From: Alkalimarinus alittae | Lineage (GTDB): Bacteria > Pseudomonadota > Gammaproteobacteria > Pseudomonadales > Oleiphilaceae | DNA length: 64,000 nucleotides | Reading direction: 5' to 3' | Assembly: GCF_026016465.1 (NCBI RefSeq) | Contig: NZ_CP100390.1 | Location: 3,825,001 to 3,889,000, forward strand | Shown here: positions 1-64,000 of the stretch, in pieces | Layout: the number at the start of each line of letters is the position of its first letter | Numbering within the stretch: the stretch's first letter is position 1 | The notes under the pieces: model-generated | What the model was told of the DNA's origin: nothing | The model's input: the letters and a program-made list of their open reading frames with translations, nothing else | Databases searched by the model: none | Position numbers and translations under genes: made by a program

Positions 1-584
1 ACTGCATATGAAACACCTAACTGATATGGGTAAGCAGAACCCTGAACCTCATTAGAGTTAATCTGCACAGCACCAAAGGCACTAAAACCACCCATCGACG
101 GAGACACATACTGAACCAAGTCGCCTTCACCAGTGCTATAGCTACCGCCAATATTATATTCCGCATACTCAAAGAAGTTTACAACGTAGTCAATATTCTG
201 CTCATACACAGAATCATCAGAACCAACCCACACTTTACCAAAGTCGCCCTTCACACCAATATATGCTTCATCAAAAGCATTTAGTCCGCCGTTACCAGCC
301 TTATCATCCGCATCAAACTCTAATTCAGCTTTAATGAAACCTGTAAGTCCTGGTGAAATCTCATGACTGTGTTTAAAACCAATAGTAGAACCGTTATCTA
401 CTAATCCAGTAGTCTCACTATTACCTGGATCCATATCAGTATGCGCCCAAGCCAGCTGAATATTACCGTATACGGTAGGCATAAGAGCTAGCCTTGCATC
501 CAGTTTATCTGCATATTCCTCAGCAAACGCCGAGGTAGATAGTGCTGCTGCCGCAACCGCTGAAGCAATCAGTGTCTTTTTCAT
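1..584 (-). CDS. General Gram-negative outer-membrane porin, N-terminal part
   Basis: Only the first 194 codons are in the window; the frame stays open to base 1. Translation of the minus strand from ATG at 584 gives MKKTLIASAVAAAALSTSAF, a signal peptide cut after AFA at residue 21. Alternating beta-strand sequence follows, with porin phrases such as VYGNIQLAW, STIGFKHSHEIS, FDEAYIGVKGDFGKVWVG and VQYVSPSMGGFSAFG. These match the Porin_4/OmpC-like trimeric diffusion porins of Proteobacteria. A Shine-Dalgarno AAGGAAG lies 5-11 nt before the ATG, fixing the start. Substrate selectivity cannot be read from this part. The long AT-rich upstream region suggests regulated or strong expression (inference). 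Confidence 0.88.
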   Translation of the reverse strand, partial: MKKTLIASAVAAAALSTSAFAEEYADKLDARLALMPTVYGNIQLAWAHTDMDPGNSETTGLVDNGSTIGFKHSHEISPGLTGFIKAELEFDADDKAGNGGLNAFDEAYIGVKGDFGKVWVGSDDSVYEQNIDYVVNFFEYAEYNIGGSYSTGEGDLVQYVSPSMGGFSAFGAVQINSNEVQGSAYPYQLGVSYA

Positions 585-1230
585 TTCGTCTTCCTTTAGT
601 TTATTAATTATTTCAACTTCATTTTTCTTAGTGAAAATTTGAAGATTGAATGGTTGAACCCATTTTAATTTTTCTTAAACTTTCTTAATGAGCACTTAAC
701 TGTGCTCATTTGTAATAAAAAGATATGTCACTTTCATGACAAAGTGCAAATTTTATTGCTTATCACTCTTTATCATAGACCTTTATTTCTTAGCCCTCCT
801 ATTTTTTCGTTGCACTACACTCGTCCAGTGAACAACAAGAGTCTTAATAGCTATTTTAATTAACACTTATATAAGATCACGGTTTACATATTCTTATATA
901 AATCTTAACAAACTTCAAATAAACAGCACCTTACATCTCTTTCTTAATGTTTTTAATCATGTTTATTATGTAATATATGAAACCGCTTTTAGCAAATTTA
1001 TTAAATGTTTTTACCTTACTTTTTTGTAACATTTTGTAACTCGTGCTCAGCGAAATGACCAAACAACACTCAACACAACCTTACATTTCAATACGTTATA
1101 CATTAACAACTTAATTAATTTTAATTTAAAGCCTCAAATGACTACTTACACCTTATCAGAGACGCTACCTGAGATATTTCATACTTTGGTCTAACCAACA
1201 ACGCTACCTTCCAGCACTAACTCTCTAGCA
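585..1230. other. AT-rich intergenic region between porin and dtd
   Basis: About 650 bp without a credible gene. It is the upstream region of the minus-strand porin and the downstream region of dtd. I see an inverted repeat TGTCA-N6-TGACA at 726-741, about 145 bp before the porin start, and a direct repeat TTGTAAC-N3-TTGTAAC near 1024-1040. Either could be a regulator site, but neither matches a named box well. A 14-bp tandem duplication (AGCACTAACTCTCT) occupies 1213-1240 and runs into the dtd stop codon. No clear sigma-70 promoter could be assigned. Confidence 0.5.
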
Positions 1231-1668
1231 CTAACTCTCTAGCATAAATGTAACAGGCCCATCATTAACCAATGAGACTTTCATATCAGCCCCGTAGCAT
1301 CCCGTCTCGATATTTAAATGCATTAAGCGTGCCTGCTTTACAAAATAGTCATATAACGCCAACCCAACATCAGGCGAGGCCCCTAATGAAAACCCTGGAC
1401 GCAGACCTTTCTTGGTGTCCGCTACAAGTGTAAATTGAGAAACAATAAGAAGTGCGCCTCCAACGTCCTTAAGGCTCAAATTCATCTTCCCTGATTCATC
1501 ATCAAATATACGATAGGCAAGTACTTTTTTGAGTAGGCGATCTGCCGATTGCGGTGTGTCAACTTTTTCTACCCCTAACAACAGAAGAATACCTCTGTCG
1601 ATTTTACCTTTCACACGCCCATCAACCTTAACAGACGCCTCTGACACTCTTTGAATTAATCCTTTCAA
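1231..1668 (-). CDS. dtd: D-aminoacyl-tRNA deacylase
   Basis: Cytoplasmic enzyme that hydrolyses D-amino acids (and mischarged Gly) from tRNA, a chiral proofreading step in translation. The 145-residue product has the usual length. It carries the family hallmarks: [18 protein letters not shown] around residues 77-95 (the SQxT catalytic motif) and the C-terminal NDGPVTF motif, a variant of NxGPVT. It lies downstream of the prolyl iminopeptidase-like gene with a 146-bp gap, the same pip-dtd neighbourhood I know from Pseudomonas. The last codons and stop are duplicated in tandem just downstream (1213-1240), which does not alter the protein. Confidence 0.95.
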
Positions 1669-1814
1669 CTCAACTCTCGCAAGTAATATTACAACACAAG
1701 CACTTGATTATAAGTGCATTTAATATCAACCCTAAAATACAACAACCATAAAAAATGTACGCTACCCACTTATTAATGAATGATGCTTACCAATAAGCTT
1801 TGCAACGAGCCAAT

Positions 1815-2777
1815 TTATGCGGTGTCAGGGCCAAGCTTATCAATTAATTGATTAATCGAATTTAGTATAGCGTCTACTATGGCAGGCTCCACTATTGAGT
1901 GCCCCGCATCACGAATAATATGGATTTCTGAACCATTCCAGAGCCTTTGAAGGTTTAGAGCACTACTTAAGGGCGAGATTAAATCGTATCGGCCATGAAC
2001 AAGCACCCCTGGAATACCCGCCAACGACTTAAGTCCATTTAAGATTTCAGTTTCTGCCTGAAAGCCTTCGTTTGATAGGTAATGGCATTGAAGTTTTGCA
2101 AGCGCGATTGCGACATGAGGATTTAAATAGTAATCAACTACTGACTGATTTGGATGAAGTGTTGAGCAGCGCGCCATCCAATAAGCCCATGACTTTGCTG
2201 CCTGCATCTGAATAAGTTCGTTATCGTTATTTAAGCGTTTTGAGTAAGCGCCAAACACATCTTTGCATTCTTCGGTGTTGAGTAGAGTCGTAAATTGCTC
2301 CCACCCATCAGGAAACACCCGGTTGCAACCATCCTTAAACAACCAATCAACGTCTTTTTTACCGCCTAGCATCACACCTTGCAGTAGCATCCCTACAACT
2401 ACCTTAGGGTGACGAATTGCATACAGCAACGCGAGGGTCGCCCCCCAACCGTAGCCAAATACTAGCCACTTATCCACACCTAGCTTCTGACGCACCAGCT
2501 CTACATCAGAAACAAGCAAATCAGTATTGTTCTCTGATACCTCCCCAAGAGGGCGAGAACGACCTGCGCCGCGCTGATCAATCATAATAATTCTGAAGCG
2601 CTCAGAGTCAAAAAAACGCCTTAAGTAACGCCCGCAACCCAAGCCCGGACCACCATGCATGATGACGATAGGAATACCTTGCCGGTTTCCAGCCTCTTCA
2701 ACATAGATATCATGCACATCTGAAACTAAAAAACGGTAGGTTTCATTAGGGGTTAGATCAGGAAATAACGTCAACAT
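1815..2777 (-). CDS. pip: Prolyl iminopeptidase homologue lacking the catalytic serine
   Basis: An alpha/beta-hydrolase of the S33 family, 320 residues, collinear with proline iminopeptidases, which release N-terminal proline from peptides. The oxyanion-hole motif HGGPGLGCG (residues 41-49) and DQRGAGRS (67-74) are intact, as are the acid D265 (HGRYD) and the base H293 (DAGHS). The nucleophile elbow, normally GGSWGS, reads GYGWGA (108-113): the serine position is Gly110, codon GGT at 2448-2450. The glutamate that binds the substrate amino group (WEGATS in known enzymes) is Met201 (YWMARCS). The frame is otherwise intact, so this is probably a non-catalytic or repurposed protein rather than a working peptidase (inference). 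Confidence 0.85.
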   Translation of the reverse strand: MLTLFPDLTPNETYRFLVSDVHDIYVEEAGNRQGIPIVIMHGGPGLGCGRYLRRFFDSERFRIIMIDQRGAGRSRPLGEVSENNTDLLVSDVELVRQKLGVDKWLVFGYGWGATLALLYAIRHPKVVVGMLLQGVMLGGKKDVDWLFKDGCNRVFPDGWEQFTTLLNTEECKDVFGAYSKRLNNDNELIQMQAAKSWAYWMARCSTLHPNQSVVDYYLNPHVAIALAKLQCHYLSNEGFQAETEILNGLKSLAGIPGVLVHGRYDLISPLSSALNLQRLWNGSEIHIIRDAGHSIVEPAIVDAILNSINQLIDKLGPDTA

Positions 2778-2950
2778 AAGAGTACGGCCACTTTTATTAA
2801 GTTAATTATTGCCAAGCACTTTTTTAAACACGCATGTACAAACATAACCCTATACCGACGTAAATCAAGTGTAATTCAGAGATTAACGTTCTTCCAACGC
2901 CACACTTCCAAGCAGTACCTCTTTTAAGTAAGCCGTTTAAGATCTCAAAA

Positions 2951-2984
2951 ACAAAAAAGGCGACCCTGATTAGGGGTCGCCTTT
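2951..2984 (-). terminator. Rho-independent terminator after typA
   Basis: The stem AAAGGCGACCC / GGGTCGCCTTT (2956-2966 with 2974-2984) has an 8-nt loop. On the minus strand it is followed by a T-rich run (2958-2951). It lies 70 bp beyond the typA stop, and the rest of 2778-3052 shows nothing else that I can support. Confidence 0.85.
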
Positions 2985-3052
2985 GGTGCTTTCTATTTGA
3001 GTAACCCTAAGAGCAGGCTAAACAACCCTACTCTAAGTGCAGTCAAAATAGA

Positions 3053-4858
3053 TTACTTTGCGCGCTTTCGCTCGTTCTCTGTCAGCAATTTCTTACGTAG
3101 ACGAATACTAAGCGGTGTTACTTCTACCAATTCATCATCTTCGATAAATTCTAGCGCCTGCTCAAGCGTGTGCTTGATAGGTGGTACTAGTGTTAGTGCC
3201 TCATCGGTACCTGAAGCTCTTACGTTTGTTAACTGCTTACCTTTGATCGGGTTAACCACAAGGTCGTTAGATCGTGAATGAATACCGATAATTTGACCTT
3301 CGTACACATCAATCGCATGACCCAGGAACAAACGTCCTCGCGCCTGAATATTGAACAATGCGTAAGCGGCTGTTTTACCTTTAACCATGCTGATTAGAAC
3401 ACCGTTCTGGCGACTAAACGACTCACCCTGCTTAACAGGACCGTAGTGATCAAAAATACTGGTCATAATCCCTGAGCCCGAAGTAAGGGTCAAGAATGTA
3501 CCACGGAAGCCAATTAAACCTCTTGAAGGAATAATAAACTCCAAGCGAACACGACCTTTACCATCCGGTTCCATATTGGTTAGCTCGCCTTTACGCAAAC
3601 CTAACTCTTCCATGATTGAGCCTTGATGCTCTTCTTCTACATCAATTACAACCTGCTCAAACGGCTCATGAATCTCATCGCCCACCTGCTTTTGCACAAC
3701 CTCTGGACGTGAAACACCCATCTCAAAGCCTTCACGACGCATGGTTTCGATCAATACAGAAAGGTGTAATTCGCCACGACCTGATACGATAAACTTATCA
3801 GGCGTGTCACCCTGCGCCACACGCAATGCAACGTTATGAATAAGCTCTTGGTCTAGACGGTCTTTAATATTACGAGTCGTAACAAACTTACCTTCTTTAC
3901 CCGCAAACGGTGAATCGTTAACAATAAACGTCATGCTTACTGTAGGCTCATCAACACTTAGGGCTGGCAATGCTTCAACGCACTCAGGATCACAAAGCGT
4001 GTCTGAAATACTTAGGCCATCAATACCGTTGATACAAACGATATCGCCTGCACCCGCTAACTGAGTCTCCACCTGCTCAAGACCCAAGTAACCTTTAACG
4101 TTAAGAACCTTACCTTTACGCTCGTCACCATTTGCACTTTTAACAATTACCTGCTGGTTTGGCGCAAGCGTACCCCTAGTGATACGGCCAACTCCGATAA
4201 CACCCACATAGCTATCATACGCCAAAGCAGAAACCTGCATCTGAAAGGTCCCCTCAGGATCAACATCAGGGGCCGGCACTTGCTCGGTGATCATTTGGTA
4301 AAGAGGCGTCATATCTTCAGCCATCTCTTCAGGGTCAAGACCCGCAATACCGTTTAAAGCAGACGCATAAATAATTGGGAAATCTAACTGCTCGTCAGTT
4401 GCGCCGAGATTATCAAACAATTCAAAAACTTGATCCATAACCCAATCAGGACGTGCACCTGGGCGATCTATTTTGTTAATAACAACAATTGGGCGTAAAC
4501 CTTTCTCAAACGCTTTTGCTGTAACAAAGCGTGTTTGAGGCATTGGACCATCAACCGCGTCAACCAATAGTAGTACAGAGTCAACCATCGACAATACACG
4601 CTCTACTTCACCACCAAAATCGGCGTGTCCAGGGGTATCAACAATGTTTATACGGTAATCATTCCAGCTGATTGCTGTGTTTTTTGCCAGGATGGTAATT
4701 CCGCGTTCTCTTTCCTGATCATTAGAGTCCATGATGCGCTCTGAACCTTCGTCTTTGCGCTCAAGGGTGCCGGACTGGCTCAAAAGTTTATCAACTAACG
4801 TTGTTTTACCATGGTCAACGTGAGCGATGATTGCGATGTTACGTAGGTTCTGAATCAC
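3053..4858 (-). CDS. typA: Ribosome-associated GTPase TypA/BipA
   Basis: Translational GTPase of the EF-G/LepA group that binds 70S ribosomes and helps large-subunit assembly and stress or cold adaptation. Visible G motifs are AHVDHGKTT (G1), RGITI (G2), [12 protein letters not shown] (G3) and [11 protein letters not shown] (G4). The EF-G-like domains and the TypA-specific C-terminal domain follow. The frame can be opened as far as 4900, but homology begins at [19 protein letters not shown], so I choose GTG at 4858 (601 aa, typical for TypA). The stretch upstream to 4900 has no Shine-Dalgarno. It is divergent from glnA, as in Pseudomonas. Confidence 0.96.
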
Positions 4859-5003
4859 AGGCTTTACCAATCTGACAATAAAAAAATGGACGCAAATCAT
4901 ACAGCATTGAAGAAAAAGGATAAAGAAAAAGCTGTCGATGCTCCAATAAGAGAGTGGATAATATTCCTGTCAACATAGAAACACTATCAATAAACCGCAT
5001 TTA

Positions 5004-5018
5004 GCACCATTTCGGTGC
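5004..5018 (+). promoter_or_regulatory. NtrC binding site 1 upstream of glnA
   Basis: The perfect palindrome GCACC-N5-GGTGC matches the NtrC operator (TGCACC-N5-GGTGCA type). It lies about 145 bp upstream of the predicted sigma-54 start, close to the position of the upstream enhancer in E. coli glnAp2. Confidence 0.8.
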
Positions 5019-5034
5019 ACCAACAACCAGAAAA

Positions 5035-5049
5035 GCACAAATTCAGTGC
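5035..5049 (+). promoter_or_regulatory. NtrC binding site 2 upstream of glnA
   Basis: The palindrome GCAC-N7-GTGC is a second NtrC operator, 31 bp (three helical turns) from the first. This is the paired-enhancer arrangement that lets NtrC-P oligomerise and contact the sigma-54 polymerase by looping. Confidence 0.75.
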
Positions 5050-5122
5050 AGCCATCATTTACCCTTCCTGCCAAAATACAGATTAATCCTCTGTAAGGCG
5101 CACAATTACATCTACAACGCAT

Positions 5123-5138
5123 TGGCAAGTAAGTTGCT
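5123..5138 (+). promoter_or_regulatory. Sigma-54 promoter of glnA
   Basis: TGGCAAG-N4-TTGCT has the invariant GG and GC doublets exactly 10 bp apart, as sigma-54 (RpoN) requires. The start is predicted near 5149. A perfect inverted repeat, TTGCTTA-TAAT-TAAGCAA (5134-5151), overlaps the -12 element. A GAGAATAG/CTATTCTC hairpin (5172-5192) lies in the leader. The rest of 4901-5285 shows nothing more. Confidence 0.85.
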
Positions 5139-5285
5139 TATAATTAAGCAACAGAATTTTGGGGGAAACTTGAGAATAGTCGTGCTATTCTCTCGATACT
5201 TTCTTCAAACTTGTAGTCGTAAGTGACACTGCCTGCATCTTATGGGGCGACGGCAAACAATCATCAATCAGATGGAGTACATAGA

Positions 5286-6692
5286 ATGTCAGAGAACACT
5301 CTGAACCTCATTAAAGAACACGACGTAAAATGGGTCGACCTTCGTTTCACTGATACTCGAGGAAAAGAACAGCATTTATCGCTTCCTATTCGCGAAATTA
5401 GCGAAGAATTCTTTGAAGACGGAAAAATGTTTGACGGTTCATCTATTGCTGGCTGGAAAGGCATTAACGAGTCAGACATGATTTTGATGCCAGACGACGA
5501 AACAGCCGTTATCGATCCGTTTACCGAAGATACTACGCTTAACTTGCGTTGCGACATTGTTGAGCCTACCACTATGCAAGGCTACGAGCGTGATCCTCGC
5601 TCTGTTGGTCGTCGCGCAGAAGAATATTTAAAATCTACTGGCATCGGCGATTCAGCACTATTCGGCCCTGAGCCAGAGTTTTTCGTATTTGACGATGTTA
5701 AATGGAAAACAGACATGAATGGAGCGATGTACTCCATTAACTCTGAAGAAGCCGCATGGGTTTCTCATGAAGATATCGAAGGTGGCAACACAGGTCACCG
5801 TCCCGGTGTTAAAGGCGGTTACTTCCCTGTTCCTCCAGTAGATTCATTGCACGACCTTCGTGCGGCTATGTGTTCTGCGATGGACGCAATGGGCTTAGTG
5901 ATTGAAGTACACCACCACGAAGTAGGTACTGCTGGACAATGTGAAATCGGTGTTGGACCTAACACATTGGTTAAGAAAGCTGATGAAGTTCAGATTCTTA
6001 AATACTGTGTACACAACGTTGCACACGCATACGGTAAAACCGCGACATTTATGCCTAAGCCTGTTGTTGGCGATAATGGTTCTGGCATGCACGTCCACCA
6101 GTCTATCTCTAAAGATGGCGTTAACTTAATGGCTGGCGACAGCTATGCAGGTCTATCTGACTTAGCATTGTTCTACATTGGCGGTATTATCAAGCACGCC
6201 AAGACAATCAACGCATTCACCAACGCGTCTACCAACTCTTATAAGCGTTTAGTACCTGGATACGAAGCACCCGTTATGCTGGCTTACTCTGCGCGCAACC
6301 GTTCTGCCTCTATCCGCATTCCTTTTGTTAATAGTGCAAAAGCACGTCGTATCGAAGTTCGTTTCCCTGATCCAACAGGTAACCCGTACTTGGCATTCGC
6401 AGCCATGCTAATGGCTGGCCTTGACGGCATCCAGAACAAGATCCACCCCGGCGATGCAATGGATAAAGATTTATATGATCTTCCTGCAGAAGAAGCCGCA
6501 GAGATTCCTACCGTTGCTGCGACACTTGAAGAAGCACTCGATTGCTTAGAAGCAGATCATGAGTTCTTAACCAAAGGTGGCGTATTCTCTGAAGACATGA
6601 TCCAGGGTTACCTTGACCTGAAGCGTGAAGAAGTTGAGCGCCTAAACATGACAACTCACCCTATTGAGTTTGACATGTACTACTCTTTGTAA
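5286..6692 (+). CDS. glnA: Glutamine synthetase, type I
   Basis: Cytoplasmic dodecameric enzyme making glutamine from glutamate, ammonia and ATP, the entry point of nitrogen assimilation. The 468-residue protein shows the beta-grasp domain with [16 protein letters not shown], the catalytic metal ligands in GPEPEFF, and the ATP region [16 protein letters not shown]. The adenylylation tyrosine is Tyr397 in DLYDLP, so it should be controlled by GlnE. The frame is open from 5223, but homology and an upstream GGAG pick ATG 5286 ([19 protein letters not shown]). NtrC enhancers and a sigma-54 promoter lie upstream, and ntrBC is downstream. Confidence 0.98.
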
Positions 6693-6801
6693 GAACGATG
6701 ACCGTTGCCTTATAGCGCGATAGGCTTTATGAATCATGCGTTATAAAGCCTGAACTGCTCGATCAAAAGAGAATGATTTACGTGCTTTGAAGACGTAAAT
6801 C

Positions 6802-6859
6802 AGTCGGTTACCCAGAAGTAACCGACTCAAAAAAGCCCCGCCTTGTTGGGGCTTTTTTT
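6802..6859 (+). terminator. Rho-independent terminator after glnA
   Basis: Two consecutive hairpins: AGTCGGTTAC/GTAACCGACT (6802-6827), then AGCCCC/GGGGCT (6834-6853) running into seven T residues. The second is a classic intrinsic terminator, separating glnA from the downstream genes. Confidence 0.9.
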
Positions 6860-6946
6860 CGCCTTTTAAACGGTCTACTGCTAAGATAATTAGCATCCCA
6901 AGATAAATAAGACATTACCCATTCCAACATTATCGGCTGAATAATA

Positions 6947-7495
6947 ATGAATTTTATTAAAACGAGTATATTTATCACTGCCTTGGTTGCTGCTCATCCA
7001 ACCCTGCACGCTGAAGTGTATAAGTCAGTTAATGAAGCGGGCGTTATTGAATATAGCGACCAACCGCGTGAGGGTGCTGAGAAAATTAAAGTTAAAAACC
7101 CGCAAAGTATTACCTTACCTAAAGGGGCCGATGTATTTTCAACACAAAATTCTGCAATAGATACACGCACTAGCAGCAGTACGGCTTACCAAAGCATTAC
7201 GATCACGCAACCTGCTAATGATAGCGCCTTTAACTCTGGCAACGGTCAAGTTTCCATTTCATCAGAAACAATGCCGGCACTTCAAGCCAATCACTCGATT
7301 CAACTAGTCATGGATGGTACGCCCTACAACAGCAACCAAAGTGGCAGTTTTAGTTTATCGAATGTCGACCGGGGAACCCACCAGCTACAAGTGAACATCA
7401 TTGACAGTACCGGCGAGACAATTATCAGCAGCGATATTACCTCGTTCACGCTTCACCGCCCACAGGTACCAAGAAAAGCACCTAAGTCTAACTAA
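6947..7495 (+). CDS. Exported DUF4124-domain protein
   Basis: A 182-residue protein with an N-terminal signal peptide (about residues 1-22, ending LHA) followed by VYKSVNEAGVIEYSDQPREGAE, shown here in part: the tyrosine and 'GVIEYSDQP' phrase is the DUF4124 signature. A serine/threonine-rich spacer leads to a C-terminal beta-rich half (ITITQPANDSAFNS onward) that resembles an Ig-like or fibronectin-like module. Proteins of this kind sit between glnA and ntrB in other gammaproteobacteria I know, but no function is established. It is probably periplasmic. It has its own spacing from glnA, beyond the glnA terminator. Confidence 0.85.
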   Translation: MNFIKTSIFITALVAAHPTLHAEVYKSVNEAGVIEYSDQPREGAEKIKVKNPQSITLPKGADVFSTQNSAIDTRTSSSTAYQSITITQPANDSAFNSGNGQVSISSETMPALQANHSIQLVMDGTPYNSNQSGSFSLSNVDRGTHQLQVNIIDSTGETIISSDITSFTLHRPQVPRKAPKSN

Positions 7496-7503
7496 CCCCC
7501 AAC

Positions 7504-7532
7504 AAACTGCGCACCTTATTGGTGCGTAGTTT
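7504..7532 (+). promoter_or_regulatory. Hairpin after the DUF4124 gene that is also an NtrC-like palindrome
   Basis: AAACTGCGCACC-TTATT-GGTGCGTAGTTT forms a 12-bp stem with one mismatch, followed by TATTTT, so it can act as a terminator. Its core GCACC-N5-GGTGC is identical in its arms to the NtrC site at 5004-5018. It could therefore also be an NtrC operator for ntrBC, about 230 bp upstream of ntrB. Confidence 0.6.
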
Positions 7533-7705
7533 ATTTTCCAATACTACTCCGCACTCCAAATAACCGTTCAAATACCGCATCTTCCATCAATAACGCCCTG
7601 TTTATCGTGCCTATTCATCTATCCAGCTCCTTTTTGGAGCTTATACATGGTATTTTTAGCATGAAAACCTTATCTCATCGAAGGTTTCTCTATTTCACTG
7701 TAGAG

Positions 7706-7721
7706 ATGGTTTGGTTTTTGC
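7706..7721 (+). promoter_or_regulatory. Weak candidate sigma-54 promoter of ntrBC
   Basis: TGGTTTG-N4-TTGCT keeps the GG-N10-GC spacing and a good -12 element but a poor -24 element (TGGTTT instead of TGGCAC). It would start transcription near 7732, 20 nt before ntrB. Support is limited to this spacing and the NtrC-like palindrome upstream. Confidence 0.3.
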
Positions 7722-7751
7722 TTTAGCAATGTAAATACAGGATTCTATACG

Positions 7752-8836
7752 ATGCTAACGAGCAATTTTCACAAAAGCCTGCTTGAAAACCTTTCAACAG
7801 CAGTCATTCTTTTAGACCAGCAACTGAAAGCGGTTTATATCAACCCGTCTGCAGAAGTGCTACTAGAAGTCAGTGGCAAACGAACCAGCGGTTCTTATGT
7901 TCGAGATTTATTCACTGAAACCCCAGACAGCAGTGAAACACTAAAGCATTCGTTAGCCGCAGGGCACTCTTACACAAAGCGTGAAACTGAGTTTTTACTA
8001 CATAACGGCAATAAAATAACCGTTGATTACTCAGCCTCGCCTGTAAACGGTGTATTTCCGCCCGTTGTGTTAATTGAGATTCAACCCAGAGACCGCCTTA
8101 TTCGAATTAGTCGCGAAGAAGAATTGCTTTCTAATCAAGAAGCGACACGAATTCTTATAAGAGGTATGGCTCACGAGATTAAAAACCCTCTAGGGGGCAT
8201 TAGAGGGTCGGCCCAGCTATTAGAGCGGGAATTGAAAGATCCATCCCTTCATGAATACACTCAAATCATTATCGAAGAGTCTGACCGTCTCAGAAACCTA
8301 GTTGACCGCATGCTCGGCCCCAATAAAGTATCTAAGCTTGAACCCACTAATATTCATGAAGTATTGGAGCGAGTTTATAACCTGATTAATGTCGAAGCGA
8401 AAGGTCAGGTGCGACTTATTCGCGACTACGACCCTAGCATCCCAGAGTTTCAAGGGGATAAAGAACAGCTCATTCAGGCATTTTTGAACATTGCTCGAAA
8501 CGCTATGCAAGCGTTAACACAGCAAACAGGTAGACAGAGCCTAGGGAACATTGTTTTTAAAACACGCCCATTACGACAGTTCACCATTGGTCATACGCGA
8601 CATAGGTTAGTGCTGCGTGTCGACATTATTGATGATGGTCCTGGAGTCCCCGAAAGCTTAGTTCAGAACATATTCTACCCCATGGTGAGCGGGCGTGCAG
8701 AAGGCACCGGATTAGGGCTTTCGATTACCCAAGGTATTATCGGCCAACATCACGGTTTGGTTGAATGCGAAAGTGAACCTGGAAAAACAAATTTTATCAT
8801 TTTTATCCCTTTAGAAAACAAGTTGGAGCTTAAGCG

Positions 8837-8840
<4 letters not shown>
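7752..8840 (+). CDS. glnL: Nitrogen regulation sensor kinase NtrB
   Basis: Cytosolic histidine kinase/phosphatase that, under control of PII, phosphorylates NtrC when nitrogen is scarce. The 362 residues contain an N-terminal PAS domain (about 10-115, LSTAVILLDQQLKAVYINPS) and a dimerisation/phosphoacceptor helix with His141 in RGMAHEIKNPLGG. The ATPase domain has the N box NIARNAMQAL, the G1 box DDGPGVP and the G2 box GTGLGLSI. There is no membrane segment, as expected for NtrB. Its last four bases overlap the ntrC start, indicating translational coupling. Confidence 0.97.
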
Positions 8841-10264
<1,424 letters not shown>

Positions 10265-10278
10265 TAACTAGGCAAGCT

Positions 10279-10390
10279 GTAGCCTTGATGCAAGGAGGTA
10301 CGACTGGAATCACGGAATGGTACGGTGTAACCTCGGTCTTAACGAGAGTCTAAGCCCTTCCTTGATTCCGCTTCGCTGCATCACGGCTAC
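10279..10390. repeat. REP-like palindromic element, copy 1
   Basis: Lies between the convergent ends of ntrC and mshQ. The termini GTAGCCTTGATGCA (left) and TGCATCACGGCTAC (right) are inverted repeats with one mismatch. Internal blocks TTGATTCCGCTTCGCTGCATCA and GGAATCA recur in inverted form in copy 2 at 17462-17553. The GTAGCC...GATG...AGCGGAATC pattern resembles REP sequences mobilised by RAYT transposases in pseudomonads and relatives. It may also terminate both convergent transcripts. Confidence 0.7.
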
Positions 10391-10393
10391 AGG

Positions 10394-13300
10394 TTAGTTG
10401 CTTAGTTCTCGCCAATAAATAATCCGATCGTGTCCGCGGTAGCGTCCGAAAGTGGCGGTCGACATTGGGTTGTCATTATCGCCCATCGTGGGTGAAGCTG
10501 AGGTATCACACACCTGGCTTTCATCTAACCCATCACCATTCCAATCAAATTTTAACCAGTTCTGAACATCTATGCACAGTTCTGCAAAACCGTCTTTGCC
10601 GTCTCCTGGGGCTGATAGTGAGATTTGATCTGACAATGCTGCAAGACCTGATACAGCCACGCCACTTCCTGAAGCCGACGTCGTGCCACTATTATTTAAG
10701 CTAGGTGTAACTCGCATATCTGGCGCATTAAAGGTTGTACAGTTATCTGCCGTATTAACGACAAAGCGAGTGCCATCATAAAACTCTGCTGACATCGGTA
10801 TTTTAAGTGGATTCGTTTCAGGGCCAAATGCGTTCTCTAACACCCAACGTCCGTATTTAAGATATTCGTTAACCGTCGTATTCATTGGCGCGCCAGCTGT
10901 TGCCGCATCAGGATCCCCCGAGAAACCTATATTCGCTAACTCAGCACCTCCTTCAACATCATCACTATCTATTAGCTTTATATTTAGTCTCACATCTGCA
11001 TCAAAAGGCGAGACAAGCGCACCCGATATAGGTCTTTGATAGTTAAACTCATCGGAGAGTAGCGGATGCATCGTCAGTGTAATCAAGCCATTTGCATTCA
11101 ATATAGAGCCATAGCTCTGACTGGCTGTGGGGGCCGAGAAAAGCGCTGCGCCGGCTACATTATCGGTATAACAAAAACCAGAATCGGCACCGGTACAGCT
11201 ACTGCCTTGATTAAGGCTAGTGCCTAGTTTCCAGAAGTCCCCTTCATAATTCTGCGTCAGGTCGCCAGTATAGCTTAGCGCTTTGATAGTCACTTCTGGT
11301 GGAGTTAAATAACCAAAGGGCTGCCCCATATAGGTAAACGATGAATTACATGACAAATTAAAGTCAGCCGAAGTCATGCTTACATCAAAGCTAGCGGGAT
11401 AAAATCGACCTATATTAGCTGACTCGACAGAGGCAACGGCAACCGGTACACCAAAATAAGCAGGTGGCGTTGCGGTTATGGTAAATACACCGACCTCACC
11501 TATTTGTTGGTCGCTTATTTTCTCTTCCCCCCCGGATGGAGCCCCATCAAAAATAATTTCGTTTACTGCAGGTGCGGCAGGTGTTCCCCCTGAGGGCGCT
11601 TTAAGGTCAGACGTCAGGGCAACCGTACCTCGGTAGCTTTTTGCGACCAACTCAGGCGTACCAATACAAAGCGCTTTGGAGGTCATCGCAAAAGGCTCAT
11701 TCGCCCTAACAAATTTACTACACGTGGCTAGATTAGAAGCGCATGCTGCGTCAGCAGAGTCCACTTCAATGATAACTTTCTCAGGACTCACAATAAACGA
11801 GCCTAACGCCCCTGTCAGTGTGCTTGTGATTTCAGATACTGTACCGTCATATGGAAAATCATCATGCTCAACGTTAACATCTATTACTTCGCCTACATCC
11901 TCATACTCAACAGATATAGTGGCAATACCTGCACTGAAATCTACAGTCATATTACTACTAGAAGGTTTCGTGACGGCAACAGCAGAGCCATTCAACAGTA
12001 TGCGTTTTGGCAAGCCCGTATTTTTTACACCCAACGTTAATGGGTCGATATTTACATCTGCCCATGCCTTTAGTGACTTTGTGCCGTCAAACCCTGTCAA
12101 CGTGTTGCATGCGCCCCCCAAGCTCGTATCCTGCCCTATCGCTGTAATCGTAAACGCTTTAGAGTTTCCACAAACAAAGTCAAAATTCACAGGCCGATCT
12201 ACTCTGAAGCCAAACGTTCTAAAGTCTGTGCCGTTAGTCGCCTCTGTTGATACGCTAAGAGAGGTGTCTTCAGCAGTCACTTTAAGCGAGGGATATTCGT
12301 TTTTATGAAACAAATAAACATCGACCTCACCATTTTCTGACCCCGTGAGCGCAATATCGGTAATACTGGAACCACCTGAGCTCGCTAAATAAAATTCACT
12401 TTGACTGTTCTGATTGCTTAATAAATCAATCGTGCCGGCATAATCGTCTTTCACGGTAACACCATCGTCACACATGGCTTTTATATTGATGGGAGCTCGG
12501 GCGTTGGGGCAGGCTAGGCCGTAAGCCGGCTGGGTGATGGCGAAGCTACCTAGCGTACAGCTTGTAGGTGGACATACTCGTGTCTCATTGAATAACGTTG
12601 TGACATCGGTATCTGATAGCACGCTATCAAAGATTTTTAACTCATCAAGACTTCCTTCAAAATATTCAGGCGTACCTCCTGTATCCTCTATTCGTCCTAT
12701 ACTGGAGAAAGAGTTGCCTATAATACCGGTGGCCAATGTGCCACTTTTATCAAGAACACCATCGATATATATTTTATAAGCCCCTGTTGCAGCATCTCTG
12801 GTGAGCACAACATGATGGTAGGCATTATCATTAACCCTTTGTGTAGATTTAGTAGTGAAGTCGTTTGCGACTGAAAGCCCTATACGGCCTGAAGCGTCTA
12901 ACCAGCCCCAGAATATATCATCAGATCCACCTGCCTGCTCAATACCGGTAACACCTGGAGCTCTCCAACCTATATCATCCCCTGTCTGAGTTGTTTTGAT
13001 CCAGAAACTCATGGAGGACGTGCCGCTCAATGAGGTGTAGATGTCATTTGTCTCAATATAGTCATTCACACCATCAAAATCTCCCGCTCGGCATAAATGC
13101 CCCGCGTTAGTCGTGGTTAAACTATTGATCGCGGTGGCATTATTGTTGTTTCCTGAACTATCGATTACTTCGCCTGTAGTGCCATTCCAGCTAGTTTCAT
13201 CCATTCTAAACTCAAGAACTGATGGTGGTAGCGGTGGGGTGGCGGGTATAGCACAAGTCGTAAGGTTTGCAGTGGGTATGTTTTCCCAAGACCCACCGTC

Positions 13301-14653
13301 TCTCCGCCATTCCAACTGAGCAAAAGCTTGACCGGTTTGTTCGAAATGCTCCATTTGTACTTCATAGGTTTGACCTACGCTCAATGCTTGGGAAGCGGAT
13401 ACCGATGAGTATCTGGGCGAGTGAAGGCTCCAATCATTAACAATTTGTGTACCGTCGAGACTGAGTCTGGCGCCATCGTCAGAGTACAATCGAAACTCGT
13501 AATTACCCGCGGTTGTTGGTGAAATATAACCTGTCCAGCGGATACTAAATCGCTCATCATTTCCCGAAACATTTGGGAATACGGTCGGTGTAGCAGTATT
13601 CCATGAGAAGTTAACTTGACTATCTAACCTTAAGAACTGTTGACCTGTAAATTCCCCGCCTGGATATCCAACCTTACTACCACTTGAGTTACGCTGATCA
13701 TAATAATGCCCCATCAAGCCATCAAAACTAACCGTATTAGCGATACCCTGCACTGATAGCGTATAGGCTTGCCCCCCCATCAGTCCATCAGTCGCCAAAA
13801 CAACTGTACTTCCATCCTGCCGTGTGATGCCGGTAATATTGCCACTGGTTAGCGTGTAATTACTTACATTTAATGCATCATCACTAACGGTGGAGGCATA
13901 TTGAACGACAATTAGATTATCGGTACCGCAACTGCCTCCTACAGTGCTAACTGAAGGAAGTGTAGCGCCTTCATTCAGCGCGACTAAATGTCCAATAGCA
14001 TCATCATTACTCTTGGAAGCGATAGCAACTTTATCACCGGTTGCTCCTGCTGAAGCTTGCACTGCATAAGCAGCCATCGCTGTAATACCATTGTTATTAT
14101 GCTCTTCAACATCATAGGCTTCGAGCATTCCTGATGCTGGAGTGAAGGACTGGTTGCCCGCCTCTAACGTATAAAGCCCCACTAACATTGAATTAGCCCC
14201 AGCTGTTACTACCGATGGAGCTGTGACAGCTGTGCCAGACATTCCTATTTGTGAGCTTTCACTACCAATGGGGTTAGCAGTATCAACACCACGAAATACA
14301 GACATACCTAATATATAACGACGATTACCACTCTGGTCGAAATCCCATTCATAACTGACACCCACATCACCTGCTGTTGCTACACGATAGTATAGGGACT
14401 GTAAAACACTGCCATCGGCAATCTGGCTTCCTATCTGAGTCCAACCCGCAGGCGCGGTAACACCATCGCTACCGCTTCGATCTCTTATAGCAACTTGAAC
14501 CAAAAGCACATCGCCTACTGTTACTGCAGGTACGACCAAGGCAGCCTTTTCATCATTTCCCTTGTCGCTAACCGAACTAATAAAAGAAATAGCCGCGCTA
14601 ACATTAGCACTAAAAACAAGAACGCAAATAAATGCAACAACACGACTAAACAT
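10394..14653 (-). CDS. mshQ: MSHA pilus protein MshQ, large adhesin-like
   Basis: Last gene of the msh locus; a 1419-residue exported protein. I choose ATG 14653 because the signal peptide MFSRVVAFICVLVFSANVSA begins there, 6 nt after the mshP stop. The frame opens further upstream without support. A beta-rich N-terminal region (about 20-290) leads to a PA14-like domain (about 315-455, with YISPTTAGNYEFRLYSDDGA and LSLDGTQIVNDW). A LamG/concanavalin-like domain follows (about 490-690, YHHVVLTRDAATGAYKIYID). The long C-terminal half matches the DUF6701 region of MshQ proteins. PA14 and LamG folds often bind glycans, so a tip or surface adhesin role is inferred. Confidence 0.85.
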   Translation of the reverse strand: MFSRVVAFICVLVFSANVSAAISFISSVSDKGNDEKAALVVPAVTVGDVLLVQVAIRDRSGSDGVTAPAGWTQIGSQIADGSVLQSLYYRVATAGDVGVSYEWDFDQSGNRRYILGMSVFRGVDTANPIGSESSQIGMSGTAVTAPSVVTAGANSMLVGLYTLEAGNQSFTPASGMLEAYDVEEHNNNGITAMAAYAVQASAGATGDKVAIASKSNDDAIGHLVALNEGATLPSVSTVGGSCGTDNLIVVQYASTVSDDALNVSNYTLTSGNITGITRQDGSTVVLATDGLMGGQAYTLSVQGIANTVSFDGLMGHYYDQRNSSGSKVGYPGGEFTGQQFLRLDSQVNFSWNTATPTVFPNVSGNDERFSIRWTGYISPTTAGNYEFRLYSDDGARLSLDGTQIVNDWSLHSPRYSSVSASQALSVGQTYEVQMEHFEQTGQAFAQLEWRRDGGSWENIPTANLTTCAIPATPPLPPSVLEFRMDETSWNGTTGEVIDSSGNNNNATAINSLTTTNAGHLCRAGDFDGVNDYIETNDIYTSLSGTSSMSFWIKTTQTGDDIGWRAPGVTGIEQAGGSDDIFWGWLDASGRIGLSVANDFTTKSTQRVNDNAYHHVVLTRDAATGAYKIYIDGVLDKSGTLATGIIGNSFSSIGRIEDTGGTPEYFEGSLDELKIFDSVLSDTDVTTLFNETRVCPPTSCTLGSFAITQPAYGLACPNARAPINIKAMCDDGVTVKDDYAGTIDLLSNQNSQSEFYLASSGGSSITDIALTGSENGEVDVYLFHKNEYPSLKVTAEDTSLSVSTEATNGTDFRTFGFRVDRPVNFDFVCGNSKAFTITAIGQDTSLGGACNTLTGFDGTKSLKAWADVNIDPLTLGVKNTGLPKRILLNGSAVAVTKPSSSNMTVDFSAGIATISVEYEDVGEVIDVNVEHDDFPYDGTVSEITSTLTGALGSFIVSPEKVIIEVDSADAACASNLATCSKFVRANEPFAMTSKALCIGTPELVAKSYRGTVALTSDLKAPSGGTPAAPAVNEIIFDGAPSGGEEKISDQQIGEVGVFTITATPPAYFGVPVAVASVESANIGRFYPASFDVSMTSADFNLSCNSSFTYMGQPFGYLTPPEVTIKALSYTGDLTQNYEGDFWKLGTSLNQGSSCTGADSGFCYTDNVAGAALFSAPTASQSYGSILNANGLITLTMHPLLSDEFNYQRPISGALVSPFDADVRLNIKLIDSDDVEGGAELANIGFSGDPDAATAGAPMNTTVNEYLKYGRWVLENAFGPETNPLKIPMSAEFYDGTRFVVNTADNCTTFNAPDMRVTPSLNNSGTTSASGSGVAVSGLAALSDQISLSAPGDGKDGFAELCIDVQNWLKFDWNGDGLDESQVCDTSASPTMGDNDNPMSTATFGRYRGHDRIIYWRELSN

Positions 14654-14658
14654 ATCCA

Positions 14659-15078
14659 CTACTGCCTCGCCCTTACAACAATCACCCGCTCGGCAGTATC
14701 CACTCCGCTGCCGCAAGCTCCTGTGCTTTTCAGTGAAAAGTAACTAACACCATCAACTGCAACACAACTACGCGCCACCGTTGCTCTACACCCATTTAAT
14801 CCATCAGCGCTAAAGCCTAATGCGGTCGTTTGCGAGCTACAACTAGCCACCGCCCCCGATGAAGGAAATATCTTCGCCATATCTATTTGCGCCCCACTCT
14901 CTGCCGCATAAAACGCACGCATTGAGTTAACATCAAGGCTAAAACTGACGCCTGAGCTTTCTTCAAGGTCTGTGATAGCTACCACAATCAACGCTAACAC
15001 TGTAATGACAAAGAGCGCTACAGGAAGGCCGATACCGCTCTGTTTTTTATGGTTTTGATAGCTTGTTTTAGGGTACAT
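14659..15078 (-). CDS. mshP: MSHA pilus assembly protein MshP, PilX-like minor component
   Basis: Inner-membrane-anchored minor pilin-like protein. From ATG 15078 (MYPKTSYQNHKKQSGIGLPV) it is 139 residues, with a basic leader, a Gly-Ile-Gly-Leu-Pro start and the hydrophobic helix LFVITVLALIVVAI. The soluble part, EESSGVSFSLDVNSMRAFYA followed by AESGA, is typical of PilX/MshP. The processing site is not the usual G-F-T-L-x-E. The start overlaps mshO by 11 nt. Upstream in-frame codons to 15153 lie inside mshO and have no prepilin-like sequence. Confidence 0.85.
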   Translation of the reverse strand: MYPKTSYQNHKKQSGIGLPVALFVITVLALIVVAITDLEESSGVSFSLDVNSMRAFYAAESGAQIDMAKIFPSSGAVASCSSQTTALGFSADGLNGCRATVARSCVAVDGVSYFSLKSTGACGSGVDTAERVIVVRARQ

Positions 15079-15829
15079 TTCTAACCTGCACCTCTTGGTC
15101 AACGATATGTATAGCGCCTCCGTCAAATTCAAAATGCATTGCAACAACAGCATTTCTGGTCAGGGATGCAGGGGCGATGCTAAATGTGCCGCGCTGGAGT
15201 TTATCGACAATAATTTGAGCGGTACCCTTCGCTGCACTAAATCCATAGTCGCTATATCGATTTAAACGCGTGCTCTCTATGCAATAGGTGATGGGGCTTT
15301 CTGTAAAGTAAAAACGCCGCTCGGGGGACGCGGCAAGAAACTCAAAATCACCGGCTAGCGTTATTGTGTCGATACCTCCTGAATTGGTTAAGGCTGATAC
15401 TTTACTGGTGCTTATTGGCCCTGGGTTAGCTTGGCCATAGACGGCATTTACACTTGTTGGGTAGACGGCAATACGCGTATTTTCAGGTACTGCGCTAAAC
15501 CCAGACTCGATAGCGGTTATGGTTCTTGGCGTTGTTCCATTAGGAAGCGTTTTGTAATGAGAGCCCCCCGTCACGGGAATAAACTCTATACAGGTATTCG
15601 ACGCATTCACCCTGATGCTATTGGGTAGCGCATTGCGCAATTCTCGACTAATTTTTTCTGATGCTATCCAGCCTATTGTGGCTAACTGTTGTCTGTCTGC
15701 TGCATCTGAATAACCTTGTGTGGCCTGACCCACAAATTGAACGGACCCTACCGCCAAAATACCTGAGATGACGATAACAATCACCAGCTCGACCAAGGTA
15801 AAACCTTTATGACTTTTGTGTGTTTTCAT
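15068..15829 (-). CDS. mshO: MSHA minor prepilin MshO, PilW-like
   Basis: Type IV prepilin-like protein with a short basic leader, MKTHKSHKG, then FTLVELVIVIVISGILAVGS: the G/F processing site and Glu at mature position 5. About 253 residues, larger than pilins, as usual for MshO/PilW. ATG 15829 overlaps the mshD TGA (TGATG), so translation is coupled. Minor pilins of this group are thought to prime pilus assembly at the tip. It is part of the mshBACDOPQ structural half. Confidence 0.88.
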   Translation of the reverse strand: MKTHKSHKGFTLVELVIVIVISGILAVGSVQFVGQATQGYSDAADRQQLATIGWIASEKISRELRNALPNSIRVNASNTCIEFIPVTGGSHYKTLPNGTTPRTITAIESGFSAVPENTRIAVYPTSVNAVYGQANPGPISTSKVSALTNSGGIDTITLAGDFEFLAASPERRFYFTESPITYCIESTRLNRYSDYGFSAAKGTAQIIVDKLQRGTFSIAPASLTRNAVVAMHFEFDGGAIHIVDQEVQVRNVP

Positions 15830-16332
15830 CAATAATTACCACGATAAACACTAAATGGCATTGGGGACTGATTGGGGGGGGTAATGCTGACCGTTATTCG
15901 TTTTGCTTTACTATTGTCGGCAATACCCACTTCGTTACCCGCACAAGCAACCGATACCTGAACACTATAACCCGTGTAATTAGCTAAAGCACCACTGACT
16001 AATTTTGGCGGGCTATCATTAATACCGTTATAGTCATCCACATTGTCGTATAGCGCTCTATTGCCTCCCCCACCGGCTGGAATAGGGCAAGTGATGGTTG
16101 TCGATGCTGGAACACCCCCTAAAGGTGTGCTCGAATCATATTTTTTGCTGAGAATTTCATCCAGATAAAGCTGAGCTAACTTTAACGATTTGTTTTTCCA
16201 TAATGAATCTGAGCTTCTGCCCATTGTGGTGCTAAATGCGCTCAATACGGCCGTTACAGCAATGGATATAAGGACAATGGAAATGACCATTTCTACCAAA
16301 GTCATGCCGCTTTGTACTCTAAAGCTATTCAT
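15829..16332 (-). CDS. mshD: MSHA minor prepilin MshD, PilV-like
   Basis: Minor pilin of about 167 residues: MNSFRVQSG leader, then MTLVEMVISIVLISIAVTAV. The residue after the cleaved glycine is Met instead of Phe, and Glu5 is present. The following part (SLKLAQLYLDEILSKKYD) is characteristic of MshD/PilV proteins. ATG 16332 overlaps the mshC TGA by ATGA, indicating coupled translation; an upstream GTG at 16338 is less likely. Confidence 0.88.
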   Translation of the reverse strand: MNSFRVQSGMTLVEMVISIVLISIAVTAVLSAFSTTMGRSSDSLWKNKSLKLAQLYLDEILSKKYDSSTPLGGVPASTTITCPIPAGGGGNRALYDNVDDYNGINDSPPKLVSGALANYTGYSVQVSVACAGNEVGIADNSKAKRITVSITPPNQSPMPFSVYRGNY

Positions 16333-16874
16333 GGACACGTGCCTGATGCGGGGCTATAGGCATAACCGGATGCGGCAAGACAAACGGTGTGGCTGTTATC
16401 GGAAGTAAAGGTTAAAACATGACTGGTATTAGTGGTTAAACTGCCTGATCGGTTATAGCTAAATGTCCGCGACCCAGTGAGTGTGCTGCCATCGATTGTA
16501 AGAGTTCCACCCGAAGCATCTGCGGTAATTTGAGTTAGCGGGTCTACAACGCCCTCTTTTGTTACAGTGAAAACCCAATTGCCGCCTGATGTTGAAACGG
16601 TAAGCGCTGAGGGGGAATTGCTGCTTTCTAGGGCTAGGGCTGTTTGCTGTGCTGTTATTGCACTGGCGATAAATTGGTCTTTGGCGAGAAAGGCTGAGTA
16701 GCTACTTCTTGATGAGAAAAGGGACATGGCGCTAGCGCTTAAAATGCCAATTATGACTAGCGTCATGACTAGCTCTACTACGGTAAAGCCTTGGGATTTT
16801 GAAAGGTGGGCGGAGCCCACCTTTTTTCTATACCAATCATTTTGGTTACGAATGAGCGGTATTCGGTTAGACAT
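16329..16874 (-). CDS. mshC: MSHA minor prepilin MshC
   Basis: Minor pilin, 181 residues from ATG 16874, whose first base overlaps the last base of the mshA stop (TAATG). The prepilin motif KSQG/FTVVELVMTLVIIGILSA is clear. The leader before the cleavage glycine is long (about 29 residues) compared with 6-13 in the sister pilins, and a strong hairpin (16803-16823) is encoded within it. Two cysteines near the C-terminus (HTVCLAASGYAYSPASGTCP) form the usual disulphide loop. Confidence 0.88.
   Translation of the reverse strand: MSNRIPLIRNQNDWYRKKVGSAHLSKSQGFTVVELVMTLVIIGILSASAMSLFSSRSSYSAFLAKDQFIASAITAQQTALALESSNSPSALTVSTSGGNWVFTVTKEGVVDPLTQITADASGGTLTIDGSTLTGSRTFSYNRSGSLTTNTSHVLTFTSDNSHTVCLAASGYAYSPASGTCP
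16803..16823. other. Perfect hairpin inside the mshC leader codons
   Basis: AAGGTGGGC-GGA-GCCCACCTT, 9-bp arms and a 3-nt loop. On the plus strand it runs into a T-run (16822-16827), as an antisense terminator would. In the mRNA sense it lacks a T-run and could only pause polymerase, slow ribosomes or mark a processing site just after mshA. Confidence 0.55.
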
Positions 16875-17335
16875 TAACAACCATCAGCTGTTGGCAAAGT
16901 AGTCACTACTACAGGAGCACCAGTTGTCGATGATGTTGCCTGAGTGTATGTTGAAACACAAGTGCCAACCGTTATAGTGCCTACATCAGGCCCCGTGGTT
17001 ACAGCATAAGTAATTCCATCAAAACCTGCAGCTTCATCAAGATTCGCCGCCGTAGGATAACCATATGCAAGGTTAATTGTTTGACCCTCAAGCACTACTG
17101 ACTCGCCCGTTGCCGCAGTCTTACCTTCTGCGAGAGCTTGAGCATGTACAATCGCAACAGCTGACCGAGCTGCACCGTTTGCCCCACCAAAAACAGCCTC
17201 TCTTGCATCCCCACCCAAATCCGCAAACCGAGGCAATGCAAAGGCTGACAAAATACCCAAAATAACAATAACCATGACCAATTCGATTAAAGTAAAACCA
17301 GCCTGCTTGTTGTTCATTTTTTTCATATTAATCAT
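16874..17335 (-). CDS. mshA: MSHA major pilin MshA
   Basis: Structural subunit of the MSHA type IV pilus, 153 residues. The leader MINMKKMNNKQAG is followed by FTLIELVMVIVILGILSAFA, the class IV prepilin motif cut by the prepilin peptidase after Gly, with Glu at mature position 5. The ALPRFADLGGDAR phrase is characteristic of MshA. The C-terminal cysteine pair (GTCVSTYTQ ... ADGC) makes the D-region loop. The start at 17335 is supported by AGGAG 7 nt upstream. Its own promoter probably lies at 17370-17398, allowing higher expression than neighbours. It is followed directly by mshC. Confidence 0.94.
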   Translation of the reverse strand: MINMKKMNNKQAGFTLIELVMVIVILGILSAFALPRFADLGGDAREAVFGGANGAARSAVAIVHAQALAEGKTAATGESVVLEGQTINLAYGYPTAANLDEAAGFDGITYAVTTGPDVGTITVGTCVSTYTQATSSTTGAPVVVTTLPTADGC

Positions 17336-17369
17336 GTAGTACTCCTGCTAAATAAATATAGTTACTTAT

Positions 17370-17398
17370 TGTATAAATTGTATATCGAACGCTGTCGA
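17370..17398 (-). promoter_or_regulatory. Candidate sigma-70 promoter of mshA
   Basis: On the minus strand TCGACA (17393-17398) and TATACA (17370-17375) are separated by 17 bp, predicting a start near 17363 and a 27-nt leader with the AGGAG site. Match to consensus is moderate. Confidence 0.5.
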
Positions 17399-17413
17399 TA
17401 AGGGGTTTCCAGT

Positions 17414-17443
17414 GGTTAGGTGGTTTTTGTCTGCCACCTAACC
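17414..17443. other. Perfect 10-bp hairpin upstream of mshA
   Basis: GGTTAGGTGG / CCACCTAACC with a 10-nt loop, between mshB and the proposed mshA promoter. No T-run follows on the minus strand, so it may stabilise the 3' end of upstream mRNA or act as a weak terminator isolating mshA. Confidence 0.5.
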
Positions 17444-17461
17444 CAGAATTATTCCCCATAC

Positions 17462-17553
17462 GTAGCCTTGATGCAGCGCAGCGGAATCAGGGTTTATCGG
17501 TAGCTTATACCACCGCCCTTGATTACAGCCGTGCCTCCTTTCATCACGGCTAC
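17462..17553. repeat. REP-like palindromic element, copy 2
   Basis: Begins GTAGCCTTGATGCAGCGCAG and ends TCATCACGGCTAC, with inner inverted blocks GGAATCAGGG and CCCTTGATTACA. Shares termini and internal words with copy 1 (10279-10390). It sits between mshB and mshA, so it may affect the 3' end of the upstream transcript. Confidence 0.7.
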
Positions 17554-17576
17554 AAATGCTTAACACCTTGAAAGAT

Positions 17577-17601
17577 GGATTCCCGCCCTCGCAGGAATGA
17601 C
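17577..17601. repeat. Short palindromic repeat (ATTCCC-type)
   Basis: GGATTCCCGCC...GCAGGAATGAC is a degenerate hairpin of the widespread intergenic repeat whose complement begins GTCATTCC. It lies between REP-like copy 2 and the mshB stop. Only one copy is clear in this window. Confidence 0.45.
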
Positions 17602-17610
17602 ACTCGTTCT

Positions 17611-18123
17611 TTAATTGATAACGGTAATAACCTCTCCAGTGTCAGGATCATACTGCACATAGTTACCTGACGTGTCTCTTTGATAAGTATATCGGCAGTC
17701 TCCGCCAAATGTTGAGGCTAGGTAATCGCTTCCTACGGCAGTGCTTACGCTCGGAGCGCTGCTTTGTAGTAGTTTAATCCACAAATTTTGGCATTCAGCG
17801 GCGCTCATCGCCCCTGGGTTATTGTTGCCACCCACTCCAGTGGGCCACCCGTCAACACTCGTATCGATAGTTTCATCACCGTAACCTTCCAAATCGTCTA
17901 CTGCTACGGAGTTTCCTTTAGCTAGCCACTGAGATCTCACTAACACAACTGCGGATACCAATGCACCCCCACTAGCTTCTACACTGCTGCGATGGGCTTC
18001 ATCTGCCATATCTGCAAAGCGTGGTATTGCGAACGCTGATAATATAGCCAGAATCGCAATTACAACCACTAACTCGATCAACGTAAAACCTTTATGTTTT
18101 TCACTCAGTAACATTTGCTTCAT
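17611..18123 (-). CDS. mshB: MSHA pilin-like protein MshB
   Basis: Prepilin-like protein, 170 residues from ATG 18123, with AAGGAT about 8 nt upstream. Leader MKQMLLSEKHKG, then FTLIELVVVIAILAILSAFA and IPRFADMADEAHRSSVEASG. It closely parallels MshA at the N-terminus. C-terminal cysteines (AECQNLW ... GGDCRYTY) form the loop. It is the first gene of the structural half, 43 bp after mshF and separated from mshA by 275 bp holding repeats and a likely promoter. Confidence 0.9.
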   Translation of the reverse strand: MKQMLLSEKHKGFTLIELVVVIAILAILSAFAIPRFADMADEAHRSSVEASGGALVSAVVLVRSQWLAKGNSVAVDDLEGYGDETIDTSVDGWPTGVGGNNNPGAMSAAECQNLWIKLLQSSAPSVSTAVGSDYLASTFGGDCRYTYQRDTSGNYVQYDPDTGEVITVIN

Positions 18124-18166
18124 CAATTTATCCTTTTATAGCCTTAATCTTAATTTGTGTCTGTAT

Positions 18167-18736
18167 TCATTTTGTATCGTAATGCCGCCCATTACCGCTT
18201 ATCGCAAACCACTTAAAATGTTGCAGTGGCTGTAACCTTAGACCTATTAAACGCTCTTCTAGTTCATCAAATTGTTGGTTCTTATTGTTATCTAGGTAAT
18301 CAAGAACAACACGAAACCGTAGGTACTCAGGCTTATCGGTGCCGTCTATCTCAACCATGTCGGTGTTGATCACCTTGTATACAATTGCCTGCTCTGTTTG
18401 TGCGAAAAACCATCGACCAGCATTCACCTGAGCATAATCGTCTTCTATACCACTATAGTTCACGGGAGTCGTTTCCATCCACTCCATAGGGTTATGATTT
18501 ACAAAGTTTTTGATTTCTTGTTTTTTATTTTGAGCGACCTTTTCAGCGGTCTTATAAACCAACATTGCATTTAATTCTGCTACCACGGTTCTAAACATGG
18601 CTTCTTCTGCTCTTGCCATTTCACGCTCAAGTGCTTGCCCCAACACCACCAACAATGTTGCGATAATACAGGCTGATATTCCAAAGAGTAGCCCTTTTCT
18701 GCGTTTATACCAGTGTAACAACGGGCTGTTTTTCAT
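18167..18736 (-). CDS. mshF: MSHA biogenesis protein MshF
   Basis: Small inner-membrane protein of the MSHA apparatus, function unassigned. From ATG 18736 (MKNSPLLHWYKRRKG) it is 189 residues: a basic N-terminus, one transmembrane helix (LLFGISACIIATLLVVLG), and a soluble periplasmic part. The open frame extends to 18778 inside mshG, but the ATG just after the mshG stop is the natural start. It lies between mshG and mshB, exactly the Vibrio/Shewanella order. Confidence 0.82.
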   Translation of the reverse strand: MKNSPLLHWYKRRKGLLFGISACIIATLLVVLGQALEREMARAEEAMFRTVVAELNAMLVYKTAEKVAQNKKQEIKNFVNHNPMEWMETTPVNYSGIEDDYAQVNAGRWFFAQTEQAIVYKVINTDMVEIDGTDKPEYLRFRVVLDYLDNNKNQQFDELEERLIGLRLQPLQHFKWFAISGNGRHYDTK

Positions 18737-18744
18737 GAATTTTA

Positions 18745-19974
18745 TTAATTCCCTAGCGCGGCTTTGCCTAGATCCCATATAGGCAAAAATACACCCAGGG
18801 CCAATATCAAGACCAACACACCCATCGCGAGAATCAATATTGGTTCAATAGACTCTGCTAGCTTAGACAAACCGTAGTCGACTTCTTCATCATAAAAGTC
18901 CGCCACATCAATCAATAGTTTGTCTATCTGTCCGGTTTCTTCTCCAACAGCCATCATCTGAATAACAAGCGGCGTAAACATACCTGATGCGCTGGCGGTT
19001 CTTAATAAGCTATCGCCACGCTCTATACCTGACTTCATCGCCATTATATGGTAACCGATATATTTATTATTAGCAGACTCCGCCGCTACCGCCAAGGCAT
19101 GAGTAATCGGCATACCGGCTGCGAGCATCATTGAAAAATTTCGAGAAAACCTTGATAGCGTAATCAATTCGAACAGATTACCGACTAGTGGGAAGCGAAG
19201 CTTGGTACGATCCCATTTATAGTGGCCTGACTCTGTTTTCGACCAGCGCTTAAATAATACAACGCCAATAACGGAAACACCGAGCACCACCCACCAGTAG
19301 TCTAGAAAAAAATTCGAGGTGGCGACTAAAATTTTAGTAAAAATCGGCAGATCTGCACCTAGCTTGGCAAACACAGATGCAAACTTAGGGATGACAAACA
19401 GGTTAATAATCATCAATGCAGAAAGCAATGCAATGATGACAAACGTTGGGTAACGCGTTGCCTGCTTTATACGTCGTCGAGTGTCTCGCTCCAGCTCCAA
19501 GCTTGCACTTAATTGCTTAAATGCGTCTTCAAGCTGACCTGTATTTTCGCCTACGTGAACCATGCTAATAAACATGTCATTAAACACATCTGGATGCGCC
19601 TGCATTGAGGTTGCGAGGTTTACACCGGACTCAAGACGGTCTGTTACGTCATGCAAAGTATCGTGTAACAAATCAGAAGTGGTCGAGTCTGCCAACCCCC
19701 TCATAGCGCGTATGATGGGGATGCCCGCTCGAGTCAACGCATTCATTTGCCGACAGTATATAATCAGCTCTTCGAGCGATACTTTGCGCTTAAATAGTTG
19801 TATTTTTTTAAGGCCTTCAAATATATCTTTCTTCTCAACATGCTCTGAAATCGATACAGGAATAAGCCCTCTTCGCTGAATTTCAGCCGCAGCAGAGTCA
19901 CCGTTGACGGCTTCAAGTTGGCCACTGATTGCAGCCCCTTTTGCATCTCGGCCTTTATAATTAAATAGCGGCAT
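18745..19974 (-). CDS. mshG: MSHA inner-membrane platform protein MshG, PilC/GspF-like
   Basis: Platform protein of the pilus machine, 409 residues, with two GspF/T2SSF repeats (about 70-195 and 270-395) and hydrophobic segments near 170-190, 215-240 and at the C-terminus (LILAMGVLVLILALGVFLPI). The N-terminal MPLFNYKGRDAKGAAISGQL is the usual GspF start. It works with the ATPase MshE, encoded just upstream, to drive pilin into the fibre. Confidence 0.94.
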   Translation of the reverse strand: MPLFNYKGRDAKGAAISGQLEAVNGDSAAAEIQRRGLIPVSISEHVEKKDIFEGLKKIQLFKRKVSLEELIIYCRQMNALTRAGIPIIRAMRGLADSTTSDLLHDTLHDVTDRLESGVNLATSMQAHPDVFNDMFISMVHVGENTGQLEDAFKQLSASLELERDTRRRIKQATRYPTFVIIALLSALMIINLFVIPKFASVFAKLGADLPIFTKILVATSNFFLDYWWVVLGVSVIGVVLFKRWSKTESGHYKWDRTKLRFPLVGNLFELITLSRFSRNFSMMLAAGMPITHALAVAAESANNKYIGYHIMAMKSGIERGDSLLRTASASGMFTPLVIQMMAVGEETGQIDKLLIDVADFYDEEVDYGLSKLAESIEPILILAMGVLVLILALGVFLPIWDLGKAALGN

Positions 19975-20037
19975 CGTAACAACTTGACCTGTTTACATGT
20001 TTGAGAAAAAGCATCTATTCAACCCTTTATCGACTAA

Positions 20038-21786
20038 TCATGACAGACTAAGATCGCCTGAGTCTTTGCGATGGCTAGTATCTTCAAGCGTTGCAGAAAT
20101 ACGGAATACTTCGTCTAGAGAGGTTAGCCCTTGTTTAGCATATTCAAGTGCACACTGCTCTAATGGCTGATAGTAACGACTCCTTTTAGCCGCAGACGTA
20201 AACTCTGATGGTGAGCTTCTTCGAAGTGCATCTAGCATATCCTCATCCATTTCGAGCCATTCATAACCCCCCATCCTCCCCTTGTAACCCGTGTTACTGC
20301 ACTGATAGCAACCGCTTCCTTTAGTATAGTCACTGGAAGAATGTGTATGAGTATGATCCATCGCCTGTAGCCAAACTTTTTCTTGATCTGTAGGGGTATA
20401 AGGCTGCTTACAGTTATCACATAGTTTGCGGATCAATCGTTGCGCCAACACGCCTAACAATGAACTAGCAACCAAATAAGGTTCTGCCCCCATATCAGTT
20501 AAGCGCATCGCACTGCTCACAGAGTCATTAGTGTGTAATGTAGATAGCACCAAGTGGCCAGTCATCGCAGCTCGAAGGCCAATCTCTGCGGTCTCTTGAT
20601 CTCGCATTTCACCGACTAGGATTACATCGGGATCCTGTCTTAAGCACGCTCTCAAAACAGTTGAAAAGTTGAGTCCAACCTTTGAGTTCACTTGCACCTG
20701 AGTGATTCTTGGTAAACGGTATTCAACAGGGTCTTCTGCTGTAATAATTTTGACTTCTGGCTTATTGAGCTCACTCAACGCACCATAGAGTGTTGTGGTT
20801 TTACCACTACCTGTCGGCCCCGTAACTAATACCATCCCATGAGGCCTGCTTACGGCTATTCTAAAACGCTCAAGTACTGTTTTTGGCATTCCGAGAGATT
20901 CTAAAGAAAGCATACCGTCAGTCTGATCAAGCAGTCGCATAACGACTGACTCACCATATTGCACCGGCATCGTCGATAAACGAACATCAACACTACGCCC
21001 CTTTACCTTAATGTTGAATCGGCCATCTTGAGGGATTCTTTTCTCAGAAATATTAAGCCCTGACATCAGTTTTAAACGAAGCACTAACGCAGCATTAATG
21101 CGCTTTTCTTTCATGACGTGCTCTTGCAACACACCATCAATACGCTGACGAATTCGCATTACGCTTTCATCAGGCTCGATATGTATATCCGATGCGCGAG
21201 ATTGCACGGCATCTTCAAAAATAGATTGCAGTAGTTTTACAACGGGCGCTTCGTTGTCGTCACCGGTTGCGGTTAACGCGGCTAAATCAAATGCGTCATC
21301 ACCTAGTTCATCATCAAGTTCTTCTGCTAGGTGAGAGATTTCTTCGGTACGACGATATACAAGATCAAGCGTATTCAGTAACTCACTCTCTCTTACTACG
21401 GCCTGACGAATAGGCTGCTTTAGAATACGGACCAATTCATCATAAGCAAAGATATCCATGGGGTCTGTCATCCCCACCAGTAGCTCACCCTGCTGCTCAC
21501 CTAGAACTAAAGCCCTGAATCGACGAGCGTGATTTTCAGGCAGTCTCTTGATAAGTTCATCATCAAACTGATAGTGACGAAGCTGTACAAAAGGAATACC
21601 TAATTGCTGAGACAAAAAATTAAGCAGGTTATCTTCATCAACATAACCTAAATCGATCAATGTATTACCGAGCTTTCGGCCGCTGGTTTTCTGCTCTTTA
21701 AGTGCTGTCATAAGTTGATCTTCTGATATCACCTCATTCTGCACCAACAGATCACCAATTCTTATTTTTTTCTTGGGCTCAGCCAT
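20038..21786 (-). CDS. mshE: MSHA extension ATPase MshE with c-di-GMP-binding domain
   Basis: Hexameric GspE/PilB-type ATPase that powers pilus extension, 582 residues from ATG 21786. The N-terminal MshEN domain shows two successive 24-residue c-di-GMP motifs (RIGDLLVQNEVISEDQL and KLGNTLIDLGYVDEDNL onward). The ATPase core has Walker A GPTGSGKTTTLYGAL, the Asp box, Walker B VILVGEMRDQETAEIGLRAA and the His box. A C-terminal zinc-type four-cysteine pair (CDNC, CYQC) is also present. The MshEN domain predicts that pilus activity follows cellular c-di-GMP, as shown for Vibrio MshE. It sits upstream of mshG. Confidence 0.95.
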   Translation of the reverse strand: MAEPKKKIRIGDLLVQNEVISEDQLMTALKEQKTSGRKLGNTLIDLGYVDEDNLLNFLSQQLGIPFVQLRHYQFDDELIKRLPENHARRFRALVLGEQQGELLVGMTDPMDIFAYDELVRILKQPIRQAVVRESELLNTLDLVYRRTEEISHLAEELDDELGDDAFDLAALTATGDDNEAPVVKLLQSIFEDAVQSRASDIHIEPDESVMRIRQRIDGVLQEHVMKEKRINAALVLRLKLMSGLNISEKRIPQDGRFNIKVKGRSVDVRLSTMPVQYGESVVMRLLDQTDGMLSLESLGMPKTVLERFRIAVSRPHGMVLVTGPTGSGKTTTLYGALSELNKPEVKIITAEDPVEYRLPRITQVQVNSKVGLNFSTVLRACLRQDPDVILVGEMRDQETAEIGLRAAMTGHLVLSTLHTNDSVSSAMRLTDMGAEPYLVASSLLGVLAQRLIRKLCDNCKQPYTPTDQEKVWLQAMDHTHTHSSSDYTKGSGCYQCSNTGYKGRMGGYEWLEMDEDMLDALRRSSPSEFTSAAKRSRYYQPLEQCALEYAKQGLTSLDEVFRISATLEDTSHRKDSGDLSLS

Positions 21787-21868
21787 GTCCAATTTGCCTC
21801 AGTATTAATAATGGAGCCTGCTTGTCAGCACCATAAATAAAATCTAATCATTCAACAATAAACGGTTA

Positions 21869-23080
21869 TCACCCACCAATTGTTGCAAGTCTCTGCTTAG
21901 CGAAGTCAGCTAACTCAAATCTTAATCCTTCCATCTGCAACGCTTTTTGATACGCTTTTTTCGCGGATGGATATTGCTGGCTGCTATCTAGCGCGATTGC
22001 CATACCTGCCCACCAATCAGCAACTTTAGGGTCATAACTAAGCAATTCAGCATAAACAGCGACAGCGTCTGAACTAAAACCTTGCTGTTGATAAAGCGCT
22101 GCAAGGAGCACCTGATACTCTGGATCCGCTGAAATACTGGGCCGGGCAGAATTTAACAATGCGATAGCTTCGTCAGGTTGCCCACTTTGCGCCAACCAAT
22201 GCGCCTTTAATCGCCTTAAGTGACTGCTAAGAACGAGCTTTCTTTCGGTTAATAATGCGTTAGCACCGGCCATGTCGCCATCTTGCATTAATAATGTTGC
22301 AAGCAGGGCGCGACTCTTTGTATCAACATCATTAGCATCGATAAATGTATTTAGTTGGGCTTTAGCGGCCTGAGTGCTACCTGCATTTATCAGTTCCTCT
22401 GCTGCCTTTGTTGCATTTTCATCCCGCTGCTCAGCGCTCACCACCAATACTTTACTCAGCGCCGAGGTCCCTACATTCTCGTTGGCAGGCTTTTTGGGCA
22501 GTACTTTATTGGCCAACGCCTTAGCCTGTTTTTTTTCCACAATATCTACAGGAGCGGCATCCACCTTAGTAGCAAGCACTTGAACTTTATTACGTTGAGT
22601 CTTAGCCGGTTGAACCTCAACTGGCTGAGTTTTTTCCGATATCGGTAGGGCTGCGAGAGCAATGGCTGTATCGGAAATAGGCTCTGCCGCATTCATCGCC
22701 AATGAACCAGGCTCACTCACGGGTTCTTGCTTTAGCACTGAGTGTTCTTGGGACCGCACAATATTCTTCGTCAACGTTTCACGCTTACCTAACAAGGCAT
22801 CACTATTCTGCACTGCCCCCACTTTATCACTGACAAACTCAACCTGATTGCTAGGTTGTGCCTCATGACCTTTCTGGGGACTGGTTTCTAGATACCACCA
22901 CCCTATTGCTAGGGCTAGCAATAGGGTAATAATGATGCCTAGCAACAAAATAATTGTACGACTCGCGTGTTGCTCGGTTTTATATGTTAACGCGCCATAC
23001 CCTTGCGCTTCCACCTGCTGCGTTCGATCGGGTGCTTGGCGTTTTTCAAGATCCCGAAGCATATCGTTCATCAAACTCAT
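21869..23080 (-). CDS. mshN: MSHA biogenesis protein MshN, TPR
   Basis: Single-pass membrane protein of about 403 residues. It begins at the conserved MSLMNDMLRDLEKRQA; the ATG overlaps the mshM stop (TAATG). A transmembrane helix (about 44-65, IILLLGIIITLLLALAIGWW) is followed by a low-complexity Ala/Val/Lys/Gln linker. A TPR region follows (about 225-400, AAEELINAGSTQAAKAQLN and later repeats). It probably links the inner-membrane complex to the secretin MshL. Confidence 0.9.
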   Translation of the reverse strand: MSLMNDMLRDLEKRQAPDRTQQVEAQGYGALTYKTEQHASRTIILLLGIIITLLLALAIGWWYLETSPQKGHEAQPSNQVEFVSDKVGAVQNSDALLGKRETLTKNIVRSQEHSVLKQEPVSEPGSLAMNAAEPISDTAIALAALPISEKTQPVEVQPAKTQRNKVQVLATKVDAAPVDIVEKKQAKALANKVLPKKPANENVGTSALSKVLVVSAEQRDENATKAAEELINAGSTQAAKAQLNTFIDANDVDTKSRALLATLLMQDGDMAGANALLTERKLVLSSHLRRLKAHWLAQSGQPDEAIALLNSARPSISADPEYQVLLAALYQQQGFSSDAVAVYAELLSYDPKVADWWAGMAIALDSSQQYPSAKKAYQKALQMEGLRFELADFAKQRLATIGG

Positions 23081-23928
23081 TACGAGCCTCCTAACGGCAA
23101 CCAAGAAAACCGAGGCATAGACACACTCTCAGTATCTTGAATTGCTTTTTTGATATGCCGACGCGTCACCACTCGGTCCCCCTGACCAAATGCAGACATT
23201 AATGCTTTATGACACAAGATGTTAATTAACCTAGGAATACCTTTACTCGACCGGTACAACAACGTCACTGCTTTACGGTCAAACAGTGCAGGGCCGTTAT
23301 AACCTGCTAGCGACATACGGTGCCCAACATATTGTTGCAACGCCTGTTTATTCAATGCAGTAATATTGTGTTGAAAGGTAATTCTCTGCTGTAGTTGCCT
23401 TAAACTTGGGCGTGCAAGAAGCTCATTCAATTCAGGCTGACCAAACAAAACGACTTGTAAAAGTTTGGCAGACTCCGTCTCAAGATTGCTTAACAATCGT
23501 AATGCCTCAATCGTATCTTCGGGCATGACCTGTGCTTCATCAATCACTAACACCACACGCTTTTGCTCAGTGGCTAACTCAATCAATTTTATATTGATCT
23601 GCTTCAGCACATGATGGCCGCCTAAGGCCAGGTCGACAGCCACGTCCAACTCTTCAGCAACGGCAAGATAAAGGCCTTCTGGAGATAAGCCTGGATTAGG
23701 TATGTAAGCGGTTACATACTCATCACCTAACGCATTCAAAAGCTTTCTACAAATTAATGTTTTACCTGTACCTACTTCGCCCGATATTTTAATGAACCCT
23801 TCTCGGTTTTTGAGTGCGACCAGTAATAACTCTAATGCTTGCTGGTGTGTTTCTGAATTAAGATAGAAATGAGTATTGGGAGTCAGTGAAAATGGCAACT
23901 CCCGCAGCCCGAAATAGCACTCATACAT
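23080..23928 (-). CDS. mshM: MSHA biogenesis ATPase MshM, ExeA-like
   Basis: AAA-family ATPase of the ExeA/GspA group, 282 residues. Starts MYECYFGLRELPFSLTPN, with Walker A GEVGTGKT, Walker B VVLVIDEAQ and sensor-type LLQVVLFGQPEL. Relatives help insert the secretin through the peptidoglycan; no peptidoglycan-binding domain or membrane helix is seen here, as is normal for MshM. Coupled by TAATG to mshN. Confidence 0.92.
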   Translation of the reverse strand: MYECYFGLRELPFSLTPNTHFYLNSETHQQALELLLVALKNREGFIKISGEVGTGKTLICRKLLNALGDEYVTAYIPNPGLSPEGLYLAVAEELDVAVDLALGGHHVLKQINIKLIELATEQKRVVLVIDEAQVMPEDTIEALRLLSNLETESAKLLQVVLFGQPELNELLARPSLRQLQQRITFQHNITALNKQALQQYVGHRMSLAGYNGPALFDRKAVTLLYRSSKGIPRLINILCHKALMSAFGQGDRVVTRRHIKKAIQDTESVSMPRFSWLPLGGS

Positions 23929-23956
23929 AATAGAATATCTCTTTCCCTACAGTCAC

Positions 23957-25687
23957 TTAAAAAGAGGGAGGTATAGGGGATGCAAGAATATCTCTAAACT
24001 CGCCAAAACGTTTTCGACTATCACGAATTTGCTCTTCATAAACACGGTCACTTGAAATAATTGGCCTTAGAAGAATCACTAATTCGCTTTTTTTCTGTTG
24101 ATAACGCTTTTGTTTAAACAGCTCACCGAGTAATGGAATATCGCCCAATATAGGGACAGATGAATTCGTTTCTCGACTGATATTTTGAATCAGCCCACCA
24201 ATAACCACAATCTGACCATTTCTCGCTTTAATAACACTATCAGTTTCACGGATGGTACTTAGAGCCAATGGCAGCACTACATCTCTATCACCTAAAGAAA
24301 CAACCTTCTGTTGATCTTTTACTTCGCTGATGGTTGGGTGCACATGAAGAATAATACTTCCCTCTTCACTTATTTGAGGTGTTACATCTAATGCAATACC
24401 TGAAAAGAAAGGGGTTAATGTCACATCTGTGGACGTGCTATCACTGCTACTACCACTGTTACCGTTATCTTCATCTATATCGATATCCGTCACGAAAAAC
24501 TCATCGGTACCAACCTTTATCACCGCTTTCTGGTTATTAACCGTCGAGATTCTTGGACTAGAAAGGACCTGAACACTGCCTTGCGTGCCTAATAGCTGCA
24601 TAAACCCACTAAAATCACCCACCTTAAGGGTTGCGGTAAAAACACCACCGAGCTCTTCACTAGAAATCAATTCAGATATCATGTTTCCGCCCACTAGCTT
24701 CTTTGGTAGTCCATCTGCACCTACCGAACCACTGGTTTCAACTGCCGTCCAGTCAATGCCTTGCTGATAACCTTCGTTTAGCTCAACCTCAAGAATTTTT
24801 GCTTCTAGCACCACCTGCCTTTGCATGATAAGTTCAGTTTGGCGCAAATAGTTTTCTACTGATTTTAGCTCTTCAGGCATAGCCCTGACGACAATGACAC
24901 CCGCATTAGGGGTCGCTACAACCCGTTGACCTTGGCCGTCGCCGGTAATTAATAACAGTGTATCGCTAAGCTGCGCCCAAAAGTCACTTTCAGTAGTCGT
25001 ACTAATACGGGTACCAATAACTTTATCTGACGATGTACTAGCACTCGCTGAGCTATTACCGTTACTGCTGTCACCATTATTACTGCCTTCTGAAATACTA
25101 CCTGAGCTGACCCGAGTTTCTGACCCCCCCATGCGCTTTACATTAAGATAGTTAATCTGAAATACTTGCGTCTTTAAGCCGCCTGGCATGATGCGATAAA
25201 AGTCTCCGCTCTCTTGAAAGTCGAAGCCGTACAATTCTTTTGTGAAAGTCATCACCTGCGGGACGGTGACATTACTTAACTCCAGACTAATTTTACCCTC
25301 AACGTCTGGGTGAACCATTACATTATACTTAGTTCCCTTTACCAAACTTCTAAAAAACTCTTTTGCATCGACACCCTTTACGGCTATATCAAACCGCTTA
25401 TCTTGCTGAGTTTTGATAGCCGAGGCCGCCATTGATGGAAGTAATGCGTTTGCCACATTACTGGGTAGCTGTGCCGGAATTTTTTTGTCATATTGAGCGA
25501 TATCCTCATCAAGACCCTGAGTTAGCTCATCAACACTATCTGTCGACACACTACGATTTGATTGCAACAATCCATTACTGGAGCAACCCGTTAGTAGCCC
25601 GAACAACACAATCAATCCCAAGCTCACCGAACGCTTGGTTAAATCTGTCTTGGCAATAGGGCCAACTGTTATAACCTTAAAAGACAT
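23957..25687 (-). CDS. mshL: MSHA secretin MshL, outer-membrane lipoprotein
   Basis: Outer-membrane channel for the pilus, 576 residues. An N-terminal lipobox, LTGC (Cys about 35), indicates a lipoprotein. The secretin/TonB short N-terminal domain and N1 modules (about 105-290) precede the conserved secretin core: VLSSPRISTVNNQKAVIKVG, ALDVTPQISEEGSIILHVHP, and the C-terminal VIGGLIQN and SELVILLRPIIS. A Ser/Asn/Gly-rich insert (about 196-222, GSISEGSNNGDSSNGNSSAS) separates the domains and looks like a flexible spacer. Lies between mshK and mshM. Confidence 0.95.
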   Translation of the reverse strand: MSFKVITVGPIAKTDLTKRSVSLGLIVLFGLLTGCSSNGLLQSNRSVSTDSVDELTQGLDEDIAQYDKKIPAQLPSNVANALLPSMAASAIKTQQDKRFDIAVKGVDAKEFFRSLVKGTKYNVMVHPDVEGKISLELSNVTVPQVMTFTKELYGFDFQESGDFYRIMPGGLKTQVFQINYLNVKRMGGSETRVSSGSISEGSNNGDSSNGNSSASASTSSDKVIGTRISTTTESDFWAQLSDTLLLITGDGQGQRVVATPNAGVIVVRAMPEELKSVENYLRQTELIMQRQVVLEAKILEVELNEGYQQGIDWTAVETSGSVGADGLPKKLVGGNMISELISSEELGGVFTATLKVGDFSGFMQLLGTQGSVQVLSSPRISTVNNQKAVIKVGTDEFFVTDIDIDEDNGNSGSSSDSTSTDVTLTPFFSGIALDVTPQISEEGSIILHVHPTISEVKDQQKVVSLGDRDVVLPLALSTIRETDSVIKARNGQIVVIGGLIQNISRETNSSVPILGDIPLLGELFKQKRYQQKKSELVILLRPIISSDRVYEEQIRDSRKRFGEFRDILASPIPPSF

Positions 25688-25699
25688 AACTACTCCACC

Positions 25700-26083
25700 T
25701 TACCGTGTGCGCTTAATAGACGCAGGCTGTTTCCAGCGCAACACTTTTGATCCGTATTCTGTTGACAAAAGAACAGAATCCTCTGATATTTTAATGACCT
25801 TAGCACCGTTTACACGGTCACCTTCAACCACTGACACGCCGTTAATAATTGCCTGCTTTCTATCATTCGCAAAGAGCAGATAATTTAGCTTATAGGCTTT
25901 CTCAACTTTATTTTCTCTTTTGGGTGTAGCCCATTTAGCCGGCTGCGTTGGGTCTTTTAACACATCACCGTTTGACAGCGTCATGGTGCTCGCAACGCCC
26001 GCGGGGCTTGCAAAAACAGCAACATACAAGACCACCTGCAAACGTCGACCTATTCGTTTAAACACCAATCCAGTCCTCTTCAA
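25700..26083 (-). CDS. mshK: MSHA biogenesis protein MshK, PilP-like
   Basis: Short periplasmic protein, 127 residues, with a hydrophobic N-terminal export segment (VVLYVAVFASPAGVAS). It has a DPTQPAKWATP motif, KLNYLLFANDRKQAIINGVSV and VEGDRV phrases of the PilP/GspC homology region, and a C-terminal VLRWKQP. It probably contacts MshL, whose gene follows after 12 bp. It overlaps mshJ by 26 bp. The 12-bp spacing and overlap show a single operon. Confidence 0.85.
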   Translation of the reverse strand: MKRTGLVFKRIGRRLQVVLYVAVFASPAGVASTMTLSNGDVLKDPTQPAKWATPKRENKVEKAYKLNYLLFANDRKQAIINGVSVVEGDRVNGAKVIKISEDSVLLSTEYGSKVLRWKQPASIKRTR

Positions 26084-26711
26084 GGCTAAGCGTTCTAATT
26101 CTGACAGTCACTTTGGCTTTAGGGTAATTTACCACTTCATAATTCATCATTTGCCAATTAAACCCTTTTAACTGTTCAAGACGTTTAATGTATTCAAGTA
26201 CATCAAAGTATCGCCCATCAACCACTAATTCCATGCTATGAGAAAACAGTGCAGTGCCTTCTTTCTCTTCTGACTCATCCACTAAATTAAAAGGCTTTAC
26301 CGGTAAGTTTCTAAGACTAATAAGTTTTAAATCTTTTTCATCAATTAATAACGACCTTAGTAAATCGGCCATCTTTTCGGGTGCCACTAAGCCGCTCAAT
26401 TGCTCTTCAATTTCGATTTTAGTTTTTTCTAATTGTTGCTCTAGACCTTTGCGCTGAGCTAGCAACTCTCTGTTAGGGTCTTCAGCTAACTGCAAGTCGA
26501 GAAGTGTAACCTGATGCGATAGTTCAGTTTGTTGTTGATCCATTGATCGCATCGCATTTGAGGCATTTTTATACCGCTCTTGTAACGGGAAAAAGAAGAA
26601 CTGCCCCCATAAGAATAAAATCCCGACAGCAAGGGTCGCCAACAGAATCACTCGCTCACGAACCGTTAACGCTTCAGCTTTAGAAGATAGCATTTTCCAT
26701 TGTTCTTTCAT
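26058..26711 (-). CDS. mshJ: MSHA biogenesis protein MshJ, PilO-like
   Basis: Inner-membrane alignment-complex protein, 217 residues: one transmembrane helix (about 22-42, VILLATLAVGILFLWGQFF), a coiled coil (about 45-105, with LEQQLEKTKIEIEEQLSGL) and a ferredoxin-like alpha/beta C-terminal domain (HSMELVVDGRYFDVLEYIKR). This is the PilO/GspM arrangement. It overlaps the preceding gene by 4 bp. Confidence 0.88.
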   Translation of the reverse strand: MKEQWKMLSSKAEALTVRERVILLATLAVGILFLWGQFFFFPLQERYKNASNAMRSMDQQQTELSHQVTLLDLQLAEDPNRELLAQRKGLEQQLEKTKIEIEEQLSGLVAPEKMADLLRSLLIDEKDLKLISLRNLPVKPFNLVDESEEKEGTALFSHSMELVVDGRYFDVLEYIKRLEQLKGFNWQMMNYEVVNYPKAKVTVRIRTLSLEEDWIGV

Positions 26712-27319
26712 GGCGCCTCTCCTTCACTAAAAAATGAGGATGAGAGAGTGAAGTGCAACATTTTAGTTTGATCATCGTCGGTCATTAGCTGAAACAAGTC
26801 GAAAGATCGGCCTAATAATAAAGGCTCTCCTCTCAACATCTGAATATAATGAGGAACCGCATCAGCCTGTAGCGTTTTACCTTGCAAGCCGACCGTCCTA
26901 CCGCCATTATCGAAGCGGATTCGCGTCAGCCATAGCTGATCAACACGCTGTCGAGCAAGCCCTGTTAGCAAATCAGAAAATGGATATGGGTTAGCAGTTA
27001 CCACTGAACCTAGTTTTGACAAAAGTTCCTTTCTAGCCATCACTTGTTGGTTAAGTTTATGGTTAAGGGTAATTAACGACTCATCTTTCTGCATCCCCTT
27101 TAACGTTTCTTCTTTCGTCAACACCTGCCGTTGAAGCTGTTCAAAGCTACTTTTTTTAGCAGGCACTTGAGCCTCAAGTTCAGACAATTCGGCACGATAA
27201 AAGAAAAATATAATAATTAGGATAGCGAGCAGAACCGAAAGCCCTGCAACCATTTGAGATAAGGGTAAAACAACCTGTTTCGGCTTTAGCTCTTGAGTAT
27301 ATAAATTTATTTGCTGCAT
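26708..27319 (-). CDS. MSHA alignment-complex protein, PilN-like (MshI2 type)
   Basis: A 203-residue protein starting MQQINLYTQELKPKQ, the PilN signature (INLxxxE/Q). It has one transmembrane helix (about 20-42), a coiled coil (about 45-95), and a soluble C-terminal domain. It overlaps mshI by one base and mshJ by four. Together with MshI (PilM-like) and MshJ (PilO-like) it would form the inner-membrane scaffold. Some genomes name it mshI2; I leave the symbol blank. Confidence 0.85.
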   Translation of the reverse strand: MQQINLYTQELKPKQVVLPLSQMVAGLSVLLAILIIIFFFYRAELSELEAQVPAKKSSFEQLQRQVLTKEETLKGMQKDESLITLNHKLNQQVMARKELLSKLGSVVTANPYPFSDLLTGLARQRVDQLWLTRIRFDNGGRTVGLQGKTLQADAVPHYIQMLRGEPLLLGRSFDLFQLMTDDDQTKMLHFTLSSSFFSEGEAP

Positions 27320-28206
27320 CAGGACTCACTCTCCCTCAGCGCAGCACCTATAGCAGCAAAGCTATCAATGACTGTATCGCTAGCCCCGTTTTCGTCTACA
27401 AAAATAGGCGCCACATCTAAGTTACCAACCCGAATAGACACGTTTTGACTCAGCATGTTCGCTAACGGGAATGAAGCATCAGGGCCGACAAGGAGCAATT
27501 CTTTAGGAGGAACCTGACCCATTTGGCTTTCATAGTAATCTAATGAGCGCTGAACCTCTAAGGCTAGGTGCTGAATAGTAGACTCCTGAGTCTCCGAGTT
27601 TTTAAGCGCATCCAGTGAGAAGTCAAAGCGTCGTGAAAAGTAAACTGTATCCCCTTTCGTAACGAGTATCATTCCAAACCCTGGTCGCATAAAGAGTAAG
27701 GCCAACCCATTACCTGTCGAATCATAGCGCATCGATACATTTCGAAGTGATAATTCAGTAATGTCAATACTTTGAAGATCTAGCCCCACATCATTAATGA
27801 GCCTGATGTTTTCGTGTAGTAATACCTTTCGAGCACTGACTACATTTACCAAACTACCTCGTCCCCGCGTTGCATCTTCAGGAAAATCAAATACATCCGT
27901 TATTGCATCTGCGAGAGGGTAATCTATAAGATCTTTTACTTTCCAGCGAATAGCCTCAGTAAGCTCGTTGTCCGCTACGGGCGGCTTATCGGTCTGGAAT
28001 ATTTGGTATTGGTCGGAAGACAGCACGAGGTTACAAGGAAGCCCTTTAAGCGCATGCTCATCAATTAACCCTGAGAGCGCATCTTTACGCTGTGCAGCTT
28101 TACAAGAAATAAAATCCTGAAACACTATTTGTAGAGGGGCATTTCCATCACCTTTTATAGATTTTGCGATGGATATCCCGTCAGAGCGCACTTCTACGCC
28201 CACCAA
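27319..28206 (-). CDS. mshI: MSHA biogenesis protein MshI, PilM-like
   Basis: Cytoplasmic actin-like fold protein of about 295 residues (VGVEVRSDGISIAKSIKGD, IRWKVKDLIDYPLADAITDV, LLVGPDASFPLANM), related to PilM/MshI. First gene of the pilus locus. The annotated GTG at 28206 has no good ribosome site. An upstream in-frame CTG at 28242 lies 8 nt after GGGGAG and would add a basic 12-residue N-terminus (LISLFKRKAKLG), like other MshI proteins. I think the CTG, or another codon near it, is the real start (inference). No mshH gene precedes it in this window. Confidence 0.85.
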   Translation of the reverse strand: MVGVEVRSDGISIAKSIKGDGNAPLQIVFQDFISCKAAQRKDALSGLIDEHALKGLPCNLVLSSDQYQIFQTDKPPVADNELTEAIRWKVKDLIDYPLADAITDVFDFPEDATRGRGSLVNVVSARKVLLHENIRLINDVGLDLQSIDITELSLRNVSMRYDSTGNGLALLFMRPGFGMILVTKGDTVYFSRRFDFSLDALKNSETQESTIQHLALEVQRSLDYYESQMGQVPPKELLLVGPDASFPLANMLSQNVSIRVGNLDVAPIFVDENGASDTVIDSFAAIGAALRESES

Positions 28207-28371
28207 CCCTAGCTTAGCCTTTCTCTTAAACAGCGAAATCAGAACGAAATCTCCCCAAATAGGACCTACTCTTTATAATTACAATTAGAATAGTCCAGTA
28301 ACTGCCTGTTTGCCAATTCATTATCAATGAGCAATTGTAAAATAATGTCGATAAAAACACACTCACAACGG

Positions 28372-28893
28372 TTATGCCTTATCGGTATACACTCCGCGTG
28401 AATCTGGCGTTGCTGCAGAGCGATCTAACAAGCCAACATCTAACACAGGGGAAGCATCAATATGCTGTGCATCCATCATTTGAGCGACTCGCTGCAAGCT
28501 TGAGATAATCATTGTTTTTTCCCAGTCTTGAAGATCATTAAACTGCCGCGCAAATTGATCTTGCAAAGGCGCAGGCGCTGTCTTTAACGTTTCATAAGCC
28601 GCTTCAGTCAGGTAAGCGTGCACCTTTCGCTTATCGGTCTTTGACCGTTCTCTATAAACCAACTTGCGTTTCTCAAGCCTGTCAAGAATAGTGGTGACGG
28701 TCGCCTGACTAAGACTGATATCATTCGCAAGCTCTCCGATCGTCACCTCACCCTTATCTCTAATTGCCAAAAGTAACAAAATTTGCGGCGCCGTTAACCC
28801 TGTTGTTTTTGCCAAATGCTTCGAGTGTAGGTCGGTCGCCCTAATTACTCGCCGTAAGGCCACTAGAACCTGATCTACATGATCCAAAACCAC
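28372..28893 (-). CDS. ectR: MarR-type repressor of ectoine genes, EctR-like
   Basis: DNA-binding regulator of 173 residues with a winged helix-turn-helix: ALRRVIRATDLHSKHLAKTT, TIGELANDISLSQATVTTIL and the wing YRERSKTDKRKVH. It is divergent from ectA, the position of EctR1 in halophilic methylotrophs and other ectoine producers, where it represses ectABC-ask. The GTG at 28893 abuts the GGGGG run, and a TTG at 28887 is better spaced, so the first two residues are uncertain. The EctR name rests on context and similarity, not on specificity residues. Confidence 0.85.
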   Translation of the reverse strand: MVLDHVDQVLVALRRVIRATDLHSKHLAKTTGLTAPQILLLLAIRDKGEVTIGELANDISLSQATVTTILDRLEKRKLVYRERSKTDKRKVHAYLTEAAYETLKTAPAPLQDQFARQFNDLQDWEKTMIISSLQRVAQMMDAQHIDASPVLDVGLLDRSAATPDSRGVYTDKA

Positions 28894-28995
28894 CCCCTTT
28901 TTAAAGTGCTAAATAGCTAAAGTATAGCGACCCTGTCAATAGAAGTCCTTCCAATTCAGCCCCATTAATAGAAATATTTTTTTGTTTAGTGTACT

Positions 28996-29015
28996 ATGTT
29001 TAGACATCTAAGCAT
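28996..29015. promoter_or_regulatory. Palindromic operator in the ectR-ectA divergent region
   Basis: ATGTTTAGA-CA-TCTAAGCAT: 9-bp arms with one mismatch and a 2-bp centre, the symmetry and size of a MarR-family site. It is about 120 bp upstream of ectA and 100 bp from ectR. No other palindrome of this quality lies in the 240-bp region apart from the leader hairpin at 29104-29120. Confidence 0.65.
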
Positions 29016-29103
29016 TTTAATCAACAAAAAGCCTGATATTTTTTCTTTTACGGCTATTTAATTACGATTAACGTACACACATTACTTAGACTACTAATTT
29101 ATA

Positions 29104-29120
29104 TTTCGTTATAAACGAAA
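29104..29120 (+). promoter_or_regulatory. Hairpin next to the ectA ribosome-binding site
   Basis: TTTCGTT-ATA-AACGAAA, a perfect 7-bp stem whose 3' arm contributes GAAA to the Shine-Dalgarno GAAAGG, 10 nt before ATG 29133. Pairing would partly hide the ribosome site. A salt- or temperature-sensitive control of ectA translation is possible but unproven. Confidence 0.45.
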
Positions 29121-29132
29121 GGTTTTATATTA

Positions 29133-29630
29133 ATGCAAAATATTATACTGCACCCACCAGAAGACACTGATGGCAGTGCTGTTTCAGCACTTATAGAAAG
29201 GTGCCCTCCTTTAGATACCAATTCGCGATACTGCAACCTTTTACAGTGTAGCCACTTTGGCAATACATCTGTGATCGCGAAAGCTGACGGTAAAACAGTC
29301 GGATTTGTTTCAGGCTACATATTGCCTCAAGCAAATAACACACTATTCATTTGGCAAGTTGCTGTCGATAGCGCTGCACGAGGCACTGGACTTGCTCAAA
29401 AGATGATACGCAACATCGTTGAACGCGATGTTTGCGCTAATGTTTCTCACATTGAAACAACCATCACCAATGACAATAACGCCTCTTGGGCATTATTCGA
29501 ACGCATTGCAAAGCACTACAACGCGCCACTTATTCGCTCAGTCATGTTCGATCGTACCGATCATTTTGCGGGTGCTCATGACACCGAAATGCTGGCCAGG
29601 ATAGGTCCTCTTAAAAAGGCCGATGTTTAA
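29133..29630 (+). CDS. ectA: L-2,4-diaminobutyrate N-acetyltransferase EctA
   Basis: Second enzyme of ectoine synthesis: acetylates diaminobutyrate with acetyl-CoA to N-gamma-acetyl-diaminobutyrate. A GNAT fold of 165 residues, with the acetyl-CoA motif VAVDSAARGTGLAQKMI (about 86-102) and the EctA-specific N-terminal PPLDTNSRYCNLL. First gene of the ect operon, regulated from the ectR-ectA region. Confidence 0.96.
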   Translation: MQNIILHPPEDTDGSAVSALIERCPPLDTNSRYCNLLQCSHFGNTSVIAKADGKTVGFVSGYILPQANNTLFIWQVAVDSAARGTGLAQKMIRNIVERDVCANVSHIETTITNDNNASWALFERIAKHYNAPLIRSVMFDRTDHFAGAHDTEMLARIGPLKKADV

Positions 29631-29664
29631 CCCTTGCCTATCCACCCCGATCAAATCACTCTAA

Positions 29665-30981
<1,317 letters not shown>

Positions 30982-31026
30982 AACGCATTTAGCGTACATT
31001 GATAATGTGTTGATTAAGGAACGTTT

Positions 31027-31482
31027 ATGAATTTCATACGAACAAATCACGCTGTTCAATGTGTCAGAACTCGTCAAGTAGATGGCCGCGAAGTGTCTGA
31101 AGTTGTTGTCAGTTTCGATGAGCAACTTAACACTATCGCGCCCCATGTCTCAGCCTTGCTGTCAACAGAGGAAGTTAATCAGCTGGGCGCATGGCTAGAA
31201 GAGCGAGCGCGCCTGCAGCATGAACTGAAAGACAAGCCTCTAGGTATAACTGTTTTAGAGGCTTTACCGGGTTTATTACAAGAGGCAACCGATGCTGTAC
31301 GCCTTTTGGACACCCTGGATAGCTCTCTGCACAATCAGATAGAAGATAGCCTGCGCCTTTTTCGCTCCACACTTGATGACGCACTTCATACAAACCATAC
31401 GAATGAACAAAATGAGTTTGATTCTATGCAAGACGAAGAAGTGCTAAAAGAGCAGCTAACCTCAATTAAAAGTAAAGTATAG
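31027..31482 (+). CDS. Unrecognised 151-residue protein within the ectoine operon
   Basis: I do not recognise this family. The protein is acidic, has no signal peptide or membrane segment, and is mostly predicted helix in its second half, with repeated heptad-like leucines (LEALPGLLQEATDAVRLLDT, LEERARLQHELKDKP). An AAGGAAC ribosome site lies 5-7 nt before ATG 31027. It sits in the usual ectB-ectC gap (45 bp after ectB, 43 bp before ectC), so it is co-transcribed. The first 60 residues hold a VVVSFDEQLNTIAPHVSALL segment of possible beta/alpha character. It could be an accessory or regulatory partner of ectoine enzymes, but nothing in the sequence says which. Confidence 0.85.
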   Translation: MNFIRTNHAVQCVRTRQVDGREVSEVVVSFDEQLNTIAPHVSALLSTEEVNQLGAWLEERARLQHELKDKPLGITVLEALPGLLQEATDAVRLLDTLDSSLHNQIEDSLRLFRSTLDDALHTNHTNEQNEFDSMQDEEVLKEQLTSIKSKV

Positions 31483-31525
31483 ACGCATCGCTATACCAAC
31501 TTAACAACTTGGAGATCCGAGCAAC

Positions 31526-31912
31526 ATGATCGTTAGAGAACTAAACGAAGCAAACAATTCAGATAGACGCGTCGTATCACCTGATGGCAACTGGGAAAGC
31601 ACACGCCTTCTATTAAAAGAAGACAAGATGGGCTTTTCATTTCATATCACCACAATATACAAGGGTGCTGATTTTAGAATGCATTATCAGAATCACCTTG
31701 AGTCAGTCTATTGCATGTCAGGAACGGGTGAAATAGTAAACCTAGAAGACAACAAAGTTCACCCAATTAAAGAAGGTACACTCTATATTCTCGACAAGCA
31801 TGATCAACACATCCTCCGCGCTCATACTGAAATGAAAATGGCCTGCGTCTTTAACCCGCCATTAACCGGTAAAGAAGTGCATAACAAAGAAGGCGCCTAC
31901 GAACTAGTGTAA
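31526..31912 (+). CDS. ectC: Ectoine synthase EctC
   Basis: Cupin-fold enzyme that cyclises N-gamma-acetyl-diaminobutyrate to ectoine. The 128-residue length is typical. Metal and substrate positions are seen in [20 protein letters not shown] and the HDQH motif in [14 protein letters not shown], with the C-terminal [17 protein letters not shown] conserved. AUG is preceded by TTGGAG. It follows the unknown orf by 43 bp and precedes ask. Confidence 0.97.
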
Positions 31913-31987
31913 ATACACTACGCGGCCGAAAGAGACTCTCCATAGGTATATTTTATGGAGCAACCAACCATCTTAAAAGAGGAAAAA

Positions 31988-33430
31988 ATGCACTTACATA
32001 CTGTGGAAAAGATTGGCGGCACGTCGATGAACAATTACGAGGCTGTACGAGACAATATTGTCCGCAACCCCGCCTTAAAAAACAATATCCACAACCGAAT
32101 ATTGGTTGTTTCAGCGTACAGCGGTATTACAGACTTACTACTGGAACATAAGAAAACAGGACACCCTGGCGTGTTCTCATTGTTTTCGAACAGCACCAAC
32201 GGCAAAGACTGGCGCACCATGCTTGATAAGGTCAGACAACAGATGTTTGATATCAACGCGTCCCTGTTTAAAACCGAAGACCAGATAGACGCGGCCAACC
32301 AGTTTATTGCGGAGCGTATCAGCGACGCAGAATCTTGCTTGAGCGACTTACAAAGACTGTGTAATCACGGCCACTTCTCACTTGAATCTCACCTAGATTC
32401 TGTTAGAGAAATGCTAGCCTGTATAGGTGAAGCGCATAGCGCCAGAAACACTGCACACCTATTAAGCCAAGACGGTATTAATGCTTGCTTTGTCGACCTT
32501 ACCGGCTGGCGCAGCCCTGAACAAATTTCTTTAGATGAGCGTATTAAACAGGCGTTTTCTAATATAGACCTGCAATCTACTATGCCTATCGTAACCGGCT
32601 ACGCTCACAGCGAAGTAGGATTAATGACGCATTTTGACCGCGGCTATAGCGAGATGACCTTCAGCCGTATTGCGGTACTCACTGAAGCGAATGAAGCCAT
32701 CATTCACAAAGAGTTCCACCTGAGCAGTGCCGACCCACGCTTGGTGGGTGAAGATAATGCGGTGCCCATTGGTAGAACCAATTACGATGTTGCAGATCAA
32801 CTCGCTAACTTAGGTATGGAAGCCATTCACCCTAAGGCAGCGAAAGGCTTGCGCCAAAATAATATTCCGCTACGCGTCAGAAACACCTTTGAGCCAGAAC
32901 ACTACGGAACATTGATCACACAAGACTATGTCAGCGACTCCCCTTGTGTAGAAATCATTGCTGGCCAAAAGGACATTTGCGCAGTTGAACTCTTTGACCA
33001 AGATATGACTGGCAACATTACTGAGTACGACCATGCAATCATCGAAATATTTAAACAATTCGATGTCATGACGGTTGCAAAGGATATTAATGCAAACACA
33101 ATCACGCATTACGTGGATGCTGACATCGGCACACTTAAGCGCATTACCGCGCAACTCAAAAAACGCTACCCAGATGCTGAGATAAGCAAACGCATCGTTG
33201 CGATTGTGTCAGCCATCGGGAGTGATATGCAGGTTCCAGGCATACTCTCCAAAACGGTAAACGCATTGGCTGAGCAAAATATTAGTATTTTGGCTATCCA
33301 CCAATCAATGCGGCAGGTAGATATGCAGTTTATAATTGACGAAGATGATTATGAAATGGCTGTAAAAAGCCTACACCGTTGTTTGGTTGAAGTTCATGAC
33401 CACGGACGAGCAATATGCCTCGCATCATAG
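31988..33430 (+). CDS. ask: Ectoine-specific aspartate kinase Ask_Ect
   Basis: Aspartokinase of the ectoine cluster, feeding phospho-aspartate to the pathway without the lysine/threonine feedback of the housekeeping enzyme. 480 residues: the N-terminal kinase domain starts HTVEKIGGTSM, and ACT domains lie at the C-terminus (about 340-470). I choose ATG 31988 because AGAGG precedes it and homology begins at HTVEKIGGTS. Opening the frame at 31955 adds residues without similarity. Last pathway gene, overlapping the TPR gene by 16 bp. Confidence 0.95.
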   Translation: MHLHTVEKIGGTSMNNYEAVRDNIVRNPALKNNIHNRILVVSAYSGITDLLLEHKKTGHPGVFSLFSNSTNGKDWRTMLDKVRQQMFDINASLFKTEDQIDAANQFIAERISDAESCLSDLQRLCNHGHFSLESHLDSVREMLACIGEAHSARNTAHLLSQDGINACFVDLTGWRSPEQISLDERIKQAFSNIDLQSTMPIVTGYAHSEVGLMTHFDRGYSEMTFSRIAVLTEANEAIIHKEFHLSSADPRLVGEDNAVPIGRTNYDVADQLANLGMEAIHPKAAKGLRQNNIPLRVRNTFEPEHYGTLITQDYVSDSPCVEIIAGQKDICAVELFDQDMTGNITEYDHAIIEIFKQFDVMTVAKDINANTITHYVDADIGTLKRITAQLKKRYPDAEISKRIVAIVSAIGSDMQVPGILSKTVNALAEQNISILAIHQSMRQVDMQFIIDEDDYEMAVKSLHRCLVEVHDHGRAICLAS

Positions 33431-34260
33431 CGGCCATATTGTTGCTTTGGGTTAGCATCGTCAACGCCGCAGAGCCACCCACAGCAGAGGATATAGATAA
33501 GCTAGAAAAGCCTATGTATACCCCCTTTGTTGAGCTCTATGTACTCGAAGAGCTTAAACGCCTTCGCGTCGACCTTGCTGATCAAAAACACGAAATGATC
33601 CAGCAGATTGTCGACAGAGAACACAGCTCTGTCGATCGTGCTGTGTCTTATGCCACCGATACGGTGACCTATTTTTTCTATCTCATCGCCGGCGCCAGTT
33701 CAATTATGGTACTTGTAGGTTGGAACTCATTAAGAGAAGTCAAAGAGCGCGTACACTCTTTGGCAGATGAAGAGATCTCAAAACTAGTATCAGAGTATGA
33801 GAGCAGACTACGCGCCATCGAACTACAACTGAATCAAAAAACCAGACATATTGAAGAAAATAGAGAAGAGATCGAACTCACTCAAGACCTACAGTCACTC
33901 TGGCTTAGAGCAGGACAAGACCTTAACCTCTCTAGTAAAATTGAAACCTATGATGAAATTCTCAAGCTAAGGCAAGATGATTGCGAAGCACTCACCTACA
34001 AAGCGGATACCGTGCTTGAGCTAAACGAACCTCAGTGGGCTGCAAACTTATGCCATCAAGCATTAAAAATAGACCCTGAGAACTGCCATGCATTTTATCA
34101 GCTAGGGTGCGCTTATACCGCCATGAAACAGTTTGATGAGGCTATAAAGTATTTATCCGAAGCGCTGAAGCGTAAAGATAGTTACCGTGAAGAGATTCAG
34201 AATGATAATGCACTCATCCCTCTTCAAGAACTCGAGTCATTTCAATCGCTAATGACTTAG
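33415..34260 (+). CDS. Exported or membrane TPR protein downstream of ask
   Basis: 281 residues. A signal peptide-like segment (MPRIIAAILLLWVSIVNA) is followed by a short soluble part. A transmembrane helix lies at about 82-103 (YFFYLIAGASSIMVLVGW), then a charged helical coiled coil (about 105-150, with SRLRAIELQLNQKTRHIEEN). A TPR region follows (about 175-270, SKIETYDEILKLRQDDCEAL and later FYQLGCAYTAMKQFDEAIKY). Not a standard ectoine gene. The start lies inside ask (16-bp overlap), implying coupled translation. It may sense or stabilise a membrane complex; nothing fixes its role. Confidence 0.85.
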   Translation: MPRIIAAILLLWVSIVNAAEPPTAEDIDKLEKPMYTPFVELYVLEELKRLRVDLADQKHEMIQQIVDREHSSVDRAVSYATDTVTYFFYLIAGASSIMVLVGWNSLREVKERVHSLADEEISKLVSEYESRLRAIELQLNQKTRHIEENREEIELTQDLQSLWLRAGQDLNLSSKIETYDEILKLRQDDCEALTYKADTVLELNEPQWAANLCHQALKIDPENCHAFYQLGCAYTAMKQFDEAIKYLSEALKRKDSYREEIQNDNALIPLQELESFQSLMT

Positions 34261-34282
34261 GTTTAGTTACAAACGCCTGAGT

Positions 34283-35182
34283 TTAAACCAATCTAAAATC
34301 TTTAAAGAAAGAACGGCAGTGCTCTACTTCTGCTGCCGTCATCCACTTCTCGTTGCTATAAATAATCTCGCTACCGATTTTATTCGCCTTGCTACTCCAC
34401 ATCGGATTGTAAGGGAGAACAGTCAACTCGGTAACGTTCTGCTGCTTTAGAAACGTAGCGATCGCTGCTAAGTTTTTATCTGTCGCGGTAATACCCGGGA
34501 TGAGTGGAATTCGAGGCAAAATAGGCCCCCCTCCCTCAAGGTAGCGCTGATGCAACTGACCAAAATTCTCGAGTATTTGCTTATTTGATTTACCACAGTG
34601 CTTGATATGCGCTTGCTCATCAAACAGCTTTATATCCATATAAATTTGGTCAATATAGGGTAAAATTTTCTGTTCAAAGTGCGCCATCGAAAAATAACCC
34701 GATGTTTCTACCAAGCAATGAATTTTTCTTTCCTTTAGTTTCCTCAACAACTGCTCACAAAACGTCGGATACAGCGTAAATTCGCCACCAGAAAGCGTCA
34801 CCCCTCCACCCGATGTTTCGTAAAACACTTGATACCGATCTACCGTAGCAAGCACCTGATCAACCGTATAGTTATCCCCGATTATCGATAAAGCCTCTGA
34901 AGCGCAAACCTCGGTGCATTTGAAGCATGAGGTGCATTTATCATAATCAACGAATAAGGGATTATGTTTATCTAAGGCATCTTCAGGACATGCTTTAACA
35001 CACTCACCGATATCGACACATTTAGTTTTATCAAATGAGAGTTGAGCGCGCCGGCTTTGGGATTCCGGGTTGTGACACCACACACAAGCCAAAGGGCAAC
35101 CCTTGAAGAACACCACGGTTCTTATTCCCGGGCCATCATCCAGAGAATTGCCTTTTATTTCACAGAGTACTGCCTCTTCCAT
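34283..35182 (-). CDS. Glycyl-radical enzyme activating protein (radical SAM)
   Basis: Iron-sulphur enzyme that uses S-adenosylmethionine to abstract H from the glycine of its partner enzyme under anaerobic conditions. The 299 residues carry the radical-SAM motif CxxxCxxC in FFKGCPLACVWCHNPES and the GGE motif in TLSGGEFTLY. A ferredoxin-like insert with eight cysteines (CVDIGECVKAC, CTSCFKCTEVC) indicates two extra 4Fe-4S clusters, as in activases for non-PFL enzymes. It lies 80 bp downstream of the broken enzyme gene and is itself intact. Confidence 0.95.
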   Translation of the reverse strand: MEEAVLCEIKGNSLDDGPGIRTVVFFKGCPLACVWCHNPESQSRRAQLSFDKTKCVDIGECVKACPEDALDKHNPLFVDYDKCTSCFKCTEVCASEALSIIGDNYTVDQVLATVDRYQVFYETSGGGVTLSGGEFTLYPTFCEQLLRKLKERKIHCLVETSGYFSMAHFEQKILPYIDQIYMDIKLFDEQAHIKHCGKSNKQILENFGQLHQRYLEGGGPILPRIPLIPGITATDKNLAAIATFLKQQNVTELTVLPYNPMWSSKANKIGSEIIYSNEKWMTAAEVEHCRSFFKDFRLV

Positions 35183-35262
35183 TTATAGACTCCAGCCAGT
35201 GTTTGTCATTTACGCCTTCACGAGGATGACAATAAAATTATGATGTTTCAGGATGGCGCCAG

Positions 35263-38200
35263 CTAAAGGCCAAACGATGAACGCTCAATAAGCTCCATCT
35301 GCATATCCCGATTAAGCGTAACGAAGTAAGCGTTATACCCCGAAATACGCACCAGCAGGTTGCGATAGTTTTCTGGGTGAATCATGGCGTCTTTAAGCGT
35401 GTCTGCACTCACCACATTGAGCTGCATTTGCATCCCCCCGAGTTTGAAATAACTACGGGTGTAAGACTTCATAATATCAACGGTTCGATCTCGGCTATCT
35501 TCAGCACTGGGGACCACCTTGACGTTGAAGGCAATATTGTTACTCATATTCTTTGGGTCTAGCCGCGCAACATCGCGAAGGTTATCCAACATGTTATCGG
35601 ACGCCTCCGCTTTGGGTGTTAGCCCCGGCGTCAACGACTTACCGGCACGCTTACCCGAAGGTAATGCGCCACTCAGTGTGCCAAAAATGACATGATTCGA
35701 CATAGACCAAAAACCTGCAGTGTACTTTCCACCTCGATAATTAGTGTGCTTACCATAATGGTCATGCGTAAATTGAGTAATCCGATTAGCCATGGCCACC
35801 GAGTCTTCGTTACCCGAACCAAACAAGGGCACCTTATTATGAATCATTGATAATAGTTCGAGGTCATCGTTAAAATCAGTATCGATGGCGGCTTTAAAAC
35901 GTTTCAGAGTGGCCAATTTCTTATCATAGACGAGGGTTTTAATAGCCATCATAGAGTCAGTGACATCTGCCAACCCAATGCAGGCCGCGCCCGAACTATT
36001 ATATTTTGCCCCACCATGAGTGACGTCTTTCGCTGACTGAATCGTGCCGTCAATAAGGCTAGATAATAAAGGCGTCGGACGAATCGCCTGATGGGCTTTA
36101 CCTAACATATCGTTGTATTCGATCGACTGGCTAATAAGAAAACCAAATTGCTGGGTAAATGCATCAAAGAATGAATCAAAAGATGGAAAATCATCAACGC
36201 CCACCTGCCCCGTCTTGGGGCCAAGGTGCCATTGCATCGTCGGGTGATAGCCATTATTCAACGTCATTTCCAGCGCGCCGACCATATTCATCATTTGAAA
36301 ATTGGTGTGGCCCATATGCTTGCCGCAGAGTGTCGGCTCAACGCAGCCTGTGGCAGCCCAGTCTCTGATATCACTCAGCTCATAATCGTATTGTTCGAGC
36401 GATGCCATCACCGCATCACCGCATCATCGCTGTGTATCGATGGGGTGCCAGCAGTAATCAAGTTAACTTCACATAACCGTTTTAGATAAGTATCTGTATT
36501 CACACCTTCTTTGAATCGCGCGTTAACGTTAGGGTCCCGAATGGTGAGTATTTCCGTTACCTTAAGGAAGATATAGGTCATATCATTAACGGCATCTTCA
36601 CCTTCAGGCGTTATACCACCAAGGGTAATCGCCTGATCAGACGAGCTTCCGCCAAAATACCAGTTAGCAAGGTCGGGCGTAAGAGGTAAATGGTCTGTTG
36701 CTCGCATATAGAGGCAGCTGATCAATTCAATGGCATACTCTATATAGGCTTTACGCTCTTCTTCCGTTTTGAGTTTTGACATATCCGCGTCAAAGTAGGG
36801 CTGTAACCACTGGTCTAGCCTGCCCAGTGAAAGGCCTGCATTGGTGTTTTCCATATGCAGCCCAACCCAAGATATCCATATCGCATTGACGGCTTCATCT
36901 AATGTGCGGGCAGGTTGATCTGCAATGTGGTCGCAAATTTGGGCTAATCGCTCTAATTCAGAGCGGCGTTTGGGGTTAGCTTCAGCCTGTGCATCTAATG
37001 CGGCTTGCTGAGACAAGTTCTTTGAATAGGCGCTTAAGCCTTCCAAACACAACACCATTCCCGCAAGCGTTGCTCGCTGGTTTTGGTCTAGATCTGACTG
37101 CTCAAGTTGCTGTTTAACTTCTGAAATAATTCCGCTTGTTCCCTGTTTAAGTATTTTGGGGAAGTCGGGGATGGTGTGAGAAATGGCAACGGTCTTCCAC
37201 AAGAAGTAGACCGCAAAGCGCTCGTCAATCAACTGGCTCATGGGCGCATTATAATAATCCCTCACCCACTCTCTGAACGTACGTTTTGACCAATAAGGAA
37301 ACACTTCATGATGCAATATATGGACGGTTTCTTCTGATACATCGTATGAGTTAAGCGGACGATGAGGGACGGTAAGCAACTCGCTCCAGATCATCATGCC
37401 GTGGCTATCGGGGTATACCACTACGCCAATTTATTTGGTCGTAGTCGTACCCGCAATCAGGTCGTTTTTTCGAATGATGGGCTTTTTGTTTTGTAATAAG
37501 TATTTAAAAATATGGCCCTGTCGAAGCTCAGGAATCCACTTATGCCCTTCTGTATCAGTTTCAAAGCCGTTCTTCTTGCACCAGTCTGTGACTAATTTAG
37601 GGCGCTCCGGGCAGATTTCGGGTTTAACTTCAAAATGGATATCCAGAAATGCTTGAACTCTGGGGAAGTCATTCAAACTATAATCAGATAAGTACGGGTC
37701 TGTCAGATGCTTTACACCCAGGTCAATCTGCTCCCCTTTTAACCGCTCGGCCATTTTAGCAACGACTTCATCACTAACTTTTCCCTTGCCTCCTTCAGCT
37801 ATTTTTTCTGCAACACCTTTTGCATCTAGCTTTTCTTTCGCCATCATTTTCTTTTGCTTGTTAATCAGCAGCAGCGACATAAAAAAGAAAAAGAGGTGTA
37901 AGTAGTTTATATTCCCCTGCGTTTTTAACTCGCTTTTCATAATCATGAAAATTTGTTCAGTGGGGGTCGCGCCGAGTAGCTTTGTAACCGCTTTATCTGA
38001 TTTAAACATTAAGGCGGTATCGCAATCAGCAGGCATTTTATTTAAAACAGTGGCTTTGCCATCTTTAAATTGAATCGCTGTATCCACACTTTTATTTTCT
38101 GTGCAGATGCCCGCTGTAAAGTTAATCCAACCTTGATCACTTTTAAGGTAACCATTCATGCCTGGCCGCCAATTAAAGTTTTTGGCCATCAGAAACAATA

Positions 38201-38303
38201 ATGTTTTTACTAATGCATTCGTGCCATTTACTTTTAAGCCGTCATTTATTTTTAGGCTAATAGCGTCAGCAGCAGTTTTGAGTTGACCTGTTCTTGCAAG
38301 CAT
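35263..38303 (-). pseudogene. SCP2-like domain fused to a glycyl radical enzyme, broken twice
   Basis: Three consecutive open segments (37431-38303, 36408-37421, 35263-36411) make one gene. Residues 1-145 resemble an SCP2 sterol-carrier domain (LMFKSDKAVTKLLGA ... MKSELKTQGNINYLHL). The rest is a PFL-like glycyl radical enzyme: IIRKNDLIAGTTTTK, then the TAA, then GVVVYPDSHG. The active-site motif is GCVEP (Cys codon 36343-36345), and the radical glycine is in RISGYNAYFVTL (Gly codon 35338-35340). Lesions: an in-frame TAA at 37431-37433 and an extra 8-bp unit at 36407-36422 that shifts the frame. Omitting 8 bp and reading the TAA as sense gives 1010 residues. GCVEP is seen in dehydratase- and lyase-type enzymes, but substrate is unknown. 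Confidence 0.88.
36407..36430 (-). repeat. 8-bp tandem repeat in the glycyl radical enzyme gene
   Basis: Plus-strand ATCACCGC ATCACCGC ATCATCGC: two exact copies and a third with one mismatch. The minus strand codes S-D-D-A-V-M in frame only when one copy is absent, so the extra copy causes the frameshift. It lies about 20 codons before the active-site cysteine. Confidence 0.85.
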
Positions 38304-38525
38304 AACCCAGACCCCTTATTTTTAGATTTAGGGTTTCACTTTAGTTAAACTAGCATAAAGTTAATTGACTTTTTATGACTTAAAATTGATGTATTACGAA
38401 CAATATGAGCAAGAAAGACTAATTTTTAACCTAAAATACGCTTATTTTATCAAGATTCGAAAAAAGACAAGGAGAAGCCGCGAGCTAAAAAGAGTGCAAG
38501 GCTAACCCAGAAAGGCAAAAGTAAT

Positions 38526-39530
38526 TTATTCTGCTTTTTTATTTTTAAGCCGCCATTGGCGAGGTGAGAGTCCGGTCCATTTTTTAAAGTTTCTACAAAA
38601 TACAGAAGCCTCTGAATAACCAAGATTTAATGCGATATCCAGTATGCTTAAACTGCCATAAAGTAACTGTTGTTGCGCTGTCATTGTGCGTGTGACCTGA
38701 AGCAACTGACTGAAGCTTGTATTTTCACTATGCAGCCTTTTTTGTAACACCCTCGGATGCAAGTTAAGCGCGGCACTGACTCTATCAATCGTACACTCAC
38801 CACTCGATAACAAATTACTACAGATATAGCGCACCTGTGCTTGTAGATCTTCTGGATAAATACTTTCTAATAGCTGTATTCTTTTATTGAAATGTTCTTG
38901 CAGCATCTGATCGTTATGTTTGTTCTCTCGATCAAGCCACACACTTGGATAATGAATTCCGTTAAATGTACTGCCTACATTCAAATGCGCGCTATAGCCC
39001 TTCAACGTAGCTATATCTTTCTCTTGAAGATGAGTTTGCATATCCATCTTCAACAGCGGATTGACCTCACCCAAAAGCGCACTGAGCGCGTTGTAAATTT
39101 GCGCCACGCTTAAGAGAATTAACTGCTGTAAACCACTGGCGTTAGTAAAATCGAAGTTTAGATGAATTTCTGCGATGTCGCCTTTAACCTCAAGGGCAAG
39201 ATGTACACCTCTTGCATGTAATCGCATGTGTTGATTAGAAAACTGTATCGACTCCCTTAACGTGGGTTGCTGACTGGTAGAAAGCACCAACTCGCCGATT
39301 GCCATGGCAGTCTGTTTTTCTGCTAGTTTTAGAGAGAATATAGGGTCATCACAAACTTGAGCTGTTAAATCGAGTAACTCAGCGACTTTAACGTAAGAGA
39401 TAAGCGCTTCGGGTTCGCGCAACTGAGCGCTGCTCATGCCTAGCTCTTGCAATATTTTGTGAGGGTTGTAGCCAAGCTGATACACCCGCTTTTCATAACC
39501 TTCGATGGCCCCACTTCTGATCAGATACAT
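38526..39530 (-). CDS. AraC-family transcriptional regulator (OruR-like)
   Basis: 334 residues: an N-terminal AraC-binding-like domain (Arabinose_bd type, about 20-210) and a C-terminal AraC helix-turn-helix pair (about 235-330, VSAALNLHPRVLQKRLHSEN and ILDIALNLGYSEASVFCRNF with the signature FKKWTGLSPRQWR). It precedes the enzyme gene by 222 bp in the same orientation, so it probably controls that gene in response to its substrate (inference). Its gene and product look intact. Confidence 0.9.
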   Translation of the reverse strand: MYLIRSGAIEGYEKRVYQLGYNPHKILQELGMSSAQLREPEALISYVKVAELLDLTAQVCDDPIFSLKLAEKQTAMAIGELVLSTSQQPTLRESIQFSNQHMRLHARGVHLALEVKGDIAEIHLNFDFTNASGLQQLILLSVAQIYNALSALLGEVNPLLKMDMQTHLQEKDIATLKGYSAHLNVGSTFNGIHYPSVWLDRENKHNDQMLQEHFNKRIQLLESIYPEDLQAQVRYICSNLLSSGECTIDRVSAALNLHPRVLQKRLHSENTSFSQLLQVTRTMTAQQQLLYGSLSILDIALNLGYSEASVFCRNFKKWTGLSPRQWRLKNKKAE

Positions 39531-39544
39531 TGCTCTACCTGCGC

Positions 39545-39572
39545 AAACAAAAGCCCCGCAAAACGGGGCTTT
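39545..39572 (-). terminator. Rho-independent terminator after ssb
   Basis: AAAGCCCCG-CAAAA-CGGGGCTTT (39550-39572), followed on the minus strand by TTTTGTTTG. It separates ssb from the AraC gene start at 39530. Confidence 0.88.
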
Positions 39573-39609
39573 ATCAAACTTAAATCAACACTTTTTAAAA
39601 ACGTGTCAT

Positions 39610-40233
39610 TTAGAACGGAATATCATCATCAAAGTCGTCCATTGGCGCTGGGGCTGGTGGCGCACTCTGGGCTGGCTGTTGTGGTGCATATCCACCTTGC
39701 TGTGATTGGTAAGCTTGCTGCTGAGGAGCAGCCTGTTGAGGTGCTGCCTGTTGAGGTGCAGGCTGACGCTGCGGTGCGCGTTGTTGTGGCGCTTGAGACT
39801 GTTGGCCTTGAGGTTGCTGTGCGTAACCGCCTTGCTGCTGTGGTTGCTGCATAGGTGCTGAATAGCCACCCTGAGATGAGTCAGCACCGCCGCTTCGTGA
39901 ATCTAGCATCTGCATCGTACCGCTAAAGGCATCAACGACCACCTCGGTGGTGTATTTTTCTTGCCCACTTTGGTCTTGCCACTTTCTAGTCTGCAACTTA
40001 CCTTCAACGTAAATTTTAGAGCCTTTACGCAGGTATTCACCCACAACTGATGCAACGCCGCCAAAAAACACAACACGGTGCCACTCTGTTTTTTCTTGAC
40101 GCTGTCCGGTATTTTTATCTTTCCATGACTCAGAAGTTGCTAACGTGATATTGGCAATAGCTTTACCGTCAGGTGTATAGCGCACCTCAGGATCTTTGCC
40201 CAGATTACCAACCAAAATTACCTTATTAACCAT
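39610..40233 (-). CDS. ssb: Single-stranded DNA-binding protein
   Basis: Tetrameric OB-fold protein that coats single-stranded DNA in replication and repair. 207 residues: conserved N-terminal OB fold [19 protein letters not shown] to [14 protein letters not shown] long Gln/Ala/Pro-rich linker with near-repeats ([12 protein letters not shown]) follows, and the acidic tip DFDDDIPF binds partner proteins. The linker is longer than in E. coli (178 aa). Downstream of the MFS gene in the uvrA-MFS-ssb cluster. The 229 bp before it show no clear LexA box. Confidence 0.96.
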
Positions 40234-40462
40234 TTATATCTCCTAAATACCAGAACGCGATGGCTCAGCCTTCAATTTTTTATCACAGAGGAAAGCCCTG
40301 ATCAGTGAAACAAATGCTAACAGAAAAGTCTTCGTTAGGCATTAAAGAAGCGAGGTTTAATTATGATCTCGCGCCAGTTAATAAGAGCTCAATCAGGGAC
40401 TATTTAAACACTAATTTTGGGGAACTTTTCCGGAACACAGTACGTCCAATATAAACAATAGG

Positions 40463-41827
40463 TTACGCTTTCAATGCGTAGCGAAATGAGTTCAAAGCCT
40501 GTTCATCTACATGAGCTTTATCTATTTTTAGATAAGCCGCTCGTTCCTCTATTACGACAACAACGTCCTCAACACCCTGAATATCAAACAACTCATCAGA
40601 AACCACTGCTGCTTCCGCCTCAGTTAGCACAACATTTAGTTTAAGCGTTCGACTCGTTGAGTAACTCGGTGTTCGCATCGTGAGCGCAATCAAAAACCAC
40701 ACTCCACCTAGAACAGCAGAGGTGTAGTAAATAACCTCCCCCCCCCAATTAGAAAGTACCCAGCCACCAACAGCTCCACCTAAAAAGGCACCAAAAAATT
40801 GACTGGTGGAGTAGATTCCCATTGCGGTCCCACGTGCACCTGCAGGCGCTTGTTTACTTACGAGTGACGGTAAACTTGCCTCTAGGAGGTTAAACGCCAT
40901 AAAGAATACAAATAACGCGCCCCACATAGCGGCAAGTGAATCATTCACAAAAACCAATAAAATAGACCCTACGGAGAGTTGTAATACCGCCCCCACAAAA
41001 ACGCTTTTTATCTTTCGCTTCTTCTCGCCAATGATAATAAAAGGCACCATCGCAAAGAATGCCGTCACCATAACCGATAAATAGACCCACCAATGCGCCT
41101 GACGGTCGAGCTGAATATCGTTAACTAATGAAAGGGGTACCGCTATAAATAGCGCTGTTAATATAAGGTGCAACACAAAAATGCCAATATCTAACCGCAG
41201 CAAATCTGGATTTTTTAATAATTCAAAAAATTGTCCTCTAACCGCTCGGGTATCTCGATGCGCATGCGTTGCGACTGGCGTAGGTACCACAAACAGTATA
41301 ATGAGAATGCCAGCAATGGCGAACGCAGCCGTAAGCCAGAAGATTCCGCTTAAACCAAAAAAACCAGAAACCACAGGCCCAGCAACTAACGCAACAGAAA
41401 ATGAAAGCCCGATAGACATCCCGACAATAGCCATCGCCTTAGTACGACTTTCTTCGGTAGTGAGATCACTTAGCAGTGCCATTAGTACACTCGCGATAGC
41501 ACCAGCACCTTGCAATAAGCGTCCAGCAATTACGCCATATATACTCTCTGAGGTTGCGGCCACCACACTGCCTAGGCAAAAGATAATAAGACCGATGATA
41601 ATCATTTTCTTCCGTCCGAATCGATCAGACAGCATACCAAACGGTACCTGTAATAACGCCTGCGTAAGTCCATATGCGCCAATGGCAAGACCTATCAAAA
41701 AACCATTTGCACCATTAAGTTCATCACCTAGCAATACAAACACAGGCAGAACCATAAATAGGCCCAACATACGCATCGCATATAAAAGCGCGAGAGAATA
41801 TACGGAACGCTTTTCACTGACGTTCAT
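40463..41827 (-). CDS. MFS transporter of the uvrA-ssb cluster
   Basis: Major facilitator superfamily efflux-type permease, 454 residues, about 12 transmembrane helices. It has the loop-2/3 motif GMLSDRFGRKK and a C-terminal cytosolic extension (about 380-454) that looks like a small ferredoxin-like domain (VVVIEERAAYLKIDKAHVDE). ATG 41827 with GGAG 11 nt upstream is preferred to the TTG at 41848. Same neighbourhood as in Pseudomonas (uvrA-MFS-ssb); substrate is unknown. Divergent from uvrA. Confidence 0.88.
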   Translation of the reverse strand: MNVSEKRSVYSLALLYAMRMLGLFMVLPVFVLLGDELNGANGFLIGLAIGAYGLTQALLQVPFGMLSDRFGRKKMIIIGLIIFCLGSVVAATSESIYGVIAGRLLQGAGAIASVLMALLSDLTTEESRTKAMAIVGMSIGLSFSVALVAGPVVSGFFGLSGIFWLTAAFAIAGILIILFVVPTPVATHAHRDTRAVRGQFFELLKNPDLLRLDIGIFVLHLILTALFIAVPLSLVNDIQLDRQAHWWVYLSVMVTAFFAMVPFIIIGEKKRKIKSVFVGAVLQLSVGSILLVFVNDSLAAMWGALFVFFMAFNLLEASLPSLVSKQAPAGARGTAMGIYSTSQFFGAFLGGAVGGWVLSNWGGEVIYYTSAVLGGVWFLIALTMRTPSYSTSRTLKLNVVLTEAEAAVVSDELFDIQGVEDVVVVIEERAAYLKIDKAHVDEQALNSFRYALKA

Positions 41828-41932
41828 TAAGATCGCTACTCCGAGCAAAGAAATGAGAGATAGATTCTACAAGGGCAGGCATTTTAACAAAATGATCTAC
41901 GTCGTGCAGACAAAATATTATACAACTTAACT

Positions 41933-41962
41933 TTGAGACCTCATGCTATAAAACAGTATAAT
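41933..41962 (+). promoter_or_regulatory. Sigma-70 promoter of uvrA
   Basis: TTGAGA (41933-41938) and TATAAT (41957-41962) with an 18-bp spacer, predicting a start near 41969 and a 24-nt leader. On the minus strand TACTGT overlaps the -10, half of a LexA box; the other half is not convincing. Confidence 0.75.
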
Positions 41963-41992
41963 GAAATACTATTTTCAAACTAATTGGCTGTT

Positions 41993-44830
41993 ATGGATAA
42001 AATTCTAGTTCGCGGGGCTCGCACCCATAATCTCAAGAACATTGATATCGAAATCCCAAGAGATAAATTGATTGTCATAACAGGTCTTTCCGGCTCGGGT
42101 AAGTCATCACTTGCGTTTGATACGCTATATGCCGAAGGCCAAAGACGTTACGTTGAGTCTCTATCGACGTACGCGAGACAATTTTTATCAATGATGGAAA
42201 AACCCGATGTTGATCATATAGAGGGGCTTTCTCCCGCTATTTCTATTGAACAGAAATCAACGTCGCACAATCCACGCTCCACTGTGGGTACCATCACTGA
42301 GATATATGATTATCTAAGACTTCTTTTTGCTCGCGCGGGTGAACCCAAATGTCCGGAGCACAACGAGCCACTTGAAGCCCAAACCATAAGCCAAATGGTT
42401 GACTTGGTTATGGCGCAGCCAGAAGATTCCAAGCTGATGATGCTGGCACCGGTCATCAAAAACCGAAAAGGCGAACATCTGCACGTGTTTCAAGAGTTGC
42501 GCAGCCAAGGGTTTATTCGTGCTCGAATTGACGGCATTGTTACCGACCTTGACGATACGCCCGATTTAGAAAAAAACAAAAAACACACTATTGAGGTCGT
42601 TATTGACCGATTTAAAGTGCGTGAAGGGATACAGCAACGGCTAGCAGAGTCATTTGAGACCTGCATTGGTCTCACTGACGGCATTGCTTTAGTTGCACCT
42701 ATGGAAGGTAACGGAGAAGAACTGATATTTTCGGCTCGCTTTGCTTGCCCACATTGCGGCTACGCAATCAGTGAACTCGAACCTAGAATTTTCTCGTTTA
42801 ACAACCCCGCTGGGGCATGCCCCACTTGTGACGGACTTGGCGTTAAGCAATTCTTTGATGCGAATAAGCTCATCAAACACCCTGAACTAACGCTAGCAGA
42901 AGGTGCGATAAAGGGCTGGGATAGACGAACGGTTTATTACTATCAAATGCTTACAAGCCTTGCTGATCATTTTGATGTGGAGTTGGAGCAACCATTTGAA
43001 CAACTGCCTGAAGCATTTAGAAAAACCATACTTCATGGCAGTGGCACTGAAAAGATTTCATTCAATTACGTCAATACTCGCGGCGATATAGTACAGCGTG
43101 AACATCCGTTTGAGGGTGTAATGCCTAACATGGAGCGGCGCTATCGTGAGACTGAATCCCAAATGGTTCGGGATGATCTTTCTAAACTACTGACACATAA
43201 ATCATGCCCAGACTGTCACGGCTCTCGCTTAAAAGAAGCCGCCAGACACGTTTTCATAAATGATAAAAAGCTACCCGATATTACGGCAATGCCCGTCGGA
43301 CGAGCCTTCGAGTATTTTTCTACATTAAAACTTGAAGGTCGACGTGGTGAAATTGCTGAGAAAATCCTTACAGAAATACAACAAAGGCTTCAGTTCTTAG
43401 TCAATGTAGGACTAGACTATTTAACGCTTGACCGTAGTGCAGATACGTTGTCAGGCGGAGAAGCACAACGAATCAGACTCGCCAGCCAGATAGGCGCGGG
43501 ACTCGTCGGCGTCATGTATATCTTAGATGAACCTTCGATTGGTCTTCATCAACGAGATAATGACAGATTACTTAACACCCTGACTCACCTTCGTGACTTA
43601 GGCAATACAGTTATCGTTGTTGAGCATGATGAAGACGCCATACGTTTGGCTGATTATGTTGTCGATATCGGCCCAGGCGCAGGTGTACACGGCGGCCAAG
43701 TCATTGCTGCAGGTACACCTGCTGAAGTTATGGCAAATGAAAATTCAATTACAGGTCAATATTTATCAGGCAAAAAGTGTATTGAAGTCCCTTCGAAACG
43801 ACTCCCTTATGATAAAACCAAGACTATGCGCTTAACGGGCGCATCGGGTAATAACCTCAATAATGTAAGCTTAACCATTCCACTTGGGTTATTAACCTGT
43901 ATTACGGGTGTCTCTGGGTCAGGAAAATCAACACTCATAAACGGTACTCTTTATCCCATTGCCGCGACGGCACTGAATAACGCAACAACACTCACCATTC
44001 AGCCTCATGACAAAATAGAAGGCTTAGATCAACTCGATAAAGTAATAGATATTGATCAAAGCCCAATTGGGAGAACACCTAGATCAAACCCAGCAACCTA
44101 TACGGGTATTTTCACTCCTATACGAGAACTTTATTCAGGTACCCACGAGGCTCGGTCTAGAGGTTACAAACCAGGCCGATTTAGCTTCAATGTAAAAGGC
44201 GGTCGCTGTGAAGCCTGCCAAGGTGATGGTGTCATAAAGGTAGAGATGCATTTCTTACCCGACGTATATGTACCCTGTGATAGCTGTAAAGGTAAACGCT
44301 ATAACCGTGAAACGCTTGATATCAAGTACAAGGGCAAAAGCATTCATGAGGTGCTAGACCTAACAGTTGAAGATGCACGAGAGTTTTTTGACTCTGTTCC
44401 ATTTTTGGCTAAAAAGCTTCAGACATTAATCGATGTTGGTCTTTCATATATTCGGTTAGGCCAAAGTGCCGTCACGCTTTCAGGCGGTGAAGCACAACGC
44501 GTTAAGCTAGCCAAAGAACTTTCCAAACGTGACACAGGCAAGACACTTTACATACTGGATGAACCCACCACAGGGCTACATTTTTACGACATTCAGCAGC
44601 TTCTAAATGTTTTACATAAGTTAAGGGAGCATGGAAACACGATTGTAGTTATAGAGCACAACCTAGACGTTGTGAAGACTGCGGACTGGATAATCGATTT
44701 GGGGCCGGAAGGCGGCACAGGAGGTGGCAATATTGTTGCCGAAGGCACGCCAGAAGATGTCGCTGCAGTTGAAGGGTCTCACACCGGGAAGTTTCTTGGA
44801 GAGCTTCTGGACCGCAAGAAAGTGAAATAA
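41993..44830 (+). CDS. uvrA: Excinuclease ABC subunit A
   Basis: Damage-recognition ATPase of nucleotide excision repair, acting with UvrB and UvrC. 945 residues from ATG 41993 ([17 protein letters not shown]; an upstream in-frame TTG at 41984 is ignored). Two ABC modules: Walker [11 protein letters not shown] and [10 protein letters not shown], signatures [14 protein letters not shown] and [14 protein letters not shown]. Zinc-binding cysteines lie in CPHCGY ... CPTCDGLG and CEACQGDG ... CDSCKGKR. Divergent from the MFS gene; terminates at the shared hairpin 44907-44935. Confidence 0.98.
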
Positions 44831-44837
44831 CCCATAT

Positions 44838-44868
44838 AAGGCCTACACTAACTGTTTGTGTAGGCCTT
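44838..44868 (+). other. Stem-loop just after uvrA
   Basis: AAGGCCTACAC-N9-GTGTAGGCCTT, 11-bp perfect arms, without a T-run after it. Probably a 3'-end stabiliser or a weak terminator before the stronger one at 44907-44935. Confidence 0.55.
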
Positions 44869-44906
44869 ACAATCGGGGTCAAACATATATCTGATCACAA
44901 AAAAGC

Positions 44907-44935
44907 AAAAAGCCGACAATTAAGTCGGCTTTTTT
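44907..44935. terminator. Bidirectional terminator between uvrA and rplQ
   Basis: AAAAAGCCGAC-N6-GTCGGCTTTTT, A-run on one side and T-run on the other, so it serves uvrA (+) and the end of the alpha operon (-, rplQ stop at 44954). Confidence 0.9.
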
Positions 44936-44953
44936 ACGAGTCTAGAAAAGTAA

Positions 44954-45340
44954 TTACTCTTCGTCGTCGCTCTCTACTTCTACTGGACGATCCACAAGCT
45001 CAACATAAGCCATAGGAGCGCTATCACCAGCACGTAAACCACACTTTAGAATACGTATGTATCCACCAGGACGGCTCTCATAGCGAGGACCTAACTCATT
45101 AAACAACTTAGCTACAGCTTCGTTGCAACGCAATCTTGCGAAAGCCAAACGACGATTAGCTACTGTATCTTTCTTAGCTAATGTTATTAAAGGCTCTGCT
45201 ACTGTTCGCAACTCTTTTGCCTTTGGCAAAGTTGTTTTGATCAGCTCATGCTCAACAAGCGATGAGGTCATGTTACGGAACATGGCCTTACGGTGTGAAC
45301 TATTGCGATTAAACTTACGACCACTTTTACGATGACGCAT
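44954..45340 (-). CDS. rplQ: 50S ribosomal protein L17
   Basis: 128-residue large-subunit protein near the polypeptide exit tunnel. Starts [20 protein letters not shown], the family signature. It has an acidic tail (VEVESDDEE), slightly extended compared with E. coli (127 aa). Last gene of the alpha operon, 31 bp after rpoA, followed by the terminator at 44907-44935. Confidence 0.98.
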
Positions 45341-45371
45341 TTCTCTAATTCCTTACCTGATTACCCTGAGG

Positions 45372-46376
45372 TTAGCCACCCAGTACCCTGTCATCACCCT
45401 TCAAACTAGCCGGAGGCCAGTTCTCTAGACGCATACCCAGAGAGAGACCACGAGATGCCAAAACATCTTTAATCTCTGTAAGCGACTTCTTACCCAAATT
45501 AGGTGTTTTAAGAAGTTCTACCTCAGTACGCTGAATCAGGTCACCAATGTAGTATATATTCTCGGCCTTCAAGCAGTTAGCAGAACGAACAGTTAGCTCA
45601 AGATCGTCAACTGGACGAAGAAGTATAGGATCAACCTCTTCCTCTTCCTCAACTTGCTCAGGCTCCTTCTCGTTATCAAAATTAACGAACACCGACAATT
45701 GCTGTTGCAATATGGTTGCTGCACGACGAATTGACTCTTCAGGATCAATAGTACCGTTTGTTTCCAAATCGATAACTAATTTATCCAAATCAGTACGCTG
45801 TTCAACACGAGCACTCTCGACAGAGTATGCAACTCGTAAAACAGGACTAAAAGAAGAATCCAATTGCAATTTACCTATTGCTCTTGTTTCATCTTCACCA
45901 GTCATGCGTTGATCCGCAGGCTCATAGCCTCGACCTAACATAACCTTCAGTTTCATATTGATTTCACCCGCCGCGCCCAAGTGACAAATCACATGGTCAG
46001 GGTTTGCAATTTCAACATCATGATCTAACTGAATATCACTTGCCAACACTGGGCCTTCGCCCTTTTTGGTCAACGTCAATGTTGCTTCTTCACGGCTATG
46101 CATAGTGATAGCCAACCCCTTGAGGTTTAGAAGGATTTCAATAACGTCTTCCTGAACACCTTCAATAGCACTGTATTCATGAAGTACGCCATCAATTTCT
46201 GCCTCAACTACCGCACTTCCTGGCATTGAAGACAATAAAATCCGACGCAGAGCACTACCTAGTGTATGTCCAAACCCGCGCTCTAAAGGCTCTAAAATCA
46301 CCTTTGCATGAGTTGGGTTAATTTCCTGTACTTCAATGTTACGAGGATTCAAGAATTCATTTACTGAACGCTGCAT
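45372..46376 (-). CDS. rpoA: RNA polymerase alpha subunit
   Basis: 334 residues: N-terminal dimerisation/assembly domain (about 1-235, [20 protein letters not shown]), an acidic linker ([20 protein letters not shown]), and the C-terminal domain binding UP elements and activators (about 255-330, [36 protein letters not shown]). Gene order rpsM-rpsK-rpsD-rpoA-rplQ is the standard alpha operon. 36 bp follow the rpsD stop. Confidence 0.99.
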
Positions 46377-46412
46377 AAACGGCCCTATTCGCTCTATTGT
46401 TCTGCTTAAACC

Positions 46413-47033
46413 TTACTTGGAGTAAAGTTCCACGATCAAGTTTTCGTTGATTTCAGCGGAAAGTTCCGAACGTTCTGGTGCGGCTTTAAATGTGCCTACC
46501 AATTTGCTCGAATCAACTTCTACCCACTCAACCGGTGCGCGATTTGCTGCTAATTCAATCGCGTTTTTAATACGCAACTGATTTTTAGCTTTCTCACGCA
46601 CACTAACAACGTCACCTGCAGCTATCTGATAAGACGCAATGTTCACAACCTTATCGTTTACAAGAATACTCTTGTGAGATACTAACTGACGAGATTCAGC
46701 ACGCGTTGCACCAAACCCCATACGGTAAACTACGTTATCAAGACGCTGCTCAAGGATCTGAAGAAGGTTTTCACCTGCAACACCTTTACGACGAGCTGCT
46801 TCTTTATAGTAACCACGAAACTGTTTTTCAAGAACACCATAAGTACGACGTACTTTTTGCTTCTCTCTTAACTGTAAACCGTATTCCGACAAACGTGTTC
46901 TACGTGCGCCGTGTTGCCCTGGAGGGGTTTCGATATTACATTTTGAATCTAACGCGCGAGCGCCACTTTTCAAAAATAAATCTGTCCCTTCACGACGAGA
47001 CAGTTTACATTTTGGACCAATATAACGTGCCAT
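46413..47033 (-). CDS. rpsD: 30S ribosomal protein S4
   Basis: 206-residue primary 16S-rRNA-binding protein with an N-terminal zinc-less domain ([20 protein letters not shown]) and an S4 RNA-binding domain ([20 protein letters not shown]). In gammaproteobacteria S4 represses the alpha operon by binding the rpsM leader; a candidate leader hairpin lies at 47872-47900. Confidence 0.98.
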
Positions 47034-47048
47034 TTACTGTCTCCTTAA

Positions 47049-47438
47049 TTATACGCGACGCTTTTTAGGCGGGCGGCACCCATTATGAGGAATAGGAGTC
47101 ACATCAATAATACTAGTGATCTTATATCCACAAGAATTTAGTGCCCGAACAGCGGACTCGCGTCCTGGCCCAGGACCTTTAACCATAACATCTAGGTTTT
47201 TTAGGCCGTATTCAGCAGCCGCTTTACCGGCTCTTTCAGCTGCTACCTGCGCAGCAAAAGGTGTACTCTTTCGTGAACCACGGAAACCAGAACCACCTGC
47301 GGTGGCCCAAGACAATGCATTGCCTTGACGGTCTGTAATGGTCACGATCGTGTTATTGAAAGACGCGTGTATGTGCGCCATTCCATCAACAACAGTCTTT
47401 TTCACCTTCTTACGGGTACGTGTACCTGGCTTAGCCAT
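47049..47438 (-). CDS. rpsK: 30S ribosomal protein S11
   Basis: 129-residue platform protein of the small subunit, with [20 protein letters not shown] and the C-terminal [13 protein letters not shown] typical of S11. 12 bp after rpsM and 15 bp before rpsD, in the alpha operon. Confidence 0.98.
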
Positions 47439-47450
47439 TCCTGTATCCTA

Positions 47451-47807
47451 TTATTTACGAATCGGTTTGCGAGGGCCTTTACGGGTTCTAGCATTGGTCT
47501 TACTACGCTGACCACGCACAGGCAAGCTGTGACGGTGACGTAGACCACGGTAGCAACCAAGATCCTTCAAACGCTTAATGTTCATTTGTACTTCACGACG
47601 CAAATCACCCTCAACAGTCATACTGGTGAGTTCATTACGTATCGCATCCAACTGCTCTTCAGTTAAATCTTTAACTTTTGCAGTCGTTTTAACGCCAGTG
47701 GCGTCGCAAAGCTTGTTTGCTGTAGTTCTTCCAACACCATATATATAGGTTAGGGAGATAACAGCGTGTTTATTGTCGGGTATATTGACACCGGCTATAC
47801 GAGCCAT
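47451..47807 (-). CDS. rpsM: 30S ribosomal protein S13
   Basis: 118-residue small-subunit head protein contacting S19, tRNA and the large subunit. Starts [17 protein letters not shown]; helix-two-turn-helix core [17 protein letters not shown]; basic tail [12 protein letters not shown]. First gene of the alpha operon after rpmJ. The preceding 121-bp gap carries the hairpin at 47872-47900. Confidence 0.98.
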
Positions 47808-47871
47808 CTATCTTACTCCGCGTTTAACGCATTGCTATTAAGGGAACATCATAAAAAAGGCGCAAAATAGT

Positions 47872-47900
47872 AACGCTTGATCAAAAATAAATCAAGCGTT
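47872..47900 (-). promoter_or_regulatory. Leader hairpin upstream of rpsM, possible S4 control site
   Basis: AACGCTTGAT-N9-ATCAAGCGTT, 10-bp perfect arms, between rpmJ and rpsM. S4 autoregulates this operon through an rpsM leader structure in E. coli, but the E. coli pseudoknot cannot be drawn from this alone. A T-run (TTTTTT) occurs closer to rpsM, so partial attenuation is also possible. Confidence 0.5.
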
Positions 47901-47928
47901 ATTTAATTACACTTCTTAGTGACAAGGA

Positions 47929-48042
47929 TTAACCTTGACGCTGCTTATGACGTGGTTCTGTGCAAATGACTCTTACTGCGCCATTGCGACGGATTATTTT
48001 ACAGTTACGGCAAATTTTCTTTACCGATGCGCGCACTTTCAT
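47929..48042 (-). CDS. rpmJ: 50S ribosomal protein L36 (zinc form)
   Basis: Found by translating the secY-rpsM gap; 37 residues, [20 protein letters not shown] onward. Cys11, Cys14, Cys27 and His32 form the zinc ribbon of the C+ type. It is the last gene of the spc operon after secY, as in other gammaproteobacteria. Confidence 0.97.
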
Positions 48043-48088
48043 GATACGACTCCAAGTTGAGCTGCACTATTGAGGTTCTCTACCTCAA

Positions 48089-49399
<1,311 letters not shown>

Positions 49400-49834
49400 T
49401 TAGTCCTCGACTTTACCGCCTGCTGCAGTAATCGCTTCACGTGCACCTTTGGTGACACCTAAGCCCTGAATAGTAACCGCTTTGTTAAGCTCGCCTGACA
49501 AAAATACTTTTGCCGTCTTAGTGTCTCTGCGAACAAGGTTAGCATTTTTCAATGCAGCCAAATCGATCACTTCAACATCTAAAGTTGCTAGCTCACTTAA
49601 ACGAATTTCGGCAGCAAATGCTGACTTTCTTGACGTGAAACCAAATTTTGGCAAACGTCTCTGTAGCGGCTGCTGACCACCCTCGAAACCAGCGGGTACA
49701 GTACCACCAGAACGAGACTTAAGACCTTTATGGCCACGACCACAAGTCTTTCCTAAACCACTACCAATACCACGACCAACACGCTTGGCTGCTTTCTTGG
49801 TACCGGGAGCAGAACTTAGTGAATTAAGACGCAT
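49400..49834 (-). CDS. rplO: 50S ribosomal protein L15
   Basis: 144-residue large-subunit protein. Starts [20 protein letters not shown], with the Gly-rich extension [17 protein letters not shown] and [12 protein letters not shown]. The stop abuts the secY start, so translation is likely coupled. Confidence 0.98.
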
Positions 49835-49835
49835 C

Positions 49836-50024
49836 TTATTCTCCCTCGACCCTAACCATATAATGTACTTTATTGATCATGCCGCGAACTGAAGGTGTAT
49901 CTTCAACTTCTACAGTGTGACCAATACGACGTAGTCCAAGACCTGCTACACATGCCTGATGCTTTGGTAGTCGGCCAATCGTGCTACGAGTTAATGTAAC
50001 CTGGATTGTCTTAGCCTTAGCCAT
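49836..50024 (-). CDS. rpmD: 50S ribosomal protein L30
   Basis: 62-residue protein, [20 protein letters not shown] to VRVEGE, one base before rplO. Typical bacterial short L30 with [20 protein letters not shown]. Confidence 0.97.
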
Positions 50025-50028
50025 CGTC

Positions 50029-50529
50029 TTATCCTACAATATCTTCTACTGATTTCCCGCGCTTGGCAGCAATAGATTCTGGAGACTGCATTGCCTTCAG
50101 ACCATTTACAGTAGCACGAACAACGTTAACTGGGTTTGTAGAACCGTAGCACTTAGACAATACGTTCTGTACACCAGCAACTTCTAATACCGCACGCATC
50201 GCACCACCGGCAATAACACCAGTACCCTCAGAAGCAGGCTGCATGTATACCTTAGAGGCACCATGGCGAGCTTTGATAGGGTATTGAAGCGTTGTACCAT
50301 TCAATGCTACATCGATCATGTTTTTACGTGCTGCATCCATTGCTTTTTGAATTGCAACGGGTACTTCACGTGCCTTACCACGACCAAAACCTACGCGACC
50401 ATTTCCGTCACCAACGACCGTCAAAGCAGTGAAGCCGAAAATACGACCACCTTTAACAACTTTCGCTACGCGGTTTACTTGTACTAGCCTCTCCTGAAGT
50501 TCAGGGGCCTTTTGCTCATTAACACTCAT
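50029..50529 (-). CDS. rpsE: 30S ribosomal protein S5
   Basis: 166 residues with the N-terminal double-stranded-RNA-binding-like domain ([20 protein letters not shown]) and C-terminal AIPIAG-like domain. The loop that carries spectinomycin resistance changes in other bacteria (KVVKGGR) reads as wild type. Part of the spc operon between rplR and rpmD. Confidence 0.98.
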
Positions 50530-50540
50530 GCTGACACCCC

Positions 50541-50891
50541 TTAGAATTCCAGTCCGCTTTCACGTGCCGCTTCAGCTAAAGCCTTAACACGACCGTGATA
50601 TTTATAACCCGAACGATCAAATGCTACTTGTGTAACACCTGCTGCCTTAGCACGTTCAGCAATGAGCTTACCGATTTTTCCTGCGGCTTCAACATTACCT
50701 GTTGATGCACCTTTAAGCTCTTTTTCAACTGTAGAAGCTGAAGCAAGTACCTGACTACCGTCGGCAGAAAATACTTGAGCATACATATGCTGTGGAGTAC
50801 GGTGAACTGACAAGCGTGTTGCACCTAACTCTCTAATTTTAAAACGCGTACTGCGCGCTCTACGTTCTCTTGATTCTGTTTTTGCGCTCAT
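50541..50891 (-). CDS. rplR: 50S ribosomal protein L18
   Basis: 116-residue 5S-rRNA-binding protein. [40 protein letters not shown] and [20 protein letters not shown] are family signatures. 9 bp after rplF and 12 bp before rpsE. Confidence 0.98.
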
Positions 50892-50899
50892 AGTGTTAC

Positions 50900-51433
50900 C
50901 TACTTCTTCTTAGCCTCTTTACGCCTTACATTCTCGTCTGAATAACGAACACCTTTACCTTTGTATGGCTCTGGCGGACGGAAGGCTCGAATTTCTGCAG
51001 CTACCTGACCAATTTTTTGCTTATCAATACCTTTGAGCAAAATTTCAGTTTGTGATGGCATCTCAGCAGAAATACCTTCAGGAAGCTCATACTCAACAGG
51101 GTGAGAAAAACCCAATGTAAGATTGATCTTTTTACCTTGAACCTGAGCCCTGTAACCAACACCTACTAGTTGCAGCTTTCTCTCAAATCCTTGGTTAACA
51201 CCAACAACCATGTTGTTGACTAGAGCGCGCGCAGTACCTGCCTGTGCGCGAGAAGCTTTAGCTCCATCACGCGCAGCAAAAGTAATAACGTTATCTTCTT
51301 GCTTCACTTCAACCGCAGAATGAACGCTTAATGAAAGCGCACCTTTACTACCTTTAACTTCGATTTCTTGCCCGTCCAACTTCACCTGAATTCCAGATGG
51401 CAGCTCGACAGGAGAATTAGCAACTCTTGACAT
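50900..51433 (-). CDS. rplF: 50S ribosomal protein L6
   Basis: 177 residues forming the two L6 repeats, with [20 protein letters not shown] and the C-terminal [20 protein letters not shown] signature that binds 23S rRNA near the factor site. 9 bp after rpsH. Confidence 0.98.
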
Positions 51434-51442
51434 GACTACCTC

Positions 51443-51835
51443 CTAGAATACGGTGCAGATGACTTCACCACCGATACCTGCTTCACGAGCAGCGCGATCA
51501 GTCATAACGCCTTTTGATGTTGAAATAATAGCAACACCTAAACCACTAGACACCTTCGGCAATTCGTTTGCACCTTTGTACTGACGCAAACTCGGACGGC
51601 TGACACGTTTAATCGTCTCAATAACCGGCTTTCCTTCGAAGTACTTAAGTTCTACTGTTAAAGTAGGCTTAGTGCCTTCTTCAACATTAAAATCAGTTAT
51701 AAAACCTTCTTGCTTTAGCACTTCCGCTAAAGACACCTTCATCTTTGATGAAGGCATAGTGACAGAGACTTTTTCAGCCATCTGTCCATTACGAATACGT
51801 GTAAACATATCCGCAAGTGTATCTTGCATACTCAT
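51443..51835 (-). CDS. rpsH: 30S ribosomal protein S8
   Basis: 130 residues from ATG 51835 ([20 protein letters not shown]), with CAGGAG about 10 nt upstream; the open frame up to 51886 lies in the rpsN-rpsH spacer. The C-terminal [20 protein letters not shown] ... GGEVICTVF is the 16S-rRNA-binding motif. In E. coli S8 represses the spc operon at a site near rplE. Confidence 0.97.
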
Positions 51836-51930
51836 ATAAATGAGACTCCTGCTCTTTTTAGTTGTGCAGCGGAAAGAGAGCGACACTATACACTAGCTGC
51901 CGCTCTCTTAAAACCGCTTACCAACAGTGA

Positions 51931-52236
51931 TTACCAGCTTGCTTTCTTCAAGCCAGGAACATCACCGCTCATACCGTGCTCACGTAACTTAATACGAGAC
52001 AACTTAAACTTACGATATACGCCGTGTGGACGACCGGTAATCTGACAACGATTACGGAGTCTACAAGGGCTAGCATTACGTGGAAGTTTCTGCAATTTAA
52101 CCTGCGCATCCCAACGATCATCATCAGATGTGTTTTGATTTGCAATAATTGCCTTAAGCTCAGCACGCTTTTCAGCAAACTTTGCTACAGTTTTCTCGCG
52201 CTTTAACTCACGCATTTTCATCGAGATTTTTGCCAT
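51931..52236 (-). CDS. rpsN: 30S ribosomal protein S14 (zinc-independent form)
   Basis: 101 residues, the long type without the CxxC zinc pair of short S14, as in E. coli. [20 protein letters not shown] and [20 protein letters not shown] to KKASW are diagnostic. 11 bp after rplE. Confidence 0.97.
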
Positions 52237-52247
52237 GATTCCTTACC

Positions 52248-52787
52248 TTATTTCTTAAAGGGGAAATTAAAGGCTTTCAGCAACGAACGACCTTCTTCAT
52301 CAGTTTTCGCTGAAGTAGTAATCGTGATGTCAAGTCCGCGAATTTTATCCACCTTATCATAATCGATTTCAGGGAATATAATTTGCTCTCTAACACCCAT
52401 GCTGTAGTTACCGCGACCATCGAATGACTTAGGATTTAAGCCACGGAAATCTCGTACACGAGGGATTGCTATATCTACCAATCTCTCGAAGAATTCCCAC
52501 ATACGATCGCCACGAAGAGTTACCTTACAACCAATAGGGTAGCCTTCACGAATTTTGAAGCCTGCAACAGACTTCTTTGCCTTTGTGATTACAGGCTTTT
52601 GACCTGCAAGCTTTTCCATATCCGCAACAGCGTTATCGATCTGCTTTTTATCACCCAAAGCTTCACCAACACCCATATTGAGTGTGATTTTTTCTATCTT
52701 CGGTACCTGCATAACGCTCTTGTAAGCGAACTCACTTTGAAGCGCAGGCATTACCGACTTTTGATACACATCTTTCATTCTAGGCAT
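52248..52787 (-). CDS. rplE: 50S ribosomal protein L5
   Basis: 179 residues from ATG 52787 ([20 protein letters not shown]), with AGGTGG 5 nt upstream; the TTG at 52802 is disregarded. Binds 5S rRNA and contacts S13 and the P-site tRNA. Visible motifs: [33 protein letters not shown] and [20 protein letters not shown]. Confidence 0.98.
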
Positions 52788-52805
52788 AATAACCACCTGC
52801 AAGCG

Positions 52806-53123
52806 TTAGCTGCCGATAACCTCGTTATTCGACTTATAGACACGGACTTTAACGCCATCTTCCAAGACTTTAAAGCCTACCCTGTCCGCCTTATTTGTAG
52901 CTGAATTAAAAATAGCTACATTTGAAGCTTGTATTGGCGCTTCCTTTTCGACGATACCGCCTGGAGCGCCTAACATTGGGTTTGGCTTGGTGCTTCGCTT
53001 TATCATGTTAATACCTGATACAACGACACGACCATCTTGCAGAACGCGGACGATTTTCCCGCGCTTGCCTTTGTCCTTGCCCGCTATGACGATCACTTCA
53101 TCGTCACATTTGATCTTTTTCAT
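52806..53123 (-). CDS. rplX: 50S ribosomal protein L24
   Basis: 105-residue assembly-initiator protein with a KOW motif ([20 protein letters not shown]) and [20 protein letters not shown]. Lies 16 bp after rplN and just before rplE. Confidence 0.98.
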
Positions 53124-53139
53124 AACCGGCCTCTCATTC

Positions 53140-53508
53140 TTAAAGCACTTCAGGTGCTAAAGAAACAATCTTCATGTATTTATCACCACGCAACTCACGA
53201 GTTACAGGGCCAAAAATACGAGTACCAATAGGCGCATTCTGCTGGTTTAGCAATACTGCAGCATTGCCATCAAAACGGATCAAAGACCCATCCGGACGAC
53301 GAACACCTTTACGAGTACGCACAACCACTGCATTAAGAACCTGACCTTTTTTTACTTTACCGCGAGGAATTGCTTCCTTCACGGTAACTTTTATTACGTC
53401 GCCAATACGAGCGTAGCGTCTATGTGAACCACCCAATACCTTGATACACATAACGCGACGAGCGCCACTGTTATCTGCGACGTCTAGCATCGATTCAGTT
53501 TGAATCAT
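53140..53508 (-). CDS. rplN: 50S ribosomal protein L14
   Basis: 122 residues from ATG 53508 ([20 protein letters not shown]), with GGAG upstream; the GTG at 53511 is disregarded. First gene of the spc operon by convention. [20 protein letters not shown] and the C-terminal [12 protein letters not shown]-like end ([13 protein letters not shown]) identify it. The 58-bp gap before it to rpsQ shows no clear promoter. Confidence 0.98.
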
Positions 53509-53566
53509 CACTTTTCTCCAAAACTAACCAATGTGCCTTTTAGACAAGACTCCCCAAGAGGGCGAA

Positions 53567-53833
53567 TTACACTTTAGAAGCACTCTCGACAATCTCGACC
53601 AGCTTCCAGCACTTCGTCTTAGAAATAGGACGACCTTCCTGGATTGTTACTGTATCGCCGATATTACACTCATTATTTTCGTCATGAGCATGAACCTTGG
53701 TTGAACGCTTCACGTACTTACCGTAAATCGGATGTTTTACGCGTCGCTCAATCAAGACAGTGATGGACTTGTCCATCTTATCACTCACGACCTTACCGCT
53801 AAGCATGCGAGCATTAGATGCAGCTTCAGTCAT
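53567..53833 (-). CDS. rpsQ: 30S ribosomal protein S17
   Basis: 88-residue OB-fold protein, with [20 protein letters not shown] and the conserved [20 protein letters not shown] and [20 protein letters not shown] motifs. Last gene of the S10 operon, one base after rpmC. Confidence 0.98.
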
Positions 53834-53834
53834 T

Positions 53835-54026
53835 TTAGTTACCTGCCTTTTGATTCAACACTGTTTTTACACGAGCGATGTCGCGTCTAACGTTGCGAAG
53901 TAGGTGACCTTGGTTGAGCTGACCAGTTGACTTACGCATGCGCAAGTTAAACTGCTCTTTCAACAAGCTCATCAACTCAGTGTTCAGTTCTTCAACTGAT
54001 TTTTCACGCAATTCATTCGCTTTCAT
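53835..54026 (-). CDS. rpmC: 50S ribosomal protein L29
   Basis: 63-residue helical protein at the exit tunnel, [20 protein letters not shown] to NQKAGN. It overlaps the rplP stop by one base (TAATG), so translation is coupled. Confidence 0.97.
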
Positions 54027-54439
54027 TACATCACCGTCCTCGAAACAAATGTTGTAGGAACAGGTAATTTGGCTGTTGCCAATGTAAATGCTTCACGAGC
54101 AAGCTCTTCAGAAACACCTTCTATCTCAAACAACATACGGCCTGGTTGAATCTGGCAAATCCAGTATTCAACATTACCTTTACCTTTACCTTGACGAACT
54201 TCAAGCGGTTTTTGTGTAATCGGCTTGTCTGGAAATACACGGATCCAGATTTTACCAGTACGCTTCACTTGACGAGAAATCGTTCTACGAGCAGATTCAA
54301 TCTGACGCGCAGTAATTCGACCTCTACCAGTCGCCTTTAGGCCAAACTCACCAAAGCTAACTTTGCTTCCGCGCTGGGCCAGGCCGCGGTTACGGCCTTT
54401 TTGCATTTTACGAAATTTGGTACGTTTCGGTTGCAACAT
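54026..54439 (-). CDS. rplP: 50S ribosomal protein L16
   Basis: 137 residues, [40 protein letters not shown]-like sequence (residues 74-95, [12 protein letters not shown]) carries the loop arginine that is hydroxylated in E. coli. Contacts the A-site region and 5S-adjacent 23S rRNA. 11 bp after rpsC. Confidence 0.98.
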
Positions 54440-54450
54440 AATATGGCCCC

Positions 54451-55143
54451 TTACCTAGAAGCTTTAGAAGCTTTCTTCTTAGGTGCTTCTTTTTGAGCGC
54501 GTACTTGTTCAATACCGCCTAAAATTTCGCCCTTGAAGATCCAAACTTTGACACCAATAATACCATAGGTAGTTGATGCTTCATGTGTTGCGTAATCGAT
54601 ATCAGCACGTAAAGTATGTAGAGGAACTCTACCTTCACGGTACCATTCAGAACGTGCAATCTCAGCACCACCTAAACGGCCTCCAACCTGAATCTTAATC
54701 CCTTTAGCGCCCTGACGCATTGCATTTTGAACTGCACGCTTCATTGCACGACGGAACATCACTCGACGCTCTAACTGGTTTGCAACACTTGCTGCTACCA
54801 ATTTTGCATCAAGATCAGGCTTTCTGATCTCTTCGATGTTGATGTGCACAGGCACACCCATCATCTCACTAATCTTCTTACGCAATTTATCAACGTCTTC
54901 ACCTTTCTTACCGATAACAATCCCTGGACGGGCGGTATGAATGGTAATACGTGCATTTTGCGCAGGACGCTCGATTACTATTTTACTTACTGATGCTTTA
55001 ACTAAGCGCTCGAGCAAAAACTCACGCACTTCGATATCATTCAATAAGTTATTAGCATAATCTGCTTTTTCTGCGTACCAGATCGAGTTGTGGTCTTTCA
55101 CAATACCCAGTCTGATACCAGTAGGATGTACCTTTTGACCCAT
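54451..55143 (-). CDS. rpsC: 30S ribosomal protein S3
   Basis: 230 residues with an N-terminal KH domain ([20 protein letters not shown]) and the C-terminal S3 domain ([20 protein letters not shown]). It is part of the mRNA-entry helicase of the 30S. The basic tail [11 protein letters not shown] is short. Starts 11 bp after rplV. Confidence 0.98.
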
Positions 55144-55154
55144 CTTAGTATCTC

Positions 55155-55487
55155 CTAGTTATCAGCGACCATAACCGTAATATGGCATGTACGTTTCAAT
55201 ATACGGTCAGCTCGACCCTTGGCACGTGGTCTAATACGCTTCATTGTAGTCGCCTCATCAACAAAGATGGTGGAGACTTTCAAATCGTCGACGTCTAGAC
55301 CGTCATTGTGCTCTGCGTTCGCTATTGCGGACTCAAGCACTTTTTTAATTAAATGCGCAGCTTTTTTAGGGCTGAACGTTAAGATATTTAGGGCGTCCTC
55401 AACGGCTTTTCCGCGAACTTGATCTGCAACCAAGCGCGCTTTCTGAGCAGATAGGTTAGCACCCTTTAATTTAGCGGCTACTTCCAT
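55155..55487 (-). CDS. rplV: 50S ribosomal protein L22
   Basis: 110 residues; the extended loop ([20 protein letters not shown]) that lines the exit tunnel and the macrolide site has no insertion or deletion. [20 protein letters not shown] is the family signature. 18 bp after rpsS. Confidence 0.98.
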
Positions 55488-55505
55488 CTTAATTACCTCT
55501 ATGCT

Positions 55506-55784
55506 CTACCGTTTTTTGGCTTTCTTATCTGCTGCATGCCCACGATACGTGCGCGTTGCGGCAAATTCGCCCAATTTATGGCCAACCATATCTTCTGTTA
55601 CAAAAACCGGAACGTGTTGACGCCCGTTATGCACAGCGATGGTCAAGCCAATCATCTCTGGAAAAATTGTTGAACGACGAGACCAGGTCTTAATTGGCTT
55701 CTTGTCCTTTTTCTCCAGAGCTGTTTCTACCTTCTTTAACAAATGCAGGTCTATGAATGGACCCTTCTTCAAAGAACGTGACAC
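55506..55784 (-). CDS. rpsS: 30S ribosomal protein S19
   Basis: 92-residue head protein that pairs with S13. [20 protein letters not shown] and the C-terminal [20 protein letters not shown] are diagnostic. 22 bp after rplB. Confidence 0.98.
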
Positions 55785-55806
55785 AGCGTAATCCTCATAC
55801 TATTAA

Positions 55807-56634
55807 TTACTTGGCCGATCGACGACGCACTATCATCTTATCAGTACGTTTGTTTTTGCGAGTTTTATGACCTTTGGTTGGAACACCCCAAGGTGTTACC
55901 GGATGACGCCCACCAGAGGTTCTCCCTTCACCACCACCATGCGGATGGTCAACTGGGTTCATAACAACACCACGCACTGTTGGCCTTACACCGCGCCAAC
56001 GTGATGCACCCGCTTTACCTAATCTCCGCAAGCTATGCTCACCATTAGAAACTTCACCCAAGGTTGCACGACACTCAGATAATACTTTACGCATTTCACC
56101 TGAACGCAAGCGTAAAGTGACATAAGCACCCTCACGAGCGACCAACTGAGCATAAGTACCAGCACTACGAGCAATCTGCGCGCCTTTTCCTGGCTTAAGT
56201 TCTACACAGTGAATAACACTACCCACAGGGATATTTCGCATTGGTAAAGTACTACCTACTTTAATAGGGGCATCTTCTCCTGAGCGAACTTCATCCCCTG
56301 CCTTAACACCTTTAGGTGCGATAACATAACGTCTCTCACCATCAAGATATTTAAGCAGAGCAATATGCGCGGAACGGTTTGGATCGTATTCAATACGCTC
56401 AACCACAGATGGAATCCCATCTTTATTCCGCTTAAAGTCTACAATTCTATATTGCTGCTTATGACCACCACCGATATGACGAGTAGTGATGCGGCCGTTA
56501 TTGTTACGACCACCAGACTTACTTTTCTTTTCTACCAACGGCGCATAAGGACGACCCTTATGTAGGTCAGGATGATATACCTTAACTACATGACGACGAC
56601 CGGGAGACGTTGGTTTAGTTTTTACGACTGGCAT
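55807..56634 (-). CDS. rplB: 50S ribosomal protein L2
   Basis: 275 residues; central protein near the peptidyl transferase centre. The near-universal [20 protein letters not shown] loop holds the histidine implicated in activity. An OB-type and an SH3-type domain precede it. 14 bp after rplW. Confidence 0.99.
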
Positions 56635-56648
56635 AGTACGACCCCTAC

Positions 56649-56942
56649 TTACTCGACATCCATAAAGTCGATATCCTGACCTTCCGCTAATCTAACATAA
56701 GCTTTTTTGGTATCTTTACGCTTACCTAGACCACGAACCGTGCGCTTAGTCTTGCCTTTTAGATTTGAAACCTGAACACCCTCAACCTTAACATCAAAAA
56801 GCGTCTCAACTGCTTTTTTGATTTCAGCTTTGGTTGAATCAGTAGCCACTCTAAAAACAACTTGACCAGACTCTGCTGCTAGAGATGCCTTTTCTGAAAC
56901 AAGAGGTCCTAGCAATACTTTATATATACGCTCTTCGTTCAT
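56649..56942 (-). CDS. rplW: 50S ribosomal protein L23
   Basis: 97 residues; the exit-tunnel docking site for trigger factor and [23 protein letters not shown] and the extended loop [20 protein letters not shown] are typical. Overlaps rplD by 4 bp (ATGA). Confidence 0.98.
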
Positions 56943-57547
56943 CCCAGCATCTCCTCAATCTTCTTAAGCGCAGAAACAGTCACTACAACCTTGTCATACG
57001 CTACTAGACTTACAGGATCAACTCCTACAACGTCACGAACATCAACACTTGGGATATTGCGAGAAGCAAGATACAAGTTTTCTTCTACGTTTTCAGAGAC
57101 AATCAAAGCACTCTCTAGACCTAACTCTTTCATCTTTGCAGTGAAAGCTTTAGTCTTAGGTGTTTCTGCTATCATATCTTCAACAACAACAAGACGCTCT
57201 TGACGTACAAGCTCAGAGTATATAGACCTCATCGCTCCACGATACATCTTCTTGTTTACTTTCTGACTATGATCTTGTGGCTTAGCAGCAAATGTAACAC
57301 CACCAGAACGCCAAATAGGACTACGAATAGTACCTGCACGAGCACGACCTGTACCCTTTTGACGCCAAGGCTTCTTACCACCACCTCTAACTTCAGAACG
57401 AGTCTTCTGCGCGCGAGTACCCTGACGAGCACCTGCTAAATACGCAGTAACAACCTGATGAACCAAAGTCTCATTATACTCTCCAGCGAAGGCAGCATCT
57501 GAAACAGATACAGAACCCTTACCAGAACCAGCGATTGTTAATTCCAT
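56939..57547 (-). CDS. rplD: 50S ribosomal protein L4
   Basis: 202 residues; globular domain plus the tunnel loop ([20 protein letters not shown]). In E. coli L4 also represses the S10 operon through its leader and controls RNase E; the leader here appears short (about 55 nt). 11 bp after rplC. Confidence 0.98.
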
Positions 57548-57558
57548 CGTATCTCCCC

Positions 57559-58197
57559 TTAGGCCTTAACTGCAGGCTTGACAACTACGTCGCCGCCAGT
57601 TGCACCAGGAACCGCACCTCTAACCAAGATTAGACCACGCTCCTCATCAACACGCACAACCTCAAGGTTTTGAACAGTAGACTGCTCATTACCCATCTGA
57701 CCTGCCATTTTCTTGCCTTTTATTACGCGACCCGGAGTTTGGCATTGACCAATTGAACCTGGAGCACGATGAGACAAAGAGTTACCGTGAGTAGCATCTT
57801 GCATACTAAAGTTCCAGCGCTTAACACCGCCCTGAAAACCTTTACCCTTAGAATTACCAGTCACATCTACAACCTGACCAGCCTCAAAGAGAGACACTGA
57901 GAATTGATCGCCTGCCTTAAGCTCTTCACCTTCAGACTCTGCAAGACGAAATTCTATAAGACCACGCCCAGCTTCAACACTTGCTTTCGCGTAATGTCCT
58001 GCTGCCGCTTTAGTAACGAGAGACGCACGACGTGAACCATAAGCCACCTGCACTGCACGGTAACCATCCACATCATTCGTTTTAACTTGAGTGACTCGGT
58101 TATCTTGAATTTCGATAACCGTCACAGGGATAGACTGACCCTCATCCGTAAAGATACGGGTCATACCAGCCTTACGACCGATTAAACCAATTGCCAT
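57559..58197 (-). CDS. rplC: 50S ribosomal protein L3
   Basis: 212 residues; an early assembly protein. [20 protein letters not shown], the [11 protein letters not shown] signature and the Gln in [10 protein letters not shown] (methylated by PrmB in E. coli) are present. The 85-bp spacer to rpsJ contains only its ribosome site. Confidence 0.98.
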
Positions 58198-58282
58198 TTC
58201 TCACCTCAAAGTGTACGGGGCTTTAACCCTCTATGGCCCTACATCCGTAGTTACACTTGCACCGACTTTCGCCGGCTGAAAA

Positions 58283-58594
58283 TTAACCTAAGCTTATCTG
58301 GACATCAACGCCCGCAGCCAAGTCAAGTTTCATAAGCGCATCTACAGTTTTTTCTGTAGGTTCCACAATATCTAATAAACGTTTATGTGTACGAATTTCG
58401 TACTGATCTCTCGCATCTTTATTAACGTGCGGAGAAACCAAGATTGTAAAACGCTCTTTTCTTGTCGGCAGAGGAATAGGTCCACGAACTTGTGCACCAG
58501 TTCTCTTTGCCGTGTCTACGATTTCTTGCGTAGACTGATCAATCAGGCGGTAGTCAAAAGCCTTTAGCCTGATTCTGATTTTTTGACTTTGCAT
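58283..58594 (-). CDS. rpsJ: 30S ribosomal protein S10 (NusE)
   Basis: 103 residues; ribosomal protein and, as NusE, an antitermination/coupling factor with NusG and Nus[21 protein letters not shown] and [20 protein letters not shown] are the family signature. First gene of the S10 operon, preceded by a strong promoter at 58657-58685. Confidence 0.98.
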
Positions 58595-58656
58595 TGGATC
58601 AGAACTCCAGTTCCAAACTTATAAATTTAAGCTGTCACCTTATAAAAAGGAGCCGC

Positions 58657-58685
58657 ATTGTACGGTTTACAGCCAACCGTGTCAA
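58657..58685 (-). promoter_or_regulatory. Sigma-70 promoter of the S10 operon
   Basis: On the minus strand TTGACA (58680-58685) and TACAAT (58657-58662) with an exact 17-bp spacer; the start is near 58650. The leader to rpsJ is only about 55 nt, shorter than the E. coli leader (about 170 nt) that L4 uses. Confidence 0.85.
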
Positions 58686-58700
58686 CCCCAGCCTAAACAC

Positions 58701-58731
58701 AAACAAAAAGGGCTGCTTACGCAGCCCTTTT
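58701..58731 (-). terminator. Rho-independent terminator after tuf
   Basis: AAAAGGGCTGC-TTAC-GCAGCCCTTTT (58706-58731), continuing into TTTTTGTTTG on the minus strand. Ends the str operon 20 bp after the tuf stop and 16 bp before the S10 promoter. Confidence 0.92.
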
Positions 58732-58750
58732 CTGATGCAAAAAAGATCGA

Positions 58751-59974
58751 TTATTCGATAATCTTAGCAACAACACCAGCACCAACTGTACGTCCACCTT
58801 CGCGAATTGCGAAACGTAGACCTTCTTCCATCGCAATCGGCGCGATCAAAGTAGCAGTTAACTGAACGTTATCACCAGGCATTACCATTTCGATACCTTC
58901 TGGCAATTCACAAGCACCTGTTACATCAGTAGTACGGAAGTAAAACTGTGGACGGTAGCCTTTGAAGAATGGAGTGTGACGACCACCCTCATCCTTGCTT
59001 AAGATATACACTTCTGCTTCGAAAGTAGTGTGAGGATTAACAGAACCAGGAACAGCAAGAACCTGTCCACGCTCAACTTCTTCACGCTTTGTTCCACGTA
59101 GAAGAACACCTACGTTCTCACCTGCACGACCTTCGTCAAGCAACTTACGGAACATTTCAACACCAGTACATGTTGACTTCAAAGTATCTTTAAGACCGAT
59201 GATTTCAATTTCATCACCAACTTTAACGATACCACGCTCAACACGACCCGTTACAACTGTACCACGACCCGAGATAGAGAAAACATCTTCTACAGGCATT
59301 AAGAATGGCTGATCAATTGCACGCTCAGGCTCAGGAATATACTCGTCAAGAGTTTCTACAAGCTTCTTAACTGCAGAGGTACCTAACTCGTTATCATCTT
59401 CACCGTTCAACGCCATTAAAGCAGAACCAGCAATAATCGGAGTGTCATCTCCAGGAAATTCATACTGATCAAGAAGCTCACGAAGCTCCATCTCAACCAA
59501 TTCTAGCATTTCGTTGTATTCTTCAGTTCCAACACCACCACAATCTTCTGCAAGAAGGTCTGCCTTGTTAAGGAAAACAACAACAAAAGGTACACCAACC
59601 TGACGAGAAAGCAAGATGTGCTCACGAGTCTGAGGCATAGGGCCGTCAGTCGCACCACATACTAGGATAGCGCCATCCATCTGAGCAGCACCAGTGATCA
59701 TGTTTTTAACATAATCGGCGTGCCCTGGACAGTCAACGTGCGCATAGTGACGAGTAGGAGAATCATACTCGACGTGCGATGTTGCGATAGTAATACCGCG
59801 CTCTCTTTCTTCTGGAGCATTATCGATACCGTCAAATGCTACAGCAGCACCACCCCAAACCTCAGCACAAACGCGAGTTAGAGCAGCAGTCAAAGTAGTT
59901 TTACCATGGTCAACGTGACCGATAGTACCAACGTTTACGTGTGGTTTGACACGCTCAAATTTTTCTTTTGCCAC
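58751..59974 (-). CDS. tuf: Elongation factor Tu
   Basis: 407 residues, longer than the 394 of E. coli. GTPase motifs [25 protein letters not shown] and NKADLL; domains II and III follow ([38 protein letters not shown]). The extra length includes an insertion about residues 142-158 ([18 protein letters not shown]) after the G4 motif, and an [14 protein letters not shown] stretch. From memory, such an insertion is common in Oceanospirillales. Elfamycin-site residues look normal. Only one tuf copy is in the window. Confidence 0.98.
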
Positions 59975-60006
59975 GATTACACCTCGTAATTCACAAAGTT
60001 TTCAAA

Positions 60007-62100
60007 TTAAGACTTATTAATAATTGCTTCCGCAATATTCTTCGGAGCTTCTGAATATTTCAAAAACTCCATTGTATAGGTTGCACGACCCTGAGTAGCT
60101 GAACGCAAGTCTGTCGCATAGCCAAACATTTCTGACAATGGGACTTCTGCATCTACAACCTTTCCAGCTGCAGTATCACTCATACCCTGAATCAAACCAC
60201 GACGCCGATTGAGATCGCCAACTACATCACCCATATTGACTTCAGGTGTGACCACCTCAACCTTCATAACAGGCTCTAACAACACCGCTCCACCACTCTG
60301 GGCCAGCTTTTTTGTTGCCATGCTACCTGCAATCTTAAAGGCCATTTCATTCGAATCAACATCATGAAACGAACCATCAAATAATGTTGCCTTTAAACCA
60401 AGTAAAGGGTAACCAGCAAGAACACCATTTTGCATCTGCTCAGCAACCCCTTTTTGTATGGCTGGGATATACTCTTTAGGAACTGCTCCACCGACGATCT
60501 CGTTGATAAACTCGAGCTCATCTCCACCTTCTTCGCGGGGCTCGAACTTAATCCAAACGTGACCATACTGTCCACGACCACCTGACTGACGAACAAACTT
60601 ACCTTCAATCTCACACACATTTCGAATTGCTTCGCGATAAGCAACTTGAGGCTTACCAATGTTAGCCTCAACGCTAAACTCACGACGCATTCGATCTACG
60701 ATGATATCAAGGTGAAGCTCACCCATCCCAGATATAATAGTCTGACCAGTCTCCTCATCAGTTTTAACTCTAAATGAAGGGTCTTCTTGCGCAAGCTTAC
60801 CTAGCGCAACCCCCATCTTCTCCTGATCAGGCTTGGTACGAGGCTCAACCGCAACAGAAATAACCGGCTCAGGAAATTCCATTCGCTCCAATATAATCGG
60901 GGCATCCGCAGAACATAAAGTATCACCTGTTGTGACATCCTTAAGCCCTATACCTGCCGCTATATCACCAGCTCGAACTTCCTTAATCTCTTCTCGGCTA
61001 TTCGCATGCATTTGAACCATACGCCCAACACGCTCTTTTTTACCCTTAACTGAGTTCAGAACCGCACTTCCCGACTCAAGAACTCCAGAGTAAACCCTAA
61101 AAAACGTTAACGTCCCCACAAAAGGATCCGTCGCTATCTTAAAAGCAAGCGCTGAAAACGGCTCCTCATCTCTCGCAACACGCGTATCAGGCGAACCATC
61201 TGCAAGCAATCCTTCAATCGCTTTTACCTCAGTAGGTGATGGCAAATATTCGATAACAGCATCAAGCATTGCCTGAACACCCTTATTCTTGAATGCTGAC
61301 CCACCAATTACCGGAACAATCTCGTTAGAAAGCGTTCTGATTCGGATACCTTTCTTAATTTCTTCTTCAGAAAGATCTCCACCCTCAAGGTATTTATCCA
61401 TCAATTCGTCGGTTGCCTCAGCCGCCATCTCAACAAGAAACTCACGCATTTCACAGCATTTATCTTGTAATTCGGCGGGAATACCCCCGTACTCAAAGGT
61501 CGTACCTTTATCTTCTTGATTCCAGATAATTGATTTCATCTTAATGAGATCAACTACCCCTTCGAAACCTTCTTCAGCACCAATAGTCATCTGAAGCGGC
61601 ACAGGAAGCGCACCCAACCGCTCTCGCAATTGTTCAACAACCCTTTCGAAGTCAGCACCCGAACGATCCATCTTGTTGATGTAAACCATTCGCGGCACTT
61701 CATACTTATTAGCTTGACGCCATACAGTTTCTGTCTGAGGCTGAACACCCGATGAACCACACAAAACAACCACTGCGCCATCCAATACACGCAAAGACCG
61801 CTCAACTTCGATTGTGAAGTCTACGTGCCCAGGCGTATCTATAATGTTAACGCGATGCTGGTCGAACTGCTGTTCCATACCACTCCAGAAACAGGTTGTC
61901 GCAGCAGAAGTAATGGTAATACCACGCTCCTGCTCTTGCTCCATCCAGTCCATTGTTGCTGCACCGTCATGAACCTCACCCAACTTATGAGAAACGCCAG
62001 TGTAGAACAGAACTCGCTCTGTAGTAGTCGTCTTACCCGCATCAACGTGCGCACAAATACCGATGTTCCGATATCGACTTATTGGGGTTTTACGCGCCAC
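60007..62100 (-). CDS. fusA: Elongation factor G
   Basis: 697-residue translocase GTPase. Domain I has [45 protein letters not shown] and NKMDRSGAD; domains II-V follow, with [20 protein letters not shown] and [13 protein letters not shown]-like ([13 protein letters not shown]). The 32-bp gap to tuf holds only its ribosome site. Part of the str operon rpsL-rpsG-fusA-tuf. Confidence 0.99.
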
Positions 62101-62150
62101 CTATTAATCCTCAAATCGGGTCAACCCTTAAAAAGAGTCAACCCTAAAAA

Positions 62151-62624
<474 letters not shown>

Positions 62625-62651
62625 TCAAATAAAAAAGGTCTTCAGGTTAGT

Positions 62652-62683
62652 CTGGGACAGGAGATGTACATCTCTACGCCCAG
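62652..62683 (-). promoter_or_regulatory. Stem-loop in the rpsL-rpsG spacer, possible S7 control site
   Basis: CTGGG ... GAGATGTACATCTC ... CCCAG: an outer 5-bp stem enclosing a 14-bp perfect palindrome, in the 129-bp spacer where E. coli S7 binds. The detailed E. coli fold was not matched base by base. A near-palindrome (62737-62756) also spans the rpsL stop. Confidence 0.45.
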
Positions 62684-62744
62684 CCTTACTCTTACCCTAA
62701 AATGATTGCTCACCCCAAGGCAGCGGTCACTTTGCTCCTAGGGG

Positions 62745-63119
62745 TTAACCCTTAGGACGCTTAGTTCCATACTTAGATCGACCTTGCTTACGATCAGCAA
62801 CACCTGAAGTATCCAAGCTACCACGAACTGTGTGATAACGAACACCAGGCAAGTCTTTTACACGTCCACCACGTATAAGAACAACACTGTGCTCTTGTAA
62901 GTTGTGACCTTCACCACCAATGTACGATGCAACCTCAAAACCGCTAGTTAAACGTACACGACAAACTTTACGCAAAGCCGAGTTTGGCTTCTTCGGTGTA
63001 GTTGTGTAAACACGAGTACAAACGCCACGACGCTGAGGGCAAGCCTTCAACGCAGGAACATCACTCTTAGTAACTTGACGCTTACGAGGCTTACGTACCA
63101 ACTGATTAATAGTTGCCAT
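62745..63119 (-). CDS. rpsL: 30S ribosomal protein S12
   Basis: 124 residues from ATG 63119 ([20 protein letters not shown]), with TTGGAG about 10 nt upstream; the TTG at 63134 is disregarded. Decoding-centre protein. The streptomycin-site lysines in [12 protein letters not shown] and [10 protein letters not shown] are present, so it should be streptomycin-sensitive at this locus. The Asp after KD that is methylthiolated in E. coli is also there. First gene of the str operon. Confidence 0.98.
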
Positions 63120-63184
63120 ATAAGCAAACTCCAATTAGTAAATAAACAACAAACCCAAAATGGGCAATAATGTTACGGGGCGCA

Positions 63185-63213
63185 AGTCTAATCACGCCCT
63201 TCAACATAGTCAA
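63185..63213 (-). promoter_or_regulatory. Candidate sigma-70 promoter of the str operon
   Basis: On the minus strand TTGACT (63208-63213) and TAGACT (63185-63190) with a 17-bp spacer and a GC-rich discriminator (TGCGCCCC) before the predicted start near 63178. GC-rich discriminators are typical of stringently controlled ribosomal promoters. No other promoter is seen in the rpoC-rpsL gap. Confidence 0.6.
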
Positions 63214-63248
63214 GGCCACTGTTGCATTTTTATACAAACAGCGGCCTT
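63212..63248 (-). other. Long stem-loop between rpoC and rpsL
   Basis: AAGGCCACTGTTG with CAAACAGCGGCCTT, about 12 paired bases with one or two mismatches and a 10-nt loop. No T-run follows on the minus strand. It could be an RNase III-type processing site or a weak terminator of the rpoBC transcript, and it abuts the proposed rpsL promoter. Confidence 0.5.
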
Positions 63249-63291
63249 AATATGTACCTTTAAAGAAAAATATTGCTATTTTCTTAAAAAT

Positions 63292-64000
63292 CTACTTATT
63301 TAACTCTGCACTCAACGCTTCTACGACATCAGCAGCACTTACACCAATATCATCAACTTTCGCAGTTTTACGCTTTTTACGCTCTGAGTGATAAGTCAAA
63401 CCAGTACCTGCAGGAATCAAACGACCCACTACAACGTTTTCTTTCAGGCCGCGCAAGTAATCACGCTTACCTGTTACAGCTCCCTCTGTAAGAACTCGAG
63501 TTGTTTCTTGGAAAGAGGCCGCAGAAATGAATGATTCTGTAGCAAGAGAAGCCTTTGTAATACCTAGCAACATACGCTCTGAGGTAGCAGGCATCTTATC
63601 ATTAGCTAATGCCTTCTCATTCTCTTCTAGCAATTTAACGTATTCGACCTGATCTCCTTTGATGAGCTCAGTATCACCAGAGTCATGTATATCAACCTTA
63701 CGCAGCATCTGGCGAACGATAACTTCAATATGTTTATCGTTAATGACAACACCCTGCAATCGATATACGTCTTGAATTTCATTCGTGATGTACCGAGTCA
63801 ACTCAACAACACCTAAAAGACGCAAGATATCGTGTGGGTTAGATGGCCCATCAGATACCACTTCACCTTTTTCTACTTGCTCACCTTCAAACACGTTCAT
63901 TTGGCGATGCTTATGAATCAGAACCTCATACGGATCAGAGCCATCAACAGGTGTAATAACCAGACGCTTCTTACCCTTAGTCTCCTTACCGAAACTTACA
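63292..64000 (-). CDS. rpoC: RNA polymerase beta-prime subunit, C-terminal part
   Basis: The frame is open to the window edge; only the last 235 residues or so are here. Reading from 64000 gives [20 protein letters not shown], then [40 protein letters not shown] and [20 protein letters not shown], all C-terminal RpoC signatures (bridge to the omega- and DksA-contacting end). The stop is TAA after LSAELNK. It lies 5' of the str operon, the usual rpoBC-rpsL order. Confidence 0.97.

Follow-up and report, generated by a model that had tools for sequence, protein, structure and literature searches.

The locus examined here raises the question of whether three adjacent open reading frames in the genome of Alkalimarinus alittae are three small genes or the remains of one, and, if they are one, whether that gene has died, is switched off or was misread. 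We analyzed a stretch of 64,000 nucleotides of contig NZ_CP100390.1 (hereafter the window, to which all coordinates refer), in which a regulator gene and an activase gene flank three open reading stretches of the minus strand (38303-37431, 37430-36408 and 36411-35263). In the order of transcription (AraC-type regulator, fragments 1, 2 and 3, radical SAM activase), the features are as follows.

38526 to 39530, minus strand: AraC-family regulator upstream of the enzyme, reading frame intact, with an 89% identical relative in the same-genus genome G002
37431 to 38303, minus strand: fragment 1, with an SCP2-like N-terminal domain and the beginning of the glycyl radical enzyme, stopping at an in-frame TAA
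37431 to 37433, minus strand: the in-frame stop TAA, at a column that mostly holds Glu or Asp in orthologues
36408 to 37430, minus strand: fragment 2, the middle of the enzyme (positions 80-409 of the 647 in the PFL-like profile), ending in a TGA past the frameshift
36406 to 36426, minus strand: exact 8-bp tandem duplication that shifts the frame, forming a 21-bp run of period 8
35263 to 36411, minus strand: fragment 3, with the catalytic Cys-Glu loop (GCVEP) and the C-terminal Gly radical domain (RISGY)
34283 to 35182, minus strand: glycyl radical enzyme activase (radical SAM), reading frame intact (TIGR02494, 287.6 bits, cut-off 174.35)

The reading frames of the window show the three stretches to be a single interrupted gene. 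Bounded by stops, the frames run from 38315 to 37431 (TAA), from 37430 to 36408 (TGA) and from 36423 to 35263 (TAG); the first two share one frame, which the TAA divides, and the third is shifted at the duplication. Removing one 8-bp unit from the 3041 bp leaves 1011 codons. The PF02901 profile is matched consecutively, by fragment 2 over positions 80-409 and by fragment 3 over 408-647, and the two fragments are therefore successive parts of one protein; PF01228, the C-terminal Gly radical domain, then follows in fragment 3 (84 bits, cut-off 22.2). Both catalytic motifs, GCVEP and LLVRISGYNAY, fall in fragment 3. The first-pass annotation had described one gene with two lesions and with its catalytic motifs present, and the coordinates, strand, TAA, 8-bp unit and codon arithmetic that it gave all check out; its correction of three 'genes' to one stands as well, the one being a decayed gene. 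The locus thus has the Gly radical domain, the PFL-like barrel with its Cys loop (PF02901) and the radical SAM activase (TIGR02494) of a glycyl radical enzyme system, and owing to the in-frame TAA and the frameshift the gene does not encode an uninterrupted enzyme. No other Gly-radical or PFL-like matches occur in the genome, which is a single 4.25-Mb contig rated 99.99% complete.

Scanning our genome collection for orthologues gave a set of 80 loci, the best 80 of 223 relatives. In 66 of these both ends lie on the contig and the enzyme is encoded by one uninterrupted frame of 988-1094 codons from stop to stop (973-1032 if counted from the chosen Met); another 13 are truncated by the end of a contig, and L092 alone has an interrupting TGA. 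The search for uninterrupted orthologues of about 1010 residues that the first-pass annotation had suggested is thus answered, and so is its proposed alignment across the junctions: with the window pieces aligned separately, all 66 complete orthologues pass both junctions in frame, relative to which the lesions of the window gene are disabling. At the column of the TAA these orthologues carry Glu (38), Asp (16) or another residue (12). The copies in genomes G159 (1015 aa) and G443 (open frame of 1007) are likewise one ORF each. The 8-bp repeat is not unusual by itself, since the window holds two exact 8-bp tandem duplications against a mean of 0.83 in 30 mononucleotide shuffles; it goes beyond chance because the 66 complete orthologues cross both junctions in one frame. 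Close copies are rare among the window's relatives, with hits in 2 of 163 genomes of its family (its own and G159) and, at E 1e-60, in 2 of 390 genomes of the order sample and 1 of 369 of the class sample, the own genome being counted each time.

The exception among the orthologues, L092, comes from a gammaproteobacterial metagenome-assembled genome and has its in-frame TGA at 1971-1973, where its nearest relative has a Cys codon (TGC). Selenocysteine was considered at this position and rejected: the column holds Ser (36), Gly (17), Cys (3) and others in the 66 orthologues, and no stable hairpin follows the codon (z +1.39). Since the column is mostly not Cys and such a hairpin is lacking downstream, the TGA is read as marking another broken copy or an error in the MAG. 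G159 carries two different enzymes of the SCP2-type family, each with its own activase (L010 and L013, on contigs C71 and C72); the second enzyme is cut by a contig start, and its available sequence does not reach the N-terminal region.

Related genomes show what became of the locus elsewhere. In G002, of the same genus, the frame of the AraC gene passes directly into the final 80 activase codons, a remnant that is 74% identical to the window activase and contains an in-frame TAA, while the enzyme is missing, as are roughly the first 219 residues of the activase. This scar corresponds to L115 9053-10278 (contig C1 of G002, at ~577 kb). The best reading is that the gene was lost by a second route, a deletion, in this sister genome. 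The NG86 dN of the activase remnant is 0.159 (79 codons), at least roughly double the values for AraC (0.069), a neighbouring MFS gene (0.053) and aspartokinase (0.078), with NG86 dS saturated for all genes compared except the MFS gene. Purifying selection acts on AraC in the comparison of G000 with G002 (YN00 dN/dS 0.038, dS 1.66). A glycyl radical enzyme of another kind, 33% identical, is also present in G002. The site is empty in G001, where 120 bp separate the flanking TPR and ssb genes and the cassette is lacking.

The regulator and the activase remnant of G002 occupy a chromosomal place other than that of the window cassette (~577 kb, versus 460 kb for the MFS gene), and the two losses may therefore not stem from one shared insertion; the cassette may have been inserted once and then moved, or have been inserted twice. 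No mobile-element ends were recognised among the repeats of at least 20 nt around the cassette, which fall into four direct families of two copies each and five pairs in inverted orientation; the longest measures 31 nt, at 71% identity. Promoter-like sites numbered 7 against 10.7 expected, and terminator-like sites 7 against 4.8 (sd 2.4). Elsewhere in the window, a 151-aa ORF (31027-31482) with no Pfam match above cut-off lies between the ectoine synthase gene and an aminotransferase gene, which we take to be ectB-like; a similar ORF is found at the equivalent position in G001 (L116 6220-6672).

We conclude that the locus is very probably a pseudogene, recently inactivated, of what was one gene of about 1010 codons for an SCP2-fused glycyl radical enzyme. 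The lesions look real rather than a reading error, because G002 keeps the regulator and the end of the activase without the enzyme and has a stop in the remnant, and because the site in G001 is empty. That the true chromosome carries an intact gene, disguised by an assembly or sequencing error, would fit with two lesions only ~1 kb apart in a gene whose conserved positions are otherwise mostly kept. Such an error is nevertheless unlikely, as one lesion is substitution-like and the other a perfect duplication of 8 bp outside any homopolymer, the assembly is a single and nearly complete contig, and a same-genus genome lost the gene in another way. The perfect adjacent repeat inside the coding region could also be taken as a reversible switch, with slippage turning the gene on and off. 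The run holds barely more than two repeat copies, however, the in-frame TAA, a separate lesion, would silence the gene in both states, and the 66 complete orthologues are all unbroken at the repeat site, so that we consider a switch very unlikely. The first-pass annotation had left recent inactivation, reversibility and mis-sequencing side by side; the first of these is now favoured over the other two, because a same-genus genome lost the gene by deletion and the lesions here are a substitution-like stop and a non-homopolymer duplication.

Two further explanations would leave a working product. Fragment 2 ends in a stop that overlaps an ATG of fragment 3 (TGATG), a GTG lies just past the TAA, and fragment 3 holds both radical residues, all of which would suit a split enzyme whose pieces are made by termination and restart and then assembled. 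Inspection by eye showed no Shine-Dalgarno-like stretch ahead of the GTG restart, and the enzyme is unsplit in the 66 complete orthologues and lost from G002, which makes this arrangement highly improbable. Decoding of the TAA as an amino acid, for which the continuation of the frame past it might speak, is scarcely credible in that it would not account for the frameshift. Recoding was also rejected on the use of TAA as a terminator, which ends 18 of the 25 other window ORFs of at least 250 aa (28 such ORFs minus the three fragments). No tRNA gene of any kind lies within the 64-kb window.

To gauge how recent the inactivation is, we examined positions that are near-invariant, that is, at least 95% conserved, in the 66 orthologues. 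Kept apart, the window pieces miss 7 of 258 such positions. When each intact orthologue was left out in turn, 52 missed fewer than 7, 2 exactly 7 and 12 more than 7 (range 0-31, median 3), which puts the window gene on the high side, though many orthologues have closer relatives in the set than the window copy has. With 7 of 258 positions missed, a value within the range of the orthologues, there looks to have been little decay since the lesions, and apart from these the sequence resembles that of a functional gene. For the activase, the corresponding counts are compatible both with decay and with its absence. The window activase misses 8 of 78 near-invariant positions, as compared to 0-4 in 45 of 46 orthologous activases (the 46 of 52 cluster members that passed a length filter) and 20 in the remaining one, but the counts are 3, 5 and 10 in three activases of the family or order to which the window belongs. 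Residue 58 of the activase (35009-35011), a Cys that is at least 95% conserved in the 46 orthologues, is replaced in the window copy, a loss common to it and the three other activases from its family or order.

The first-pass annotation had also pointed to the intact activase and regulator beside the broken enzyme. Both frames are indeed open, but the argument is weak, since two lesions per 3041 bp would spare the 1905 bp of the neighbouring genes about 29% of the time (Poisson). The activase and AraC genes are probably leftovers, so far unhit; alternatively, their open frames, with AraC under purifying selection, could mean that the locus is still used by something. As for the enzyme itself, no fragment has the whole barrel, and any product should therefore be inactive.

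The decay event is ordinary, and it is the SCP2-fused enzyme family, whose many radical enzymes carry a domain resembling a lipid carrier, that is the interesting part and worth naming. The family is broad: by record titles it spans Thermodesulfobacteriota, Myxococcota, Spirochaetota, Chloroflexota and others, and here it was seen chiefly in metagenome bins whose titles point to sulfate reducers and syntrophs, as well as in Desulfatibacillum alkenivorans. Within 8 kb of the enzyme, the 80 loci, many of them shortened by contig ends, contain an activase in 51 cases, TetR in 38, an epimerase-type dehydrogenase in 14, a short-chain dehydrogenase (SDR) in 14 and a fused epimerase/SDR form in 6. 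The run TetR-enzyme-activase-epimerase-SDR is exact in 5 loci and has one extra gene in 2. Because an SCP2-like fold and an eliminase-type loop are found together with epimerase/SDR neighbours, we infer that the family may act on a lipid-bound, hydroxylated substrate, the carbonyl product of which would then be reduced by the neighbouring dehydrogenases. In G159, the intact SCP2-type enzyme gene of L013 is followed downstream (10172-12197) by genes of the fatty-acid-hydroxylase family (PF04116) and for an acetoacetate-decarboxylase-like protein (PF06314), hinting at lipid metabolism.

In a tree of the C-terminal part, with groups assigned by record titles, the window copy falls within mainly Thermodesulfobacteriota clades (support 84-90, not starred). 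Grouping it with the two G159 sequences and L092, a group named after the tree had been seen, was rejected (p-AU 9e-7), and holding it with the G443 copy was not (p-AU 0.69, the constrained tree scoring better); copies therefore probably entered the Gammaproteobacteria, the wider group of the window, at least twice. A transfer of the window's copy from Desulfobacterales is only partly supported. Taken together, we tentatively propose that the SCP2-fused enzymes may be a so far undescribed subfamily of eliminases with a hydroxylated, lipid-bound substrate, found across several phyla with TetR/AraC control and short-chain dehydrogenases, and that the wider group of the window acquired it on at least two occasions and has a tendency to lose it, as with the broken copy here, the deletion in G002 and the stop in L092. 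With a fresh break in one genome, a deletion in the second and an empty site in the third, these relatives give a clean view of how an acquired anaerobic enzyme may disappear. Among titles and opening lines of abstracts in the open-licence PMC literature, we found no paper on an SCP2-fused glycyl radical enzyme; the passages retrieved from two papers on alkane-activating glycyl radical enzymes (PMC3653055, PMC3151549) do not mention such a family.

How, then, would the intact enzyme have worked? In D. alkenivorans DSM 16219, the intact orthologue and its own activase are encoded within L022 (6185-7099 and 7144-10149). The model of this orthologue (pLDDT 89.9, pTM 0.92) best matches diol and glycerol dehydratases (Foldseek, 5i2g_A, E 1.8e-53; 1r8w_A, TM 0.93 to target), and C642 and E644, like the Cys-Val-Glu loop and RISGY as a whole, are invariant in 48 aligned orthologues. 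This combination of loop and motif is the eliminase/dehydratase pattern. In such enzymes, which are sensitive to oxygen, a radical generated by the activase on the C-terminal Gly is handed on to the Cys of the loop, with the Glu next to it serving as base; the intact window enzyme would probably have worked in the same way. At its N terminus, a model of residues 1-198 of fragment 1 (pLDDT 84.9) has an SCP2-like predicted fold and matches UbiJ-SCP2 (6h6p_A, E 5.7e-6, TM 0.67 to target) and many other SCP2 structures in Foldseek. The 'SCP2' label of the first-pass annotation is thereby supported as a predicted fold and not as a Pfam sequence match, for fragment 1 matches zero families at E 0.001 and orthologue L022 none at 0.01. 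This extra domain hints at the class of substrate, and may have held or fetched a lipid-like one.

Among known systems, the closest are the glycyl radical eliminases and dehydratases (glycerol and 1,2-propanediol dehydratase, choline TMA-lyase, hydroxyproline dehydratase), with which the family shares the barrel fold of the L022 model, the Cys-X-Glu loop, RISGY and an adjacent activase, while differing in sequence (about 28-30% identity in the top L022 matches) and in its extra SCP2-like N-terminal domain. L022 stays under the cut-off of all 11 NCBIfam glycyl radical models listed, the best being PFL2-3 (481.7 bits versus 678.2). The window enzyme has Asn at the position aligned with Asp447 of glycerol dehydratase, which argues against a plain diol dehydratase. 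The alkyl- and benzylsuccinate synthases (MasD, BssA/TutD) belong to the same superfamily, but match fragment 3 more weakly (MasD 9o8u, E 4.3e-34; TutD 4pkc, 2.7e-27) than does glycerol dehydratase (4.1e-60), and the Cys-X-Glu loop is of the eliminase type, unlike theirs. Fragment 1, for its part, resembles in predicted fold the SCP2 domains of UbiJ, eukaryotic SCP2 and the SCP2-like domain of alkylsulfatases, and differs from them in lacking a Pfam SCP2 sequence match and in being fused to a glycyl radical enzyme.
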